Below are positions 1-61,247 of a stretch of 61,247 nucleotides of DNA, piece after piece. The position numbers and the translations under genes are program-made. Position 1 is the first letter of the stretch; each line of letters starts with the position of its first letter. Origin of the DNA: Phycisphaerae bacterium (GTDB lineage Bacteria > Planctomycetota > Phycisphaerae > Sedimentisphaerales > Anaerobacaceae); the NCBI GenBank assembly GCA_016782865.1, contig JADHXR010000022.1, positions 1-61,247 of the forward strand, in the 5' to 3' direction. Below the pieces are notes generated by a model, which saw only the letters and a program-made list of their open reading frames with translations, searched no databases and was not told the origin of the DNA.

Positions 1-20
1 ATTCTGCTGAAAAACCCCTC
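1..20 (+). repeat. IS left terminal inverted repeat
   Basis: This 20-bp end matches the reverse complement of 1901-1920 at 17 positions, with mismatches at positions 5, 16 and 19. The shared core is GCTGAAAAAC. Confidence 0.85.
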
Positions 21-102
21 CGGCTTGATTTTTGACTTGACATCGTGACATCATATGATAGACTGGCCCGATAGTGATAAGAAATTGGTCATGGAGGACC
101 TC

Positions 103-1728
103 ATGAGTATTCCTAAGCAAGATCATCAAGCCAGCTTCTTTGATGCCACCTTTCTCGCTCAAGACCTTTTTGGGCCACGCGATCGGTATGAGATCTTTCG
201 ACAAAAGGTCCTGCCTGCTCTGCAGGACATACGCGAGAATCTTTGCCTATTGTATTGCTTGGACAATGGGCGGCGCGGTATTGAACCGGTTGTGATGGCC
301 GGAGTTACTCTACTGCAATTTATGGAAACCGTTCCTGATCGTAAAGCCGCTGAGAATGTTCGGCTCCATCTGGGTTGGAAACATGCTCTGAATCTCAAGA
401 TTAATGATCCAGGATTCCATCCCACCTCCCTGGTAACCTTTCGTGGCCGATTAGTGGACGAAAAGGACGGCAGGCTCATTTTTGATGGTATTCTGCAAGC
501 ACTTCATGCCGCGGGCTTGGTTAAGCGAAAAGGTAAGCAACGCTTGGATTCAACGCATATAATAGGAGCTGTCGCTAAAATGGGACGGCTGGAGGTCGCT
601 CGGGAGACGGTCCGGCTTTTCCTCGAGACCGTGAAACGCATGGATCTTCAAGGCATGTTCAGCGATTGGGCCATCTTCCACGAACGCTATATCGACAGCG
701 ATATAGCCTGGCATAAGATCAGTCAGGGTCAGATAAACACCAAGTATCAACAGGCTGGCTGCGATATGCTGGCCTTGATTAAATGGATGTCTGAGCACCG
801 GAGCCTTGCTGAACACGATCAAGCTCTGCTGCTGCAACGGGTCTTTCTGGAGCAGTATGAACTATCTGCCCAGGGTATCGCGCGTCGCAAGCATGAAGGT
901 GCAGGCGTTGTCAAGAACCCTCATGATCCAGAGGTTAAATGGTCTACCAAGGATCCCACGCACAAAACAGGATAGGAAGGCTACAAGGCCCAGATCGCCG
1001 AAAGCGTCCCGGAAGGAGATGCTTGCGAGCGTCCGAAAGGCCAGCCTACCACAGGTTTTCTTACGGAAGTGACAACGACCAAAGCGACTGCTAGTGACTA
1101 TGCCGGCCGTGAGGTTGTGGAAGAACGTCAAGAGGAACACGGTTTAGGTGTTGCCGATGAGTTGTACGTAGATGCCGGTTATATAAATGATGACACGCTA
1201 GGCGAAGCCCATCACCAAGAACGAACCCTAATGGGCCCGGCCCGTCCCTCCAATAATCCATCAGGCGAGCTGTTTACTGTGGATGATTTCAAGGTTTCTG
1301 TTTCTAAGCGTCAGGCGGCATGCCCGGCCGGCCATACGAGTACGCAATGCAGTCGCCTGGAAAACCATGAGACGGGCCAGGTGAATTACCGTTTCAAATG
1401 GAGTTATCATTGTGATGCTTGCCCACTTAAAGCTCAGTGCACGAAGGCCCGTAACGGTCGCCGCAGGCTTCTCGTTGGAGAACATCACGATCACCTGCAG
1501 CAGCGTCGCCGGGAGATGCAAACGGAGGCTTTCCAAAAAGCCATGCATCAACGTAATGGTATTGAAGGGACCATCAGTGAGTTTGCCCGTAACGGTGGCA
1601 GACGAACGCGCTACCGCGGGCTGGGCAAGACATCCTTGTGTAATTATCTTCACGGAGCGGGCATAAATGTCAAACGATGGATACGGCTGCTTCAGTATGA
1701 AATGTCAGAAGCCGTGATCACAGGATAA
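103..1728 (+). pseudogene. IS1182-family transposase with an in-frame amber stop
   Basis: This is the DDE-type transposase that would move the element. Reading the same frame straight through the TAG at 973-975 gives one continuous protein of about 540 residues. The N-terminal part is DUF772-like (QASFFDATFLAQDLFG, then RNGRGIEPV-like and HLGWKHALNL blocks). The C-terminal part carries the second half of the catalytic domain, the Cys-rich CDACPLKAQC segment and the RNGIEGTISEFARNGGRR block. Family members usually have a Trp before the GYKAQ motif, so TGG to TAG is the likely change (inference). ATG 103 is preceded by GGAGGA five bases upstream; an upstream in-frame ATG at 55 has no such site. 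A complete protein would need the stop to be misread. Confidence 0.85.
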
Positions 1729-1870
1729 AAGGGTAACATAGGTACTACAAAGGGGTCAGAATGTTAACTCAGACAAAAAAGATGATACGATTGCCACCGA
1801 ACACTAAAATGTGAAAGATTTACCAATATCATTCATGATTTAGTAGACAGCAGTTGTTTTTTTATCAACT

Positions 1871-3523
1871 CTATGTCGCCTCAAAGGGATGTCTGTAAAA
1901 GGGGTGTTTTTCAGCGGAATCACTTCTTAAGGGCAGGCCCCGATTGTTCCCCCCGATTGTTCCCCCGTGCTTACGGAGTATGTTGGTCAAGCTCTCATAA
2001 TCCATGGCTTCTGCTATCTCGAGTGGAGTCCTGCCAGTGTCACTTATGAGATTGTGGTCGGCTCCTTTGCCTATCAACAGTTCGATCAGATCGGGGTAGC
2101 CGAAGTAACAGGCCCAGTGTAACGGTGCATATCCTAACCAATCCTTGTCGTTGACAGCTTCTCCCTGCGCCAATAATTGTTCGATTTGCTTTACATTATG
2201 ATCACGGACTGCCCGGTGCAACATCTTCACATAGCCTTCAGAGGTCTTATTGGGGTCATACTCAAAGGCACCTAAGTCTGGGGCTTTGCCGACGAAGGGT
2301 AAGCCAACATCCGTCCCGGCGTCAATGGCGTCGCTGCCCGGCGCCAAGCGGAGGAAGTCATTTTTTGGGATGCTGCCGTCGGGATTGCGTGGCCCGGTGA
2401 TCACACTGTCGTCGAGGCTCAAGAAGTCCTGCTCTGTAACATGTATGTCAAGGGGCGTGCTCCAATTATTGTGCTGTTCATTGACCGCAGGGTTGATGCG
2501 GATGCCACCTCCGAGCGAGAGGTTGTTTCTGAGGGTGTTCTTATCGATGTTGCCCTTCGTAAAGGTGAAGGCATAATCGATTCTGTTTCGCAGAGCCGAG
2601 CAATTGTACAGGGTCACGCCCGTGGAGTTGCCGTTCAGATCGAAGCCTCTCACGGGATGTTCCCACGCCGCACAGCGAATCACGATATGCGCACCCTCCA
2701 TCTGGCCGAGCTTGAAACCATTGGCATTTCCCGTAAACCCCGGGTGTTCCCAGATGTTCTGCCCGTTCCGGTAAGCGTAGCAGTTCTCCATGCCTACGCT
2801 ACTACCAGCGTACCAGCAATCGAAACCATCATCGGCATTGTTCCAGGCTCGGCAGCCTATGAGTGTGTTCCCTTGTCCGACCCCGAATTTGGCCCCGAAC
2901 CCGTCGGCGTTCTCTCCGTTGGTGGGCAGGTCGAAGTTTCGGTACGAATCGCAGTTTAGAACCAGGTTGTGTGCAGCACCTCTCGTCAAATTGACACCGG
3001 TATCGCCATTGCTGTGCGTCTGGAGTTGCTCGATTACATTGTGGTGGGAGCCATCCCCTTCCAGTTGAAGGCCCGCTGTTCTGGTATCTGAAATGATCAA
3101 CCCTTTCAGATGCCAATAAGCACCCCTTACTGTGAATCCTCTGCCCTGCTTGACGTTGAAGATAGGCTCTTCATCTCTGTAAGCCCAGACGCGGATGGGC
3201 TTGCCTTGCTCGCCGGATTCAAGCAACATGATGGTCTTATCGCACTGATACTTGCCGCCGCGCACGTACACTGTCTCACCCGGCTTGACCATTGCGATCG
3301 CCCTCTCCAACGTCGCAAGAGGTCGCTCCATTGTGCCTGGTCCGGCGTCATTGCCACCGGTGGCAACGTAGTATCCACCACCGTCCGCGGCGAAGAATGT
3401 GCGGACGGCATTGAGGTATTTGGAGCTTTCGTTTGGATCGGGGGTTTCTGTGGCAAGGCTGACAGAGAACTGGCAAACTAACAATATTCCAAGCACGGCC
3501 TGGTGTGCACATCGTATTCTCAT
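1871..3523 (-). CDS. Secreted PL9-type pectate-lyase-like beta-helix protein with C-terminal ankyrin repeats
   Basis: Residues 1-24 are a signal peptide, so the protein is exported. Residues about 50-420 form a right-handed parallel beta-helix of the polysaccharide lyase 9 type. It opens with the YYVATGGNDAGPGT block and contains ENADGFG and DDGFD, which resemble the Ca-binding Asp cluster, followed by a GFKLG segment holding the candidate catalytic Lys. Residues about 430-522 are three ankyrin repeats, an unusual partner for a lyase. They end in the same LRKHG cap seen in the two ankyrin-BlaR1 proteins nearby. A 13-bp tandem duplication near the 3' end shifts the frame and extends the protein into the IS end. 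Without it the protein would end HGGTIGACP. GAGAGG sits 8 bases before the ATG. Pectate as substrate is inferred. Confidence 0.85.
   Translation of the reverse strand: MRIRCAHQAVLGILLVCQFSVSLATETPDPNESSKYLNAVRTFFAADGGGYYVATGGNDAGPGTMERPLATLERAIAMVKPGETVYVRGGKYQCDKTIMLLESGEQGKPIRVWAYRDEEPIFNVKQGRGFTVRGAYWHLKGLIISDTRTAGLQLEGDGSHHNVIEQLQTHSNGDTGVNLTRGAAHNLVLNCDSYRNFDLPTNGENADGFGAKFGVGQGNTLIGCRAWNNADDGFDCWYAGSSVGMENCYAYRNGQNIWEHPGFTGNANGFKLGQMEGAHIVIRCAAWEHPVRGFDLNGNSTGVTLYNCSALRNRIDYAFTFTKGNIDKNTLRNNLSLGGGIRINPAVNEQHNNWSTPLDIHVTEQDFLSLDDSVITGPRNPDGSIPKNDFLRLAPGSDAIDAGTDVGLPFVGKAPDLGAFEYDPNKTSEGYVKMLHRAVRDHNVKQIEQLLAQGEAVNDKDWLGYAPLHWACYFGYPDLIELLIGKGADHNLISDTGRTPLEIAEAMDYESLTNILRKHGGTIGGNNRGLPLRSDSAEKHPFYRHPFEAT
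1901..1920 (-). repeat. IS right terminal inverted repeat
   Basis: The reverse complement begins ATTCCGCTGAAAAAC and mirrors the window start. The minus-strand gene that stops at 1871 reads through this repeat, so its last 16 or so codons are IS-derived. Confidence 0.85.
1938..1963. repeat. Perfect 13-bp tandem duplication
   Basis: Positions 1938-1950 and 1951-1963 are identical (CCCCGATTGTTCC). Because 13 is not a multiple of three, the second copy shifts the reading frame of the lyase-ankyrin gene. With one copy removed the gene would stop at TAA 1927-1929, before the IS. Confidence 0.9.
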
Positions 3524-3876
3524 ATTACGTCCTCTCGCATATTGAACTATAACTTTCCGGTAGCACGGTTGTTAAGCAAGGGCTTGCTGCCAAGCATTAT
3601 ATCATCAGATGGAAATTATTTCAATTGGAATGAAATCTCACTTACATGGAGCACGCAGTCAAGTCTGCTATCCGCATACATTTTTCATCTACACTTTTGC
3701 CGGTTGTATTTAGCAGTATTTATCAGGTTCTATTGGGTTTGGAGTTTTCTAAGACTTCATTAATACGTTGGAAACGCGGATATTCCTTGTGAAGAGCGCT
3801 TGCAATTTTTGCAGGCGATGATTGAGGAAACAGGCAATCACCGAGAAGGTCCTATCTTTGTTCAGGCCGCTCCCAA
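3524..3876. other. Intergenic, 353 bp, AT-rich
   Basis: It lies between the end of the ankyrin-BlaR1 gene and the start of the lyase-ankyrin gene, both on the minus strand. I see no coding sequence. A TATAGT hexamer lies about 25 bp upstream of the lyase start codon and could be a -10, so the lyase gene probably has its own promoter, but the -35 match is poor. Confidence 0.5.
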
Positions 3877-6800
3877 CTATTGTTCCTTGGCTCCGTTTTT
3901 GCGCAGCAGTTCCACGACCTTAGTATGGCTCCTTTCCTTCGCCAAAGACAAAGCAGTCTGCCCCTTATTTGCCTGGGTGTTCACGTCTGCACCTCTGGCG
4001 ATCAGCAGTTCTACCACTCTCAGACGACCTAGACTGGCTGCCCGATGCAATGGAGTTTGCCCACTATTGTTCTTTGCAGCGATGTCGGCTCCCTTGTTGA
4101 TAAGGAGACTGACAACGTCACTGTGGCCATTACTGGCTGCCCTGTGCAGGACTGTCCAACCGCTTTTGGTCTTTGCATGCACATTCGCCCCCTTGGCGAT
4201 AAGGAATGCCGCCGTATCCCGCTTGCCTGCGGCACATGCGAACCAGAGAGATGCTGCACCCTGATTGTTCTTCTCATTGATATCGGCACCATTGTCAATA
4301 AGCAGTTCTATCACATCATTGTCGCCCTTAGCAGCTGCACGATGCAGCGGTGTCCGACCGTCTTTGCTCCTGGCTTTGACTTCAGCTCCTCTGTCTATGA
4401 GCAGTTCCACAAGTGCTCTGGCACCAGACTGAGCGGCATGATGCAGAGGAGTTTCGTCCTCTTTAGTTTTTGCGTCAACATCAGCACCTCTCGCCAAAAG
4501 AAATTTGGCCACCTCCTCCTGCTCCATTGATGCTGCCCAATGTAGAGCCGTCCAGCCATGCTCATCCTTCTCGTTAAGATCGGTTCCTTGCTCTATAGAA
4601 CTCTTGACACGGTCTGAATCACCCATGCATGCGGCCAAATGGAACGTGGAAATATCGGCGCCCTTGCTCGCGAAGAACTTGACTATCTCTCGATTTCCCA
4701 TCCAAGCTGCGTGGTAAAAGACCGTCGAGCCGTCAATAGTCTTGACGTCGAATCTAGCACCCTTTGCAAGGAGCAGTTCTACGCTTTCTAAGTCATTGTT
4801 CATGACGGCATAGTAAAGTGGCGGATAGTCATCTTCAGCTACGAGATTTACATCGGCGCCATTTTCTATCATGAACCTTACTGTGTCTCTGTCGTTGCTC
4901 CAAATGGCCGGGTATAATGGGATATAGCCAAATTTGTCCCCAGCATTTATATCAGCACCGTTAGCCAGAAGAATCTCTATTACCTCTTTGTGACCATTTT
5001 GAACCGCGTAGTACATGGGCGTAAAACCCCTGAAGTCCTTTTCTTTTGCATTTACGTCCGCACCCTGTGAAATGAGCGATTTGACCTGCTCAATATCACC
5101 GTCAGCTGCAGCCTCGTGGATTGACTTGACTGGTTTGGATTCTTTCAGGGCAGCAGCGGTACCGTCCTTCGTTCCGTGCTTCTTGAGCAGTTCAACGATT
5201 TCAGTGTGATCCCGGTTCTGGGCATACCATAAAGCAGTGCGGCCTTGGTTGTCTTTGAGGTTTGGATTGGCCCCCTTGGCGATAAGCAATTCCAGTGTGT
5301 GCCTCCGGCCTTCTAGTGCTGCCGAGTGAATTGGTGTGCCTCCATCATATTTCTTTGGATTCAGATCAGCGCCTTCAGCAATAAGCATTTCTGCGATGGT
5401 CATGTGGCCCTCTTTAGCTGCCCAATGAAGCGGCGTCCAGCCGAATTTGTCGGCCACATTGACATCCACTCCCTTGGAAATCAGCAACTCCACCACTTCC
5501 TGGTGACCTATGCCTGCAGCCAACCGCAGGGGTGTAATACCAAACCTATTCTTTGTAGAGATGTCGGCGCCGTGCACGACCAGCAGTTCTGCAACGTTTT
5601 TGTGACCGGCCCTTGCAGCATCCTGGAGAGGTGTCCACCGCCTATTGATGTTGCCCTCAATTTCAGCCCCTGCCTCAATAAGCATCTTGGCGATTTTGTC
5701 ATGTCCAGCCAAGGCAGCGCTGTTAAGGGGAGTAGTATTGTCTTTCGTTGTTGCATTGATGTCAGCACCATTGGCAAGGAGAAGTCTGACCACATCGAGA
5801 TGCCCCCCACTGGCGGCGGCGTGCAGTGGGGTGCCGTTCGATGAGTTTCTCGAATCAATATCCGTGCCCTCGGAGATAAAACGATTTACCTTCTTCAAAT
5901 CGCCAAGAAGAGCAGCTGCATGCAACGTGGTGACTTCTACACCTCTGGCCACAAGGAGTTCGGCAACAGCGGCGCCGTCTCCCATAGCCGCGACATCCAA
6001 AGGAGTCTCACCGTGCTTGTTTACAGCAGCAACATCAGCACCCTGCTCCAAAAGCAACGTTGCCATGTCCGTTAGGCCGTCATTGGCCGCATGGTGCAAA
6101 GGCGTCCATCCATCGTTATCACTCTTCCCTACATCTGTTCCCCTTGTGATAAGCAGTTTGCCCAGTTTCGTCTGGTTCATCATGACTGCCCAGTGCAAAC
6201 CGGTTAGCCCCGAATTGTCTCCCACATTTCCATCTGCTCCATTGACGATCAGCAACTCCGCCAACTGTTCATCTTGACACGAAAGAGCCCAGTGCAAAGG
6301 CGTCCATCCGTCGGCATACTTGGCATTTACATTACCTCCTTCCGATATGAGTTGCTCAACCCGTCTGATATCGCCTTCCTTTACTGCAGCCTGCAGTGCT
6401 TCTGTGACCTCCTGCAAATGCGTATCGACAGTGCCTGTCTCTGCAGTAGTGGTCAAGCCAATGGTAATAGGCTTGTCTCGATGTTCGGTCGCAATTCTTA
6501 GTCCTGAAGAGCGAGTTTGGGCAAAGGCAACACCCATGGTAAGACATATCGCCACGATAGTCATTGCCAAGACCCATCCTACTCCTACCCGCGGGTTGCC
6601 GCAGCTATCTTTTAGAATGCGATCGATCCTGCCGGCTAATCCTTTCTTACTGTGGACTACTGCCGGCAGAAACGCCATCTGTCTTTGCGGCCTGAAGCGA
6701 AGGAGCGACTCGGCGTAGTCTTCGGAAGGTTGGCCGGTGGCTACAACCCAGTCATCGCATGCTTGCTCACCTAACCTGACCAGACATTTCTTCGATAACC

Positions 6801-7560
6801 ACATTAGTGGATTCCACGGCAGCAAGCATACCATCAACTCCGCCATTAGCCCGGTGATGTGATCCCTCCGTTTGGAGTGCGCCAACTCATGGGCCACAAC
6901 GCCCGCCCAATCGATTCTCGGATCCCTACAACTGTTCGGTACAAGCAGAATTGGCGGACGGCTCCAGCACCACACAATAGGACTACGAATGCGCCTGCTT
7001 CCACGAACCTGAAGCCCACAAGAGAGTCCAAGGTTCAACGTTACATCGTCTACGGCCCGCTGTACTTGTTCACGCCCCGGCCTTTGTGCGTTTCGTACTA
7101 TATAGGCACCATACATGAATGTAACGATCAGTCGAGCTAACAGGGCGAGCGTTGCTATTATCCACCCGTACACTGCGACTGTACGCCATGAGATGCTGAA
7201 CCTTGTTGAAGTTATCTCGGCGGGTCCTGAATTGATATCCGCTGGCGATACAGCAGCCGGAACAGCTATCCCAGCTAAGTCATCAGTTCCTGCCAGGGGA
7301 ATGGCCTCGGGCCCTTCCAGTAGTGTACCGAAAGAATCAGTGGCTCTTGCAGTGAAAACTCCCAGATCGTAGTGTTTGACCACAGCGCTCATCAGCGGGA
7401 CGATTACAGCCGCCAACATAGCGAATAGAAGTACCTGATATGCCCGCGACGGGCGACGCCGCAGAAGATAGCCGGCCACTAATCCCAGGGCAATGAACGC
7501 CATGCTCTGCCACAAACAGCCCCACAACGACAAATCCTGTAACAATGACTCACGCATCAT
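3877..7560 (-). CDS. M56 (BlaR1/MecR1-like) membrane peptidase with giant ankyrin sensor
   Basis: The N-terminal 370 residues have the BlaR1 layout. Three hydrophobic segments lie near residues 12-32, 40-60 and 125-155, followed by the zinc site HELAHSKRRDH (first His 224), the downstream GEQACDDWV segment, and a fourth hydrophobic segment near 340-362. In BlaR1 the chain after the fourth segment is outside the cell and binds beta-lactam. Here it is instead about 24 ankyrin repeats (residues 380-1227) in two blocks, separated by a cap and linker near residue 790. The gene overlaps the upstream BlaI-like repressor by 4 bp (ATGA), so the two are co-expressed. By analogy, ligand binding by the array would activate the peptidase and lead to repressor loss. 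The ligand is unknown. Confidence 0.9.
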   Translation of the reverse strand: MMRESLLQDLSLWGCLWQSMAFIALGLVAGYLLRRRPSRAYQVLLFAMLAAVIVPLMSAVVKHYDLGVFTARATDSFGTLLEGPEAIPLAGTDDLAGIAVPAAVSPADINSGPAEITSTRFSISWRTVAVYGWIIATLALLARLIVTFMYGAYIVRNAQRPGREQVQRAVDDVTLNLGLSCGLQVRGSRRIRSPIVWCWSRPPILLVPNSCRDPRIDWAGVVAHELAHSKRRDHITGLMAELMVCLLPWNPLMWLSKKCLVRLGEQACDDWVVATGQPSEDYAESLLRFRPQRQMAFLPAVVHSKKGLAGRIDRILKDSCGNPRVGVGWVLAMTIVAICLTMGVAFAQTRSSGLRIATEHRDKPITIGLTTTAETGTVDTHLQEVTEALQAAVKEGDIRRVEQLISEGGNVNAKYADGWTPLHWALSCQDEQLAELLIVNGADGNVGDNSGLTGLHWAVMMNQTKLGKLLITRGTDVGKSDNDGWTPLHHAANDGLTDMATLLLEQGADVAAVNKHGETPLDVAAMGDGAAVAELLVARGVEVTTLHAAALLGDLKKVNRFISEGTDIDSRNSSNGTPLHAAASGGHLDVVRLLLANGADINATTKDNTTPLNSAALAGHDKIAKMLIEAGAEIEGNINRRWTPLQDAARAGHKNVAELLVVHGADISTKNRFGITPLRLAAGIGHQEVVELLISKGVDVNVADKFGWTPLHWAAKEGHMTIAEMLIAEGADLNPKKYDGGTPIHSAALEGRRHTLELLIAKGANPNLKDNQGRTALWYAQNRDHTEIVELLKKHGTKDGTAAALKESKPVKSIHEAAADGDIEQVKSLISQGADVNAKEKDFRGFTPMYYAVQNGHKEVIEILLANGADINAGDKFGYIPLYPAIWSNDRDTVRFMIENGADVNLVAEDDYPPLYYAVMNNDLESVELLLAKGARFDVKTIDGSTVFYHAAWMGNREIVKFFASKGADISTFHLAACMGDSDRVKSSIEQGTDLNEKDEHGWTALHWAASMEQEEVAKFLLARGADVDAKTKEDETPLHHAAQSGARALVELLIDRGAEVKARSKDGRTPLHRAAAKGDNDVIELLIDNGADINEKNNQGAASLWFACAAGKRDTAAFLIAKGANVHAKTKSGWTVLHRAASNGHSDVVSLLINKGADIAAKNNSGQTPLHRAASLGRLRVVELLIARGADVNTQANKGQTALSLAKERSHTKVVELLRKNGAKEQ

Positions 7561-7949
7561 TTTCGTTTCTCCTTTCGTTTCTTGCTAATTACTTTCTGAA
7601 GCTCCTGGAGTTGCTCATCACTAAGATCGCCTTCTTCTACGAGATGACGGAACATCAACAGAGCGTTCCCATCATAGATACGCTGTGCCAGTTTATGTAT
7701 AGAGCTTATACCCGCCTGCTTGCGCGTGCGTGTCGGAATGTACACGTTGCTTTTTCCCTCAACTCGGTGCCGCAACCATCCGGATTTCTCAAGTCTCTGC
7801 ATGGCCGCCAGAATTGTCGTGTACGACAGATCTTTCTTGGGGCAAATCCGTTCCCATACTTGACGGACAGTAGCCTCACCAAAATCCCAGATGACTTCGA
7901 TTACGGCCCGTTGTAACTTGCCCAATTGATCAAGTGGTTGTTTGCTCAT
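7557..7949 (-). CDS. BlaI/MecI/CopY-family transcriptional repressor
   Basis: This 130-residue protein has the usual length and layout of BlaI. The N-terminal winged helix contains LGKLQRAVIEVIWDFGEATV and the LSYTTILAAMQRLEKSGWL recognition helix region. The C-terminal half is helical and suits dimerisation; it ends in a Lys-rich tail. Family members bind inverted repeats in their own promoter and are inactivated when the partner M56 peptidase signals. GAGGTG lies 6 bases before the ATG. The gene is first in an operon with the ankyrin-M56 peptidase. The promoter at 7999-8027 has a perfect inverted repeat in its spacer, which is the likely operator. Confidence 0.92.
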   Translation of the reverse strand: MSKQPLDQLGKLQRAVIEVIWDFGEATVRQVWERICPKKDLSYTTILAAMQRLEKSGWLRHRVEGKSNVYIPTRTRKQAGISSIHKLAQRIYDGNALLMFRHLVEEGDLSDEQLQELQKVISKKRKEKRK

Positions 7950-7998
7950 GTGAACACCTCATTACCTTATTCACGCTTTCTAATTAATACGTCTTGAA

Positions 7999-8027
7999 AG
8001 TGTACGTCTCTTAGACGTATACGTCAA
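7999..8027 (-). promoter_or_regulatory. Sigma70-like promoter of the first blaI-blaR1 operon
   Basis: On the minus strand TTGACG (8022-8027) and TACACT (7999-8004) are separated by exactly 17 bp. The predicted start of transcription is about 45 bp upstream of the repressor ATG. Confidence 0.7.
8003..8019. promoter_or_regulatory. Candidate BlaI operator in the promoter spacer
   Basis: The sequence is a perfect 7-bp inverted repeat, TACGTCT-CTT-AGACGTA. It fills the spacer between -35 and -10, so a bound dimer would block RNA polymerase. Two further TACGTC half-sites lie at 7988-7993 and 8020-8025. Identity as the BlaI site is inferred from position. Confidence 0.65.
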
Positions 8028-8070
8028 CAAGAAAATCGGAAATTTTCTGAAAAAACTTTTTCAAACTGCA

Positions 8071-8095
8071 TTCTTGCCCTCAAAAAGGCGGAAAA
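8071..8095 (-). repeat. 25-bp element shared upstream of both blaI promoters (copy 1)
   Basis: Read on the minus strand it differs at one base from 9708-9732 read on the plus strand. It sits 43 bp upstream of the -35 of the first operon. The other copy sits 42 bp upstream of the -35 of the second, so position and orientation relative to the promoter are conserved. Confidence 0.8.
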
Positions 8096-8449
8096 TGGGG
8101 CGAAAAAATATGCTGAAGTCGGGTACAGAATTTTCACCCCTGTCTGAATTTCTGCACAAACTGCCTCCCGGCTGTCGCGGGGCGGAATGAGGGTGGTTGG
8201 GATTAGGATCGTTGTTCTTTGGCGGTGTGGCTGTGGAGGGAAACGACCGTTGGTGAGGGGCTGATTGGGCAGTAGCCATCAAGGCATTTTGCTCCTCCTG
8301 AGAGTTGACATAAGGGACCTTTGACATGTTCACCAGAGACTGTACAATCCTGCTTATGAAGAATAGTGAAAGCCGGGAAGAACGCCACACTTAGCCGTTA
8401 TGGAGCGTAGCGACATAGCAACAGGCAAGCTATACGAAAAGGAATGGAA

Positions 8450-8536
8450 ATGCCGTACGAGCTTCTATACAACCGTCTTCCGAAAATAGCGGAGCGTGAA
8501 ACCCGCAATATTATCATAACAGAAGATTCAGGCCTT
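8450..8536 (+). pseudogene. N-terminal fragment of a conserved small protein
   Basis: ATG 8450 follows an AAAGGA site and starts MPYELLYNRLPKIAERETR and then NIIITEDSG. This resembles the first 30 residues of small bacterial proteins that begin with a LP-xIA-xxETR motif and later have a Cys cluster (recalled, not searched). The frame then runs into GC-rich tandem repeats coding LRRG units, and the expected rest is missing. Confidence 0.35.
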
Positions 8537-8540
8537 GAGG

Positions 8541-8579
8541 GGCTTCGCAGGGGGCTTCGCAGGGGGGGCTTCGCAGGGT
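8541..8579. repeat. Three tandem copies of GGCTTCGCAGGG
   Basis: Copies start at 8541, 8553 and 8567, with varying numbers of G between them. The unit resembles the ends of dispersed palindromic repeats, and the array probably marks where the preceding fragment was broken. Confidence 0.7.
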
Positions 8580-8761
8580 CAGACCTGGTTATTATGCTTT
8601 TCGCTCGTTGCCACGAATGGTTCCGTGGTAAAGAGCGCCTCCATATTCGATTCGAAAAGGTCTAGCCATGAGAGCAATCTAAACATAGTACATCGAATTG
8701 TTAAGAAAAAGCATAAAAGCCAGTCACGGTAGGGACACCTGTCACCAGGTGCCCCCCGCAC

Positions 8762-8795
8762 AGATCCGTACGTGAGGAACTACCTCATACGGCTC
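8762..8795 (-). ncRNA. Group II intron domain V-like hairpin
   Basis: On the minus strand GAGCCGTATGAGG pairs with CCTCACGTACGGATC. It has the AGC catalytic triad region and the two-base CG bulge typical of domain V. It departs from consensus in a G-A mismatch at the third pair and a five-base TAGTT loop in place of a GNRA tetraloop, which suggests decay. Confidence 0.65.
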
Positions 8796-9355
8796 CTACC
8801 TTGAGTAATTGGCGTCAAAGCGAAGACTCTTTGACGCACTCGTTGCAGTCCGTTCGACGCGAAGCCCCGGCCTTGTATCCGGTTCGCAGCTTTCTGCTTC
8901 GAGTTCCTCTTGGTCGATGCCCTTTCCTCGGCCAACTCCGCGGAGACCTCCGTCCCTTTGTTCGCTGGCGTCTTGGGTACTATGGCACCGTCCGACTCCT
9001 CGGTAGCATGATCAATGGGCGTTTGGCTATTAACCTTCCCCACGTCGTCCAACCTTTCGTCTAGGCGAGGGCAGTTGGACCCTACCGAGGTCTCCCGATT
9101 TTCGTGCAGAGAGCGTCCGCACATGCCAGGTTCTATGACTCCGTCGAATCCAGGTGCAACTCGCGTTCTGTCGTTACCACTGATGTTGCCTTCCCCTGCA
9201 CGCCACCGGGTCGGCATTCGAGATGAGGTGATTTCGGAGCTCAATAGCCCGCCTGTGCTTTCCCCTGTCAACGCTTCCCCACGCCCTCGCGGGTCGTCGA
9301 GGCATGACTCGGGGCCAGAGTGATGCGCGTCATCTTCCCTGTAAGACTCTTTCAT
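8780..9355 (-). pseudogene. Group II intron-encoded protein, N-terminal leader only
   Basis: The frame starts MKESYREDDAHHSGPESC and contains GEALTGE, LHENRET, EESDGAIVPKTPANKG and AELAEERASTKRN. These blocks occur in that order in the leader of many group II intron reverse transcriptases. It stops soon after NGLQRVRQRV, where the FTALLHH start of the RT domain would follow. All catalytic parts (YADD region, maturase, endonuclease) are absent. Confidence 0.7.
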
Positions 9356-9707
9356 TCTCTACTCTCTGCCGACTTTAATCGGCGCTTTCGGTCTGACCCT
9401 TGAAACGTGCTCTTGAAACGTGCTAAGCGAGTATCCGCCTGTATTGGCTCAACAACCGAGAAGAATTGTTCGCGGCCCCGATTTGTCCGGTCCACACGCC
9501 GATTTACCGCAAGAGTCATGAGATCAACATGCTGAAGGAGTTTTCTTGGCCCTTCGCAAGAAGATGAGGGCCAAAAGAAAACGGTCCATTCGACGCAAGG
9601 CTCCTGCCTCAACCTGCATCATGTTTGTCCTATTCACCCTGTACCTGCGCGGCGATGCCAGTCGAAAGCCCACCTACTCATTATCCGGAAGTGCCTTTTT
9701 TGCACTT

Positions 9708-9732
9708 TTTTCCGCGTTTTTGAGGGCAAGAA
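9708..9732 (+). repeat. 25-bp element shared upstream of both blaI promoters (copy 2)
   Basis: This differs at one base from the minus-strand reading of 8071-8095. It includes TTTTTGAGGGCAAGAA and lies 42 bp upstream of the -35 of the second cassette. Confidence 0.8.
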
Positions 9733-9752
9733 CCACGATAGCCAGGTTTTTC

Positions 9753-9766
9753 TAAAATATATTTTA
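9753..9766. promoter_or_regulatory. Perfect 14-bp AT palindrome
   Basis: TAAAATATATTTTA is its own reverse complement and sits 8 bp upstream of the -35 of the second blaI operon. It could be a repressor site or an UP-like element; the sequence does not decide. Confidence 0.45.
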
Positions 9767-9774
9767 TTTTTTTC

Positions 9775-9803
9775 TTGCATCTTTTATTAATATCAAATAT
9801 CTT
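9775..9803 (+). promoter_or_regulatory. Sigma70-like promoter of the second blaI-blaR1 operon
   Basis: TTGCAT (9775-9780) and TATCTT (9798-9803) are 17 bp apart. The start of transcription would be about 20-25 bp upstream of the repressor ATG. The spacer is AT-rich and lacks the TACGTC repeats of the first operon, so the two repressors probably recognise different sites. Confidence 0.55.
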
Positions 9804-9832
9804 CTTGTTTAATCAAATTAGGAGATTACGAT

Positions 9833-10252
9833 ATGCCGACATTGAAGAAAAAGAAGAAGGGCCGTCGCAAGAAGCTGGTTGCGGAACTCACCGAAGCCGA
9901 ATGGGAGATAATGAACGTCGTCTGGGACAAGGAGCCCTGCGCGGCCGGGACCGTTCAGGAAGCTCTGGCCAAGAGCAGGGACTGGGCCTATGCGACGGTC
10001 AAACTCACAATGGACCGGATGGTTAAGAAGGGTTTTCTGGAAATCAACAAGATCCGCAACCTTCAACTCTTCCGCTCCTGCATTACCGAGGTCGAAGCCA
10101 GACGCGGAGAATTGCGCAAAATGCTCACGCGAGCCTTCGGCGGGACTCTCACGCCTATGCTGAAGTTCCTTGTCGAGCACGAGGGCCTTTCAAAGGAGGA
10201 AGCAGCCCAGCTTCGTCAGTTCGTGGGCAAGACAGGGAAGAACCAAGGCTAA
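9833..10252 (+). CDS. BlaI/MecI/CopY-family transcriptional repressor (second copy)
   Basis: This 139-residue repressor starts with a Lys/Arg-rich segment (KKKKKGRRKK) before the winged helix. LTEAEWEIMNVVWDKEPC and the YATVKLTMDRMVKKGFL recognition region identify the family. The C-terminal half would dimerise and respond to the partner peptidase. AGGAGA stands 7 bases before the ATG. The next gene, a second ankyrin-M56 peptidase, starts 33 bp downstream. The sequence is clearly diverged from the repressor at 7557-7949, so this is not a recent duplicate. Confidence 0.92.
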   Translation: MPTLKKKKKGRRKKLVAELTEAEWEIMNVVWDKEPCAAGTVQEALAKSRDWAYATVKLTMDRMVKKGFLEINKIRNLQLFRSCITEVEARRGELRKMLTRAFGGTLTPMLKFLVEHEGLSKEEAAQLRQFVGKTGKNQG

Positions 10253-10285
10253 CAGAATATATTCATATCAGCGGGAGGTATATAA

Positions 10286-13237
10286 ATGAATCACATGATT
10301 AACAACCTTCTGACAGCTTTGAATAATGTCGGCGAAGCTTTCTGTGAACATGCCGCCGGAGTATTTGTACAAACCGCTTTTTTGGTCATTCTTCTCTATG
10401 CCGTTGATTTGCTGTTGCGCAAGCGAGTGCGCGCAGTCTTTCGCTATTGCGTCTGGCTGCTGGTGCTTGCAAAACTCGTTCTGCCTCCCACGCTTTCTCT
10501 GCCGACGGGGGTAGGATACTGGGCCGCAGACCATCTTCCTTCCGCCATGAACGTCTCAAGCAGACCTTTCGATGCGCCCGGATTTGAGTACATGGGTACG
10601 TCTGGTGAGAGACCTCATACGGGGCCATCCGACGATGTTGCCGAAAGCGCTCCTCTGGTCGTAGCGGAAAATGCGCCTCTGACCGCTCTGACGTGGCAGG
10701 CGATACTGTTCATCCTCTGGCTTGTGGGTGTTTTGGCCTTCCTGGCTCTGCTCGTTCAGCGCGCCAGATTTGTGAGGGGTTTGATCGTAGCGAGCACGCC
10801 GGCAACAGCAGAGTTTGCCGGGGTGCTCGAACAGTGTCGCCGACGAATCGGCGTTCGCTGGAACACAAGCGTAAGAATCTCAGATACCATCCCAAGCCCG
10901 GCCGTTTGCGGATTCTTCAGGCCAACTATCGTGATTCCCGTCACTTTGGTTGACAAGCTTTCACCGGATGGATTGAAAGCGATTCTGATTCACGAGCTGG
11001 CCCACATTAAGAGGGGAGACTTGTGGGTCAATTCCATCCAAACGTTCCTGCAAATCGCTTACTTCTACAATCCATTCGTGTGGTTCGCCAATTCTATCAT
11101 TCGCCGGGTCTGTGAAGAAGCGGTCGACGAGACGGTCCTCGTGGCGCTCGGAGGACGGGCGAAAGACTACAGCAATACGCTCATCGACATTGGCGAGATG
11201 GCATTTTGGAAAGCCGACTTAGCGCTGCGCCTCATCGGCGTAGCGGAATCAAGAAAAGTTTTACAGTGGAGGATCAGACACATGTTGACACGACCGATAC
11301 CAAAAAGTTCAAAGCTCGGTGCCCTTGGTATAGCTATACTTCTTGTTTTCGCGGCCGTCTTGCTTCCCATGGCCAGAGCTGAGAAGTCAAGTGAAGTCAG
11401 TGGCACTACTGCAGTCGAGAGTGAGAGAGAGCTGGCCAAATCACTCCTCAAAGCTGCAAACACAGGTAAAGTAGCCGACGTCAAGTCACTCATCTCGAGG
11501 GGTGTTGATGTCAATGCAAAAAACGCATGGAGCCAAACCGCGTTGCACTACGCAGCCAGTAACGGCCACAAAGAGATCGTCAAAGTGCTTCTGGCACACG
11601 GTGCGGATGTGAATGCCGGAAATCACTTCAACCTGACGCCTGCGCGTCTTGCCATGGAAGCCGGCCATATCGAGATAGTTGAACTGCTCATTTCCAAAGG
11701 TGCTGATGTTACTCCTCTGCATTTAGCCGTTCATATGAAAGACCTGGCCAAGGCAAAGAGCCTGATTGAAGGCGGTGCCGATGTCAACAAACGGACGCAG
11801 TGTGGCACCACACCACTGCACACTGCGGCAATTATAGGTTCCAAGAATATTGCCAAACTGCTAATCGATAAGGGTGCCGATGTTAATGCAAACTCCGGAG
11901 TGGGCTGGACACCACTGCACGAAGCTGGCGAAAGCGGACAAAAGGACGTGGCGGAGCTTCTCATCGCCAAAGGGGCAGATGTCAATGCGAAAGAAGGAGA
12001 GGGCTGGACGGCGTTACACTACGCTGCCCACGAAGGCCACAAGGACATGGTTGAACTGCTGATTACCAAAGGGGCGGATGTCAACGCAAAGAACGGAGAT
12101 GGTGAGATTCCCCTGCACCGTGCAGCCAGGAGGGATCACAAGGACGTGACAGAACTTCTAATTGCCAAGGGCGCCAATGTCAACGCCAGCGATAAGGCTG
12201 GCAGAACGCCTGTTATGATCGAATTTGAGAGTGGGCGAGTTTCTATGGTAGACCTTCTGATTGCTAAAGGGGCGGATGTGCCTGTTGACCTTCATGCTGC
12301 ATATAGAGGCGACTTGACATGGATAAACAAAGTAGTCGAGAGGGGCAAAGCACGTGAAACATTTAGCCAGGGCCTGACTTTATTGCATGCCGCAGCTCTT
12401 GGTGGCCACAAGGAGGTTGTGGAGCTACTTCTGAGCAACGATTTGGATCTGCACCAGAAAACCGACACGGCACTGACTGCATTGCATCACGCAGCCGGTG
12501 CAAATCGAAAAGATGTAGTAGACACATTGCTTGCCAGAGGAGCGGATATTAATGCTGGCAAATGGACACCGTTACATCAAGCAGTGAGGGAGTTACAAGA
12601 GGACATGGTCCAGCATCTTCTCATCAAAGGAGCAAATCCTAATGCCATTGGGAAAGAGCGCTTCACCCCTTTGCAATGGGCAGTGTGGATGTGGAGTCCA
12701 GAGATTGCTTATCTGCTAATATCGCATGGTGCTGACGTCCATCTCGATTCGACGGGTTATGGGGGTACGCCTCTGGCTGAAGCTATCAGGGAGGGACAGC
12801 CACTGATGATTGAGATACTTCTTTACGGAGCAGGAGATACGAGTACAGGTGGGAGGACACCCTTGCACGCAGCTGCTCTGTTTGGAAATAGAGAGAAAGC
12901 AGAACAGCTTATTGCCGAGGGAGCAAATGTAAATGCCAGAGACGACCGTATCGGATTTACGCCCCTTCATTGGGCAGTCAGACCGGGGGGACATAAAGAC
13001 GTGGTGGAACTGCTTGTTAAGAAGGGAGCAGATCTTGATGCAAAATGCGAATGGGATGCAACGCCTTTATTCCTAGCAGCCAATCGAGGCCATCTGCAAA
13101 TCTGCGAGTTACTTATAACTGCAGGAGCAGATCTCAATGTCAAGGATAAATGGGATTGGACAGTGTTATCTAAAGCCAAGCAGAAAGGCAATACCAAAAT
13201 CGTCGAACTGTTGCGCAAGCACGGGGCCAGAGAATGA
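10286..13237 (+). CDS. M56 (BlaR1-like) membrane peptidase with ankyrin sensor (second copy)
   Basis: The N-terminal half has hydrophobic segments near residues 24-44, 50-70 and 135-160, the zinc motif HELAHIKRGDL (His 235), the downstream CEEAVDETVL segment with a candidate third ligand, and a fourth hydrophobic segment near 342-362. After it come about 18 ankyrin repeats to the C-terminus, ending KIVELLRKHGARE. BlaR1 topology places this array outside the cytoplasmic membrane in place of the beta-lactam sensor. GGGAGG precedes the ATG. The protein belongs to the operon of the upstream repressor and ends 20 bp from the convergent lexA gene. It is a diverged paralogue of 3877-7560 with a shorter array. 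Confidence 0.9.
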   Translation: MNHMINNLLTALNNVGEAFCEHAAGVFVQTAFLVILLYAVDLLLRKRVRAVFRYCVWLLVLAKLVLPPTLSLPTGVGYWAADHLPSAMNVSSRPFDAPGFEYMGTSGERPHTGPSDDVAESAPLVVAENAPLTALTWQAILFILWLVGVLAFLALLVQRARFVRGLIVASTPATAEFAGVLEQCRRRIGVRWNTSVRISDTIPSPAVCGFFRPTIVIPVTLVDKLSPDGLKAILIHELAHIKRGDLWVNSIQTFLQIAYFYNPFVWFANSIIRRVCEEAVDETVLVALGGRAKDYSNTLIDIGEMAFWKADLALRLIGVAESRKVLQWRIRHMLTRPIPKSSKLGALGIAILLVFAAVLLPMARAEKSSEVSGTTAVESERELAKSLLKAANTGKVADVKSLISRGVDVNAKNAWSQTALHYAASNGHKEIVKVLLAHGADVNAGNHFNLTPARLAMEAGHIEIVELLISKGADVTPLHLAVHMKDLAKAKSLIEGGADVNKRTQCGTTPLHTAAIIGSKNIAKLLIDKGADVNANSGVGWTPLHEAGESGQKDVAELLIAKGADVNAKEGEGWTALHYAAHEGHKDMVELLITKGADVNAKNGDGEIPLHRAARRDHKDVTELLIAKGANVNASDKAGRTPVMIEFESGRVSMVDLLIAKGADVPVDLHAAYRGDLTWINKVVERGKARETFSQGLTLLHAAALGGHKEVVELLLSNDLDLHQKTDTALTALHHAAGANRKDVVDTLLARGADINAGKWTPLHQAVRELQEDMVQHLLIKGANPNAIGKERFTPLQWAVWMWSPEIAYLLISHGADVHLDSTGYGGTPLAEAIREGQPLMIEILLYGAGDTSTGGRTPLHAAALFGNREKAEQLIAEGANVNARDDRIGFTPLHWAVRPGGHKDVVELLVKKGADLDAKCEWDATPLFLAANRGHLQICELLITAGADLNVKDKWDWTVLSKAKQKGNTKIVELLRKHGARE

Positions 13238-13257
13238 CTACGCCAGATTAGGAGAGT

Positions 13258-13920
13258 TCAGAGTCTTCTGACCAGCCCTATGACGACGGCTTCGATTCGG
13301 CAGTTGTACGAATAGATCGGCTCGTAATCGTCGTTGGCCGGTTGCAGCCGAGCGCGGGTCTTCTCTTTGTAGAATCTCTTGAGCGTTGCATTCTCCTGAT
13401 CTACGATGGCAACCACCAACTGGCCGTCATTAGCAACCGCACTGCGGCGGCAAATCACGTAATCGCCCTCGTGGATGTCCTCGCCGATCATGCTGTCGCC
13501 TTCTACCTCGATGGCGAATATGTCGTCGCCGGTGCCGAAGCAGGAACTTAGCGATAGAGACTCGGCGTTCTCAACTGCTTCTATAGGCATACCCGCCGCC
13601 ACCATTCCCGACAGTGGTATTGACGCCGGCTCGGCGGGATAACGCCGCAAGTCATCGTCGCCGAGGCTGTTAAGCAGTTTTTGCGCTGCGGAACTGACCT
13701 TCAAAGAGCGAGCCTTGTTGGACGAATCTGAGAGCAGACCCTTTTTTCGCAACTCGGCGATATGTTCGTATACGGTGCTTCGGCTTATGTTTAACTCGGA
13801 TGCCATCTCCGCCAATGTCGGGGAATAGCATCGGTTCTCCTGAAAACGCGCCACCATTGTCAGCAACTGTAGTTGGCGGGGCGTGAGCTGTATCGCCGAG
13901 TTTGCTGTCTTCAGCCGCAT
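13258..13920 (-). CDS. lexA: LexA SOS-response repressor
   Basis: The N-terminal winged helix includes LTPRQLQLLTMVARF and SPTLAEMASELNISRSTVYE. The C-terminal part is a S24 self-cleaving domain: the AG cleavage site lies in SGMVAAGMP, the nucleophile Ser in EVEGDSMIGEDIHEGDY, and the Lys in NATLKRFYKE. RecA-stimulated self-cleavage relieves repression of DNA-repair genes. The Met at 13920 (MRLKTANSAIQ) was chosen because the family starts just before the helix-turn-helix and AGGGAGA lies upstream; the 40 residues before it in frame look non-coding. A perfect GTTCT inverted repeat at 14199-14210 is a candidate site for LexA upstream. No recA or error-prone polymerase gene lies in the window. 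Confidence 0.92.
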   Translation of the reverse strand: MRLKTANSAIQLTPRQLQLLTMVARFQENRCYSPTLAEMASELNISRSTVYEHIAELRKKGLLSDSSNKARSLKVSSAAQKLLNSLGDDDLRRYPAEPASIPLSGMVAAGMPIEAVENAESLSLSSCFGTGDDIFAIEVEGDSMIGEDIHEGDYVICRRSAVANDGQLVVAIVDQENATLKRFYKEKTRARLQPANDDYEPIYSYNCRIEAVVIGLVRRL

Positions 13921-14170
13921 TCCTTGCTTTCTCCCTGTCAAAGTCAATAACCTCGCTGCTGCGGGCGTGGTTTCTCCATGATATGTGAGCGTCGGTTCTC
14001 TTGAAGCCGAGCATGACGACAAGCACCTCCAGAGCCGCACTCAAGAGCCTGAGAGGACGATTCGCCATCGCGAAAACTTCCGGCGGTTCCGGCTGCCAGG
14101 CGACCGCGAAATCACCTCCAGGTCCGAACTTGCACAGCGGCTCGACTTGTCTTGTTCTCTGAGCTACCAT
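13670..14170 (-). CDS. Possible small protein upstream of and overlapping lexA
   Basis: A frame with AGGAT five bases before ATG 14170 starts MVAQRTRQVEPLC. It contains a short hydrophobic stretch (LLSAALEVLVVMLGF) and EVIDFDREKARN, which look protein-like. It then overlaps lexA in another frame for 251 bp, and that part looks like a shadow. It may be a real short gene whose true end was lost by frameshift, or chance. Being directly below a candidate LexA site makes it worth keeping. Confidence 0.25.
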   Translation of the reverse strand: MVAQRTRQVEPLCKFGPGGDFAVAWQPEPPEVFAMANRPLRLLSAALEVLVVMLGFKRTDAHISWRNHARSSEVIDFDREKARNAAEDSKLGDTAHAPPTTVADNGGAFSGEPMLFPDIGGDGIRVKHKPKHRIRTYRRVAKKGSALRFVQQGSLFEGQFRSAKTA

Positions 14171-14198
14171 CTTGATCCTGCCTTCTGACTTTTGACAC

Positions 14199-14210
14199 GT
14201 TCTTGAGAAC
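14199..14210. promoter_or_regulatory. Candidate LexA operator
   Basis: GTTCT-TG-AGAAC is a perfect inverted repeat about 280 bp upstream of the lexA start and 29 bp upstream of the small frame at 14170. LexA boxes in several phyla use GTTC/GAAC half-sites; the consensus for this group is not known to me. Confidence 0.4.
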
Positions 14211-14478
14211 ACCCGACAGCAAGTGTTACTATCGGCAAAGGGTCTCGAATTACCCAAACAAAAACCGAACAAAAACGGCGAAATCCGGAGTTTTTCTTGG
14301 GCCCTCGCTTTCTTATTCCAACAGTAGTATCAATATGGGACTATTATGATGGATGATATTGCTGTGTGCGTTCCCGCTTTCTCCCCGGAAACAGTCCACA
14401 GGAGCTGACAGGCGGGCTGGGCGTGACTAATTTGTCTGGCACCACATGGACTTCTCTGCGGCAAAGAATCGTGCTCGT

Positions 14479-14560
14479 TGTCATTGAGAGCGAAGCGAAG
14501 CAATCTCAACCATCGAGAAAGTTGAGATTGCCATGGCCACATACTGTGGCCGCAATGACA
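14479..14560. repeat. 82-bp palindromic dispersed repeat (MITE-like)
   Basis: The ends are TGTCATTG and CAATGACA. Inside are two perfect hairpins: an 11-bp stem GCAATCTCAAC/GTTGAGATTGC with a 10-base loop (14500-14531), and a 6-bp stem GGCCAC/GTGGCC (14535-14551). The segment AGCGAAGCGAAGCAATCTC is typical of a repeat found between genes in many bacterial genomes (recalled). It lies in the non-coding space upstream of the DUF6941-like gene. Confidence 0.75.
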
Positions 14561-14725
14561 AGAGTGGCCGGTCATGGCTTTGAAAACGAGCATTCAGGAA
14601 CGAAGAATCGCCTACCAGAAAATTCGGCCGCCCCCGACGGGCTGGAGAAGAACGGAATACATTTGAATGCAGAGACCGTCTCCGTTAGACTGATGTTTCA
14701 AGAACTTAAATGGAAGGTCCATCAG

Positions 14726-15160
14726 ATGGCAGAAATACAACCAATTCTGTTGTCGGCGATAACCTGTGGCAGGGTCATCTTCGATAAGGTCTCCGGGATG
14801 CCGAGCATTATTGACATTGTCCAGACTATCGACGCTCGCAAGTATCCGGCGAGACATGCTCAAATAGTTTTTTTCTGCGAGCTTACGAACGGACACGGCA
14901 CGACGAAGACCAGAGTTAGACTCGTCGACGCCCAGGAAGATGAGAAGGTCATTTTCGAGCGTGAAGGGACGGTTAAGTTCGAAGACGTCAGACGAATCGT
15001 CACTTTGGCGGTAAACCTCCAGGGCATCGTCTTCCCGCACCCTGGAGAGTATCGTTTTCAGTTGCTCGCGGGCGGGGCCCTGCTCGGAGATAGACGAATA
15101 ATCTGCCGAAAGGTCAATCTGCCGCCGAGGCCCGGACCCACGGAATCCGCACAAGGCTGA
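14726..15160 (+). CDS. DUF6941-like conserved protein
   Basis: This protein of 144 residues begins MAEIQPILLSAITCGRVIFD and ends with a PGEYRFQLLAGGALLGDR block, which matches the small DUF6941-type family as I recall it. It looks like a single beta-sandwich without a signal peptide, so it is cytoplasmic. Function is unknown. ATG 14726 was chosen because GGAAGG precedes it and because the 120 residues upstream in frame include the dispersed repeat. The next gene, a small membrane protein, follows on the same strand. Confidence 0.75.
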   Translation: MAEIQPILLSAITCGRVIFDKVSGMPSIIDIVQTIDARKYPARHAQIVFFCELTNGHGTTKTRVRLVDAQEDEKVIFEREGTVKFEDVRRIVTLAVNLQGIVFPHPGEYRFQLLAGGALLGDRRIICRKVNLPPRPGPTESAQG

Positions 15161-15288
15161 ACGCTCAAAACGAGGCACAGAGTGGCACAGGAACAAAGTG
15201 GCAAAGGGTCAGCTATAACTTTGAGCCTCTGCAGCTCTGTGGCTTTATTCCTATGTTCCTTCTTGTTTTGGAGCTAATGGGAAGACCG

Positions 15289-15516
15289 ATGGACACCGTT
15301 CTCTACATCATTGCCGGCCCGCTTTTTCTGATATCCATCACCGCGTATTTTTACGTGAAGCTCCGCCTGCGTCCGGACGATTCGGATTTGGACGACTACT
15401 ACCATGAATTCGAAGACCAGCAGCCGGGCTATGCCAGATATGCAAAATGGTCGGCAATCACGTTCGCCGGCGCCGTTGTCGGTGTCCTGCTGATGTTTGT
15501 CGCCGCGGTGATATGA
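15289..15516 (+). CDS. Small membrane protein with two transmembrane segments
   Basis: This 75-residue protein has hydrophobic segments at about residues 3-21 and 53-74, joined by an acidic loop with DDSDLDDYYHEFEDQQPGY. I do not recognise a family. The start at 15289 follows GGGAAG; in-frame ATGs at 15277 and 15253 would add 4 or 12 residues. It follows the DUF6941-like gene by about 130 bp and could be co-transcribed. Confidence 0.6.
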   Translation: MDTVLYIIAGPLFLISITAYFYVKLRLRPDDSDLDDYYHEFEDQQPGYARYAKWSAITFAGAVVGVLLMFVAAVI

Positions 15517-15720
15517 CGTTGAAAAGTCCCTCGTTCCGCGAAATTCTCAACGCTTCCGAACCTGCCTTTTTTCTGTGTTTTCAACTCAGGAATGAGGGTG
15601 ACAAATTCTTGTCTTCAAGAAACTCGCATTCTTCTGTTGGAATCTACTTCAAGTTGTGGTACTTTATTAAGAGGTATTGAACGGAAGGACCCGATAAGCG
15701 AAGGAGAGGAGGTTGATTTT

Positions 15721-15783
15721 ATGAGCAAGAAATTACTTGATCACTTAGGCGAACTGGTAGAGGTTTGTCGGAAGCTTGACTGA
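15721..15783 (+). CDS. 20-residue microprotein with a very strong ribosome site
   Basis: AAGGAGAGGAGG ends 8 bases before an ATG that encodes MSKKLLDHLGELVEVCRKLD and then a TGA. Such a strong Shine-Dalgarno before a short charged helix suggests a translated microprotein or leader peptide. It lies 84 bp upstream of the esterase gene start, so it could couple translation to that gene. It could also be the remnant of a longer gene. Confidence 0.4.
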   Translation: MSKKLLDHLGELVEVCRKLD

Positions 15784-15866
15784 CTCTACGTGAGCCTTTA
15801 ACAAGTCGGCAAAGGTAATTGCACAATGACATATCATCACACGGCAAGATTTCGGAGAGTAGAACG

Positions 15867-17513
15867 ATGAAGAAAACGATTCAACTAATATTGCTGTCTA
15901 TTCTATTGCCGGCGGCACTTGCCCAGGCCGCTGGGATCAATGTGGATGTCTTCCTGCTCGGCGGACAATCAAATGCTGCCGGCAGAGGTGTAGTATCCGA
16001 GGCGCCGGATCCTTCGGCGCTGCAAAACGCGAACATAATGCTCTACCACTCGGCCAGCATGAATAGCGGACAGCCGGCTCGCCAGTGGACAACCCTGAGG
16101 CCGGCCTCGAACTCTGCGGGCTACTTCGGCCCCGAAATCGGCTTCGGCAACAGAATGACAGAGCTCTACCCGGATCGCCAAATTGCGATCATCAAGCACG
16201 CCGTCGGTGGAACCAACATTGGAGCCGATTGGAATCCGGGGGTCAGTACCGGCGACGCAGATCATTTTGGCCCGCAGTATGCGACGTTCGTCGAAACCGT
16301 AAACGCCGGTATCAGTTCGGTGATTGCTCAGGGGTATGAACCCGTTATAAGGGGTATGCTCTGGCAACAGGGTGAGAGGGATGCAAGGGACAGTTCATTC
16401 GGACCGGCCTATGATCGGAACCTTTCACATTTCATCAGACGTGTTCGGGCACAATTCGACGCTCCGAATATGCCCTTTGTGTATGGGCAGGTATTGCCTG
16501 TACCTTTGTCGGCATATGACTATCGCGACCAGGTCCGTCAGGGGCAGTGGGATGTAGATGAGGATTCAGGCCATCTCTCCGCGACCGACGGTGCTCGACT
16601 GGTGCCGGCGGATGACCTGCCGATGAATTCGGATAATCTTCACGTGAGCGCTGCCGGACAGATGGAGCTTGGGATTCGTTTTGCGGATGCACTCGGTTCC
16701 GTTGTCGCAGCTAACGCCGTTGACTTCAATGGGGACGCAAAGGTCGATGGCGCGGATGTCGCGGCCCTGATCGACTACTGGCACGTTGACGAACCAGCTT
16801 ACGACATTGCTCCGCCACCATTCGGCGACGGGATCATAGATGTTCAGGATCTGGTCGTTGTGGCCGACCATTTGTTCCAGGAGATTCCGCCGGCCGAATT
16901 GATCGCACACTGGAAGCTCGATGAGACAGACAGCAGCATCGCCTATGACACCTTGGGCCACGACGGCACCCTTAACGGCGACCCGCAGTGGCAGCCGGCC
17001 AACGGCATGAAAGGCGGTGCGCTTCACTTCGATGGGATTGACGATTTCGTGAGCACATCCTTCGCATTGGACCCGGCACTTGGTCCGTTCAGTGTTTTTG
17101 CATGGGTCAATGGCGGCTCGCCCGGTCAGGTAATTCTCTCCCAGGAAGGCGGTGCGAATTGGCTGTGGGCCGACATCGTTGATGGAGCACTCGCAACAGA
17201 TCTCAGGAAGCCGGAGATGCTTGGCCGCAACGCCAGCCCACCGGGACCTCCGTTAATTTCGGCGGCCATCGTCATCGATGGGGACTGGCATCAAATAGGT
17301 TTTGTCACAGACGGAAGCAGCAGGATTCTCTATGTGGATGGTATTGAGGTTGCCCGTGACGTAGACACTGGGCTGGAGCCCGCAACCGGAGGCCTGTACA
17401 TCGGTGCCGGAAGCACTCCGGAGAGCAGCACCTTCTTCTCCGGCCTGATTGACGACGTTCGCATTTACGACACAGCACTCAGTGCAGAAGAAATCGCGGC
17501 CCTCACACAGTAG
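15867..17513 (+). CDS. Secreted SASA-type acetylesterase with dockerin and LamG domains
   Basis: The signal peptide is MKKTIQLILLSILLPAALAQA. Residues about 25-270 form a SASA (sialate O-acetylesterase-like, carbohydrate esterase) domain. FLLGGQSNAAGRG holds the nucleophile Ser, MLWQQGERDAR is the central block, and DNLHVSAAGQ holds the C-terminal Asp/His pair. Next is a dockerin-like pair of Ca loops (DFNGDAKVDGADV and DGIIDVQDLV), then a concanavalin/LamG domain that starts LIAHWKLDE. It should deacetylate extracellular polysaccharide. GGAGAG precedes ATG 15867. A strong terminator follows at 17551. Confidence 0.9.
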   Translation: MKKTIQLILLSILLPAALAQAAGINVDVFLLGGQSNAAGRGVVSEAPDPSALQNANIMLYHSASMNSGQPARQWTTLRPASNSAGYFGPEIGFGNRMTELYPDRQIAIIKHAVGGTNIGADWNPGVSTGDADHFGPQYATFVETVNAGISSVIAQGYEPVIRGMLWQQGERDARDSSFGPAYDRNLSHFIRRVRAQFDAPNMPFVYGQVLPVPLSAYDYRDQVRQGQWDVDEDSGHLSATDGARLVPADDLPMNSDNLHVSAAGQMELGIRFADALGSVVAANAVDFNGDAKVDGADVAALIDYWHVDEPAYDIAPPPFGDGIIDVQDLVVVADHLFQEIPPAELIAHWKLDETDSSIAYDTLGHDGTLNGDPQWQPANGMKGGALHFDGIDDFVSTSFALDPALGPFSVFAWVNGGSPGQVILSQEGGANWLWADIVDGALATDLRKPEMLGRNASPPGPPLISAAIVIDGDWHQIGFVTDGSSRILYVDGIEVARDVDTGLEPATGGLYIGAGSTPESSTFFSGLIDDVRIYDTALSAEEIAALTQ

Positions 17514-17550
17514 CCCAACTCAAGAAGAGACGAGATGCTAAGTGATTCAA

Positions 17551-17586
17551 GAGCTGGCAGCCTGACACACTGCCAGCTCTCCATTT
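17551..17586 (+). terminator. Rho-independent terminator after the esterase gene
   Basis: GAGCTGGCAG (17551-17560) pairs perfectly with CTGCCAGCTC (17570-17579) across a 9-base loop, followed by TCCATTTT. It lies 38 bp after the stop codon. Confidence 0.75.
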
Positions 17587-17695
17587 TGCCTCCCACAGTC
17601 CCTTTGTTATGGATTGTCGTAGTGGTCGACAATCTTCTATAAGCAATAAACACATCAGAAGCCTACACTAGCAAAAGGCACCACAGAGCAGCAGC

Positions 17696-17719
17696 AGGTA
17701 GAGCGGAGCTTGCCCCACC
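17696..17719. repeat. 24-bp repeat flanking the next gene (left copy)
   Basis: It matches 19333-19356 at 21 of 24 positions and shares the end GCTTGCCCCACC. It sits 16 bp beyond the 3' end of the gene at 17735-19315. Confidence 0.7.
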
Positions 17720-17734
17720 TTCGCACTCTTGACT

Positions 17735-19315
17735 TCAGTCGCAATAAGCAAGTTCTTTCGCAAGGTCTTTGTATCCGGCGATCTGCAGCATTGTCAGTTG
17801 GTGATGCAATCTCAGGGCGGTCAGTCTCGCCGAGTACGTTTCCTTTTGGGCGACCACCTTGTCGATTTCAGCGTCGATGTCTGCCTGACCGGCGGCCGGG
17901 CCGCTCTCCTGGAACAGCCTCTTGAGTCCATTCTTGTCGATGTGGAACGCAATCCTGACCGCTCTCAGTGCGAGCTTGTCGTCGAGCAGATCTCTGCGTC
18001 CGCGGGCCTTGAGATAATCCAGAAATAGTGACATTTCGTTCTTGGCATTTGTCGCGTAGGCCTTTGCCTGCTCGATGTCCCTTTGGCGATAGTCATATGC
18101 CTTAAGATCGCTGACGATGTTGTTCTTTACGTTGGCGCCCCGGTCCTCGCAGACATAGTCCAGACTACCATCACAATACTCAGGGTCGTATCTCGCTCTC
18201 AATCCAGTGGCAAATTCGAAACAGGGCAGCACGGTCCGTTCGAGCACTGCGACCGCGCTGTCGTAATCGGCCCCCAGAGCGCCTTTGACTACCGACGCCC
18301 TCAACTGGAGCACTTCTTCTCTCGCTCCCGGAAACTCCTGCATCCAGGCTGCGTCTTCCTCGCCGGGCCAGAGCAGCACCTGGGAATTGAACTGGTCCGT
18401 GCCGTAGCGATCGTTCAGAGACTTGACGCCTCTGCCGACGCCGGTGGCGACCTTCCTCGTCGCAAGGTAGAACCAGAACCTCCACGACATCTTCCTGGCG
18501 ATCTGCCTGACGGCCTCGGTTCTGCCGAAGCCCACCTCGCCCTTGATATCGGTGAGCGTCGTGTTGCCTATGTACTGCTCGAAGAGCTTGACGTCGCTCT
18601 GGTCGAAATACGCGCCGTCGCACACATCTTCGTACAGGTTCAGGCGGAAGCCTATCTGCCTTGCCTGGCTCGATTGCGGCAGCGCATGGCTCAATGCGTA
18701 CAGGGACGAAATGATGAATCCCTGCCGCGATTTTTCCACGCCGTTGTTGAGCGGTCTTGCGGTCATGATCGCCGTTACGATATCGTCGATGTCCTTTTCG
18801 CTTCGGCCTCCCAGACGCTCCAGAACGCCGGGCTCCAGTTTGCAGATGTGCTCGGCGATGTGTTTTCTGTCTGCGGCGATCTGGTCGCGCTCGTCCGCTC
18901 GCTGCTGCGGTGCGTACCTGATGTCGGATTCGTACCAGAAGACCTTGTCCCAGAGCACGTTGAGATGCTGCATCACCTGGGATTTCTTGTAGTCCTCCAT
19001 CAGGTTCAAGTCGTTCGCTTCGGCGATCGCCGTCAGTCTCTTCGAGAGTGTCCTCGGGATGTACTTTATCCCCGCCCCGATCCCGAGCATCCCTCCGCCG
19101 ACCACAAAGGGCGCGACGATTGCCTGCAGGGCCGAGAAGCCCGGCAACCCGAGAAAACCTGAGAGATAGCCCGATGAGGTTATGCCCGCCGTCCAGATGG
19201 TTGCCTTGAGACTCTTTCTCATCATCATCGTCCCGGCCCTGCTTAGCAGATCCTGCGGACTAACCAGCCTGCGGAAATCTCTGAAAGGCCTGGAGTTTGG
19301 ATTCTTCTTTTTCAT
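17735..19315 (-). CDS. Unknown protein with a Gly-rich hydrophobic segment
   Basis: I do not recognise this 526-residue protein. Residues about 35-90 hold a hydrophobic, Gly-rich region (GYLSGFLGLPGF, then FVVGGGMLGIGAGIKYIP) that could span or lie in the membrane. The rest is mostly helical and charged, with no motif I can name. The start at 19315 (MKKKNPNS) was chosen because an upstream in-frame ATG would force translation of a palindromic repeat. It is followed on the same strand by no gene and preceded by the DUF502 gene 126 bp away. Short repeats flank it on both sides. Confidence 0.75.
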   Translation of the reverse strand: MKKKNPNSRPFRDFRRLVSPQDLLSRAGTMMMRKSLKATIWTAGITSSGYLSGFLGLPGFSALQAIVAPFVVGGGMLGIGAGIKYIPRTLSKRLTAIAEANDLNLMEDYKKSQVMQHLNVLWDKVFWYESDIRYAPQQRADERDQIAADRKHIAEHICKLEPGVLERLGGRSEKDIDDIVTAIMTARPLNNGVEKSRQGFIISSLYALSHALPQSSQARQIGFRLNLYEDVCDGAYFDQSDVKLFEQYIGNTTLTDIKGEVGFGRTEAVRQIARKMSWRFWFYLATRKVATGVGRGVKSLNDRYGTDQFNSQVLLWPGEEDAAWMQEFPGAREEVLQLRASVVKGALGADYDSAVAVLERTVLPCFEFATGLRARYDPEYCDGSLDYVCEDRGANVKNNIVSDLKAYDYRQRDIEQAKAYATNAKNEMSLFLDYLKARGRRDLLDDKLALRAVRIAFHIDKNGLKRLFQESGPAAGQADIDAEIDKVVAQKETYSARLTALRLHHQLTMLQIAGYKDLAKELAYCD

Positions 19316-19332
19316 ACCAGATGCCCCTGAAT

Positions 19333-19356
19333 AGGTAGGGTGGGGCTTGCCCCACC
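19333..19356. repeat. 24-bp palindromic repeat (right copy)
   Basis: The core GGTGGGGC-TT-GCCCCACC (19339-19356) is a perfect palindrome with an 8-bp stem. The left copy at 17696 has decayed arms. It lies 18 bp upstream of the start of the unknown gene. Confidence 0.75.
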
Positions 19357-19441
19357 GCCGTTCGTCGGCAACCATCCACTTCATTCGCTCGCCCCTGACG
19401 GGCAAGCTCATTCAGTGGCTGCCACCCGGCGTGACATTTAC

Positions 19442-20008
19442 TCACGCCGACCCGCCTGAGACTCCGCCGGAGACGATGAACGCCATCGCCTGCGAGCTTT
19501 CGATATTCAAAGGCGTCACTGCCTCTTTCGGAAGAAGAACGACGTTGCCGGCGAAATTGTATGACTGAGGCATATACACGGCGACGTGGTCCTTGAGGCC
19601 GAGGTTATCCAGACTTTCTCTTGTGATAAAGCCGACCACCTTCGCGGCTCCTCCGGGCGCGATCGTCGCAATTACGGGCTTATCGAAGCTCTTCTTATCG
19701 CCCGCGAAGGCCTCGATCATGTCCTTGACCGCCGAGTAGAGCAACTTGACCAACGGCAGCCCCGTAAAAACTCTCTCGACCAGAGCGAACAGCCTTCTTC
19801 CCAGGAAGTTCGACGCGAGAAAACCGATTAGGAATATTAACACCACCGTCAGCAGAATCCCCAAGCCGGGAAAATAGACCGGAAGCCAATCGCGATCCTT
19901 AAAAACAGAATCAAAACTGGTGAATGCCCAGACAAATATAAAAACAGTCAGCGCCATCGGGACAAAGATCACCAGGCCCTTAAAGAAATACTTAATAAGT
20001 TTCCTCAT
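19442..20008 (-). CDS. DUF502-family membrane protein
   Basis: The protein has 188 residues with two transmembrane segments at about 5-29 and 45-68. The family hallmarks follow: GLPLVKLLYSAVKDMIEAF after the second segment, then VGFITRE and VYMPQSYN. DUF502 proteins are widespread in bacteria; their role is not established. AGGAG lies 7 bases before ATG 20008, which fixes the start and excludes 73 residues of in-frame upstream sequence. Confidence 0.9.
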   Translation of the reverse strand: MRKLIKYFFKGLVIFVPMALTVFIFVWAFTSFDSVFKDRDWLPVYFPGLGILLTVVLIFLIGFLASNFLGRRLFALVERVFTGLPLVKLLYSAVKDMIEAFAGDKKSFDKPVIATIAPGGAAKVVGFITRESLDNLGLKDHVAVYMPQSYNFAGNVVLLPKEAVTPLNIESSQAMAFIVSGGVSGGSA

Positions 20009-20409
20009 TTGCCGGCTCCTAAAAAGATTCTCCAGTCTAAGATATCCCACATCGGCCCTGCCTACCCGCATTTTTCGAGCCTGTCCGCTCACAGAATAGT
20101 AGATCGGCGCGCCGAACACAACGCCCCGGCTGGAAAATATAATACGACCGCCACCGATAGAAGGCAGAGTGTAGTGGACAAAGCCCCAGAGACACAAAGA
20201 AGACGCTTTCGTCAAAAGTCTTTTCAAGCCGCAGTATGAAATTGTTGGGGGGATATCTGATATCTGGTGCTAATCCGCAAAGTAGCTGCTTTTGTCGAAG
20301 CTTCACTTTATGAAGCAGCGCTCACTCTGCGTCACTTTGAACGGTTAGGTTAGAGGAAAGCCACTGGCCAGTGGAATGCTCACAAATGGGATGATACCGC
20401 GGTAAGATG
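20009..20409. other. Intergenic, 401 bp
   Basis: The region lies between the DUF502 gene and the end of the two-component operon, both on the minus strand. I see no coding sequence, RNA or repeat that I can support. Confidence 0.5.
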
Positions 20410-20526
20410 CTACTTGTTGTAGTTTGATTTTCTCAACTCAATCGCCTTGTGTATATATTTGGCGGCCTCCTCATTCCTGCCCAATTTTTTCAATGCTGAA
20501 CTTATATTATAGTGCATGTTTGACAT
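20410..20526 (-). CDS. 38-residue single-TPR miniprotein
   Basis: The frame encodes MSNMHYNISSALKKLGRNEE followed by a second helix with AAKYIHKAIELRKSN, a textbook single tetratricopeptide motif. It starts 7 bp after the stop codon of the hybrid kinase, inside the same minus-strand operon. It is either a real helper miniprotein or the C-terminal leftover of a deleted TPR gene. The pattern 'LG.xEEA..xx..A..L' makes a coding origin very likely. Confidence 0.5.
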   Translation of the reverse strand: MSNMHYNISSALKKLGRNEEAAKYIHKAIELRKSNYNK

Positions 20527-20533
20527 ACTGCGT

Positions 20534-22489
20534 TTACCGCTCGGTAATAGTGTTTTCCAAGACTTCGTCCCTCTTTATTGACAAGGACTCCAACGGCGAG
20601 TTGGCGTTTATCGGCAGAAAGACGGAAAAAACCGTGCCCCGGTCCACTTCACTCTCGACCTCAATTCTGCCGCCATGCATTGTCACGATCTTGCGAACAA
20701 TGGCAAGCCCCAAACCCGTTCCCTGAATCTCTTTACCAGGCCGGTTTACACGATAGAAACGTTCGAATATCTTCGGAAGCGCTTCTTTGGGTATCCCCAT
20801 ACCTGTATCGCTAACGCTTATGACCCAATCGGCATTTTGCTGTTGAACATTTACAGACACCCGGCCTTCTTCGGGTGTGAACTTGATGGCGTTACTGATG
20901 AGATTCGTCAATACCTGAATTATTTGAGCTCGGTCAAATTTTGCTCTGGGCATGCTTTTAGCAGTGTCAAACGACAGTTCTACCTGGCTTTTCCTTGCAT
21001 AAAGCGCCATCGTCTCGTGCACATCTGAAACAACCTCATCAATGGAATTGGTCTGTACATCCAATCTCATCCTGCCTGCTTGAAGTTTCTGGAAATCCAA
21101 AACGTTATTGATCAGATCGCAGAGCCTGTCAACATTGCGTTTTGCAATATCCAGAAATTTCTTCTGATCCGCATTGATTCGACCGGTTACTTCATCCAGA
21201 ACGATGGCAACACCCTCTTTAATAGCAGCCAGAGGCGTCCGCAGTTCATGGGAGACGGTGGACACGAACTGTGATTTCAACTCTGCCGCCTCTTTGACTC
21301 TCTCCTCCGCCTCTCTTCGTTCTGTAATATCTCTGATGACACCTATCGAGCCCGTAGTTTTGCCATCTGAATCAGTCAAAACACTCAGTGAAATATCAAC
21401 ATCGATTGGCTTGCCATCCTTCCTAAGCATTCTGGTTTCCAGGTGGCGCTGCATCCCCTTTTGTCCGGCATCACAGCCTTTGATCTTTTCCCACTCGTCG
21501 GCAGGATAGAGCGATCTTATCGGCCTTAGGTACAGGTCATTTCCACCCATTCCCAAGAGCTGCTCCATAAACTTGTTCCATGAAATAAGCCTCTCCTGCT
21601 CATCCATCATAGTTATCGCAACCGCCGAATTCTCAAAGATTGTCCGGTACTTCTCTTCTGCCAACCTGCGGTCGGATTCCGCCTTCTTACGTTTGGTGAC
21701 GTCGTCAATTGCAACAACTACGTGCTTGTGGCCGTCTATCACTACGGGTTCAGCACTTACCTGGAGCCAGAAAGAAGTTTTCTTCTCGTCAATTACCAGC
21801 GTAGCATGGGTAACAACATTACGGACACTTTGCTGCGAATCCAGGACAACTCTTATAGTCTTATCAAACGAACACACCGAGCAAGCCAGGGCGTATCCGC
21901 ACCCTTTTTCATGGCAATCAGCGTTGATGCAACCCAGAGCATCCCCGATCCTGCGGCCAATGATTTGTGAATAATCCCTGTGAAGCATGCGTCTTACGGC
22001 ATCATTAACACGGGTGACCACCATGTTCTCATCAGCCAACAGCATGCAGACAGGTGCCGCATCGAATATCGCCTCCAGATTCTTCTGCTTTCTGTCAAGT
22101 GCATCCTCCATCCTCTTGCGCGTGATGGCATTTAGGATTGTCTTTGGAAGAATCTTGAGATACTTGTGGTCGATGTCTTTCGTCAAATAATCATATGCGC
22201 CGGCTTTCCAGGCTTCCATGGCTACTTTTTCATCACCTGCTCCGGTAACAAGTATAACAGGGATGTTCTTTGCCGAATTCAAGATATCAAGTCCCGTGCC
22301 GTCCCCAAGGAAGTAGTCTGAGACTATAATATCAAACTCTTGAGAGCCGATAAGGCTTTGAGCCTCCAAGAGAGATCCGGCTATCATATAATCGTACGCA
22401 AGCTTCTCATCCTCCACAAATCGCCGAAAGGCCATCTGATCAAGTCTATCGTCTTCGATCAACAGAACTTTGAACCTTGTCTCTTCCAT
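20534..22489 (-). CDS. Hybrid receiver-PAS-PAS sensor histidine kinase
   Basis: The protein is cytoplasmic, 651 residues long, with no membrane segment. Residues 6-120 are a receiver domain (VLLIEDDRLDQ; phospho-acceptor Asp in IIVSDYF). Two PAS domains follow, near 140-265 and 280-400; the first contains a Cys-rich stretch, CINADCHEKGCGYALACSVC, that could bind metal or act as a redox sensor. The HisKA domain has His 414 in SHELRTPLAAIKEG. The ATPase domain has NLISNAIKFTPEEG, DTGMGIP and GTGLGLAI. The receiver at the N-terminus would take phosphate from the upstream pair or tune this kinase. The start was placed at MEETRFKVLL. Confidence 0.92.
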   Translation of the reverse strand: MEETRFKVLLIEDDRLDQMAFRRFVEDEKLAYDYMIAGSLLEAQSLIGSQEFDIIVSDYFLGDGTGLDILNSAKNIPVILVTGAGDEKVAMEAWKAGAYDYLTKDIDHKYLKILPKTILNAITRKRMEDALDRKQKNLEAIFDAAPVCMLLADENMVVTRVNDAVRRMLHRDYSQIIGRRIGDALGCINADCHEKGCGYALACSVCSFDKTIRVVLDSQQSVRNVVTHATLVIDEKKTSFWLQVSAEPVVIDGHKHVVVAIDDVTKRKKAESDRRLAEEKYRTIFENSAVAITMMDEQERLISWNKFMEQLLGMGGNDLYLRPIRSLYPADEWEKIKGCDAGQKGMQRHLETRMLRKDGKPIDVDISLSVLTDSDGKTTGSIGVIRDITERREAEERVKEAAELKSQFVSTVSHELRTPLAAIKEGVAIVLDEVTGRINADQKKFLDIAKRNVDRLCDLINNVLDFQKLQAGRMRLDVQTNSIDEVVSDVHETMALYARKSQVELSFDTAKSMPRAKFDRAQIIQVLTNLISNAIKFTPEEGRVSVNVQQQNADWVISVSDTGMGIPKEALPKIFERFYRVNRPGKEIQGTGLGLAIVRKIVTMHGGRIEVESEVDRGTVFSVFLPINANSPLESLSIKRDEVLENTITER

Positions 22490-22569
22490 AACACAAATAG
22501 CCTGTTCATTGTATGCTGCTTGGATTTCTTGCCCTCGGAGGCACTGTGATGCTTCCAATGAGCTGTGCT

Positions 22570-23019
22570 TCAGTCATTTTTAAGATCTTTAGCGACCCCA
22601 ACACCGCCCAATTCCACCAGTGCGTCGGCGTGTTCGCTCTGGAGATTGTAGCGATTAATGCCTTGTCGTATAGCCGGTTTGAGATGTTCCTCGAGTTTCA
22701 GCGACTTGCAAACGAACCTGAAAACCTCTACCTGATGCACCGGCGACATGAGATCGGCCGTAGGCGCAAACCCAGAGAGCACAACACTAACGATTCGGGG
22801 ATACGTTTCTTTGACGGTTTTGAGAAGCTCGAGTCCGTCCATCCCAGGCATACGCATGTCGGTTACGATTACGTGAACGTCTTCTCGCTGGAGAATCCCG
22901 ACTGCTTCGGCGCCGCTCTTGGCAAAACGCTTATCATAAGGCTCATCGAAGAGGCCCCTTTCCAGAGATCGCAACATTATCTCGTCATCATCAACAAACA
23001 ACACCATTGCTTTTTCCAT
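22570..23019 (-). CDS. Receiver-domain response regulator
   Basis: The receiver domain spans residues 5-125 (VLFVDDDEIMLRSLERGL; Asp in VIVTDMRMPGMDG; VLSGFA; CKSLKLEEHL with the Lys in the usual place). A 25-residue tail has no DNA-binding domain. RpfG-like regulators have this receiver type, but the output domain is missing here. The protein probably passes signal by protein contact. Its start overlaps the end of the upstream kinase gene by 29 bp, so the two are cognate. Confidence 0.9.
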   Translation of the reverse strand: MEKAMVLFVDDDEIMLRSLERGLFDEPYDKRFAKSGAEAVGILQREDVHVIVTDMRMPGMDGLELLKTVKETYPRIVSVVLSGFAPTADLMSPVHQVEVFRFVCKSLKLEEHLKPAIRQGINRYNLQSEHADALVELGGVGVAKDLKND

Positions 23020-24409
23020 GATTCTCTACCTCACATTCTCTGTTGGCTTCTCCCCTGTCCCTGTGAACTGGAAGTTTCATCGTGAACTTTGTGCCTTTGC
23101 CGGCAGGACTCTCGACTAACAGTTTCCCTTTGTGCTTTGCAACAACAATGTCGTGAGATATGCTCAAGCCCAGACCCGTACCCTGCCCAACAGCCTTGGT
23201 TGTGAAAAAAGGATCGAGTACATGCGGCAGGTCGTCAGGCCTGATGCCTGGACCACTGTCGGAGATTTCGCAGACGACGTCACCGTCGGCCGCATATGTC
23301 CTGATCTTGATTCTCCCCTTGTCATCTCTTTCCTGCGACTTGATTGCCTGAGCTGCATTTATCAGAAGATTGAGAAGCACCTGATTTACCTGGCCTGCGT
23401 TGCAGATTATCTCGGGCACCTCGGAAAGCTCCATCTCGATATCCGCAACGCCTTTGATTTCATACCCCGCCACAACCACACTGGTCCTTACACCGTCATT
23501 GATGTCGTACTTGCCGAGGTCTTCCAACTTATCAATTCTCGAGAAACCTCTCAGTGACTTCACAACATTGGTGGCTCTTTCGAGACCTTCTCGCGAATCG
23601 TCAAGCAGTCCTGTGATGTTTTCAAGGATATGGTCAATTTGCATGGAATTCCGTGCATCCCTTACAACAACTGCTTCGCTCAACAATTCCGATCTTTCCA
23701 AAGCTTCAATCTCGCCGAAGAGTTTCCCATACATTTCAAGCAGCTCCTGCATCTTAGTCACGTAGTTCTCCAGTGTCTCTAAATTATAGGTGACAAAGCC
23801 AATGGGAGTGTTCAACTCGTGCGCAACGCCGGCAGCAAGCTGTCCTATGGATATTAGTTTTGCATCTTGCACCTGCTGAGACTGCATTTCTCTTAGTTCT
23901 CGACCGGCGTTTTCAAGCTCCTCATAAGCGAGACTCACGGTCTCCTCCGCTTTTTTTCGTTCAACAATTTCTCGATTAAGATTGTCTATCGATGTGGTTG
24001 TCCTCTTCAGATCGTTGGCCATTCTCTTGTAGGAGGCCGCTAATAGACCGATTTCATCTTTCGAGGCGACCTTTATCTCGGCATTTAGATTGCCTTTGCC
24101 GATTTTGGCCGCAGCAGCTCTCAGTTGAGCAAGAGGTATGGAGATAGAACGCGAGATAAACAACCCGGAACTCAGAGCTAAGACTAATGCCACGAGGGTG
24201 AAAACAAAGACTACCCGTGTGGTGGATTCAGTTGAAGCCCGCACTTTCCTGACTACCTCGGTCATTTCTATTGATTCGAAGCTTTTAGGAACTTCGCTAC
24301 TCAACTGATCAGACATCTGTTTTAGCTTGAGAAGGGAAATGTGACCCACGACTGCGGCCCACATCGCAATCGCCAGGAATCCGAGATTCAGTCTCTGACT
24401 TATTCGCAT
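22991..24409 (-). CDS. Membrane histidine kinase with HAMP domain
   Basis: Two membrane segments lie at residues about 9-28 and 64-86, with only some 35 residues outside, too few for a classic sensor domain. A HAMP domain (SRSISIPLAQLRAAAAKIGKGN) and a coiled coil follow. The His-box is GVAHELNTPIGF (His 197), of the type with a long helix between dimerisation and ATPase domains. NLLINAAQAI, DSGPGI and GTGLGLSI form the ATP site. It heads the minus-strand operon with the receiver protein and the hybrid kinase. The pilus-like operon starts divergently 490 bp away. Confidence 0.92.
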   Translation of the reverse strand: MRISQRLNLGFLAIAMWAAVVGHISLLKLKQMSDQLSSEVPKSFESIEMTEVVRKVRASTESTTRVVFVFTLVALVLALSSGLFISRSISIPLAQLRAAAAKIGKGNLNAEIKVASKDEIGLLAASYKRMANDLKRTTTSIDNLNREIVERKKAEETVSLAYEELENAGRELREMQSQQVQDAKLISIGQLAAGVAHELNTPIGFVTYNLETLENYVTKMQELLEMYGKLFGEIEALERSELLSEAVVVRDARNSMQIDHILENITGLLDDSREGLERATNVVKSLRGFSRIDKLEDLGKYDINDGVRTSVVVAGYEIKGVADIEMELSEVPEIICNAGQVNQVLLNLLINAAQAIKSQERDDKGRIKIRTYAADGDVVCEISDSGPGIRPDDLPHVLDPFFTTKAVGQGTGLGLSISHDIVVAKHKGKLLVESPAGKGTKFTMKLPVHRDRGEANRECEVENHGKSNGVVC

Positions 24410-24899
24410 TCTGCGGATCCTCTTCTTGCCGGTCGTCGCCCGACGTCAGACCAAGCGGGACGCTGCAATTGCGCCCTTTCCTGCCTCTTCACATGTAACA
24501 ACATTGGGACTATGCCATTGCGCAAGCATTTGTCCTACTGCAACAGGCAAGCACTTTTATCGTCAAGAGACAGAGGGCACGTTAGTGGAATTCTGAGAAA
24601 CGGTGCCTGAATCGCGGTTGTCTGGAGGTTTTCAGCATGAGCAGTACTCATTATTGGCTCAGGATGCAGAGGCAATGTTGCGTTCTTGGTCCAATATGCA
24701 GATTCGTGAACAATTATGCGGTAAAGATATGCAAGCTATGCGTATGAGGTTGAGTTGTTCCGGTAACATTACGCTGCAAATGAAAGCACGATCGCGCCGG
24801 ACTTCGCACAATCAACGAGCTTATCTTCAAGTCAATGCGGAGCATTGCCGATACTCGTTGTGAGATCAGGGCCGTCGTTACCAGGAGTATAGAGCTGCC
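24410..24899. other. Divergent intergenic region, 490 bp
   Basis: It separates the two-component operon (minus) from the pilus/secretion operon (plus), so promoters for both must lie here. An in-frame stretch at 24603-24863 has no recognisable protein character and I do not call it. I could not assign a convincing -35/-10 pair. Confidence 0.5.
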
Positions 24900-26600
24900 A
24901 TGCAAGAGACAGATCCGTTAGTTTCACTTCTCACAGAAGAGAGAATGCTCGACGAGAAGGCTCTTGAGGCTTTGATCGAGAAGCACCAAGAGACCGGACA
25001 AAGCCTGATCGCTATACTCAAGGAGGGCAATCTCCTCGATGAAGAACAGTTTGCAAAGGTTGTTGCTCGTGCGAGCGGGATCGAGTTTGTGAATCTTGCA
25101 CCTGAGACGGTGGATCCGATGGTGGCCCACCTGGTGTCCTATAAAACGGCAAGCGAGCACACGGTGATTCCGATAAAAAGAGAGGGCAACCGACTGCATG
25201 TGGCAATGAGTTCTCCCCTGAATCTCTCTGTCCGGGATCAAATCGAAATGAAGACCGGATACCGAGTCATGCCGGTTGCAGCCATGCCGGGTGCCATAAG
25301 ACATGCAATACAATACCATTTCGATGTAACAAATGTGACAAAGCAGGCCATAGTATCAATGCGGCTTGAAGAGGGGCCTGCCAAGGACATCCAACCCGAA
25401 AGGGGTGAGCAGGGGCCGGTAATGTTGGGCGATTCTCCTGTTGCCAAGCTTGTTTCCTCCATCATTGGCGGTGCCATCGACGCCAGGGCAAGCGATATAC
25501 ATATCGAACCACAGGTCTGTGACGTGAGAGTGAGGTACCGTGTAGACGGAACATTACGTCCCGCAATCAACGTGCCTTTGTCGGTGCAGCAAGAAATGGT
25601 CTCACACATCAAGATCATGGCAAACATGGATATTTCCGAGCGAAGGCTTCCTCAAGATGGCCACGTAACGCTGCCTCGCGACGGCCAGAATTACGATCTT
25701 CGAGTCTCGTCGCTGCCGGCAATAGAGGGAGAGAAGATAGTAATCAGGGTTCTCAGCAAGGACACAAACAGGTGGTCGATCGATGAGATCGCGACCTCGC
25801 CGGAGGACAACCGGAAGTTCAGATCAATAGTCGACAATCCTTACGGCATGCTCTTGCTGACCGGCCCGACAGGATGTGGCAAGACTACTACCCTTTATGG
25901 GCTCCTCCAGTTGCTAAATACACCCGAAAGAAATATCGTCACTGTCGAGGATCCGGTTGAATATCGTCTTGACGGCATTACCCAGGTTCAGGTCAGACCG
26001 GTTGCGGGAATGACATTCGCCTCGGCCCTGCGGAGTATCCTCCGACAGGACCCGGACGTAATCCTGATCGGTGAGATCCGTGATATTGAAACCGCCGAAA
26101 TAGCTGTCAGCTCAGCCCTGACCGGCCATCTCGTTTTGAGCACGCTACATACAAACGATGCTGCAGGTGCGATTTCGCGTTTGACTAACCTTGGGGTACA
26201 ACCATTTCTTGCCGCTTCGGCGCTGCTGGCAACCGCGGCTCAAAGGCTCATTAGGGTATCCTGCCCAAAGTGCAAGCAAGCCTACGAGCCGTCCGAGGAC
26301 GAACTAAGGCATCTCTTTGGCAAATCCCATGACGACAGGAAGATTGAGCTGTATCGCAGTGCCGGGTGCGAAAGCTGCGGTAATACCGGACACCACGGAC
26401 GAAAGAGCATATATGAGATTCTATGTGTTTCTCCGGAGATAAGGCGGATGGTCAGCGGCAGAAGCAGCGATATGGATATTAGACAACAGGCGGTCGCCGA
26501 GGGCATGAAGACACTTCGTCAAAGCGTCGTTGCTGAAATTCTCAGTGGTGTCACAACAGCCCAAGAGCTGATACGAATCACAGATGTCGAGGTAGAGTGA
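24900..26600 (+). CDS. GspE/PilB-type assembly ATPase
   Basis: The protein of 566 residues has the family layout. The N-terminal MshEN domain covers residues 1-140. Residues 170-290 are the second N-terminal domain (ASDIHIEPQ, RYRVDG). Walker A is GPTGCGKTT near residue 321, the Asp box follows (VEDPVEYRLDGITQVQV), and Walker B is DPDVILIGEIRD near 384. A four-Cys zinc site is CPKCKQ plus CESCG near 454-493. It powers pseudopilus or pilus extension from the cytoplasm. It is the first gene of the operon; the next gene overlaps its stop codon. Confidence 0.95.
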   Translation: MQETDPLVSLLTEERMLDEKALEALIEKHQETGQSLIAILKEGNLLDEEQFAKVVARASGIEFVNLAPETVDPMVAHLVSYKTASEHTVIPIKREGNRLHVAMSSPLNLSVRDQIEMKTGYRVMPVAAMPGAIRHAIQYHFDVTNVTKQAIVSMRLEEGPAKDIQPERGEQGPVMLGDSPVAKLVSSIIGGAIDARASDIHIEPQVCDVRVRYRVDGTLRPAINVPLSVQQEMVSHIKIMANMDISERRLPQDGHVTLPRDGQNYDLRVSSLPAIEGEKIVIRVLSKDTNRWSIDEIATSPEDNRKFRSIVDNPYGMLLLTGPTGCGKTTTLYGLLQLLNTPERNIVTVEDPVEYRLDGITQVQVRPVAGMTFASALRSILRQDPDVILIGEIRDIETAEIAVSSALTGHLVLSTLHTNDAAGAISRLTNLGVQPFLAASALLATAAQRLIRVSCPKCKQAYEPSEDELRHLFGKSHDDRKIELYRSAGCESCGNTGHHGRKSIYEILCVSPEIRRMVSGRSSDMDIRQQAVAEGMKTLRQSVVAEILSGVTTAQELIRITDVEVE

Positions 26601-27796
26601 TGGCGACATATGACTACACGGCAAGAGATTTGAGTGGGAACACGGTCGTCGGCGCCTACGACGACATTAGCAGTGTTGCCCTGCTACGTCAGGAACTGGA
26701 GAAGATGGGTTATGCACTCGTAAAGGCGCGTCGCCGGAAAAACCAAACGCAAAGGCCCGGGAAAGTAAAGCAAGCGGAAGTCGTCCCCTTCATCTACAAA
26801 TTTGCCCAGATGTATTCGGCGGGATTGTCAATTACCAGATCTCTCGAGGTACTGCAGGAGCAAAGTGAGAATCCGGCTTTCGGGTCCCTAATTGCCGATA
26901 TAAGGCATGACATCGAAAACGGCCTGAGTCTGGAAAAGGCGTTCGGAAAGCATAGCGGCGTATTCTCAGATTTCTTCTGCGGCATGCTTGAGGCCGGTGA
27001 ATCCGGAGGAAAACTCTCAGAGGCCCTCGAGATGAGTGCGGTGTATCTCGAAAAGCAGATGGACATAAGGCGCAAGGTCAGGGCTGCCTTTACCTATCCG
27101 ATCGTGGTTGGCGCGGTCTGCTTCATGGTCGTTGGCGGCCTGCTGGCTTTTGTCGTGCCCATCTTCTCGAAACTGTACAGGCAATTGCGTGTTCCGTTGC
27201 CCGGACCCACACAGGCTCTTGTAATCCTGAGTTCTCTGCTCAGGGGCTATTGGTGGGCAATCCCCATTGTTCTGGCGGCAATAACAGCGGTATTATGGCG
27301 GCTGTTGAAGAACCCCGCTGTCAGAGCCTGGTGGGACAATTTCAAGTTGAATATGCCCGTTTTGGGCAAAGTCAATCGCATGACAGTCGCTTCCAACTTT
27401 ACGCGGACCTTTGGGATGCTGACTTCCGTGGGAGTCTCACCCATCAGAGCCCTGGATGTGGCGGCGGTGGTTGCCCACAACAAGAAGCTGACCGAAATTG
27501 CCAAGGAATTGCAGGAAGTTGTCAATAGAGGCAGTAGTATCGGGGCGGCTCTGAAAAAACACGACATTTTTCCTCCTATGATCGTACAGTTGGCCCTCTC
27601 GGGCGAAGAGGTGGGACAGGTCGCCCAGATGCTGAACAAAGGTGCCGACTTCCTCGACAAGGACATCGACAGGACATTGAACGCCCTGGTTCTGAAGTTG
27701 GAGCCGGCGTTGACGGTTCTTATGGGCGGCATCGTTGGGTTTATCCTCATGTCGGTATACTTGCCGATGTTCGATTACATGCAGCATTTGGAATAA
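26600..27796 (+). CDS. GspF/PilC-type inner-membrane platform protein
   Basis: The 398-residue protein has two GspF domains, near residues 60-185 and 265-390. Each starts with a helical block (FAQMYSAGLSITRSLEVL; FTRTFGMLTSVGVSPIRALD), and there are three membrane segments near 165-190, 210-240 and 365-390. The protein couples the ATPase to pilin extraction from the membrane. The ATG overlaps the TGA of the ATPase gene (TGATG), and GAGG lies 7 bases upstream. A GTG three bases earlier is possible. Confidence 0.95.
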   Translation: MATYDYTARDLSGNTVVGAYDDISSVALLRQELEKMGYALVKARRRKNQTQRPGKVKQAEVVPFIYKFAQMYSAGLSITRSLEVLQEQSENPAFGSLIADIRHDIENGLSLEKAFGKHSGVFSDFFCGMLEAGESGGKLSEALEMSAVYLEKQMDIRRKVRAAFTYPIVVGAVCFMVVGGLLAFVVPIFSKLYRQLRVPLPGPTQALVILSSLLRGYWWAIPIVLAAITAVLWRLLKNPAVRAWWDNFKLNMPVLGKVNRMTVASNFTRTFGMLTSVGVSPIRALDVAAVVAHNKKLTEIAKELQEVVNRGSSIGAALKKHDIFPPMIVQLALSGEEVGQVAQMLNKGADFLDKDIDRTLNALVLKLEPALTVLMGGIVGFILMSVYLPMFDYMQHLE

Positions 27797-27887
27797 ACCT
27801 AAAGTACCCGGTATCTTATGCCGACAAATGATACCGGAACGTAAGTACCAAATAGTACATATAGTACATATGGGAAAGGAAATGAAA

Positions 27888-28211
27888 ATGCGACGAAGAA
27901 GCGGGTTTACACTGGTCGAGTTGATGATCGTTGTTCTGATCCTCGGAGCGCTGGCGGCAATTGCCATTCCACGGATCATGGGAGGCGCAGTAGTCGCCAA
28001 GGCTAACGCCTGCCATACAAATATCGATCTGCTCAACTCACAACTCGAATTGTACTACGCCAACACCGGCGCCTACCCGGCCACGTTGGCTATTCTCACG
28101 GCATCCACCGACTATTTCCCCGATGGAGCACCACTTTGTCCGGTACTCAACGCGGCATACCCAGCCCCCCTCGTGGACAATAGAGTCGACGATGCCCTTC
28201 ACGTCCACTAA
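27888..28211 (+). CDS. Type IV pilin-like major pseudopilin (copy 1)
   Basis: The prepilin is 107 residues. A short basic leader MRRRSG precedes the cleavage site G/FTLVELMIVVLILGALAA with Glu at +5, followed by the hydrophobic helix. The globular part is small (about 75 residues) and ends in a His-rich tail (DALHVH). ATG 27888 was chosen because AGGA lies 7 bases before it; ATGs at 27882 and 27870 are alternatives. A 9-bp tandem repeat TAGTACATA lies just upstream (27853-27870). It is a close paralogue of 28873-29199, so this is the probable main subunit pair of the fibre. Confidence 0.93.
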   Translation: MRRRSGFTLVELMIVVLILGALAAIAIPRIMGGAVVAKANACHTNIDLLNSQLELYYANTGAYPATLAILTASTDYFPDGAPLCPVLNAAYPAPLVDNRVDDALHVH

Positions 28212-28306
28212 GCAAGGGCAAATTCAAGCCAGAAGTCTCTGGGGCTCTCCGGGCCTTCTGGTGTGTGGTGGGCATTCTTGTTGCTCATGAAAAAAGGAGA
28301 AATATC

Positions 28307-28657
28307 ATGGTACAGGTTCTGCTATCTATTTCCTTGGCGCCGACCGCTGGAGGTCAATTGGCCGCAGCCACAGGAGTGCTCGGTCCTATCTCTGGCGTCG
28401 AATGGGTATTGACAGCTTTCACTATCCTTTCCCTGAGTTTGTCTGTCATACTCTTCTTCTGGGTATCTGTACAGCACAAACGTGCTACGCAAGAACTCAC
28501 TCAGAAGATTATCTATTCAGCGGCCACCAACGCCAAGCTGAAGCAGGAAACGGACGAACTGAAAGTCACCAATAGACGGCTAGAGCAAATAATTGCCGAC
28601 CACTCCAGAAGACAGGAGGAGGTTGTGGCCAGTGTAACGGGCGCGATAAACACTTAG
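28307..28657 (+). CDS. Small membrane-anchored coiled-coil protein
   Basis: The 116-residue protein has one strong membrane segment at about residues 32-56 (VEWVLTAFTILSLSLSVILFF). A heptad-like coiled coil of about 60 residues follows (ATQELTQKIIYS to RRLEQIIADHS). I know no family for it. AAGGAGA stands 6 bases before ATG 28307. It sits between the two duplicated pilin genes, so an assembly or clamp role in the same machine is likely (inference from position). Confidence 0.75.
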   Translation: MVQVLLSISLAPTAGGQLAAATGVLGPISGVEWVLTAFTILSLSLSVILFFWVSVQHKRATQELTQKIIYSAATNAKLKQETDELKVTNRRLEQIIADHSRRQEEVVASVTGAINT

Positions 28658-28872
28658 CAAGTAAATCCCAGCCTCAGTGCTTCGGGCGGGTGAGACCTTG
28701 ACTGAGTCGCGCAAGCGCATTCGGGAAGTTAGTGTTTCCTGCTGAATACGCGACATCTACTGCGCAATCCGGTCATTCTCAAGTACATTATTCGGCTGAA
28801 TCAAGCCGAGACTGTCGGTCAGCAGACCAGTAAGTTGAGGTAGGGTAAGTAGCGGTCCTCAAGAGGCCAAAC

Positions 28873-29199
28873 ATGTCAAAAGACAGAGGCTTCACACTTG
28901 TTGAGTTGATGATCGTAGTTTTGATCCTCGGAGCGCTGGCGGCAATTGCTGTTCCAAGAATCATGGCAGGCACAGCAACTGCCAAGGCTAACGGATGCAA
29001 GGCAAATGTCGATCTGCTTAACTCACAGATCGAATTATATTACGCTAATAACGGCAGTTATCCGGTCACGTTGGCCGTGGTCACGGGAAACACTGACTAT
29101 TTCCCCGATGGCGCGCCAGTTTGTCCGGTAACCGGGGCGGCATACCCTGTCGGCCTCACAGGTAATGCTAGGGTAAACGTCGCCGGTCATAGCCATTAA
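28873..29199 (+). CDS. Type IV pilin-like major pseudopilin (copy 2)
   Basis: The prepilin is 108 residues: leader MSKDRG, cleavage site G/FTLVELMIVVLILGALAA, and a globular part almost collinear with the copy at 27888 (NVDLLNSQIELYYANNGSYP, DYFPDGAPVCPV). It ends in NVAGHSH. The first 30 codons are nearly identical in DNA to the other copy, while the globular parts have diverged. Two similar subunits may be co-assembled or used under different conditions. GAGG lies 7 bases before the ATG. Confidence 0.93.
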   Translation: MSKDRGFTLVELMIVVLILGALAAIAVPRIMAGTATAKANGCKANVDLLNSQIELYYANNGSYPVTLAVVTGNTDYFPDGAPVCPVTGAAYPVGLTGNARVNVAGHSH

Positions 29200-29266
29200 C
29201 GATGAGCCGGGGTTGGCAGATAGACGGAGACAAATCAACAAAGTGAATTAGCAAAAGAAGGCATGT

Positions 29267-29812
29267 GTGTTGTTTGAAGCTAAAGACATCAGAAGAGATA
29301 TCGCCAAACGGCAGGGGATTGTCTCATTCCCCTCTCGTCGGTTAGTGCCGATCAGAGAAGAGAATCGCAGGGCCTTCAGCCTGGTTGAATTGATGTTGAT
29401 AGTAGTAATTCTCGGCGTATTTGCCGCCATCGCCATACCGAGATTGGATTATGGTATCGTAAAACGATACAAAGCTGAAGCAACAGCAAAAAAGATTCTC
29501 ACCGACCTTCGCCTTACGCGCAGCCTTGCCATTTCGGACGCTGCAACAAATAGCAAAGGCTTTGAATTGGCAATGACCGGTGGCGGTCCCTACACTGGGT
29601 ACGAAATTAAGAACCGCGATACCAATACAACGGTGGCTTCGCATGTAATCGACTCCGATGTTTCAGTCACCGGCGCCAGTAAGTTTAAGTTCGAACCGTT
29701 AGGGTGCCTGCAAACCGGAGGCGATCTTCAACTCACTGTCTCCGCCGACGGTAAGAGCTTCACAATCACCGTTTTCATGGTAACAGGTGTGGCCGAATGC
29801 GTCGAAAACTAA
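29267..29812 (+). CDS. GspH/FimT-like minor pseudopilin
   Basis: The protein is 181 residues with an unusually long leader of about 36 residues. The cleavage site is A/FSLVELMLIVVILGVFAA, with Ala in place of the usual Gly and Glu at +5. A beta-rich domain of GspH type follows, with the LTDLRLTRSLAISDAA helix end. The start is a GTG at 29267 with GAAGG upstream. The stop overlaps the next minor pseudopilin gene by 16 bp. In related machines such minor subunits form the fibre tip. Confidence 0.85.
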   Translation: MLFEAKDIRRDIAKRQGIVSFPSRRLVPIREENRRAFSLVELMLIVVILGVFAAIAIPRLDYGIVKRYKAEATAKKILTDLRLTRSLAISDAATNSKGFELAMTGGGPYTGYEIKNRDTNTTVASHVIDSDVSVTGASKFKFEPLGCLQTGGDLQLTVSADGKSFTITVFMVTGVAECVEN

Positions 29813-30270
29813 AGATAAGAAATCGAAAGCTTGTCCCTTCGACAAGCTCAGGGCAGGCTCTGAGCGAAGCCGAAGGATCGAAATTGAGCAATCGGCTTGC
29901 AGGCTTCACTTTCACCGAAGTGGTTATGGCCTCAGCTTTGCTTGTTGTCGCAATAGTCCCAATTCTAAAGGCCTTGACCAGCGCCCACGTCACCAGCTCA
30001 ATTGTTGAACGCCGAACCGTCAGTCTCATTTTAGCCCAGGGCAAGCTCGACGAAATAAAGGCACGCTCAATCTACCGGTACGATGACACATTTACGGAAA
30101 CTAACTTATCTGTCGATGGTTCATACCTGTGCAACGTAGTCGATAGCGCAGTAAGTGCCGACCTCAGGCAGATTACGGTTTCAGTCGGCTACGATCTCGA
30201 CGGCAACACGGTCCTCGATGCCGGCGAAATTGAAGTCACCTTAGCCACACTCCTTGCAAGACGATGGTAA
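29797..30270 (+). CDS. GspI/PilV-like minor pseudopilin with a repeat inside its leader
   Basis: The prepilin cleavage site is G/FTFTEVVMASALLVVAIVP with Glu at +5. The mature domain has the GspI-type QGKLDEIKARS helix. The leader is about 35 residues rather than the usual 6-10, because a dispersed palindromic repeat (29836-29876) is inserted in frame and is translated as STSSGQALSEAEG. No start codon exists between the repeat and the cleavage site, so the repeat must be translated and is then removed by the peptidase. The gene overlaps the upstream gene by 16 bp. Confidence 0.88.
   Translation: MRRKLKIRNRKLVPSTSSGQALSEAEGSKLSNRLAGFTFTEVVMASALLVVAIVPILKALTSAHVTSSIVERRTVSLILAQGKLDEIKARSIYRYDDTFTETNLSVDGSYLCNVVDSAVSADLRQITVSVGYDLDGNTVLDAGEIEVTLATLLARRW
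29836..29876. repeat. Dispersed palindromic repeat inserted in a coding leader
   Basis: The nested inverted repeats are CCTTCG (29836)/CGAAGG (29871) outside and GCTCAG (29846)/CTGAGC (29860) inside. Sequences of this kind (CTTCGACAAGCTCAGGGC) occur in many copies in several phyla (recalled). Here it lies within a gene, in frame. Confidence 0.8.
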
Positions 30271-30604
30271 ATCCGGCAGGAACAGGACGCTCGAAGTCTG
30301 CCCTGCTTTCGGCAGGAATCTCCAACTGAGTAAAGTTATCGGCATGGTTTGTAACATGAGGATTTCTCAATTGTGGCAAATGCTTACTTGTCCGATAATA
30401 ATAAGCAAGCATCACCGAAAGACCCACAAAACCACAGCTAATTTTGATCCACGTTTTCCCGATTTACAACGAAAAGATTAGCAATGAGCACCTCGTTTTA
30501 TGCCGAAAAACCTATCAAGGAGCGGTGAATCCTATGCGCTGGAGGGCCAGCCGGAAGCCAGCCGCGGAGAACGAAGTGAAATAGAGAAAGGAAGATGGCC
30601 ATTT
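30271..30604. other. Gap inside the pilus operon, 334 bp
   Basis: The space between the two minor pseudopilin genes has no recognisable gene. The last 105 bp are open in frame with the next gene, but the residues encoded look non-coding and precede a good prepilin leader, so I exclude them. Confidence 0.5.
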
Positions 30605-32083
30605 ATGCGAAAACAAAGCAGGAAAACCTGCGTCTACCCGGCTCTGACCCTGATGGAAACGGTCATATCTCTGGCCATAATGGCCATTATCTTTGCCGTG
30701 TTGTTGCCGCAACTGAGAGTTATACAGAACAGTTGGGATTCTCAGGCCGGTGCTTTCGAAACACTCCAGAACGGCAGAGTCCTAATGGAGCACTTACACC
30801 GCAATCTCTCAAAAGCCGCTCGAATAACTGCTGTTAGTGATTCAAACACAACCAGCGGCTACATCGAGTTTATAGACAACGATGCCAACAGCTTCAGATA
30901 TGATGTAAACAGTACAAGCAACTATGTCGAGTTCGGCCTTGTTGGAAGTCTTTCGGATTTGGCCGGGCCGGTTAGCCAGTTGCAGTTTGCCTGCTACAAT
31001 GCTCTCGATCTGGACACTCCGATAACGGATGTCAACTCCATACGCAGTGTAAAGGTCGAGACGACGCTGGTAAACGCCGCCGCTCTCGACCAGGATATGA
31101 TATTCAGTACACAGGCCTACCTTCGCACCAATACCTTGCCCGCTACGAACTGGGACATTGCAAAGGCATCTGATCCCTGGACTGAGTTTGATGACAGCAA
31201 TGGAATCACGCCCGCATTGTGCCAGATAGACGGAACGCATTATCTTTGTGCTTATGCCGGCAATGGCGATGCAGGCTGGGCGGTGGTCCTGACGGTCGAC
31301 ACAGGGACCTGGGCAATAACAAAAGAGACGCCGTTTGAGTTCGATACCGATAAAGGTTTATCACCAGCTTTATCGCAAATAGACGGCACGCATTATCTTT
31401 GTGCTTATACCGGTAAAGACGATGATGGCTTCTCGACGGTTCTGACGGTCAACACAGGGACCTGGGCAATAACAAAAGAGACGCCTTTTGAGTTCGATAC
31501 CGATACAGGTATAGTACCAGCTTTATCGCAAATAGACGGCACGCATTATCTTTGTGCTTATACCGGTAAAAACAATGATAGCTGGTCGACGGTTCTGACG
31601 GTCAACACAGGGACCTGGGCAATAACAAAAGAGACGCCGTTTGAGTTTGATACCCTGACAGGTATAGCACCAGCTTTATCGCAAATAGACGGCACGCATT
31701 ATCTTTGTGCTTATGAGGGTAGAAACAGTGATGGCTTCTCGACGGTCCTGACGGTCGACACAGGGACCTGGGCAATAACAAAAGAGACGCCTTTTGAGTT
31801 CGATACCGATACAGGTTTATCACCAGCTTTATCGCAAATAGACGGCACGCATTATCTTTGTGCTTATACCGGCACAAGCAATGATGGCTTCTCGACGATT
31901 CTGACGGTCGACACAGGGACCTGGGCAATAACAAAAATGACGCCATTTGAGTTTGATGCCGGTACAGGTATAGCGCCAGCTTTATCGCAAATAGACGGCA
32001 CGCATTATCTTTGTGCCTATCAGGGAAGTTTGGACGACGGCTGGGCAGGAGTACTAACACTCGTGTCTCCGGTACAGCCCTGA
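30605..32083 (+). CDS. GspJ/PilW-like minor pseudopilin fused to a six-repeat propeller-like domain
   Basis: The leader MRKQSRKTCVYPA is followed by LTLMETVISLAIMAIIFAVLL. Cleavage would fall after Ala, with Glu at +5, and then a GspJ-like domain runs to about residue 185. The C-terminal 308 residues are six tandem repeats of 51 residues (53 in the first), starting at 31157, 31316, 31469, 31622, 31775 and 31928. Each contains PALSQIDGTHYLCAY and a STVLTV-NTGTWA strand pattern. Six such units would suit a six-bladed beta-propeller at the fibre tip, perhaps an adhesin or substrate binder (inference). The first repeat is the most diverged. AAAGGAAG lies 10 bases before ATG 30605. Confidence 0.85.
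   Translation: MRKQSRKTCVYPALTLMETVISLAIMAIIFAVLLPQLRVIQNSWDSQAGAFETLQNGRVLMEHLHRNLSKAARITAVSDSNTTSGYIEFIDNDANSFRYDVNSTSNYVEFGLVGSLSDLAGPVSQLQFACYNALDLDTPITDVNSIRSVKVETTLVNAAALDQDMIFSTQAYLRTNTLPATNWDIAKASDPWTEFDDSNGITPALCQIDGTHYLCAYAGNGDAGWAVVLTVDTGTWAITKETPFEFDTDKGLSPALSQIDGTHYLCAYTGKDDDGFSTVLTVNTGTWAITKETPFEFDTDTGIVPALSQIDGTHYLCAYTGKNNDSWSTVLTVNTGTWAITKETPFEFDTLTGIAPALSQIDGTHYLCAYEGRNSDGFSTVLTVDTGTWAITKETPFEFDTDTGLSPALSQIDGTHYLCAYTGTSNDGFSTILTVDTGTWAITKMTPFEFDAGTGIAPALSQIDGTHYLCAYQGSLDDGWAGVLTLVSPVQP
31157..32080 (+). repeat. Six tandem 153-bp coding repeats
   Basis: Units two to six are 153 bp and nearly identical in DNA over long stretches (for example the segment coding SQIDGTHYLC). The first is 159 bp and diverged. 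Repeat number could change by recombination or collapse in short-read assembly. Confidence 0.9.
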
Positions 32084-32092
32084 GACGGAAGG

Positions 32093-32503
32093 ATGATTAT
32101 GAAACTCGGATTTCGAAATAACGGTACGGTACTCCTGATAGCGGTATTTGTTGTAGCGCTGTTGTCGGCGGTGGTCATAGGCATGCTACACGTGATTACC
32201 GGAGAAATACAGATTATGCGCAATCAAGTTTATCTTACCCATGCTTTAGCCACGAGTGAAGCAGGCCTGAACGATGCCTTCGCCGAGATCAGGTCTGATT
32301 CGAGCTGGACCGCCGGCTTTACGGGCAAAGCCTTTAACGGCGGCTCGTATACGGTCACTGTCACAGGTTCCTTGCCCAATCTCACGATTGAATCGACAGG
32401 CGCCTCCGCTCAGGGATTTGTCGCGCGAGTTGCGGCTGATACAACAATTGGAACAAGCAGCCCCTATATAATAAGAATTGACGAACTAAGGATCAATGAA
32501 TGA
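32093..32503 (+). CDS. PilX-like membrane protein
   Basis: The protein of 136 residues has a single N-terminal membrane helix (GTVLLIAVFVVALLSAVVIGM) followed by the EIQIMRNQVYLTHALATSEAGLNDA block. That block is typical of PilX or GspK N-termini, where the helix resembles a pilin but lacks the classical FTLxE cleavage site. The rest is beta-rich. GAAGG lies upstream of the ATG. The stop overlaps the next gene by 4 bp. Confidence 0.75.
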   Translation: MIMKLGFRNNGTVLLIAVFVVALLSAVVIGMLHVITGEIQIMRNQVYLTHALATSEAGLNDAFAEIRSDSSWTAGFTGKAFNGGSYTVTVTGSLPNLTIESTGASAQGFVARVAADTTIGTSSPYIIRIDELRINE

Positions 32504-34017
32504 AGCTCAGGGCAAAAACAGCACTGGGAGTTGATATTTCCGAAGGCCTGATCAATTTGGCTTTGCTCAAACGGAGCGCCAAAGGTGTTGAATTGGTCAA
32601 GACCGCCAGCGGACCCGTTCCGGATGGAGCAATAGAGGGCGGCAACATCGAGGATCCCGTGGCGCTTGCCAGGGCCATCAGGGAACTGAAAAATCATAAT
32701 AGAATGCGCGCAGGAAAAGCTGCGGTATCGTTGTCTGTAAGTCCTGTGATCACATGCATCCTGGAAACACCCCAAGGAACTCCAAAGAACATAGGGCAGT
32801 TCGTTCGGGACGAGCTGAAAAGCTATGTTGCCCTCTCAGGCAGAGAGATCGCCTACGACTTCTGTGGAATTAAGTCGGGACACGGATCGGGGGGCCGTCT
32901 CCTCGTGGTCGCTGCCGATGATGAAAAAGTAACAGAACTCATCAGAACGTACATCCGGGCAGGCCTTGACGTCGAGGTGGTTGAACCGGCGTTTCTTGCT
33001 TACACTCGCGCACTTTATGCCGAGAAGATAGAAGGAAAATTCGACTGCAATGTGCTTGTTGCGCTGTTGGGCGGCAGTACTCTGACTCTGTGCGTCTTTA
33101 GAAAACAAACACTGGATATTGTCAGAGTAGAGGACATCGGCGAAGAAAAAGCAGCGCCTGACGAGCTGTGCCGGCGACTTTCCGCTGAGATAAATACGAT
33201 CATTCGATTCTATGAGGTCGAAGTTGCCGACAGCGCCGGCAAGTGGGAGGTCACGGTGTTTGCCGATAGCGTGCAATTGCCTGACGACGCTGAGAAATTT
33301 CTGAGAGCCGAAACTCCGAATGCCGCATGGCAAGTCAGATCCGGCGAAAACGCGTATGAGGGTATGATCGTTGAGGCCAAAGGGTCTCAGGCAGGGCAGC
33401 CAGCGCTTGCGATCAGTCTGGCCATGGGGCTTCTGAACGCTCGCGAGACAGGTTTGAGAATTAATCTTGTTCCTCCGGAATCTGCCCAAGTCAGATCTGT
33501 CAGGAAACAACTCATCCTGACGACTGTCGTCATTGTCCTGGCAATTCCGTTGCTTGCATTCTTAGCTGGGAAGGGATTGAGCCTGTTGGCCGACAAGGTG
33601 CACAGAGGCATCGACAACAGGAAACAAACGGAGGCCTCACAAGAGACGGCAACTCTGGTGAAAGAGCAAGAATTCCTGGAACGTCAAATCGAGCTGCTGT
33701 CAAAAAGACCGGATGGGCTCAAGGCTATAATCAGTTCTCGCCGGACCGTGGATTGGGCGAGCATACTCGACGACGTTAAGGCCCGGACGCCCGAAGCCTT
33801 GCGCATAACCGCGCTTTGTAGCAACGACGACACCGGGATGGCTCTGGAGGGGTTGGCATTATCGTATGAGGCGGCTCGATTCTTTGTGAGAATGCTGAAC
33901 GAGTCGGATTATATCAGCCTGGCTTCTCTGAGTGAGGCAACGAGAAAAGATTCAGCAGACGGGCTGGTCACCTATACGATCGATTGTTCACTGGCAGACG
34001 AGAAGAGTGAGAACTGA
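32500..34017 (+). CDS. PilM-PilN-like fusion (GspL-type)
   Basis: Residues 1-310 form an actin-like PilM domain (ALGVDISEGLINLALLKRS; VVVEP-type block VEVVEPAFLAYTRALY; LVALLGGSTLTLCVF). After NLVPPESAQVR comes a membrane segment at about 333-356 and a coiled coil with a ferredoxin-like periplasmic domain of PilN type. In most type IV pilus systems these are two genes; the fusion resembles GspL of type II secretion. The protein would link the cytoplasmic ATPase to the periplasmic frame. It overlaps both neighbours by 1-4 bp. Confidence 0.85.
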   Translation: MKLRAKTALGVDISEGLINLALLKRSAKGVELVKTASGPVPDGAIEGGNIEDPVALARAIRELKNHNRMRAGKAAVSLSVSPVITCILETPQGTPKNIGQFVRDELKSYVALSGREIAYDFCGIKSGHGSGGRLLVVAADDEKVTELIRTYIRAGLDVEVVEPAFLAYTRALYAEKIEGKFDCNVLVALLGGSTLTLCVFRKQTLDIVRVEDIGEEKAAPDELCRRLSAEINTIIRFYEVEVADSAGKWEVTVFADSVQLPDDAEKFLRAETPNAAWQVRSGENAYEGMIVEAKGSQAGQPALAISLAMGLLNARETGLRINLVPPESAQVRSVRKQLILTTVVIVLAIPLLAFLAGKGLSLLADKVHRGIDNRKQTEASQETATLVKEQEFLERQIELLSKRPDGLKAIISSRRTVDWASILDDVKARTPEALRITALCSNDDTGMALEGLALSYEAARFFVRMLNESDYISLASLSEATRKDSADGLVTYTIDCSLADEKSEN

Positions 34018-34598
34018 TGTTAGTCGATAACCTTGCCAAGATGGGTCACTCAACAAGAAACGCCGCTTCGGCGTCGCTGATTGTTATCGCAGCATTCGCG
34101 ATGTACAACTGGACGGTAACGCCACACGCCGCCAGTTTGTCCTCGGCGAAGGCTTACGAGTCCGTCATGGACAACCTTGCCAAGGAAGGCAAAATCATCG
34201 CCACCAGGATTGAGATCAAACGCAAGAAGCTGGAGGAATTGCGTGGGCAATCCGCGCAGCTTCTGAGCATGCTCTTTACGCCCGACCAGGCGAGAGAGTT
34301 CTTCAGTGATATCGAGGTCATCTCGGAACAGACAGGTTGTGCAGTCCATTCCATCAACTTGCTCACCAGTGAGAAAAGAAATGAATATGAGCATCTAGGT
34401 ATTAGGACCAAGAGTGCCGAGCTGAGCGTCGTGGGACTCTATCGGGATATTGCGAGCTTAATTAGAAGGCTGCGAGCCCGCAGTCAAAAAGTCTGGTTGG
34501 ATTCGATGGAGCTTCGAGCTATCGACTACAGTTCGGACAAAGTCGGATGCAGCCTGACGATAACAATCTGTGAAATCATGGACAAGGATACCCTATGA
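34017..34598 (+). CDS. PilO/GspM-like alignment protein
   Basis: The 193-residue protein has one membrane segment at about residues 17-34, a coiled coil (LAKEGKIIATRIEIKRKKLEELRGQ) and a C-terminal ferredoxin-like domain (FFSDIEVISEQTGCAVHSINL; VVGLYRDIASLIRRLRA). PilO partners PilN in the inner-membrane frame. Its start overlaps the stop of the PilM-PilN gene by 1 bp and its stop overlaps the secretin gene by 4 bp, so expression is tightly coupled. Confidence 0.85.
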   Translation: MLVDNLAKMGHSTRNAASASLIVIAAFAMYNWTVTPHAASLSSAKAYESVMDNLAKEGKIIATRIEIKRKKLEELRGQSAQLLSMLFTPDQAREFFSDIEVISEQTGCAVHSINLLTSEKRNEYEHLGIRTKSAELSVVGLYRDIASLIRRLRARSQKVWLDSMELRAIDYSSDKVGCSLTITICEIMDKDTL

Positions 34599-36037
34599 AC
34601 AAGAAAAAACATGCGATGAGAATCTTCTCCTGTATCGTTATGTGCTATGCCATTTTACCTGCTCAACCGATTCAGGCAGCACAGAGCGGGCCAATGGCGG
34701 TCGGCCGTGAGAATCCTTTTGCAAAGATTGCCAGACCCGCAAGACCCCAGACACCGGTATCACTTCTTACCTCTTTAGTGTCAGGCGAAGAACGGCCGGA
34801 ATTGTCCATAGCGACGGTGAAGCTAAAAACCCTTGATGCCCAAACTCTGAGTTCCGCGATTGGGGGCATGTGCTCTGAGTACGGCAGCGTTTCTGCGGAT
34901 ACGAAAAACAATTCCTTGATCATTTGCGACCGCGGCGAAATTCTGGCGAGAATACTGGCCGAAGTAACCAACGCCGATGGAACTGCTCCGGAACAGATAT
35001 TTGTTGAGACTGTAAACTTGAAGTTCCTGGATGCCGAAAGTCTCATGGCAAGCCTGCGGCGGATGTTGTCTCCGTACGGAAGTGTGACAGTAAACAAGAG
35101 CAGCAACTCCTTGATAATCAGCGATACAAGAGAAAACCTTTCCAGGATTCTCTCTGAGATAGAAAGGGCCGACAAGACACCCAGGCAGATTATGGTAGAG
35201 GTTGTCATCGTTGACGTACAACTGAGTGACGGCACCGAAATGGGCATCAATTGGGACCTCCTTTCAGATACCAATTACGATATCGGATATAGACAGAATT
35301 TCACAACGCGCGTCGGTTCAACTGCTGCTGACTCCGGCAGCATAGCAAATGCCACGGCCTTTAACACTACGGGCATCGGCGGCGACTTTAGCGTAATAAG
35401 CGGCACGATTCGCAACGTTCTGGCCATGCTCCAGCAGAAGAGAAACGTAGAGATTCTCGCCAGCCCGCGAGCGATGATGGTAAGTGGACAATCCGCCAGT
35501 ATCAAGGCTGTTGAGGAAATCCCCTATAGCGAAGTCAGCGACACTGCTGCAGGAGGTGCGGGGGCTCTTACCTCTACTGAATTCAAGGACGTCGGCATCA
35601 CTTTAGAAGTGAGCGGCACAATAACAGACGGTAATAACATTTTTCTCACACTCAATGCCCAACAGAGTGTTATGACCAGTGAGAGCGCAACCGGGGTACC
35701 CGTGGTCGTCGCCAGAGAGGTCGACACATCGCTGATGCTCAAAGACGGACAGATCGTCGTCATGGGAGGCTTGAGGCGACAGGAGAAGACCAGGCAGGTT
35801 AATCAGATCCCGATTCTTGGTGATATCCCGCTGCTTGGTTTCCTGTTCAGGTATACTAATACAGTTCTCAACAATACAGAACTGATTGTATTCGTCTCGC
35901 CGCATATTTACAAAGAGGGAGCACCAATTCCCGAGGACGCAATGGCTAAGTACAAGGAGATTAGAGACAAACCAATGCTATTGTTGCCAGAGGAGGCCAA
36001 ACTGAAAGGAGACCGCGACAAGTTTGAGCAGCGTTGA
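34595..36037 (+). CDS. Secretin (GspD/PilQ family)
   Basis: The protein has 480 residues: a signal peptide to about 28, two N-domains (VKLKTLDAQTLSSAIGGM and VNLKFLDAESLMASLRRM, both followed by NNSLII or SNSLII), then the secretin core from about 205. Core motifs are VEVVIVDVQLSD, LASPRAMMVSGQSASI-like EILASPRAMMV, and the C-terminal ILGDIPLLGFLFRYTNT and ELIVFVSPHI. It forms the outer-membrane ring through which the fibre or substrate passes. It is short for a secretin and lacks a pilotin-binding tail, but is complete. Confidence 0.93.
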   Translation: MNKKKHAMRIFSCIVMCYAILPAQPIQAAQSGPMAVGRENPFAKIARPARPQTPVSLLTSLVSGEERPELSIATVKLKTLDAQTLSSAIGGMCSEYGSVSADTKNNSLIICDRGEILARILAEVTNADGTAPEQIFVETVNLKFLDAESLMASLRRMLSPYGSVTVNKSSNSLIISDTRENLSRILSEIERADKTPRQIMVEVVIVDVQLSDGTEMGINWDLLSDTNYDIGYRQNFTTRVGSTAADSGSIANATAFNTTGIGGDFSVISGTIRNVLAMLQQKRNVEILASPRAMMVSGQSASIKAVEEIPYSEVSDTAAGGAGALTSTEFKDVGITLEVSGTITDGNNIFLTLNAQQSVMTSESATGVPVVVAREVDTSLMLKDGQIVVMGGLRRQEKTRQVNQIPILGDIPLLGFLFRYTNTVLNNTELIVFVSPHIYKEGAPIPEDAMAKYKEIRDKPMLLLPEEAKLKGDRDKFEQR

Positions 36038-36275
36038 GGAACAGACTGCCGCCATTGAACAGCTCCAACTGGAAATCACTAAACGCCGACAGTCAGAGAG
36101 AGACGTCGCCAAAAGAATATTACTGGACAGAATAAAGGTGCTGCGAACTAGAAATGATGAAGATGCTGTAAAGGAGCTGCTGTCGACTTTACATTCATTG
36201 GACAAGATTCTTGGCCAGGAGATTAGGGAGGCTTTGGATTCATCAGCAAAGAATCTGGCCGATAGCGGCAAGTAG
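36024..36275 (+). CDS. Small charged helical protein at the end of the pilus operon
   Basis: The 83-residue protein starts at a TTG (36024) with AAGGAGA upstream and overlaps the secretin by 14 bp. It is almost entirely helical (IEQLQLEITKRRQSERDVAK; LLSTLHSLDKILGQEI), soluble and without a signal peptide. I know no family. It could be a regulator or chaperone of the machine, by position only. Confidence 0.6.
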   Translation: MSSVEEQTAAIEQLQLEITKRRQSERDVAKRILLDRIKVLRTRNDEDAVKELLSTLHSLDKILGQEIREALDSSAKNLADSGK

Positions 36276-36478
36276 TCTGCCCGGGACGCTTGATGGAACT
36301 GGATGCTCCTATAAACACATTGATCTTGGAAGAGGCTTGAGGACTTGCCGCCATTTTTCAGACATCAGATACTTTTGCTAATCCTCTGGTGAATTTGGGT
36401 CGATAAGTATCCTTGAAACGACTCTCCAAGTGAAGAAAACGGATGAGTTCAAACACGGATCTTTGAGGATAAGTTAGT

Positions 36479-36883
36479 ATGTTCGGAATGTCCAAGACGA
36501 GCAAGAAAGCAGCCCCAGCCAGGATACTTGTCGTCGACGACGAACCAGACTGTCTGAGCATCATCCAATGCCGTCTGGAATGGTGCCACTACGAGGTCAT
36601 TTCCGCCGGCAATGGCGCAGAGGCGCTCAGAGTAGCAGAAGATGAAAAACCGGATCTGATCCTTCTTGACACTAACATGCCTGTCATGAATGGGCTCGAT
36701 GTGCTTGAACGCATGAGAAAGAATCCGGCATTGAGAGACACACCTGTAATAATGGTTACAGCGCTTTGCGAGAGACAGTACATAGATGCAGCTTCTGCCT
36801 ATGGCATTGCAGACTATGTCACCAAACCAGTTGATTTCACCAGCCTGCTTGACAAGATTTCCAACATTCTGGGCCTACGGTGA
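36479..36883 (+). CDS. Single-domain response regulator (CheY-like)
   Basis: The 134-residue protein is a bare receiver domain: ILVVDDEPDCLSIIQ, phospho-acceptor Asp in LILLDTNMPVMNG, VIMVTALCE, and Lys in YVTKPVDF. No output domain is present. It lies 200 bp after the pilus operon on the same strand and may relay signals to it or to one of the kinases in the window. Confidence 0.92.
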   Translation: MFGMSKTSKKAAPARILVVDDEPDCLSIIQCRLEWCHYEVISAGNGAEALRVAEDEKPDLILLDTNMPVMNGLDVLERMRKNPALRDTPVIMVTALCERQYIDAASAYGIADYVTKPVDFTSLLDKISNILGLR

Positions 36884-37035
36884 AACATACCAACAAAATT
36901 CAGCAGTTCTGCCTTGCGCATTTGATTCAGGAAAAAACTCGGGAGGGATTGCCATCCACGATGAAATCTCGTATTCTATTCAGGGTCCGGCAGATGCCGG
37001 GAAACTGAAAAGGATCGGTTGTTCAGGAGAAAGAC

Positions 37036-37494
37036 ATGCCCAATATCGCTACAGTGCTGAAAGAGGAAATCCTGCGGCTTGCACGCAAGGAGGTTCGCAG
37101 ACAGACCGATGCTCTGAAGAAGGCGTCCGCCCAGTATCGCAAGGACATTGCCGAGATGAGACGTCGGGTATCCGATCTTCAACGCAAGGTCACCCTTCTT
37201 GAAAGGCAAATGCCCAAGGATATTTCATCCCAAGTTACCGAGGCCGATGCACAACGCGTGCGTTTCGGCGCCAAGGGCATGTGTTCACAGCGAAAACGGC
37301 TGGGACTTTCCGCCGCAGATTACGGCAAGCTCATCGGCGTGACAGGTCAGACCATCTACAGTTGGGAAAGTGAGACATCTCGGCCCCGTAAGCAACAAGT
37401 GGCACGCATCGCAGTTCTTCGCGGCATAGGCAAGAGAGAGGCCCGAACCCGTTTGGAGCAATTGGCCGGCAAGAACCGGAAGAGGTCGAAATAG
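37036..37494 (+). CDS. Coiled-coil plus XRE-type helix-turn-helix protein
   Basis: Residues 1-65 are a long basic coiled coil (EEILRLARKEVRRQTDALKK; VSDLQRKVTLLERQ). Residues 80-125 are an XRE-type helix-turn-helix (LGLSAADYGKLIGVTGQTIYSWESETSRP). The C-terminus is basic. The protein is probably a DNA-binding regulator; the target is unknown. A decayed minus-strand PD40 gene ends within about 10 bp of its stop codon. Confidence 0.85.
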   Translation: MPNIATVLKEEILRLARKEVRRQTDALKKASAQYRKDIAEMRRRVSDLQRKVTLLERQMPKDISSQVTEADAQRVRFGAKGMCSQRKRLGLSAADYGKLIGVTGQTIYSWESETSRPRKQQVARIAVLRGIGKREARTRLEQLAGKNRKRSK

Positions 37495-37504
37495 TCGGCT
37501 CCTC

Positions 37505-37885
37505 GCGTACTTGTCAAGGCGACCATCATCATCAAAATCCACGACGGGAAGGATGGGCGCCCGCCAGATGTCATAACCTTGTCCGCCGCAATGATTCGAG
37601 TAAAAGTATAGGATGGAACCGTCCGCTGAGATCGCCGGACCTCCCTCGGAAGACACTGTGTTAATCGACGCCCCGAGGTTGACAGGCTCGCCCCATTCGC
37701 TCTCTTCGGTCGCACGCCGGCTGAACCACAGGTCCGTATCGCCGAATCCGCCCGGCCGTGGATCACCGTCCCAGAAATCGGCCCAAAACAATAGAAGTCC
37801 GTCGCTGGAAATCTCTGGTTCCCACTGGATAGGCCAACTGTTGACCACCGGACCAAGGCTAACAGGTTCCCCCCAGGGGGGAATG
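37505..37885 (-). pseudogene. PD40 beta-propeller/dockerin fragment
   Basis: The frame encodes two PD40 (WD40-like) units, WGEPVSLGPVVNS ... ISSDGLLLFWAD and WGEPVNLGASINT ... ISADGSILYFYSN. A start of a dockerin follows (VVDFDDDGRLDK), where homology stops abruptly at about 37510 next to the HTH gene. No start codon or signal sequence remains at the other end. It is a piece of a secreted planctomycete-type protein left after rearrangement. Confidence 0.7.
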
Positions 37886-37900
37886 TCACTTCCATAAGCC

Positions 37901-38809
37901 TTAAGTTCCGTTAAGCAAACGCGCCTTTGCGACTGAGCGAGGTTCATTCAAATAGACCAGTTTCTTGGGACGTCTCTTCACGGCGCGTAGCTCGATACGA
38001 TCTGGCCTGTCGTTCACGTCCGTATCGGCCGACCAGAGCGATTCGCCCGAATCGGGATCCAGCCCCCAGAGCTGTGCCGAAAGCGAGACGATCAATTCCG
38101 CCTTACCCTCGGTGCTGTCGGCCACAACAGGTGTGCAGAAAGTAAGGCCAGTCTCCGACAAGTCCCTCTTCCAGACTTCTTTGCCTGTCTTCTTATCCAG
38201 GGCGTACAATGTCTTGCTCTCATCCCATGCGTTGACAAACACCATATTCTTATGGAGAACCGGGCTTGACGCCGACCCCCACAGCATCTTGTCTGAACCC
38301 GTGCCGACACTACTGTGCCAGAGTCGCTCACCGTCCAGATCAAACGCGAGCACTCCGGTCTTGCCGAAGAATACGTATATCCGCTGACCATCCGTCACCG
38401 GGGTCTGGCTTGCGTAGCCGTGCTCGCGGAACATGCCCTTGTACGGGTCTTCCGGCAAGACCGCGTCGACAGTCTTGTTCCAGATAACGTTGCCGTCATT
38501 GGCGTTGATGCAGAGCAGATGACGTTTGAGATTCTTCTGATCGCCCGGATTGTCCTTATCCAGACCATAGCCGGAGTAACACGTCACAAATACCCGATCG
38601 CCCAGGACAATCGGACTGGATGACCCCGGCCCCGGCAGGGGAATCTTCCACGCCAGATTCTCCGTTTCACTCCAGTTGACAACCAGGCCCTTCTCATCAC
38701 TGATACCCAACGCACCGGGCCCGCGAAAACCGACCCAGTCCGCACTCATCGCATGGCCCACCAATACCATGGCCAGACCAATACTGCAAATCATCACACG
38801 TCGTGTCAT
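37901..38809 (-). CDS. Secreted PQQ-type beta-propeller protein, C-terminally truncated
   Basis: A signal peptide ends at about HAMSA and the start of the family follows (DWVGFRGPGALGIS). PQQ-like blades contain LPGPGSSSPIVLGDRVFVTC, QTPVTDGQRIYVFFGKTG and LYALDKKTGKEVWKRD. Family members run to about 430 residues. Here the match ends near residue 262 (SGESLWSADTDVND) and an unrelated tail (RPKKLVYLNEPRSVAKARL) ends the frame just before the PD40 fragment. It probably arose by deletion and is likely non-functional. ATG 38809 has GGAG upstream; two in-frame ATGs lie just before it. Confidence 0.75.
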   Translation of the reverse strand: MTRRVMICSIGLAMVLVGHAMSADWVGFRGPGALGISDEKGLVVNWSETENLAWKIPLPGPGSSSPIVLGDRVFVTCYSGYGLDKDNPGDQKNLKRHLLCINANDGNVIWNKTVDAVLPEDPYKGMFREHGYASQTPVTDGQRIYVFFGKTGVLAFDLDGERLWHSSVGTGSDKMLWGSASSPVLHKNMVFVNAWDESKTLYALDKKTGKEVWKRDLSETGLTFCTPVVADSTEGKAELIVSLSAQLWGLDPDSGESLWSADTDVNDRPDRIELRAVKRRPKKLVYLNEPRSVAKARLLNGT

Positions 38810-39267
38810 TTCATTAATCTCCATAGGCACATCATCTATCCGGGATTTCCCATATACGCTTCACCAGACGATTGCTACAGGCTTCAAGTCTCATAGTACC
38901 GTATTTCACCTCAATTTCAACAATGTTCCAGCAGGTTTAACATGCCATACCGCAAGAAACACCGAAAAAGCCAAACACTTGCGTTAAGGATCTACCATAG
39001 CCGATGACCTGACTGACGAAGAGGCCAAAGCAAGAATCAAGGAATTGAGCAAGCTGTGTGACTCGTGCATGGTCCTTAGCTGTCATACGCTGCTGGCGCA
39101 GCCAGATTTTGGATAAAGGAAGCCGTAGGTTTCTTCTCTTGAATCGTTATCCCCTCTGGTGCTATAATCACTTGTGTATGTTGAAATCAAATTTCCTATC
39201 ATTGATTCCCTGGTTTCAGGGAGAGTAAGGAGCTGAAGTGCAGTAGTCAGCCAAAGAGGAGATCACA
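38810..39267. other. Divergent intergenic region with a short coding remnant
   Basis: The region separates the truncated PQQ gene from the Tat-exported oxidoreductase. At 39000-39116 on the plus strand a start-less frame encodes ADDLTDEEAKARIKELSK, then a Cys/His-containing segment LCDSCMVLSCHTLL, and a stop. It looks like the 3' end of a lost gene. I see nothing else. Confidence 0.45.
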
Positions 39268-40614
39268 ATGTCCAAATCGAAGCGAGTTTCACGACGTTCT
39301 TTCATTCGTCGGATGGCTACCACCGGCGCGGCGGGGATGGCGGTCCCGTATTTTGTCGGCGGCAATGCCCTGGGCCAAAAGGGCAAGCCGGGCGCAAACG
39401 ACAGGATTGGCCTGGGCCTGATCGGTTGCGGAGGTATGGGCAGAGGCAACTTGAAGAACTGCGCCAACTCGCCTGACGTGGTCGTCACCGGCGCCTGTGA
39501 CATCTGGAAGACCCGCAGGGATGCGGTAGTCGCTCAATACCAGAGCACCGCCAAACCATACGATGACTACCGCGAGATGCTTCAAGCCAAGGAGATCGAT
39601 GCAGTGATCATCGCCACGCCCCCTCACTGGCACTGTCGCATGGCAGTCGATGCCTGCAGGGCAGGCAAGGACATCTACCTGCAAAAGCCGATGACACTTC
39701 ATGTCGGCGAAAGTCTCGCTGTCCGCAATGCAGTCCGTCGGCACCAGCGGATCAGCCAGATAGGCACGCAGATTCACGCCAGCGAGAACTACCGCCGGGT
39801 GGTAGAGTTAGTTCGCTCGGGCAAGTTGGGCAAAATCAGTGTCTCACGGACATTCAATGTGATGAATCAGGGCCCCGGCGGCATCGGCAATACGCCTGAC
39901 AGTGATCCGCCTGCCGAGATAGATTGGGATCTCTGGGTCGGTCCGGGTCCAATGCGACCGTTCAACTCGCTGATTGTCCACGATGCCTACACCCATTGCT
40001 CGTTTATGGATTGCAGCGGCGGCTGGACACCGGGCATGGCCCCGCACATAATCGACCTGCCGGTCTGGGCACTGGACCTGGGCTATCCGAAAACCACCTA
40101 CTGCTCTGGCGGGCGTTATCTCATAAAAGATGCAGGCGATGCGCCCGACGTGCAGGAGGTTGTGTGGCAATATCCGGATTTCACAATGACTTGGATGATG
40201 TCGCTCGTCAACAGCTTTGCATTTGACTTCGGCCGTGGCCAACCGGCCCGTAGATTAGGGATTTATTTTCACGGCGTTAATGGCACAATGTATGCCGACT
40301 ACGGGATGCACCAGGTCGTACCCGAGGGTGATCGACTGAAAGACACTAAACCCCCGGAGAAGTCGATTCCGCCGTCACCAGGCCATGAGCGTGAATGGCT
40401 CGACTGCATAAAGAGCCGGCGGCAGCCCAGTTGCAATGCGGATTATCACTGCAAAATTGATGTGCCGATCTGCCTGGCCAACCTTTCGATGAGACTGGGC
40501 CGAGCAATTCACTTTGACCCCGTCGCAGAAAAAATCGTCGGCGACGACGAAGCCTTGCGGCTATCAGTTCCAGAGTACCGCGATCCCTGGAAGTTCCCGA
40601 TCGAATATATCTAA
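39268..40614 (+). CDS. Tat-exported Gfo/Idh/MocA-family oxidoreductase
   Basis: A twin-arginine signal (SRRSFIRRMATTG) exports the folded enzyme. The Rossmann domain starts IGLGLIGCGGMGRGN and continues IDAVIIATPPHWH and KDIYLQKPMTLHVGE (the EKP-type catalytic Lys region is QKP here). The C-terminal beta-sheet domain has the DWDLWVGP block typical of the planctomycete subfamily. It probably oxidises a sugar or inositol with tightly bound NAD(P). The length of 448 residues is normal. It is followed convergently by the PQQ-methyltransferase gene. Confidence 0.92.
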   Translation: MSKSKRVSRRSFIRRMATTGAAGMAVPYFVGGNALGQKGKPGANDRIGLGLIGCGGMGRGNLKNCANSPDVVVTGACDIWKTRRDAVVAQYQSTAKPYDDYREMLQAKEIDAVIIATPPHWHCRMAVDACRAGKDIYLQKPMTLHVGESLAVRNAVRRHQRISQIGTQIHASENYRRVVELVRSGKLGKISVSRTFNVMNQGPGGIGNTPDSDPPAEIDWDLWVGPGPMRPFNSLIVHDAYTHCSFMDCSGGWTPGMAPHIIDLPVWALDLGYPKTTYCSGGRYLIKDAGDAPDVQEVVWQYPDFTMTWMMSLVNSFAFDFGRGQPARRLGIYFHGVNGTMYADYGMHQVVPEGDRLKDTKPPEKSIPPSPGHEREWLDCIKSRRQPSCNADYHCKIDVPICLANLSMRLGRAIHFDPVAEKIVGDDEALRLSVPEYRDPWKFPIEYI

Positions 40615-40798
40615 AGCTGTGCCGACTGCATCGTCTGCAAAGTGTCCATCAACAATCGCTCTCACCATCCGGACGGTGAAGATGGGGGTCCGTAACCCTT
40701 CATCTTTATTGTGAGGCGGGCTGCGCGTGGTTGTCAAGACAGTAATTGATTCATCACCAATGCCTCTCAAGTCCTTTTTTCTATTAGAAATCAAGCCT

Positions 40799-43700
40799 TC
40801 ATTCGACCGGCTGCAACGCGCACGTTGCCTGGTTCAGGTAGCTGCATGTGCACCAACTGGCTGCGTCGGCCATCAATATCAGCCCCCCGGCCGGGATGGC
40901 GTTGATCCAGCATCCCGGTCGGATGCCCCCGTAGTTCTCCGTGCGGTGAGTCCCGGTCAGATCAAAATAGCCGAGCGTGGCCGAGCGGAACACCAACATT
41001 CGCTTCGAACCGACCACTGTGCCGCACCCGTAAGACCTCGTAAACTCGAACTGCAACCGCTCGCCCGTCATAATATTCCATGCGCCCGGTTGAGCGTAGA
41101 TAGTTCGATCATTGACGATCGGCGATGAATCGTACTCGCACCCGACGTCCCACAGTCGCGTCCCGTCGCCGGGGCGCAAGCCGGCCATCCGATTGCCCAG
41201 TTCGGATGCGTTCCAGTCATGCGGCTTGTGCCGGGCCTGATAGCCCATCACGAGCACGTTGTGTTCGCTGCCAAGGGCCAGCATTGTGCCGAATATCTCC
41301 TTGTCATTCTCCCACACTACCTTGCCCGTTCGTGCGTCCAGGGCAAGCAGCCGGCCCGTTTTGTGTTCGGTCAACCGCCAGAACTCCTCTTCTGTGCTGC
41401 TGCCGCCTACCGCAGCTCGCCGTTTTGCCTCGGCACGGGCTTTGTCCTCATTGAAGCTCAGTTCCTCCAGCGGCGCCGGCGGCCGGTCGACCAGGTAAAC
41501 GCGCCCGTCACCGATTGCGATGGCACTGGGGCGGATGGAGTGCTCGGGCGTGAAAGACCACTTGGGTTCTCCCGTCTGCGCATCCATGGCAAAGAGCAGT
41601 ATCGACTCGGTGAACAATCTACTCGTGTCCCATTTGGCCGACCATGACTTGACCAGGTACTCTTCATCGACCAGCGTGCCGAAGAGGGTTTGCCCTACAC
41701 AGGCGATGTACCCCCACACTCCTCGTTTTCCGTCGTTGCGCAACGGAGGCGCCAGTTCGCCCAGCTTCTTCCCGTCTTTCATGTCGAGTGACAGACATGT
41801 TTGTCTGTCGTGCACGTAGAGGCGATCGCCGCTTATGCAGATGTTGCTGCCGCACCATGCCGCCCCGAGCTGTGTTTCGGCGTGGTAGGGCAGAAGGATC
41901 CCTTCAATCGGGAACTCCCAGAGTGTGTGCCCGTTGTAGATGTTCGTTGCCCGGATACCGTTGATCCCCTCGGCAATCATACGCCCCTTGTAAACGAGCG
42001 GCGCCGGTCCGCGACTGTGGCGATTGGGCATAACAAAGTCGGTGTCCCGGAACCAGAGCATCTTGAGCGGGCCGTGAACCAGACTATCGCTCGAACACCG
42101 CGTGTTAGCGGCGTCAGTATTCTGATGCGTCCAGTTCCCCGCGCCTTCGAGCGGGCCGCGAATCGTTCGCCGCATCGCGCCGGACCTGCCAATGCAGGCA
42201 ATCCCACCGAACGGACGCTGCATGCGCTGTGCCGCTCTGAGCGGAACCACACTCGGGCCTTCTGTAACCGACCGGCCCGATACGACCAGATCGGCAAAGT
42301 AATCCGGGTACGGCGCATCAGCCGGGTCGGCCTGATGGACTGTCACCCGGCTGCCGTAGAATCCTGCCGCGTCGAGCATGTGTCGTGCGGCTTTTACCTT
42401 TGCCGGGTCTCTTTCGACACAGTAGATTTGAAGCTCGGTTCGTTTTGCCAACTCCAGCGCCAACTTGCATCCGCCGGAGCTAATGTCCAGGCAATACCCT
42501 TCAGTAACGCCGGTACGCCGAATGATTTCTTCCGCCGCTGTCGCGTAGATGGAATTGTCATCTGCCGGAATTGCTTGCGGTCGGGTGTCACCAGCCTCCC
42601 TAACGTTTGAATCACCGGCGCCAAAGCAATGGATCATTCCTCGGTCTGTGCTCACGTAAAGCCGTCCGTCGGCTGCTGCCAATCCAAAAGCGGCACCGTC
42701 CACCTTGGCATCCCACACTACTTTGTGCGAACGGACGTCAACCTGTACCACCTTTCTGTGCCCCGCGGCGATAATCTTGTCTCCGGCGACGATCAACGCA
42801 GATGGCACACCGAATAACGAGGGGCGGCTCCATGCTGTTGAGCCCATCAGGTTGACGGACGGTTGCTCGGTGCCCTTGCGGGTACTCGCCGGCGCCATCG
42901 CGCCTTCCGGCAGTTCGACGGTCCACGCTGGCGGGGCAAGGACCTTAACAAGTCTCTCTTTGCCCTTTCGATCGGTTACCTTCCTGTCCACCAGCAGCTT
43001 TCGGCGGTTAAAGGCGACGATTTTTCTGTTTGTCGCCGAGATGATAAAATCCGGATGTGCGGCGGTCTGCAAGCCGACTCGATTTTCCTTGCCAAGATTG
43101 AGCTTAACGCCATCGGCGACGACGAACATTTCGCCGCTATTGAAGAAGTAGTCGTCTATCGCCACCACTTCACAGCCGCCCGAACTCTGGTTCTGCTGGA
43201 GATGAAAATAGCGAAGCTCGCCCTCGGTCCGATCGAACACCGCTGGCACGGCGCGACCGGTCGGGACAAACAGCAGGTCGCCACAAACGGCCATGTATCC
43301 TTGTGATGCAATGCCGCTCTTGGCCCGAGCGGTCGGATGCGGTTGATCCATTTCAATTGAGCCTGAGGAATCGTTGCACCAGAGCACCCGGCCGGTCGCC
43401 GGGTTGATAGCGTAGATGAAAATTCCCTCCGTCGGCCAGATGCCGGCGCCAAAATAGACCACGTTGTCGATAACAACCGGCCCACCGCGAGCAGGCCAGC
43501 GCGAGATCATCCGATCGTTACCTATGAGCATTTCGGCTTTCGGCCCGCCTCGCAATTTCCACAGCAACCGACCGTCGGCGGCCGCAAGGCAGTAAAGGTG
43601 GCCGTCGTCGCTTGCCACAAACAGACGATCCCGCCAAACCGCCGGCGCAAACCGCACGGGGCTGTCGGTGTAGAATGTCCAGCGTATCGCCCCTGTGACC

Positions 43701-44002
43701 GCATCCAAGGCGTACACTTTGCAGTCAGCCGAACTGCCGTAATAGAGCAAACCACCGGCGATCACAGGCTGATAGGCACGATCGAACTGCTGGCGGTTGC
43801 GCGTCGGCCATGCGGGCGTCGGGGCGTGTGGGGATTGATGGGTCCACAGCGGCGATAGTCTCTCGGGCAGTAGCTCTTTCGTGTACCCGCTTCGTGCGGC
43901 GTCGGCTCGATAGGTTGGCCAGTCGGCGGATGCGGGCGGCGCACCTGCCACCACACAGAAGGCCGTCAGTTGCATTATGCGACAAAGTGTTTTGTGTTTC
44001 AT
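40799..44002 (-). CDS. Secreted PQQ-propeller protein with embedded methyltransferase-like domain
   Basis: A signal peptide (MKHKTLCRIMQLTAFCVVAG) is followed by ADWPTYRADAARSGYT, the usual entry of planctomycete PQQ-like propellers. The first propeller spans residues about 30-465 (YALDAVTGAIRWTFYTDSPV; YCLAAADGRLLWKLRGGP). Residues about 485-600 are a class I methyltransferase-like Rossmann domain with YCLDISSGGCKLALELAKRT (motif I), VERDPAKVKAARHML (acidic motif II) and PYPDYFADLVVSG. A second propeller (about 620-1060) follows. S-adenosylmethionine is not expected outside the cytoplasm, so the domain may bind another ligand. The fusion recurs in Planctomycetota as I recall. Confidence 0.88.
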   Translation of the reverse strand: MKHKTLCRIMQLTAFCVVAGAPPASADWPTYRADAARSGYTKELLPERLSPLWTHQSPHAPTPAWPTRNRQQFDRAYQPVIAGGLLYYGSSADCKVYALDAVTGAIRWTFYTDSPVRFAPAVWRDRLFVASDDGHLYCLAAADGRLLWKLRGGPKAEMLIGNDRMISRWPARGGPVVIDNVVYFGAGIWPTEGIFIYAINPATGRVLWCNDSSGSIEMDQPHPTARAKSGIASQGYMAVCGDLLFVPTGRAVPAVFDRTEGELRYFHLQQNQSSGGCEVVAIDDYFFNSGEMFVVADGVKLNLGKENRVGLQTAAHPDFIISATNRKIVAFNRRKLLVDRKVTDRKGKERLVKVLAPPAWTVELPEGAMAPASTRKGTEQPSVNLMGSTAWSRPSLFGVPSALIVAGDKIIAAGHRKVVQVDVRSHKVVWDAKVDGAAFGLAAADGRLYVSTDRGMIHCFGAGDSNVREAGDTRPQAIPADDNSIYATAAEEIIRRTGVTEGYCLDISSGGCKLALELAKRTELQIYCVERDPAKVKAARHMLDAAGFYGSRVTVHQADPADAPYPDYFADLVVSGRSVTEGPSVVPLRAAQRMQRPFGGIACIGRSGAMRRTIRGPLEGAGNWTHQNTDAANTRCSSDSLVHGPLKMLWFRDTDFVMPNRHSRGPAPLVYKGRMIAEGINGIRATNIYNGHTLWEFPIEGILLPYHAETQLGAAWCGSNICISGDRLYVHDRQTCLSLDMKDGKKLGELAPPLRNDGKRGVWGYIACVGQTLFGTLVDEEYLVKSWSAKWDTSRLFTESILLFAMDAQTGEPKWSFTPEHSIRPSAIAIGDGRVYLVDRPPAPLEELSFNEDKARAEAKRRAAVGGSSTEEEFWRLTEHKTGRLLALDARTGKVVWENDKEIFGTMLALGSEHNVLVMGYQARHKPHDWNASELGNRMAGLRPGDGTRLWDVGCEYDSSPIVNDRTIYAQPGAWNIMTGERLQFEFTRSYGCGTVVGSKRMLVFRSATLGYFDLTGTHRTENYGGIRPGCWINAIPAGGLILMADAASWCTCSYLNQATCALQPVE

Positions 44003-44051
44003 CAGGCTCTCTGCCTATGTTGAACATACTGGACAGATAGTGGAGGTCTCC

Positions 44052-44423
44052 TTATTCTGCGAGGGTCGTACGTATCCGCTCTCCTACTTTCTTGTAGTGT
44101 GTCAACGCGCTCTCACGGTCATCGAAGTCTTTATCCGTAAACAACAACGTCACGTTACCTATTAGAATCACATCTCCATCGCTTAGAGCAGTAATATCAG
44201 TTATTCTATGCCTGTTGATCGAAACACCATGTTTGCTTTTCAAGTCTTCAGCATAGTACTTGTTCGTCTTCTTATCAAAGAATATTCGAAGATGCTTGCG
44301 CGAAACCAATCTGCCTAAGACTTGAAGCGGGAGGTTCTCCGCTCTGCCAATAACGCTTGTTCTCCTGCCAAGTGGCAAGAATTCGCCTTTCTGCTCCTCA
44401 GATGTCACTATAATGGAAGCCAT
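44052..44423 (-). CDS. FHA-domain protein
   Basis: The 123-residue protein is a single forkhead-associated domain. It has the phosphothreonine-binding pattern SVIGRAENLPLQVLGRLVSRKH and SKHGVSINRHRI, with the Arg in GR, SRKH and the Asn in SINR in place. A short helical tail follows. It would recognise phosphorylated partners of a Ser/Thr kinase such as the one at 47826-52685. AGGAG lies 7 bases before the ATG. Confidence 0.92.
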   Translation of the reverse strand: MASIIVTSEEQKGEFLPLGRRTSVIGRAENLPLQVLGRLVSRKHLRIFFDKKTNKYYAEDLKSKHGVSINRHRITDITALSDGDVILIGNVTLLFTDKDFDDRESALTHYKKVGERIRTTLAE

Positions 44424-44478
44424 TTTCCACTCCTAGAATGTAAGCTATTTTGCTTCTCCATGAACACCACGAAGTAGA

Positions 44479-45090
44479 TCAGCCACTTTCATAGGCGCCG
44501 AGATCCACAGTCCCATTGAGGATGCGCGGCCCACTTTCAAGATCGAATGGTATCGGCTCATTTGGATCACCGTCATCATCAAGATCGCATGTATCTGTTG
44601 GAATGGCAGAGTTGTCTCCTGTGTTAATGCAGGGTGAACCGGGCTTCAGCCGAAAACGGTCATCCTCTGTACCTATCCTGTTGTCTGGACCATCAGGATC
44701 GACAAACAGCGGGTCATCTCCGAAATTTCCAACGCCGCCGAGCCTACCGCTCCAACCTTGGATGCAGCAATAATTGACCATCATTTTCCCTCCTTGAATC
44801 TGAGCGGGCTCGACCGAATCACCGCCATCCATGTTGCCCCACAGGACACAATTACTCAGCGTCCACCGGCATGTATTTGGATCGGTTTCTTCAATTCGAC
44901 GATGCGCGATGGGCGGTTCTCCCTCGAACATGCGCACTTCAAATTCACCCAGCGTCTCTGACTGACCTATGGCAATGCGCACCTCACCCGCTAAGCCCAA
45001 ACGAACCTTGCATCCCTTCCTGGCTCTTTGCTCATCTACACGACGGCGGGTAACCAGTCGTCCGCTTTTCCATACTTCTACGTAGGCCAT
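44479..45090 (-). CDS. Miniature of the giant kinase (both ends only)
   Basis: Residues 1-68 are nearly identical to the first 68 residues of the kinase at 47826-52685 (differences include WKSG for SKSG). Residues 77-203 match its last 130 residues, the final beta-helix coil and cap (CVLWGN; GPDNRIGTEDDRFRLKPGSP; GTVDLGAYE). The kinase domain, membrane segment, WD40 repeats and most of the helix are absent, with the switch near IEET. It has no signal peptide or membrane segment. The DNA just before the ATG is also shared. It could be a deletion duplicate or a separate soluble partner carrying the N-terminal FHA-like domain. Confidence 0.8.
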   Translation of the reverse strand: MAYVEVWKSGRLVTRRRVDEQRARKGCKVRLGLAGEVRIAIGQSETLGEFEVRMFEGEPPIAHRRIEETDPNTCRWTLSNCVLWGNMDGGDSVEPAQIQGGKMMVNYCCIQGWSGRLGGVGNFGDDPLFVDPDGPDNRIGTEDDRFRLKPGSPCINTGDNSAIPTDTCDLDDDGDPNEPIPFDLESGPRILNGTVDLGAYESG

Positions 45091-45462
45091 AGTAATGACA
45101 GAGATACTCTGTAGCCAACACCTTCAGGTTCTCTACAATGAACCGTCTCCGAATTCATTTGAAGGCCGCCACTACAGGGAGCCGGTATGGTAAGTATAGT
45201 GCGCTCGGCACAGATAGCAAGGAAACAGTGGATGTTTGGAATCATGAATACACCGATAGAACAGACCCACTATGTATTCGTTGGAGCTTATCGGGGGGGG
45301 GCAGTATGGGCATGGGTCCTCAGGCCAGTGGGGCCCGTCCGAGAGATTTCGACAAGAAAGCGAGCGGTGAGGGAACAGTAGGAACGGTCTACACTGTCTG
45401 AATTTGTTGTACTCTTGTGCGTTGGGGCTCATTTGAACAGCCATTAACAGAAAGCCACTATT
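45091..45462. other. Intergenic, 372 bp
   Basis: No coding sequence, RNA or hairpin stands out. A run of eight G occurs near 45293. Confidence 0.5.
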
Positions 45463-45846
45463 TCAACTTAACGTGGTTGTCGCCAACTGCTGCATGAGAC
45501 CGCATATGGCTCTTCTGTTGATCGGCTTGACCAGAAACGCGTCCGCGCCCAACGCGTTTGCCCGGCTGCGTGTGGTGGCGTCTGCCGTTAGCACAGCCAC
45601 ACGGGTGCCGACATCGGTACTCTTAATGTCTTTGAGCACTTCAAACCCATCCATCTTGGGCATATGCAAATCCAGGAGCACAGCTGTATACGGTCGGTAC
45701 AATCTGTGGAACTGAATTGCTGCCCGGCCAACTTGTGCAACATGAACACTGAATCCTTCACGACTCAACCACATCTTCAAGTCGGAAGCGAAATCGGCAT
45801 CATCATCTACTACCAAGATCTTTCTATTTGTAAATTGAGGGCTCAT
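45463..45846 (-). CDS. Single-domain response regulator (CheY-like)
   Basis: The 127-residue protein is a receiver domain only: KILVVDDDADFASDLKMWL, phospho-acceptor Asp in AVLLDLHMPKMDG, AVLTADAT, and Lys in FLVKPINR. AAGGAA lies 10 bases before the ATG. It lies between kinase-related genes; its partner kinase is not obvious in this cluster. Confidence 0.92.
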   Translation of the reverse strand: MSPQFTNRKILVVDDDADFASDLKMWLSREGFSVHVAQVGRAAIQFHRLYRPYTAVLLDLHMPKMDGFEVLKDIKSTDVGTRVAVLTADATTRSRANALGADAFLVKPINRRAICGLMQQLATTTLS

Positions 45847-46302
45847 AGCGTTCTTTCCTTTCAGTCAAATGATTAAATTACTGATCGTCGTTTCCACACT
45901 GGCGTTTTGCTCTCGGAAGCCAGATCATGAATCGAGGAACTTGGTCAGTTGTGCTTGCCCTCTATCGTCTGTGCGAATCATCGTGTGCATTGAATTCAAA
46001 GTGCCAGCATTCATTTGCTTTTACCTCCTTACATTCATCCCGCTTAATAAGTCGGTCCAATCCCTTACACAGCCCGCATTCTATTTACTTTTGTGATCCA
46101 GCAAGTTATGTTGTTTGCTTTCTACTTCTTTCTACGCAAGAAAGAACAGTGGCTTGCGCAGCAGATCAGATATTATTTTCTGAAGCTGCGTGGGCTGGTT
46201 TGCCACTTTGGAATTGAAATACGAGTTACAGGCGTTAGAATAAGTGCTTGGCGGTCGTCGATGCCCAGAATATGACTGCTTGTCTTTGACATTCGCGGAT
46301 TT
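45847..46302. other. Divergent intergenic region, 456 bp
   Basis: This separates the receiver gene (minus) and the sigma factor gene (plus) and must hold both promoters. I see no gene in it and no convincing consensus promoter. Confidence 0.5.
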
Positions 46303-47112
46303 ATGCTGTTCGAAAGAAGCGGGCAATTAGCTAATCTGCCAGGCGACAATCAGATGAGACGGTCAGGCAAGACATCCATGGGGGGACCGAAAAGTGGATT
46401 TCAGACGACACATTGGTCTGAGATTCGAAATGCCAGGACACAGGATGAGGCCCGGCGGAGGATAGTCATCGATGGCCTCAGCAGAAGGTATTGGAAGCCC
46501 ATATATTGTTACCTTAGACGAAAAGGATATGACAACGAACGCGCTAAGGACCTCACGCAGGGTTTTTTCCACGAAGTGGTATTAGGCAGGGGTCTCGTTC
46601 AGCGAGCTAATGAAGCAAGAGGGCGATTCCGAGCCTTTCTACTGACGGCATTGAACAACTACATTATCGGCGTCCACAGGGCAAACGTGGCGAGCAAACG
46701 CTGTCCTGAAGATGGGGTCGTATCACTGGAGGAGTTCGATGAAGAATCGATGTCCATAACAGCAAAGGATATGAGACCTGAGGATATTTTCACATACGTC
46801 TGGGCTTCGGTGCTTATGGACGAGGTGATCTCCGAAGTCAAAGAAGGGTGCTCTCGCGATGGCAAGAAGGTTCATTGGCAGATTTTTCGTGCCAGAGTGT
46901 TGAATCCGATCGTGGCTGGCGTCGAGCCGAGTCCAGTTTCTGAGCTTTGTAGGCGTTTCAATATTGATAACAAAGAAAAGGTATCAAACATGATTGTCAC
47001 CGTGAAACGGCGATTTCAAATGGCCATGGCCCGGCGAGTTCGCCAGCACGTTGACTCGGATGATGAGGTCGAGCAAGAAATTCAAGATTTAATGAAGATT
47101 CTCTCAAAATGA
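46303..47112 (+). CDS. ECF-type RNA polymerase sigma factor of the planctomycete TTHW group
   Basis: The sequence FQTTHWSEIRNARTQDEARR and YWKPIYCYLRRKGYDNERAKDLTQGFF marks region 2 of the long ECF sigma factors that Planctomycetota encode next to Ser/Thr kinases. The region 4 helix-turn-helix lies near VSELCRRFNIDNKEKVSNMI. Family length is about 230-270. Control is probably by the nearby kinase rather than an anti-sigma factor, since none is present. The start is uncertain: ATG 46303, or 46354 (MRRSGKT). Confidence 0.88.
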   Translation: MLFERSGQLANLPGDNQMRRSGKTSMGGPKSGFQTTHWSEIRNARTQDEARRRIVIDGLSRRYWKPIYCYLRRKGYDNERAKDLTQGFFHEVVLGRGLVQRANEARGRFRAFLLTALNNYIIGVHRANVASKRCPEDGVVSLEEFDEESMSITAKDMRPEDIFTYVWASVLMDEVISEVKEGCSRDGKKVHWQIFRARVLNPIVAGVEPSPVSELCRRFNIDNKEKVSNMIVTVKRRFQMAMARRVRQHVDSDDEVEQEIQDLMKILSK

Positions 47113-47221
47113 TGCGCAAGCCGGCAAGCTTTCTGACGTATGACTCCATAGAGGCGATGTATATAGCATCGCCGTTGATACTAATGAACACCGTAAGCAT
47201 TTGAGAGATCTTCTGGAGTGA

Positions 47222-47752
47222 ATGATGCGTAAAGATTCGACTTTAGGCCTGAGTCCTGCAAAGCTGGCTCGCCTTTTGGGTATCACCCTCGGTTCTGGGT
47301 CTGGCGAAAAGAGAAGAAACTCAGCTCAGACTACCTCCGAGCTGATCCAAGCCCACCTCGCCGGAACACTGCCCCTAGACACCACGGTGATCGAGGAGCT
47401 GCCGGCCATCATCGGACGATTGCGCGATGACCTAATAGCTCATGGCGGAAAGACCTTGGGCGACGTACTGACTGACCCCAAGTCAGACCTCGACACAATA
47501 AAGAAAGTCAGACAACATGCCAAGAGGATGGCGTACCGAAAGAATTCTGGGGCCAAGCATGCCGTGGCCATAGCCATCTATTTTGCGGCGATCGCCAATG
47601 CTCTTGTATTTCACAGTACGAAGATCACCACGCATTCCTATAGATCGTTGAGAGTCTCATTTGGCGATCTGGCCAAAAGACCTTGGATGCCCGCCGAGCT
47701 TGTGAAACTCCTGGCAAAAGCCCACAAAATGTGTCGGAAGAAAGCTGAATAG
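47222..47752 (+). CDS. Conserved unknown protein of the sigma factor-kinase cluster
   Basis: The 176-residue protein is mainly helical: LSPAKLARLLGIT near the start, a central LGDVLTDPKSDLDTIKKVRQHAKRM block, and a mildly hydrophobic HAVAIAIYFAAIANALVF segment. I cannot name its family with certainty. It follows the sigma factor by 110 bp on the same strand and converges on the giant kinase gene. GGAG precedes the ATG pair at 47222/47225. Confidence 0.75.
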   Translation: MMRKDSTLGLSPAKLARLLGITLGSGSGEKRRNSAQTTSELIQAHLAGTLPLDTTVIEELPAIIGRLRDDLIAHGGKTLGDVLTDPKSDLDTIKKVRQHAKRMAYRKNSGAKHAVAIAIYFAAIANALVFHSTKITTHSYRSLRVSFGDLAKRPWMPAELVKLLAKAHKMCRKKAE

Positions 47753-47825
47753 GCGAGAATCAAGACGCATCCCGACCGCTCGGCCGAGGTAAGCCAAAGC
47801 GGTCTGCTGACAGCCACGAAGCGGA

Positions 47826-50800
47826 CTAGTCAATCTCATAGGCACCTATATCTACAGTCCCGTTGCAGATACGTGGCTTGCCGGCAATGTCAAAGGGAAT
47901 TGGCTCATTAGGATTGCCGTCGCCGTCAAGGTCGAGAGTGTCAGCAGGAATCGCAGAATTGTCACCGATATTGATGCAAGGAGAGCCGGGACTTAACCGT
48001 GTATCATCATCGACCGTGCCGATCTGGTTGTCTGGCCCATTCGGATCGGCAAACAGCGGGTCTAACGCGAGATTCCCGGTCCCGCCCAACTCCCCCGTCC
48101 ATCCCTGAACACAACAATGGTTTATCTCTGATGTGCGCTCGCCGCGAATGCTGTAAATCTGAGCGGGTTCATCTATACCGCTGCTGTCGCTATTACCCCA
48201 AAGAACACAATTGGCCAGCGTTGGCGTACTCTCTTCGGCATTCCATACACCACCGCCATACTCTTCTGCCCTGTTCATACTGAAAGTGCAGTTCGTAAGC
48301 TTTGAGTCAGCGTAAGATGAAATGTTACGATCTGGATGCTTCCAGCGTCCTCCATTGAACAAGCCACCTCCGTTCTTTGCCACATTTCCGCTAAAAGCGC
48401 AGTTGTTCAATGTTACCATGCTCTCGTGATCACTGGCCATTCCACCTCCAGAATCAGCTAGGTTTCCGATGAATCTACAGTTATTCGATGTCGGACTCGA
48501 GCTATCAGTACTATACATCCCGCCACCGCTGGCACGAGCCGTGTTTCCGATGAACGCGCAGTCAGCCAACATCGGGCTGCCTCCATGATGGATGGCCAAC
48601 CCACCTCCAGTATTGGCCGAGTTCTCGATGAACTCGCAGTCGGTCAGTTTCGCAGAAAGCGGGCAAACGTGGTACATCCCACCGCCTTCATCAGCTATAT
48701 TGTCGCTGAAAATGCATCTGGCGAGTGTCGAAGCGCTGGCATCATTGAGCAGTCCACCTCCAAGAGGATAGACAACAGGATGCCCGGCGACATTTCTGCC
48801 AACGGCACTGTTGCCAACAAACATGCAACCAACGAAGGATGGACTGCAACTCCACAGCGTAGCCGCTCCACCTCCTGCACCCGCCGAATTATGCGTGAAC
48901 CTACAGTTCTTCAGTGTCGGACGATCGCAGTGTTGCATGTATGTGCCACCACCATGGTCTAGCGCTGAGTTGTATTCGAAAACGCAGTTAATAAGAGTAG
49001 GATTACCTCCAACGGTGTATATACCACCACCATCTCGGTGTTCATTCTCCTTGGGGCCATTGGCGTTGCCGCTCGTTATCGTGAAGCCATCGAGAAGAGT
49101 ATTTGGATCAGTTCTGTCTGCAATGACAACGTGGTAGCTGTTTTCATCATTGTTGACGAAGTCAGGTCCATCATTGCCTTTAAGATCGCCGCTCAGAATG
49201 GTCTGATTACTGTTCGGATCACGCTGGTCACTGCTCGTTTCTGCCCCGGCAAATCCGCCCAGGAGTCTGACACCGTGCTTGAGATGAAAACTTGCCGCCC
49301 TTGCTCCAGTGCCTCGATCAGGTGTGTAGGTTCCCGCGGCCACCCAGACCTCTGTGTTAGGCTGGGCTATGCTCAGAGCATCCTGGAGATCACTGAACGC
49401 AGTCGCCCATGTCCTGCCATCGTAAGGTCTTTTTGAAGCCGCATTCACATAGATCCGCTCTAAATTCTCAGCGCCGGGCTCGTATAGTCCGACTTGCCAT
49501 GGCTCATTGATCCAGCCGTATTGGCTTTTGAAATCCGCTGGGCTGAGCGTCAGTTGGCCCTCCGTGGTTTGCACGGCGTAGACTAGATGATCTGCAATCT
49601 CTGCCGGGCCTCGATAGTCACCTGCCGCACTGACTGCAACGCCAGGTCCTGCCGGACCCCATAACGGCAACAGTACAACGTGTTCCTGAAAGTTGTTCTT
49701 GGCATCCCAAACTCGTACTGTGCCATTCGCACCGCCGCACAAGACAACACGACCATCGACAGACCATGCCAACGAGGAAATTGGGCCGCATTCAGTTGAG
49801 AAGGACCTTTGCCACTGGCGTGAATTCGAATCGTAGATCCGGATCCTTCCAACCGAATCGCCCCAGGCCAAGAATTGACCGTCAGGTGACCAAGCGACTG
49901 CCGTGAAGGTGGATTGTCTAGCTTCGATATCGTTTGGATCAGTCCTAAAGAGATTCGAGGTCCAACCGCTATTGGTACTCCACAAACGAATAATTCCATC
50001 AGGACTACCTGTGGCAAGAACGCTCCCATCGCGGGAGAGTGCCGAGCAGGTGATGGAATCTGTTTGTCTCTCAAGGCTATTCGTTAGGGTATCATCACTC
50101 CATTCCCAGGCCTTTATCATCCCATCGTGCCCAGCGGTAATCAGACTGCCGCTATCCGGCTTCCACTCTAGCACACTTACAGCACCAGAATGAGCAGCCA
50201 GCGCGACTGACGGGACTCCTGAATCGGACTCGAGATCCCACAAGTGGATCTTGCCCTCAAGTGTTCCTGCGGCAATAAGCCTGCCATCATCCGACCATGA
50301 CATAGAGCTGATTCTGCCGGCATTTCCAGACAATACACGCTGAACATCACCAGAATTGAGGTTAAGGATCTGGACTATCTTCTGACCGTTGTTGGCTCTG
50401 GCGATATGGTGACCATCTGGGGCCCAGGCAATTGCACTCGTAACCGATGTAAGGCCATCCGAGATGCCGCCAGCCTCAAATTTACGAATAGGTTCCCACC
50501 TGTTAGCTTCCCAGAGACTCAGCGTCCCTGTCCCGGCGCACGTAGCAAGGGTCTGACCGTCGGGCGAGAAGCATATCGATTGTACGGGGCCGCACCAGAC
50601 CGCAGGCCAGGTGTGCCGTACTTTTCCGGAAGTGGCATCCAATATACGTATCGTGCCGTCTTCATCACCGAAGGCAAACACTTGACGCTCAGGTGAGAAT
50701 GCCAGGGCGGTAATCAATCTACGTTTTGCAGACCATGTGGACGGCAGCTGAATGCCCAGTGAACCAGCGACTTCATCTAGCATTCGAACCGGCGCCTGCA

Positions 50801-52685
50801 GGCCTGCTGACCAGCTGACGCTGGAGGCATCATGCCAGTTGATGTCCGTTGGTACACCGCCGGCTGATTGAATTCGATCCGCTTCAATGTCCCAGACAGA
50901 TCGCCGGAGGGGATCGGCCGCTGCAGTACCCCGAAGGCTCTTACCGTCAACAGACCAGGCCAGATCGGTCACTTGAGTCTTGGGATCGACCAAAACATGT
51001 GCCAGTTGCCCTGATTCTGAGTCCCAGACTCTTATCGTACCATCCTGGCTGGCAGAGGCTAACCGGTTGCCGTCGGGGCTATGGACAAGCTCGATGATTC
51101 TGCCGCGGTGTCCGGAAGTCTCAATCGTCCATGACTTGACTCCTCCTGGAAGAGAAGGTTTTCTTACAAGCGCCGTCGATGCCATGGGGGGACCTGGGCT
51201 AAGATCAATGCGTCTGACTGCTATTGGAGGTTTTCTATCACCTAGCTTGTGGTTTAGCTGGCTAATCTCGTCTTGTGCAGAGACGTACTCATCCCGAATG
51301 ATCCGCAAGGCAGCAAGGGCTTCCTGTTCGTTCTCGCTTAGCACCTTCATAGCAAGTTCCTGCCAGGTAAGCTGAGATGACTTGAGCTTGAGTTCCCAGT
51401 CCTGCGATTCAATTATGGCTCGCCTTGCGACTATTTTGGTGTAGACTACAAGGGCAGTTCCCAACAAAACGAGAGAGATGGCCAAGCCTGCCGCAATCTG
51501 AACCCGGTATTTGAGGGCCTTCTTGCGCAGGAAATACAGGATAGTGGGCGTCTGGGCATCCAAAGGCTCGCCGCTGAGATAATTGCCAATATCTTTCGCC
51601 ATCGAACCCGCTGATGCATATCGATCCTCCGGATCTTGGGCCAGCGCCTTGAGCAAAAGCGTCTCCAGCTCGCTGTCGATTGACTTGTCGACCTTACGTG
51701 GACGGCGTATCGTGCCATCCGCAATCCGGTGCAGAACATCGAACATCGACCCGGACAAGTCGTGAGGTGACTGTCCAGTTAGAAGTTCGTACAGAATCAC
51801 CCCCAAGCTGAAGACGTCCGTGCGGGTGTCAGTCTGGCTGTGATGACCGGCCGCCTGTTCCGGCGACATGTAGGCGGGAGTACCGGCAATTTGCCCTTCG
51901 ACTGAGATAGTCAGAGCCTCGTCTTCCTCCAGGAGCGCCTTAGCCAGCCCAAAGTCGAGCACATGGGGTTGGCCATCCGGACTGACCAGGATGTTCGACG
52001 GCTTGAGATCACGATGTATCACGGCTCGAAGATGAGCATAAAGAACTGCCTTACATACCTTCTGCATCAGGGCCAAAATTTCAGTCCTGGATAAGGACTG
52101 GCTTCTGACGTACTGGTCCAGGGGTATGCCCTCGATCAGTTCCATGGCATAGTAATACATCCCCTGATGCAGGCCGCTGTCATAAATGCGAGCGATGTTG
52201 GGATGGTCCAAACGTGCCGTCAACTCGACCTCGCGCTGAAAACGAGCTTGGGCTTTGGGAGAATCGACCCTATGGGAGATCAGCAGTTTCAAGGCTACCT
52301 CCCGCCGAGTGCTCAACTGCTCGGCCCGCCAGACCATGCCCATACCACCTTGGCCCAACGGTTCGATGATTCTATAGCCTTCGATGTCTGGATGCCCATC
52401 CGTCGGGCCAGCATGAAGAGCCGGTGCCCCCATAGAGACTTGGGGGAGACTCTGATCGTCATCGGGCAGCTTCGATGCGGTTTCTTCAATTCGACGATGC
52501 GCGATGGGCGGTTCTCCCTCGAACATGCGCACTTCAAATTCACCCAGCGTCTCTGACTGACCTATGGCAATGCGCACCTCACCCGCTGAGCCCAAACGAA
52601 CCTTGCATCCCTTCCTGGCTCTTTGCTCATCTACACGACGGCAGGTAACCAGTCGTCCGCTCTTCGATACTTCTACGTAGGCCAT
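47826..52685 (-). CDS. Giant Ser/Thr protein kinase with WD40 propeller and extracellular beta-helix
   Basis: The protein has 1619 residues. Residues 1-68 are a small FHA-like beta domain. Residues 105-370 are a Hanks-type kinase: glycine loop LGQGGMGMVWRAEQ, Lys in EVALKLL, HRDLKPSNILV near 223, DFGLA, and TPAYMSPEQAAG. A membrane segment at about 395-418 (IAAGLAISLVLLGTALVVY) and a coiled coil follow. Residues about 520-1050 hold WD40 repeats (SPDGNRLASASQDGTIRVWD). Then residues 1090-1600 form a parallel beta-helix of the polymorphic outer-membrane type (CVFEYNSALDHGGGTYM; NCAFSGNVAKNGGGLF). The kinase is cytoplasmic and the rest extracytoplasmic, so it is a likely transmembrane sensor for the ECF sigma factor and the FHA protein. 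Confidence 0.93.
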   Translation of the reverse strand: MAYVEVSKSGRLVTCRRVDEQRARKGCKVRLGSAGEVRIAIGQSETLGEFEVRMFEGEPPIAHRRIEETASKLPDDDQSLPQVSMGAPALHAGPTDGHPDIEGYRIIEPLGQGGMGMVWRAEQLSTRREVALKLLISHRVDSPKAQARFQREVELTARLDHPNIARIYDSGLHQGMYYYAMELIEGIPLDQYVRSQSLSRTEILALMQKVCKAVLYAHLRAVIHRDLKPSNILVSPDGQPHVLDFGLAKALLEEDEALTISVEGQIAGTPAYMSPEQAAGHHSQTDTRTDVFSLGVILYELLTGQSPHDLSGSMFDVLHRIADGTIRRPRKVDKSIDSELETLLLKALAQDPEDRYASAGSMAKDIGNYLSGEPLDAQTPTILYFLRKKALKYRVQIAAGLAISLVLLGTALVVYTKIVARRAIIESQDWELKLKSSQLTWQELAMKVLSENEQEALAALRIIRDEYVSAQDEISQLNHKLGDRKPPIAVRRIDLSPGPPMASTALVRKPSLPGGVKSWTIETSGHRGRIIELVHSPDGNRLASASQDGTIRVWDSESGQLAHVLVDPKTQVTDLAWSVDGKSLRGTAAADPLRRSVWDIEADRIQSAGGVPTDINWHDASSVSWSAGLQAPVRMLDEVAGSLGIQLPSTWSAKRRLITALAFSPERQVFAFGDEDGTIRILDATSGKVRHTWPAVWCGPVQSICFSPDGQTLATCAGTGTLSLWEANRWEPIRKFEAGGISDGLTSVTSAIAWAPDGHHIARANNGQKIVQILNLNSGDVQRVLSGNAGRISSMSWSDDGRLIAAGTLEGKIHLWDLESDSGVPSVALAAHSGAVSVLEWKPDSGSLITAGHDGMIKAWEWSDDTLTNSLERQTDSITCSALSRDGSVLATGSPDGIIRLWSTNSGWTSNLFRTDPNDIEARQSTFTAVAWSPDGQFLAWGDSVGRIRIYDSNSRQWQRSFSTECGPISSLAWSVDGRVVLCGGANGTVRVWDAKNNFQEHVVLLPLWGPAGPGVAVSAAGDYRGPAEIADHLVYAVQTTEGQLTLSPADFKSQYGWINEPWQVGLYEPGAENLERIYVNAASKRPYDGRTWATAFSDLQDALSIAQPNTEVWVAAGTYTPDRGTGARAASFHLKHGVRLLGGFAGAETSSDQRDPNSNQTILSGDLKGNDGPDFVNNDENSYHVVIADRTDPNTLLDGFTITSGNANGPKENEHRDGGGIYTVGGNPTLINCVFEYNSALDHGGGTYMQHCDRPTLKNCRFTHNSAGAGGGAATLWSCSPSFVGCMFVGNSAVGRNVAGHPVVYPLGGGLLNDASASTLARCIFSDNIADEGGGMYHVCPLSAKLTDCEFIENSANTGGGLAIHHGGSPMLADCAFIGNTARASGGGMYSTDSSSPTSNNCRFIGNLADSGGGMASDHESMVTLNNCAFSGNVAKNGGGLFNGGRWKHPDRNISSYADSKLTNCTFSMNRAEEYGGGVWNAEESTPTLANCVLWGNSDSSGIDEPAQIYSIRGERTSEINHCCVQGWTGELGGTGNLALDPLFADPNGPDNQIGTVDDDTRLSPGSPCINIGDNSAIPADTLDLDGDGNPNEPIPFDIAGKPRICNGTVDIGAYEID

Positions 52686-52931
52686 AGTAATGATAGAGAA
52701 GAAAAGTAACTTGAATCTTCCAAGGTTGTAGCAAGCTCCAGTTGTTTGATTCTTTCCAGAACAATACTATCACAAGAGACTCTCACGGACAAGCATACCG
52801 CCACCACTACCACGAGGGTAAAGGCTGGCAGCTTGAGAGGTGTTGCCGGAACAGTCAGAAGGGAGCAAACCGGTGAGTCAGATTCTGGTACGTTTTGGTA
52901 CGCGGGTCGTTTTTGAGGGCTTAAAGAGGAA

Positions 52932-52959
52932 AGCCAGCAAGCATAACCACTTGCTGGCT
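52932..52959 (-). terminator. Rho-independent terminator after tRNA-Asp
   Basis: AGCCAGCAAG pairs perfectly over 10 bp with CTTGCTGGCT across an 8-base loop. On the minus strand it is followed by TTTCCTCTTT. It lies 14 bp beyond the tRNA. Confidence 0.8.
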
Positions 52960-52973
52960 AACAACTTAAACAA

Positions 52974-53047
52974 CGAGGCCGAAGGGACTCGAACCCTCAA
53001 CCTTCGGATCGACAGTCCGACGCTCTAACCAATTGAGCTACGGCCCC
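52974..53047 (-). tRNA. tRNA-Asp (GTC)
   Basis: The 74-base minus-strand sequence folds as a cloverleaf. The acceptor stem GGGGCCG pairs with CGGCCTC (one G-T pair). The D arm is GCTC/GAGC, the anticodon stem TCGGA/TCCGA encloses CTGTCGA with anticodon GTC, and the T arm has GAGGG-TTCGAGT-CCCTT. CCA is not encoded and must be added after transcription. Confidence 0.97.
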
Positions 53048-53171
53048 GAGTGTTTCCAAGTCGGTGCACATTAACAATGCCAAAATCGCCCGTCAAGCCT
53101 TTTTCTGAAAAAAACCGGCTCTTGTGATCGAAATGCCGGACTTGTGCGTTTGGGGATGCCTCAATTGCGTC

Positions 53172-54476
53172 CTACTCCAGCGTGGTTAGAATGGTCTGCC
53201 AGAGCTGGCCTCTGATGTCCAGTTTCTTCCTCTTGTTTATGGCCGCGGCGAGCGGCACGTGAATATAATGCTGATTCCAATATCCGACGAACATGTCCGT
53301 CTTGCCCGCCATCCCCGCATGCACGGCATTTTGTCCCAGCAATAAACAGTAGGCCGAATCGCTCGCATTCGCCGGACAACTGCGGATTTCATAACTCGGA
53401 TCGAAGTATCGAACTGTTGCAGGTTTGCCTTTCTGTTTGAAATAGCCCTTGATCTGGTTCTTCAGATAGAGGCCTATGTCTTCATAGACCACGTTGCCCG
53501 AAGTATCTTTGTTGACCGGCCCGGCTCCGGCGGTCAGTTCCTGTCCCGCCCCCTCGGCGACCACAACCACGGCGTGATGTTTCCGGTCCAGACGCTTTTC
53601 CAGCTTTGCCATAAACCCGTCCGGCCCGTCCAGCACAATCGGCAATTCCGGGACCAAACAGAGATTCACGTCCCCGCTGGCGATCGTAGCGCCGGCGGCA
53701 ATGAATCCGGAATCTCGACCCATCAGCTTGACGAGACTGACGCCGTTCCACGACGCCTTGGCTTCGACGTGAGCGTGCCCCAGTATCCTGCGGGCCTCCT
53801 CGACGGCGGTAACATACCCGAAGGTGGTTTCGGTGAAGTATATGTCATTATCGATCGTTTTCGGAATGCCGATTATAGAGATCTTGCGCGCCTGCCGCTC
53901 GCACTCGGCGGCGATGGCATGGCCGCCGGCGAGAGTGCCGTCCCCGCCGATGACAAAGAGCAGCCGCACGTTATGCCTGCATAGAGTGGCGACCATATCC
54001 GCCGGCTCCTGATGGCCCCGGGAAGAGCCCAGCATGGTCCCTCCGAGGTGCTGTATGTTGTCCACGGACTCGTCTGTCAGCTCGATCGCAGGCTCTTGAG
54101 TTTTGCTGGACAGCCCCTGATACCCGAAACGAAATCCGAGCACTCTCTTGACGTTATATTCCCAGCGCAAGGTCAGTGTTATCGTGCGAATGACATCGTT
54201 GAGACCCGGGCAGAGCCCGCCGCAGGTGACAATCCCGCAGACAAGCCGTGACGGATCGAAAAAGATTCTCTCCCGGGGACCGGCACATTCGAACATGGGG
54301 ACATCGCCCTTCTGGCGCGAGGCCGCCAGATCTGTGGACCTCACAAAATACGACACCTTGACTCGATCGCAAACGTACAATTCCTTGTCGATCTTGTATA
54401 CGGTCTCAAGGGAAGGCTCGCCAAGGCACGCGGGGGTAAAATCGATCGCATCGTCAACCGGAGGAAAGGACCACAT
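53172..54476 (-). CDS. 6-phosphofructokinase (long plant/spirochaete-type clade)
   Basis: The enzyme phosphorylates fructose 6-phosphate in glycolysis. The sequence holds GIVTCGGLCPGLNDVIR, FVIGGDGTLAGG, GIPKTIDNDI and LMGRDSGFIAAGA. GGDG (not GGDD) at the phosphate-donor site suggests ATP, while Lys in PKTIDND is shared with pyrophosphate-dependent forms; plant ATP enzymes have the same pair. The donor therefore leans to ATP but is not settled. The length of 434 residues fits the clade. AGGAG lies 7 bases before the ATG. Confidence 0.9.
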   Translation of the reverse strand: MWSFPPVDDAIDFTPACLGEPSLETVYKIDKELYVCDRVKVSYFVRSTDLAASRQKGDVPMFECAGPRERIFFDPSRLVCGIVTCGGLCPGLNDVIRTITLTLRWEYNVKRVLGFRFGYQGLSSKTQEPAIELTDESVDNIQHLGGTMLGSSRGHQEPADMVATLCRHNVRLLFVIGGDGTLAGGHAIAAECERQARKISIIGIPKTIDNDIYFTETTFGYVTAVEEARRILGHAHVEAKASWNGVSLVKLMGRDSGFIAAGATIASGDVNLCLVPELPIVLDGPDGFMAKLEKRLDRKHHAVVVVAEGAGQELTAGAGPVNKDTSGNVVYEDIGLYLKNQIKGYFKQKGKPATVRYFDPSYEIRSCPANASDSAYCLLLGQNAVHAGMAGKTDMFVGYWNQHYIHVPLAAAINKRKKLDIRGQLWQTILTTLE

Positions 54477-54567
54477 ATAACACTCCTATATTCATCCAAG
54501 ATTTCCCGGACAAGGACCTCCAGAAACAATTCAATTGCCCTTCGGATTGCCCGATGCGCCCGTGCGG

Positions 54568-55020
54568 TCACTTCCTTGACGACTGCGAGCGTCTGACCAC
54601 CGGGTGCGACTTGGTGTCCTTACCGTCGGGCTTTTCGAGGACTTTCATTGCTTTCTTGACGTCGGCGACCTTCAAAACACCGGTCGTCCTGCCTCCCTTG
54701 CCGCCTGCGGTGCAATACGCATAAGAAATATTTATGTGGCTTTTGGACAGCTTCTCCACTACAGCCGCCAGCGCCCCGGATTTGTTTGCCAGGCTGATAC
54801 ACAAAACACTCGTCTCGTTGTAGGGCAGGTTCAATTTCGCCAGAATTTCTTTCGCTTTTTCCGGTGCGGCGAAGACAACCCGCATAACTCCATGCTCCAC
54901 CGAATCCATCATTGTTACCGCCACGATATTGATCTTGGCCTGGGCAAATTCGCTCAGGGCCCGGGCCAATATGCCCGGTTTGTTGACCATGAAGATTGAG
55001 AATTGTGTCGCGATGTGCAT
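54568..55020 (-). CDS. Tandem ACT-domain protein
   Basis: Two ACT domains (about residues 3-68 and 72-135) read FSIFMVNKPGILARALSEFAQA and LCISLANKSGALAAVVEKLSK. Such proteins bind amino acids or other small ligands and regulate metabolism. No catalytic domain is attached. The ATG at 55020 was chosen because AAAGG lies 8 bases before it and the first ACT strand starts right after. It lies 92 bp upstream of the phosphofructokinase gene on the same strand. Confidence 0.88.
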   Translation of the reverse strand: MHIATQFSIFMVNKPGILARALSEFAQAKINIVAVTMMDSVEHGVMRVVFAAPEKAKEILAKLNLPYNETSVLCISLANKSGALAAVVEKLSKSHINISYAYCTAGGKGGRTTGVLKVADVKKAMKVLEKPDGKDTKSHPVVRRSQSSRK

Positions 55021-55101
55021 GGCATCAACCTTTCTGTAGAAGCGCAATTCCACTTGCGCGCCGATAACATCTAAGCCCCGCCGGCAAGCGGCACGAGGCG
55101 A

Positions 55102-55464
55102 TTACTCTGCGTTCGCACTTTTGATGGCACTTTCTAAGTCCGGGAAGAACTCGAAAACCTTGTCAAGATTAGTTATCCTGAAAACTCTGTGCAGTTGGGG
55201 GTTTATCGCACTGAGCACAACCTTGCCGTCGTACACAGCCAGCTTCGCCCGGATGTCCAGAAGCAGCCCCAGGACCTGCGAGGAGAAGAATCTGACCTGG
55301 GCAAAGTCGAATACCAGCGTGCGCGGCTGATTTTGGCCGACAAACTCCTTGATTTCATCGGTGGCGTCGGCAATTCCCTGCACATCGGTTATCGAGGCCG
55401 ACTTGAAGGCCACTACGCCGACGTTTGTCTCCATTGTTGTCTCTACGGCAACCTCGCTGGCCAT
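55102..55464 (-). CDS. STAS-domain anti-anti-sigma-factor-like protein
   Basis: The protein of 120 residues is a single STAS domain. The conserved VFDFAQVRFFSSQVLGLLL block holds the phosphorylatable Ser, and the end is FRITNLDKVFEFFPDLESAI. It would bind an anti-sigma kinase or act as a partner-switch component; no anti-sigma gene lies nearby. The ATG at 55464 is preferred over an in-frame TTG at 55485. Confidence 0.88.
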   Translation of the reverse strand: MASEVAVETTMETNVGVVAFKSASITDVQGIADATDEIKEFVGQNQPRTLVFDFAQVRFFSSQVLGLLLDIRAKLAVYDGKVVLSAINPQLHRVFRITNLDKVFEFFPDLESAIKSANAE

Positions 55465-56128
55465 ATTCGTCGATACTCCCGGCAAATCAAAGCGTAAACC
55501 ATTATCACAAAATTCGATAACTCCCTTCTACTGCTCGACTATTCTTGCCGATTCGGCTGCACTTATCAACAAGCAATTGCGAATAATCACCCTTTTTATT
55601 ACCTGCTGACCATACCTACCTCCCACAAGGCATGTTTGCCCATCTAATAACCTTTTCAGCTCTCTTGAATGATCAGTGGGTAAAGAATGCGGAAAGAGGA
55701 CTATTTTTGTAGCTTCGCTTCATCCTGAGCTCCCTCTAACCCTTCAGTTTCGGCTTCGGCTGGCAAGTGCCACGCCATTCGCTGTGCTTGGTGGCTTGCC
55801 ACATGACCGAGCCTGCGCTTGAGACTACTGTGAGAAAGTAAAAAAGACAAAGGCAAAAGGCAAAAGAACCAGATTAACGCTGATTGACACGGATCTGTAT
55901 TCACCACGAGGCAGGAAGAACCATGGAGAAAGACAATATCGAAGATCCCGATCCCTCGGGAATCAATTACAACCGCCCGCCAGCGAAACAACATTCCTTT
56001 GGCCTGGCCCAAAACTGACGAGGGCAAGGGAAAGAAATGTTTTAGCATTGGTAAGTATTGTTTATAGGCAGTGAAGTTGGTAGATTACCATATAATAAAA
56101 CACCAAGTTTTCTTTGGAGGTCAGTATT
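55465..56128. other. Intergenic, 660 bp, no gene seen
   Basis: The region before the DUF1080 gene has low-information sequence, including GCAAAAGGCAAAAG-type runs and phrases such as ACGCTGATTGACACGGAT that resemble dispersed non-coding repeats in related genomes. Frames on the minus strand (55701-56048) look random. Confidence 0.5.
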
Positions 56129-57001
56129 ATGAAGAGGTATATAATTTTCGCCGTCGTTGTTGTAGCAATTCTGTCGCTAACATTGTGTGTCTTTGCTCAG
56201 CCGGCAACAGATCAGCCCGCCGATGGTAGAGGTATGGGCAGAGGTCAAGGAACGGGAGAGATGGGAGTTCGCGGCGAAGGTGGCGCACGTGGTGAGCGCG
56301 GCGGTGACCGCGGTGCCATGGGAGCTCGTGGCGAACGCGGCGGCGGTCGCGGCAGTGGTCGCGGTGCAGTCGTACCTGTGCCGGAAACCGGTTTCGTACA
56401 GCTTTTCGATGGCGAAACCCTGGATGGCTGGGAGGGAACCGATCGTTGGAAGGTTGAGAAAGGTGCAATCGTAGCTCAGACTACGGCAGAGAACCCACTT
56501 CGACAGAACACATTCCTTATCTGGCGAGGCGGCAAGCCGGCGGATTTTGAATTGAAGCTTGCGTACAGAATAACAGGTGGTAATAGCGGTATCCAGTATC
56601 GCAGTGCGGAACTGGAAAATTCCGACTTCGCCATGAGCGGTTACCAGTCTGATATTGATGCTAATCTTCGATACGCAGGGATGATCTACGAGGAGAGGGG
56701 ACGTGGTTTCCTTGCACCTCGCGGCCAGGTCAATTATCGTGGACCTTCAGTATCCGGCACGTTGGCTTCGTTGGCTACTTCGAATGAATTGAGAGAGGTC
56801 ATAAAGACCGACGACTGGAATGAAATCCACATTATTGCCAGGGGCAACACTTTGATACAAATATATAACGGTCGAATGATGAGTATGTTGATTGACGACG
56901 ATACCGCTGGCCGAGCTATGGAGGGCCTCATCGGATTGCAGGTCCACACCGGCGAACCCATGAAGATCGAATTTCGTAACATTCGGCTAAAACAGTTTTA
57001 A
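56129..57001 (+). CDS. Secreted DUF1080 (3-keto-disaccharide hydrolase-like) protein
   Basis: A signal peptide ([20 protein letters not shown]) is followed by a Gly/Arg-rich low-complexity linker of about 55 residues with repeated ARGERGG units. The DUF1080 beta-sandwich covers residues about 85-290, starting [15 protein letters not shown] and ending [20 protein letters not shown]. Members of this family hydrolyse 3-keto-glycosides. The Arg-rich linker would be strongly positive and could bind anionic polymers. GGAGG lies 8 bases before ATG 56129. Confidence 0.9.
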
Positions 57002-57010
57002 CAGTAGACA

Positions 57011-57340
57011 GTAGTAGTCTCCGATTGTGAGAAAACCATTGCAGATGCTGAAGATCCGCAAGCATACGCCCGGAAGCTAATCAGCCGGCTGGAACAATCC
57101 CAGCCTACACAGAAGATCGCTTTGCTGCGTGTTCTGAGCGTCGTTGGTGGTTCGGATGCTCTGGCTGCTGTACAGGCGGCTGTTAACGACTCTAATGCAC
57201 AGGTCCGCGGCGCCGCCATAAAATCTTTGGGTGACTGGCCTGATTATGAAGCGGCGGAAATTCAGCTTGATATAGCAGCCGATCGCGATATGTCCCTGAC
57301 AGACGGTGTCCTTAGCGCTTATCGGCCTGATTTGTCACAG
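57011..57340 (+). pseudogene. HEAT-repeat protein fragment
   Basis: An open stretch without a start codon encodes AEDPQAYARKLISRLEQ, QKIALLRVLSVVGGSDALAA and VQAAVNDSNAQVRGAAIKSL. These are clear HEAT-like helix pairs of the type attached to DUF1080 or cytochrome domains in this phylum. It begins right after the DUF1080 stop codon in another frame. Homology fades at about 57340 and no membrane or catalytic part remains. It is probably the rest of a longer DUF1080-HEAT gene. Confidence 0.65.
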
Positions 57341-57508
57341 GCAATAAATCGAGGTGCTGGCTCCAGCTCAATTCGGCAGACGTCTGCCGAATTCGATGAT
57401 AGGCCAACTCAATTTCGCGGCCGGCTGCGAAATCTTGTGAGCCAGTCCCCAGATATCCTCCCCCGATATCCAAGTGGACCCATCACAGAATTCGTACGGA
57501 TATCGCGG

Positions 57509-58483
57509 TTACAGACCGAAAGCCTTCTGCATCTGCTCGCGCACCAGTGTCAGTCGCTTCAGATCACCGCCACCGACTTCTGCCGTTGCCCAGCCGACAA
57601 AACCAATGTCGTTGAGCGCCTTGCGCACGTCGTCCCATGGAATGTCATCGTCAGTACTGGTGATATCCACAAACTTGTTTTTAGCACGGCTGAACCCCTT
57701 TACATCGAGCTTAACGCAACGGCGGCCGAACGTGCGGATCCACTCGCCCGGCTGTCCGTATTTCCAGTGATTGCCGATATCATAGTACATTCCCACCCAC
57801 GGGCTGTTGAAACTGTCCACGAACTTGACGAAGCCCTCTGCACCCTGTTCCGGCGGAGCGTCGTGGTCGTACATCATTTGGTTCCAGACGTTCTCAACCA
57901 GAATCATCTGCCCAAGCGCTGACGCCAATGGCAGGAGTGTTTGGATTTCCTTGCGAGCCCGTGGTTCGATCACGTCGGCGGGTCCATCGTCTCCCTTGCC
58001 CACCACGATCAGCACGCCACTACCACCGGCGGCATGAGAGACGCGGATGCAGTGCTCGATGTTCGCCCGGCCGCGGTCGCGATCCTCCTGCTTTGCACTC
58101 GTGAGCCGTTGCGACCAGTGCGCGTGATTGATCGCGTTGTGTACGAACACGCCTGACGCGCGTACGGCGTCACGCGCCTGCGCCGGTGTATATTCTCCGG
58201 CCTGGTCAAAATCGACGCCATCAAACCCTGCCTCACCAGCCACGCGCAGTCGATCCGTGGCTGATAGCTTCTTGCCATCCATCTCTTTTGGAATCATGCC
58301 CAGTTTGCACGACAACAGGATTCGTTTATCCGGTGGTGGCGTCACGATGCCCGATTCACGCGTCTCAGCAGCGTACACCCCACCTGCACGACTCAAGCTG
58401 ACCGCTACCGAACCGGCGCCCATCGCCAAAACACTGCGCCGACTCAAAGCTGACGTTTCCTTGCCCATAGATTTAGTTTGCAT
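57509..58483 (-). CDS. Tat-exported sugar phosphate isomerase/epimerase-like TIM-barrel protein
   Basis: A twin-arginine signal (SRRSVLAMGAGSVAVSLS) is followed by an AP-endonuclease-2-type TIM barrel. Key blocks are AGEAGFDGVDFD, HAHWSQRL, ILVENVWN (metal-binding Glu), GMYYDIGNHWKYG (Asp/His) and KLDVKGF. The residues suit a divalent metal. It probably acts on sugars outside the cytoplasm, perhaps in the same 3-keto-sugar pathway as the DUF1080 and Gfo/Idh/MocA proteins (inference). Length (324) is normal. Confidence 0.9.
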   Translation of the reverse strand: MQTKSMGKETSALSRRSVLAMGAGSVAVSLSRAGGVYAAETRESGIVTPPPDKRILLSCKLGMIPKEMDGKKLSATDRLRVAGEAGFDGVDFDQAGEYTPAQARDAVRASGVFVHNAINHAHWSQRLTSAKQEDRDRGRANIEHCIRVSHAAGGSGVLIVVGKGDDGPADVIEPRARKEIQTLLPLASALGQMILVENVWNQMMYDHDAPPEQGAEGFVKFVDSFNSPWVGMYYDIGNHWKYGQPGEWIRTFGRRCVKLDVKGFSRAKNKFVDITSTDDDIPWDDVRKALNDIGFVGWATAEVGGGDLKRLTLVREQMQKAFGL

Positions 58484-58776
58484 ACGTATTCACCCCTTGA
58501 TTAAGAACGTGTTTTCAATATCCAGGCTAGCAGCAAGTATACCATCGGAGGAATCATGATAGCAAGAACCAACAATTCAACCTGGACCCCGAAAAACGAA
58601 TAACTATTTTAACCACTAATCTTCTCTAATCCTCTCTAATCAACTGAAAAACCAAAAACCAACAACGAACAACGCTATCCTTCATTATCGCCTTCTATCA
58701 TTATCCATTGTCAATTATCCATTCTCCATTACTAACATCCATTACTCATAAGCCCCAATGTAGCTTCGCGGCAGAC
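58484..58776. repeat. AT-rich intergenic stretch with degenerate ATTATCCATT repeats
   Basis: From about 58690 to 58755 the sequence is built of variants of CATTATCCATTGTCAATT and TCCATTACTAAC. No gene is seen. The simple units may have arisen by slippage. Confidence 0.6.
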
Positions 58777-59784
58777 TCATTTGTACCGGCGCAGCGCGAG
58801 ATGCAGGATGCGGTCGATCAACTCATCATAAACCAGCCCTGTTTTCTCGGCCGCCTCGGCCACCTCCTCGCCATATGCGAGATCTGGATTGGGATTTGCT
58901 TCGAGGATGACAACTTCGTTTTCGGGTGTGAGCCTGAGATCGATTCGGCCGTAGTCCCTTAGTTGAAGGATTCGATAGACTCTCTTGCAAATGTGGCCGA
59001 TTTTGTTGGCGGTCGTCGGGTCCAGTTCGGCGAAGCTAAATTTCACGTTCCATTTCTTCCTGTATTCTTCGTTCCACTTGACGCGGTATGTTGCCAGTTG
59101 AGGCCCGTTGCTCCCGTTGCTGTCGAAAGAACATTCTCGAAGCGGAAGCACAGCCAATCTTTTGTTGCCCATGATACTCTGGTACAACTCCAGCCCCTCG
59201 ATGTACTCCTCGGCAATCGCAGGCTGCTCCCATCGCTCGTGTATGAAATTCACACGTTGCTCAAGCTCCACATCATTGCTGACTAGCGAAGCATTGGATA
59301 TCCCCTCCGAGCTGTCCTCCAAGGCCGGTTTGACAACCAGCGGATACCGGACAGTCTTCGCTACACGAATCCTTCGACCGCTAGGTAGGGATAGAAAACG
59401 CGGAACGTGGATTTTATGCAAACTAAGCAACTTCTTGCACAATCGCTTGTCGCGGCATAGCATCAGTCCGGCGACGCCGGTGCCCGTGAAGGGAACCCCG
59501 ACAATTTCGAGAAGTGCCGCGATATTCTTGTCCAGCTGCCTGTCTCCCTCGAACGACTCGGTAAGATTGAAGACCAAATCCGGCTTCTGTTCGGCAAGAG
59601 TTGTTACGATTGTTCCGATGTCGCTCACCGCCCCGAGGACGGAGACATCGTTTCCCAGATTCCGCAGGGTTCCGATGACATTATGCTCCGTAGTGAGAAC
59701 TTCAGGTTGAGCTTCAAAATTGGGGTCTTCCTCGCTAATCTCCGTGGCATCAACCAAAACTATTATGTGTAATTTCCGGCTCAT
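58777..59784 (-). CDS. ATP-grasp ligase of the D-Ala-D-Ala ligase type
   Basis: The protein of 335 residues has the ddl-like pattern: PDLVFNLTESFEGDRQLDKNI, GVPFTGTGVAGLMLCRDKRL, YPLVVKPALEDSSEGI (ATP-binding Lys and loop), EEYIEGLELYQSI, and the metal-binding RIDLRLTPENEVVILEANPNPD. It joins a carboxylate to an amine with ATP. Divergence from true Ddl and the metallopeptidase partner suggest a different substrate than cell-wall D-Ala. It overlaps the upstream metallopeptidase gene by 4 bp. Confidence 0.88.
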   Translation of the reverse strand: MSRKLHIIVLVDATEISEEDPNFEAQPEVLTTEHNVIGTLRNLGNDVSVLGAVSDIGTIVTTLAEQKPDLVFNLTESFEGDRQLDKNIAALLEIVGVPFTGTGVAGLMLCRDKRLCKKLLSLHKIHVPRFLSLPSGRRIRVAKTVRYPLVVKPALEDSSEGISNASLVSNDVELEQRVNFIHERWEQPAIAEEYIEGLELYQSIMGNKRLAVLPLRECSFDSNGSNGPQLATYRVKWNEEYRKKWNVKFSFAELDPTTANKIGHICKRVYRILQLRDYGRIDLRLTPENEVVILEANPNPDLAYGEEVAEAAEKTGLVYDELIDRILHLALRRYK

Positions 59785-60812
59785 CGACGTTTATGAATCC
59801 CTAAAGGTTTGAATGTGTTACCTGCAATTGCAGCCAGCAGAGCTGTAAGACTGATGATGTTCTCTGTTTCATTGGGCTTGGCATGCAAATCAAGCGCATC
59901 GCAGCGAGTTATCAGGGTATTGAGCAGCTGATGAATGTCATATTTTCTGTGTCCGGTCCACCGGCAAACACTGTCCACAAGATCACGTCGGTATCGACGC
60001 AGAAACTGAGAGGCCTTCAGGCGAGAAGAGCTGCCGACCCTTGAGCTAAACAACGTCTCAAGACTGTCATCATAGAACCCCTGAAACTCACTGCCCAGTG
60101 CCTTGCGCTTGCGGTCGTAATGAGCAGCCAGCGTCGAAGTCATACGTGCTGCCGACCATGGCGGACGCTCTCGGGCTGTGTTTATGGGTGGCTGGTTCTC
60201 AATCCGCGTCATAAGGTTGTCCACATACCGCAACTTCTTCATCACTGGCCAGCCCCGATACTTCTGCTCCCAGCCGCTGCCTGGGGTCAGCCAAACGGCA
60301 AATGTCTCGGCAAAGTCTTCGTCAGGATGTGACTGAGCATAATTGTCTTCCAAGTGTATGACAAAACGCCTCGAATAAGGCTGAAAGTAGTATGAACCCG
60401 AGTACCTCGCCGAGAACGAGCCGAACAATTCGCGCCATCGGGTCTTTTTGTACAGCTCGTAGGCGTAGTTCAAAGCGTGTCCACATTCGTGCCGCAGCAG
60501 CTTCATACAAGAGCCTGCATTCCCTCCTTCGACCTCGTAAAGCATTTTCTGTTCGATGTGCTTCAGACGTGGATGTGCAAGGCAGAACGGTATTCCAATG
60601 ATAGGGACTCTGTCCGGGCAGAGCCACTCATCGGCAAGGTAGCATGAAGGGTGAAAACGTATTCCCTTGGTGTCCAGTTCCTCGGAAAGACGCTCTATCT
60701 GCGATTCGAGTTCAGAACCATGGATTTGCAGCCGGAGATCGCGCACGCGTATTTGCAGGATCTCCTCGTCCGAGAGCTTGTCCCAATCCTTCGTCTTTGC
60801 CGTCTTTGCCAT
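59781..60812 (-). CDS. Putative zinc metallopeptidase paired with the ATP-grasp ligase
   Basis: The sequence has the zinc motif RHECGHALNYAY near residue 110 and a downstream DEDFAETFAVWLTPG segment with a candidate third ligand Glu. An early helical region precedes the domain (LSDEEILQIRVRDLRLQI), and the C-terminal 100 residues are helical. The core resembles the putative zinc-binding metallopeptidase family (Peptidase_Mx-like, recalled). There is no signal peptide, so it acts in the cytoplasm. The 4-bp overlap with the ligase gene implies joint action, perhaps making and trimming a peptide-like product. Confidence 0.8.
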   Translation of the reverse strand: MAKTAKTKDWDKLSDEEILQIRVRDLRLQIHGSELESQIERLSEELDTKGIRFHPSCYLADEWLCPDRVPIIGIPFCLAHPRLKHIEQKMLYEVEGGNAGSCMKLLRHECGHALNYAYELYKKTRWRELFGSFSARYSGSYYFQPYSRRFVIHLEDNYAQSHPDEDFAETFAVWLTPGSGWEQKYRGWPVMKKLRYVDNLMTRIENQPPINTARERPPWSAARMTSTLAAHYDRKRKALGSEFQGFYDDSLETLFSSRVGSSSRLKASQFLRRYRRDLVDSVCRWTGHRKYDIHQLLNTLITRCDALDLHAKPNETENIISLTALLAAIAGNTFKPLGIHKRR

Positions 60813-61002
60813 AAACGTGCTCTTCTCTGCTCGAGAAACTCACGGTGCACCGCGAGGCTGGGATTCTCCATCCAGCCGCGTATCCACGTTTCGTAAAACA
60901 CCGTATAACAACTCATAACATAAAAACTATTCTCGAACAAGGATTTACACTTGCAATCAGCTGAATCACACAAACTAGCTGACACGTTCTACCAGGTTAT
61001 AT

Positions 61003-61242
61003 TCACGTCAAGTCACGCATATATCTCTTGGAGAAACGATGTATTATGGTAAAGGCAGCGCTCGTGATTATCAAGACATCGTAGGGTTCTGATTCGAAGC
61101 TTTCAAGGACCCGGTCGATGCTGGATTCGCGACACACGTCCGCCTTATCCTTTCCAAGCAAGTCTGTCAGGCGAGACGCAAGATCGGTGGAAGTGTCAAC
61201 CGCGATAATCCGAATCTTGTCTTGTTCAGAGTTTTTTTTCAT
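61003..61242 (-). pseudogene. Receiver-domain fragment cut by the terminal IS copy
   Basis: The frame resembles the first half of a receiver domain (KIRIIAVDTSTDLASRLTDLL; FESEPYDVLIITS) and then loses homology and stops. The ATG uses two bases of the sequence at the window end that match the IS repeat, so the start is created at the junction. The phospho-acceptor Asp is replaced or missing. It is a broken gene. Confidence 0.5.
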
Positions 61243-61247
61243 TCTGC
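61241..61247 (+). repeat. First 7 bases of a second IS left end
   Basis: ATTCTGC is identical to window positions 1-7, the outer end of the IS left terminal repeat. The match is short, but its place at the exact window end supports an IS copy beyond it. Confidence 0.5.

Follow-up and report, generated by a model that had tools for sequence, protein, structure and literature searches.

What does a giant ankyrin array do on a BlaR1-like regulatory protease? BlaR1 is the beta-lactam sensor behind resistance in staphylococci. In the 61,247 nucleotides of a Phycisphaerae bacterium that we analysed (the window), two neighbouring gene pairs, each encoding a BlaI-family repressor and an M56 membrane protease, carry such arrays. 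We consider it probable that each cassette forms a signalling unit that represses itself: its BlaR1-like chassis is constant and holds an exchangeable module, here an ankyrin array with a predicted periplasmic position, where it would bind a protein. What we observe, and what this reading builds on, is the pairing of the genes, a complete protease site, clade-conserved sites in the cassettes' own promoters and the replacement of the module just after the fourth membrane segment (TM4).

The initial annotation had described two diverged BlaI/M56 pairs lying back to back, with some 24 and some 18 ankyrin repeats in place of the penicillin-binding sensor behind the fourth membrane segment. Our analysis bears this out. 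Both pairs are present, on opposite strands (Table 1), a repeat profile built here counts 25 units in A and 18 in B, and the Pfam scan finds ankyrin repeats (best model 4.6e-179 in A and 4.7e-124 in B) and no penicillin-binding or class D beta-lactamase-like sensor domain in either protein. The structure matches of the BlaI of cassette A are MecI and penicillinase-repressor structures, and its gene overlaps the m56 gene by 4 bp; chassis B matches the solved BlaR1 structure 8exs (2.5e-5 over residues 190-353). With the arrays counted in, BLAST gives about 29% identity between the M56 proteins of A and B, which are therefore diverged: this identity rules out A as a recent duplicate of B, and the two cassettes are two old clades side by side. 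Upstream of another cassette of this genome (C236) we noticed by eye a frame (L022 6778-7350) that resembles the one over the intron piece between A and B, and a transposase-like gene in two frames (window 55-1728, by eye) adjoins the lyase next to cassette A.

Table 1. Positions of the two cassettes and adjacent features in the window.
Feature	Coordinates	Strand	Characteristics
Pel9A-like lyase	1871..3523	-	leader-like start, short ankyrin stretch; neighbour of cassette A
Whole M56 gene, cassette A	3877-7560	-	1227 aa; Pfam Peptidase_M56 (PF05569) 2e-19
Ankyrin array A	3880..6396	-	25 units from residue 389; repeat profile and Pfam
M56 chassis A, residues 1-352	6505..7560	-	4 membrane segments; protease site between third and fourth
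BlaI-family repressor, cassette A	7557..7949	-	130 aa; Pfam Penicillinase_R 4.8e-25
Predicted promoter/operator A	7988..8027	-	TTGACG, then two overlapping dyads TAC-N11-GTAC-N11-GTA
Group II intron piece between A and B	9129..9350	-	Rfam RF02005, 170.7 bits
Predicted promoter/operator B	9775..9799	+	third half-site near 9812-9819, before ribosome-binding site; pattern in 18/23 B-type cassettes
BlaI-family repressor, cassette B	9833..10252	+	139 aa; Pfam Penicillinase_R 6.2e-28; MecI structure match 2e-16
Whole M56 gene, cassette B	10286-13237	+	983 aa; Pfam Peptidase_M56 (PF05569) 3e-45
M56 chassis B, residues 1-372	10286..11401	+	Pfam 3e-45; joint at residue 372
Ankyrin array B	11453..13234	+	18 units from residue 390; Pfam, repeat profile, AlphaFold repeat solenoid

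The protease part appears intact. The zinc site that defines M56 peptidases, HExxH and ExxxD (PMC9834060), is present in all 102 ankyrin-bearing rows of our alignment, which comprise 98 listed homologues, B among them, and the window genome's proteins A, B, C31 and C34. Hydropathy marks four membrane regions in A and in B, the last at residues 323-349 and 340-367, respectively, and none C-terminal to it. Lysine and arginine are more frequent before TM4 than after it in 101 of the 102 rows and equally frequent in one. Hydropathy and charge agree with a predicted N-out, C-out topology, which would place the array in the periplasm, with the protease directed towards the cytoplasm. The initial annotation had placed the arrays outside; a position beyond the inner membrane is what we predict as well, and for a planctomycete the periplasm is most likely what "outside" amounts to. 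AlphaFold was applied to B, with an alignment of 35 rows (B and 34 of the 97 other listed ankyrin homologues); the resulting model (mean pLDDT 73.6) is confident in the array and poor in the membrane part. Comparison of this model with known structures returned ankyrin-type chains, mostly over residues 452-679, and is uninformative on the chassis.

Conserved, clade-specific sites link each repressor, at the sequence level, to its own promoter. Most A-type cassettes (n=19, those with a chassis nearest to A or to C218a) have TTGACA-NN-TAC-N11-GTAC-N11-GTA, or a sequence close to it, about 70 bp before the BlaI domain; the double dyad is found in 16 of the 19, in none of 200 rounds of dinucleotide shuffles and in none of 33 B-, C31- and C35a-type cassettes. 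Judged by eye, the dyads span the region behind the -35 box in which a -10 box would be expected. The B-type arrangement recurs in 18 of 23 B-type cassettes, B included (shuffle mean 0.16, maximum 2). Both patterns were read off the same sequences on which they were scored, so the shuffle controls are optimistic, and the whole-genome test concerns the A-type pattern only. More generally, an exact palindrome with 6-bp arms containing some G+C stands upstream of 32 of 65 cassettes (shuffle mean 6, maximum 12). At its own blaI promoter, each of the two clades, A-type and B-type, has a conserved predicted operator of its own, and the link between repressor and promoter on which the initial annotation had staked its reading is thus supported by candidate sites in both.

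The same annotation had proposed a genome-wide search with the palindrome TACGTCT-N3-AGACGTA to list regulon genes. This search returned the cassette's own promoter, where the palindrome at 8003-8019 is the sole exact match in the window genome, and no other gene above control: sites with one mismatch are absent and nine have two, against 37 sites per strand for the reversed pattern. The exact A-type operator gives 28 sites in 161 genomes of the order, and its reversed pattern none. Behind 26 of these 28 sites lies blaI, 24 times at a distance of 76-145 bp, once at 295 bp and once at 662 bp. Since the A-type operator stands almost only before blaI-m56, derepression is predicted mainly to yield more cassette. 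Any further targets of the A type are rare or were not seen, and the main visible target is likely the cassette itself, which is the unusual point of the system.

This observation bears on the alternative that the cassettes conduct ordinary BlaR1-like signalling, with the array as sensor and scattered genes with diverged operators as the real outputs, which we regard as rather unlikely. The two exact A-type sites that do not precede blaI would fit such a wider regulon; one stands before a PKD protein (L277), the other before a PAF-AH/PETase-like hydrolase (L291), and by eye each of these proteins has a leader-like start. So would the 662-bp case (L278), where operator and blaI are separated by a 196-aa frame whose leader looks lipoprotein-like by eye, and a site with two mismatches before a SASA esterase gene in the window. 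However, at up to two mismatches the window genome holds 10 A-type sites against 21 of the reversed control, and both perfect ones precede blaI. The operator of cassette C34, TTGTACATATGTACAA, has no second site within two mismatches, and the L291 frame (1544-2866), which lies directly behind its operator, starts with an apparent blaI remnant (by eye); this hydrolase is perhaps a target captured by deletion. In the 89 genomes of the family, sites with at most one mismatch number 42 against 6 in the control, counted irrespective of the genes behind the added ones. The esterase gene (15819-17513) also encodes a laminin G domain, and its A-like double site (15637-15676, 143-182 bp before the gene, at -174) is a lead only, as the genome has eight two-mismatch sites and the reversed control 21 sites in all. 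The genome assembly (7.25 Mb, 240 contigs) is 84% complete, so targets may be missing from it.

How particular is the ankyrin array to this chassis? By coordinates, the 13 PF05569 (M56) and 13 PF03965 (BlaI) matches of the window genome form 13 neighbouring pairs. Pfam finds ankyrin arrays in four of the 12 M56 proteins scanned (A, B, C31 and C34), of which C34 also has PD40 repeats. Carboxypeptidase-regulatory domains occur on five others (C35a, C35b, C218a, C77 and C236), joined by an AhpC/TSA domain in C35a, secretin N-domains and leucine-rich repeats (LRR) in C218a and a secretin domain in C77; C112 has PD40 and laminin G, and C218b and C56 have no clear extra domain in Pfam. In addition to these 12, there is an M56 remnant of 122 aa on contig C231 (L023 7428-7793), beside a full-length BlaI match. 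The ankyrin M56 gene of C31 runs off its contig end (L015 1-138), and contig C100 starts with the same 138 bp, followed by ankyrin repeats. In other genomes of the order, a profile search of 60 regions (40 B-chassis and 20 A-chassis places, some frames being cut by contig ends) found ankyrin arrays on 7 of 74 M56 frames. Ankyrin is thus a minority among relatives and one of many modules on this chassis; in the window genome, the pairs without ankyrin mostly have different modules of exported type.

The window also contains an ankyrin-bearing secreted lyase, which had been proposed as an output of the system. This proposal is not supported: the lyase has a sigma-70-like promoter site of its own (11 of 12) at 3624-3596, no operator of the A, B, C31 or C34 type lies within 350 bp of the frame start in nine ankyrin genes, the lyase included, and on contig C34 a related ankyrin lyase and an ankyrin M56 gene are about 25 kb apart. 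At the sequence level, the lyase thus has no support as a regulon member. A conserved neighbour as target was likewise rejected, as no gene is common to the ankyrin cassettes in ten loci inspected by eye; two of these loci (L250 and L251) have neighbours in common, and three species of one genus have a divergent gene in common. Relatives of the window lyase occur at three further places in the genome (C34, C141 and C144); among the 88 other genomes of the family, 9 contain such relatives (E up to 1e-60). Five PF06917 pectate lyases are fused to ankyrin repeats (contigs C141, C229, C144 and C167; L323, L324, L328 and L331), one of them with an additional Pel9A-like domain and two with FG-GAP repeats. 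A leader-like hydrophobic start is found in 12 of 15 further ankyrin frames (at least three units), in some only from an inner start codon and by a crude test; C100, one of the three frames without a leader, probably continues the C31 gene. Two pectate lyases match the window lyase in its leader, at 78-80% over 108-123 bp. Recent exchange of arrays between M56 proteins and lyases within the genome was also rejected, because among 19 ankyrin genes no M56 array matched a lyase array in DNA over 70 bp or more at 78% or higher. The ankyrin lyases are possible partners of the arrays.

Such partners would also suit a second alternative, improbable in our judgement, in which the array is the effector, an inducible membrane-anchored binding or protective protein comparable to Bd3460 or Imm-ank, and the chassis is a mere expression switch. 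Binding and inhibition of enzymes by a periplasmic ankyrin protein are reported for Bd3460 (PMC4686830), and ankyrin immunity proteins are recorded for planctomycetes (PMC3482391). Thioredoxin-like modules are among those on the chassis, and the genome encodes six or more lyases with ankyrin repeats, the majority of which have a leader-like start. A lyase adjoins cassette A, where a Bd3460-like gene would be expected beside its bound enzyme; against this alternative, no neighbour common to the ankyrin cassettes was seen by eye in the ten loci. Moreover, a joint directly at TM4 seems to fit signal transfer better than mere anchoring.

This joint also bears on the exchange of modules. With the first 385 or 390 residues as queries we obtained 1003 and 273 homologous proteins, of which the best 120 each were used; these listed chassis homologues have many different C-termini. 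In the 14 listed non-ankyrin relatives most identical to B (68-74%), the alignment ends at residue 372 in 12 and at 385 and 396 in two, and TM4 of B ends at about residue 367. The corresponding 14 relatives of A (52-75%) end at 352 in seven, at 350-365 in six and at 415 in one. Over all listed non-ankyrin alignments, the end point has a median of 377 for B (n=147, range 276-479) and of 352 for A (n=148, range 287-455); the wide spread over the 147 B alignments means that the joint is sharp only among close relatives. CdiA and Rhs proteins have this kind of layout, a constant N-terminal part with an exchanged C-terminal part, and exchange of C-termini at a fixed joint, as in polymorphic toxins, is what we find here.

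Even where the ankyrin module is retained, chassis and array identity are nearly uncoupled. B and its homologue P0002 have 94.9% identical chassis and 40.6% identical arrays (chance level 42%), and P0047 and P0050 have 96.7% and 41.6%. Ankyrin pairs with a chassis identity of 85-90% (n=103) have a median array identity of 45% (29-94), and pairs below 50% chassis identity have 42% (range 30-61, 38 of 60 draws); B enters this comparison twice, as itself and as P0001. Against this reading, some pairs retain their array, such as P0020 and P0028 (chassis 88.7%, array 90.9%). In the same 85-90% bin, PD40 modules are 49% identical (8 pairs) and LRR modules 43% (6 pairs), whereas carboxypeptidase-regulatory modules are 92% identical (28 pairs); ankyrin is thus not alone in its divergence, and some modules are conserved. 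The module label differs in 835 pairs of listed homologues with a chassis identity of at least 75% (highest 91.6%), where non-ankyrin labels were assigned from Pfam columns and "other" counts as a label. A FastTree phylogeny of 245 chassis, with weak branches left uncollapsed, requires at least 34 changes between ankyrin and non-ankyrin, against a mean of 78 and a minimum of 67 in 100 label shuffles, so the module appears to be inherited for a while and yet has changed often.

The genus g40 provides a direct case of such a replacement. In three of its genomes, the locus consists of a divergent gene, a blaI (86-92% identical), an m56 and a second blaI/m56 pair. Between G068 and G069, the stretch with the divergent gene, promoter, blaI and chassis is 88.1% identical in DNA over 4.8 kb, this identity stops at codon 353 in both, and it resumes at 86.7% for 2.5 kb, starting 110 and 19 bp past the two stop codons. 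The swapped part is the C-terminal module only, from codon 353 to the stop: an ankyrin array of 15 units in G068, and a module with an AhpC/TSA match (thioredoxin-like) in G069 and G070. Conserved flanks on both sides argue against a chimeric assembly. That the differing C-termini are assembly chimeras or functionless drifting fusions is very improbable, although the sequences are mostly metagenomic and the chassis is conserved and multi-copy: the replacement is syntenic between separate genomes, the alternative module is 68.9% identical between G069 and G070, an ankyrin-bearing M56 lies in a one-contig genome (G033), and the protease site is kept throughout the 102 rows. The divergent gene of g40 (L258, L256 and L254) encodes a protein with internal repeats and a weak Pfam match, 842 aa long in two genomes and cut by the contig end in G070. 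As its promoter region is common with blaI in the three species, this protein is a possible divergon target.

The same protease base with different outer parts at the same joint thus likely acts as a mix-and-match sensor that switches itself. By analogy with BlaR1, the array of such a self-repressing unit would bind a protein ligand in the periplasm, and the bound array would shift TM4 and so turn on the protease. The activated protease would then cut its paired BlaI, as described for the direct cleavage of BlaI by BlaR1 (PMC9834060; regulated proteolysis is reviewed in PMC7593790), and this cleavage would release the cassette promoter. The main output would be more cassette, and hence a membrane richer in array; additional exported proteins would be few at most. 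Some points count against this explanation. For a sensor, it is odd to control nothing but its own circuit; the picture would change if there were unseen targets with degenerate operators or further substrates of the protease; and the thioredoxin-like and secretin modules found on this chassis resemble effectors more than they do sensors.

More tentatively, we see a realistic possibility that the cassettes form an open-ended receptor kit, in which one protease and repressor with clade-specific operators are combined with whole recognition modules swapped at a fixed joint below TM4, the ankyrin arrays being the fast-changing ones. A loaded receptor would induce itself, and the cell would thereby arm the matching binder. 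If true, bacteria would have in this kit, by way of regulated proteolysis, a counterpart of variable-domain receptors.

The BlaR1 protease chassis appears as a general platform that combines very different outer modules with one joint and clade-separate operators. M56 protease signalling would then tolerate almost any module after TM4, which would make the long-standing question of how sensor and protease communicate testable on natural swaps; the ankyrin arrays in these bacteria would be suggested as periplasmic protein binders. The initial annotation knew of no characterised example, and a search of the open-access literature by title and abstract start agrees with it: no description of a BlaR1/M56-ankyrin signalling system was found among the papers listed. 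A word search of the Phycisphaerae genome survey PMC11266412 did not return ankyrin, M56 or BlaI. JGI protein names already combine both domains; the architecture has thus been annotated, and it is its discussion that we did not find in the open-access literature.

Three known systems resemble the cassettes in part. Polymorphic toxins such as CdiA and Rhs likewise join a constant N-terminal part to an exchanged C-terminal part. They differ in that the constant part here is a regulatory protease and in that we recognised no immunity gene; Pfam detected no toxin domain in the 12 M56 proteins of this genome that were scanned. Bd3460 of Bdellovibrio bacteriovorus is described as an ankyrin protein that is exported and acts in the periplasm, where it binds enzymes (PMC4686830). 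Together with Imm-ank (PMC3482391), it offers a likeness in its periplasmic ankyrin repeats, which act there in Bd3460 and are predicted there in our cassettes; Bd3460 differs in having six repeats and in being soluble, without a protease or repressor (PMC4686830). Closest are BlaR1/BlaI and MecR1/MecI, which have in common with the cassettes an M56 protease bearing the HExxH and ExxxD motifs, a C-terminal module after the last of four membrane segments, an adjacent winged-helix BlaI partner and an operator, here predicted by sequence, in their own promoter. Unlike these resistance systems, the planctomycete cassettes have no recognised beta-lactamase or PBP2a gene beside them, their operators vary by clade, and they carry an exchangeable ankyrin array and no penicillin-binding sensor after the last membrane segment.
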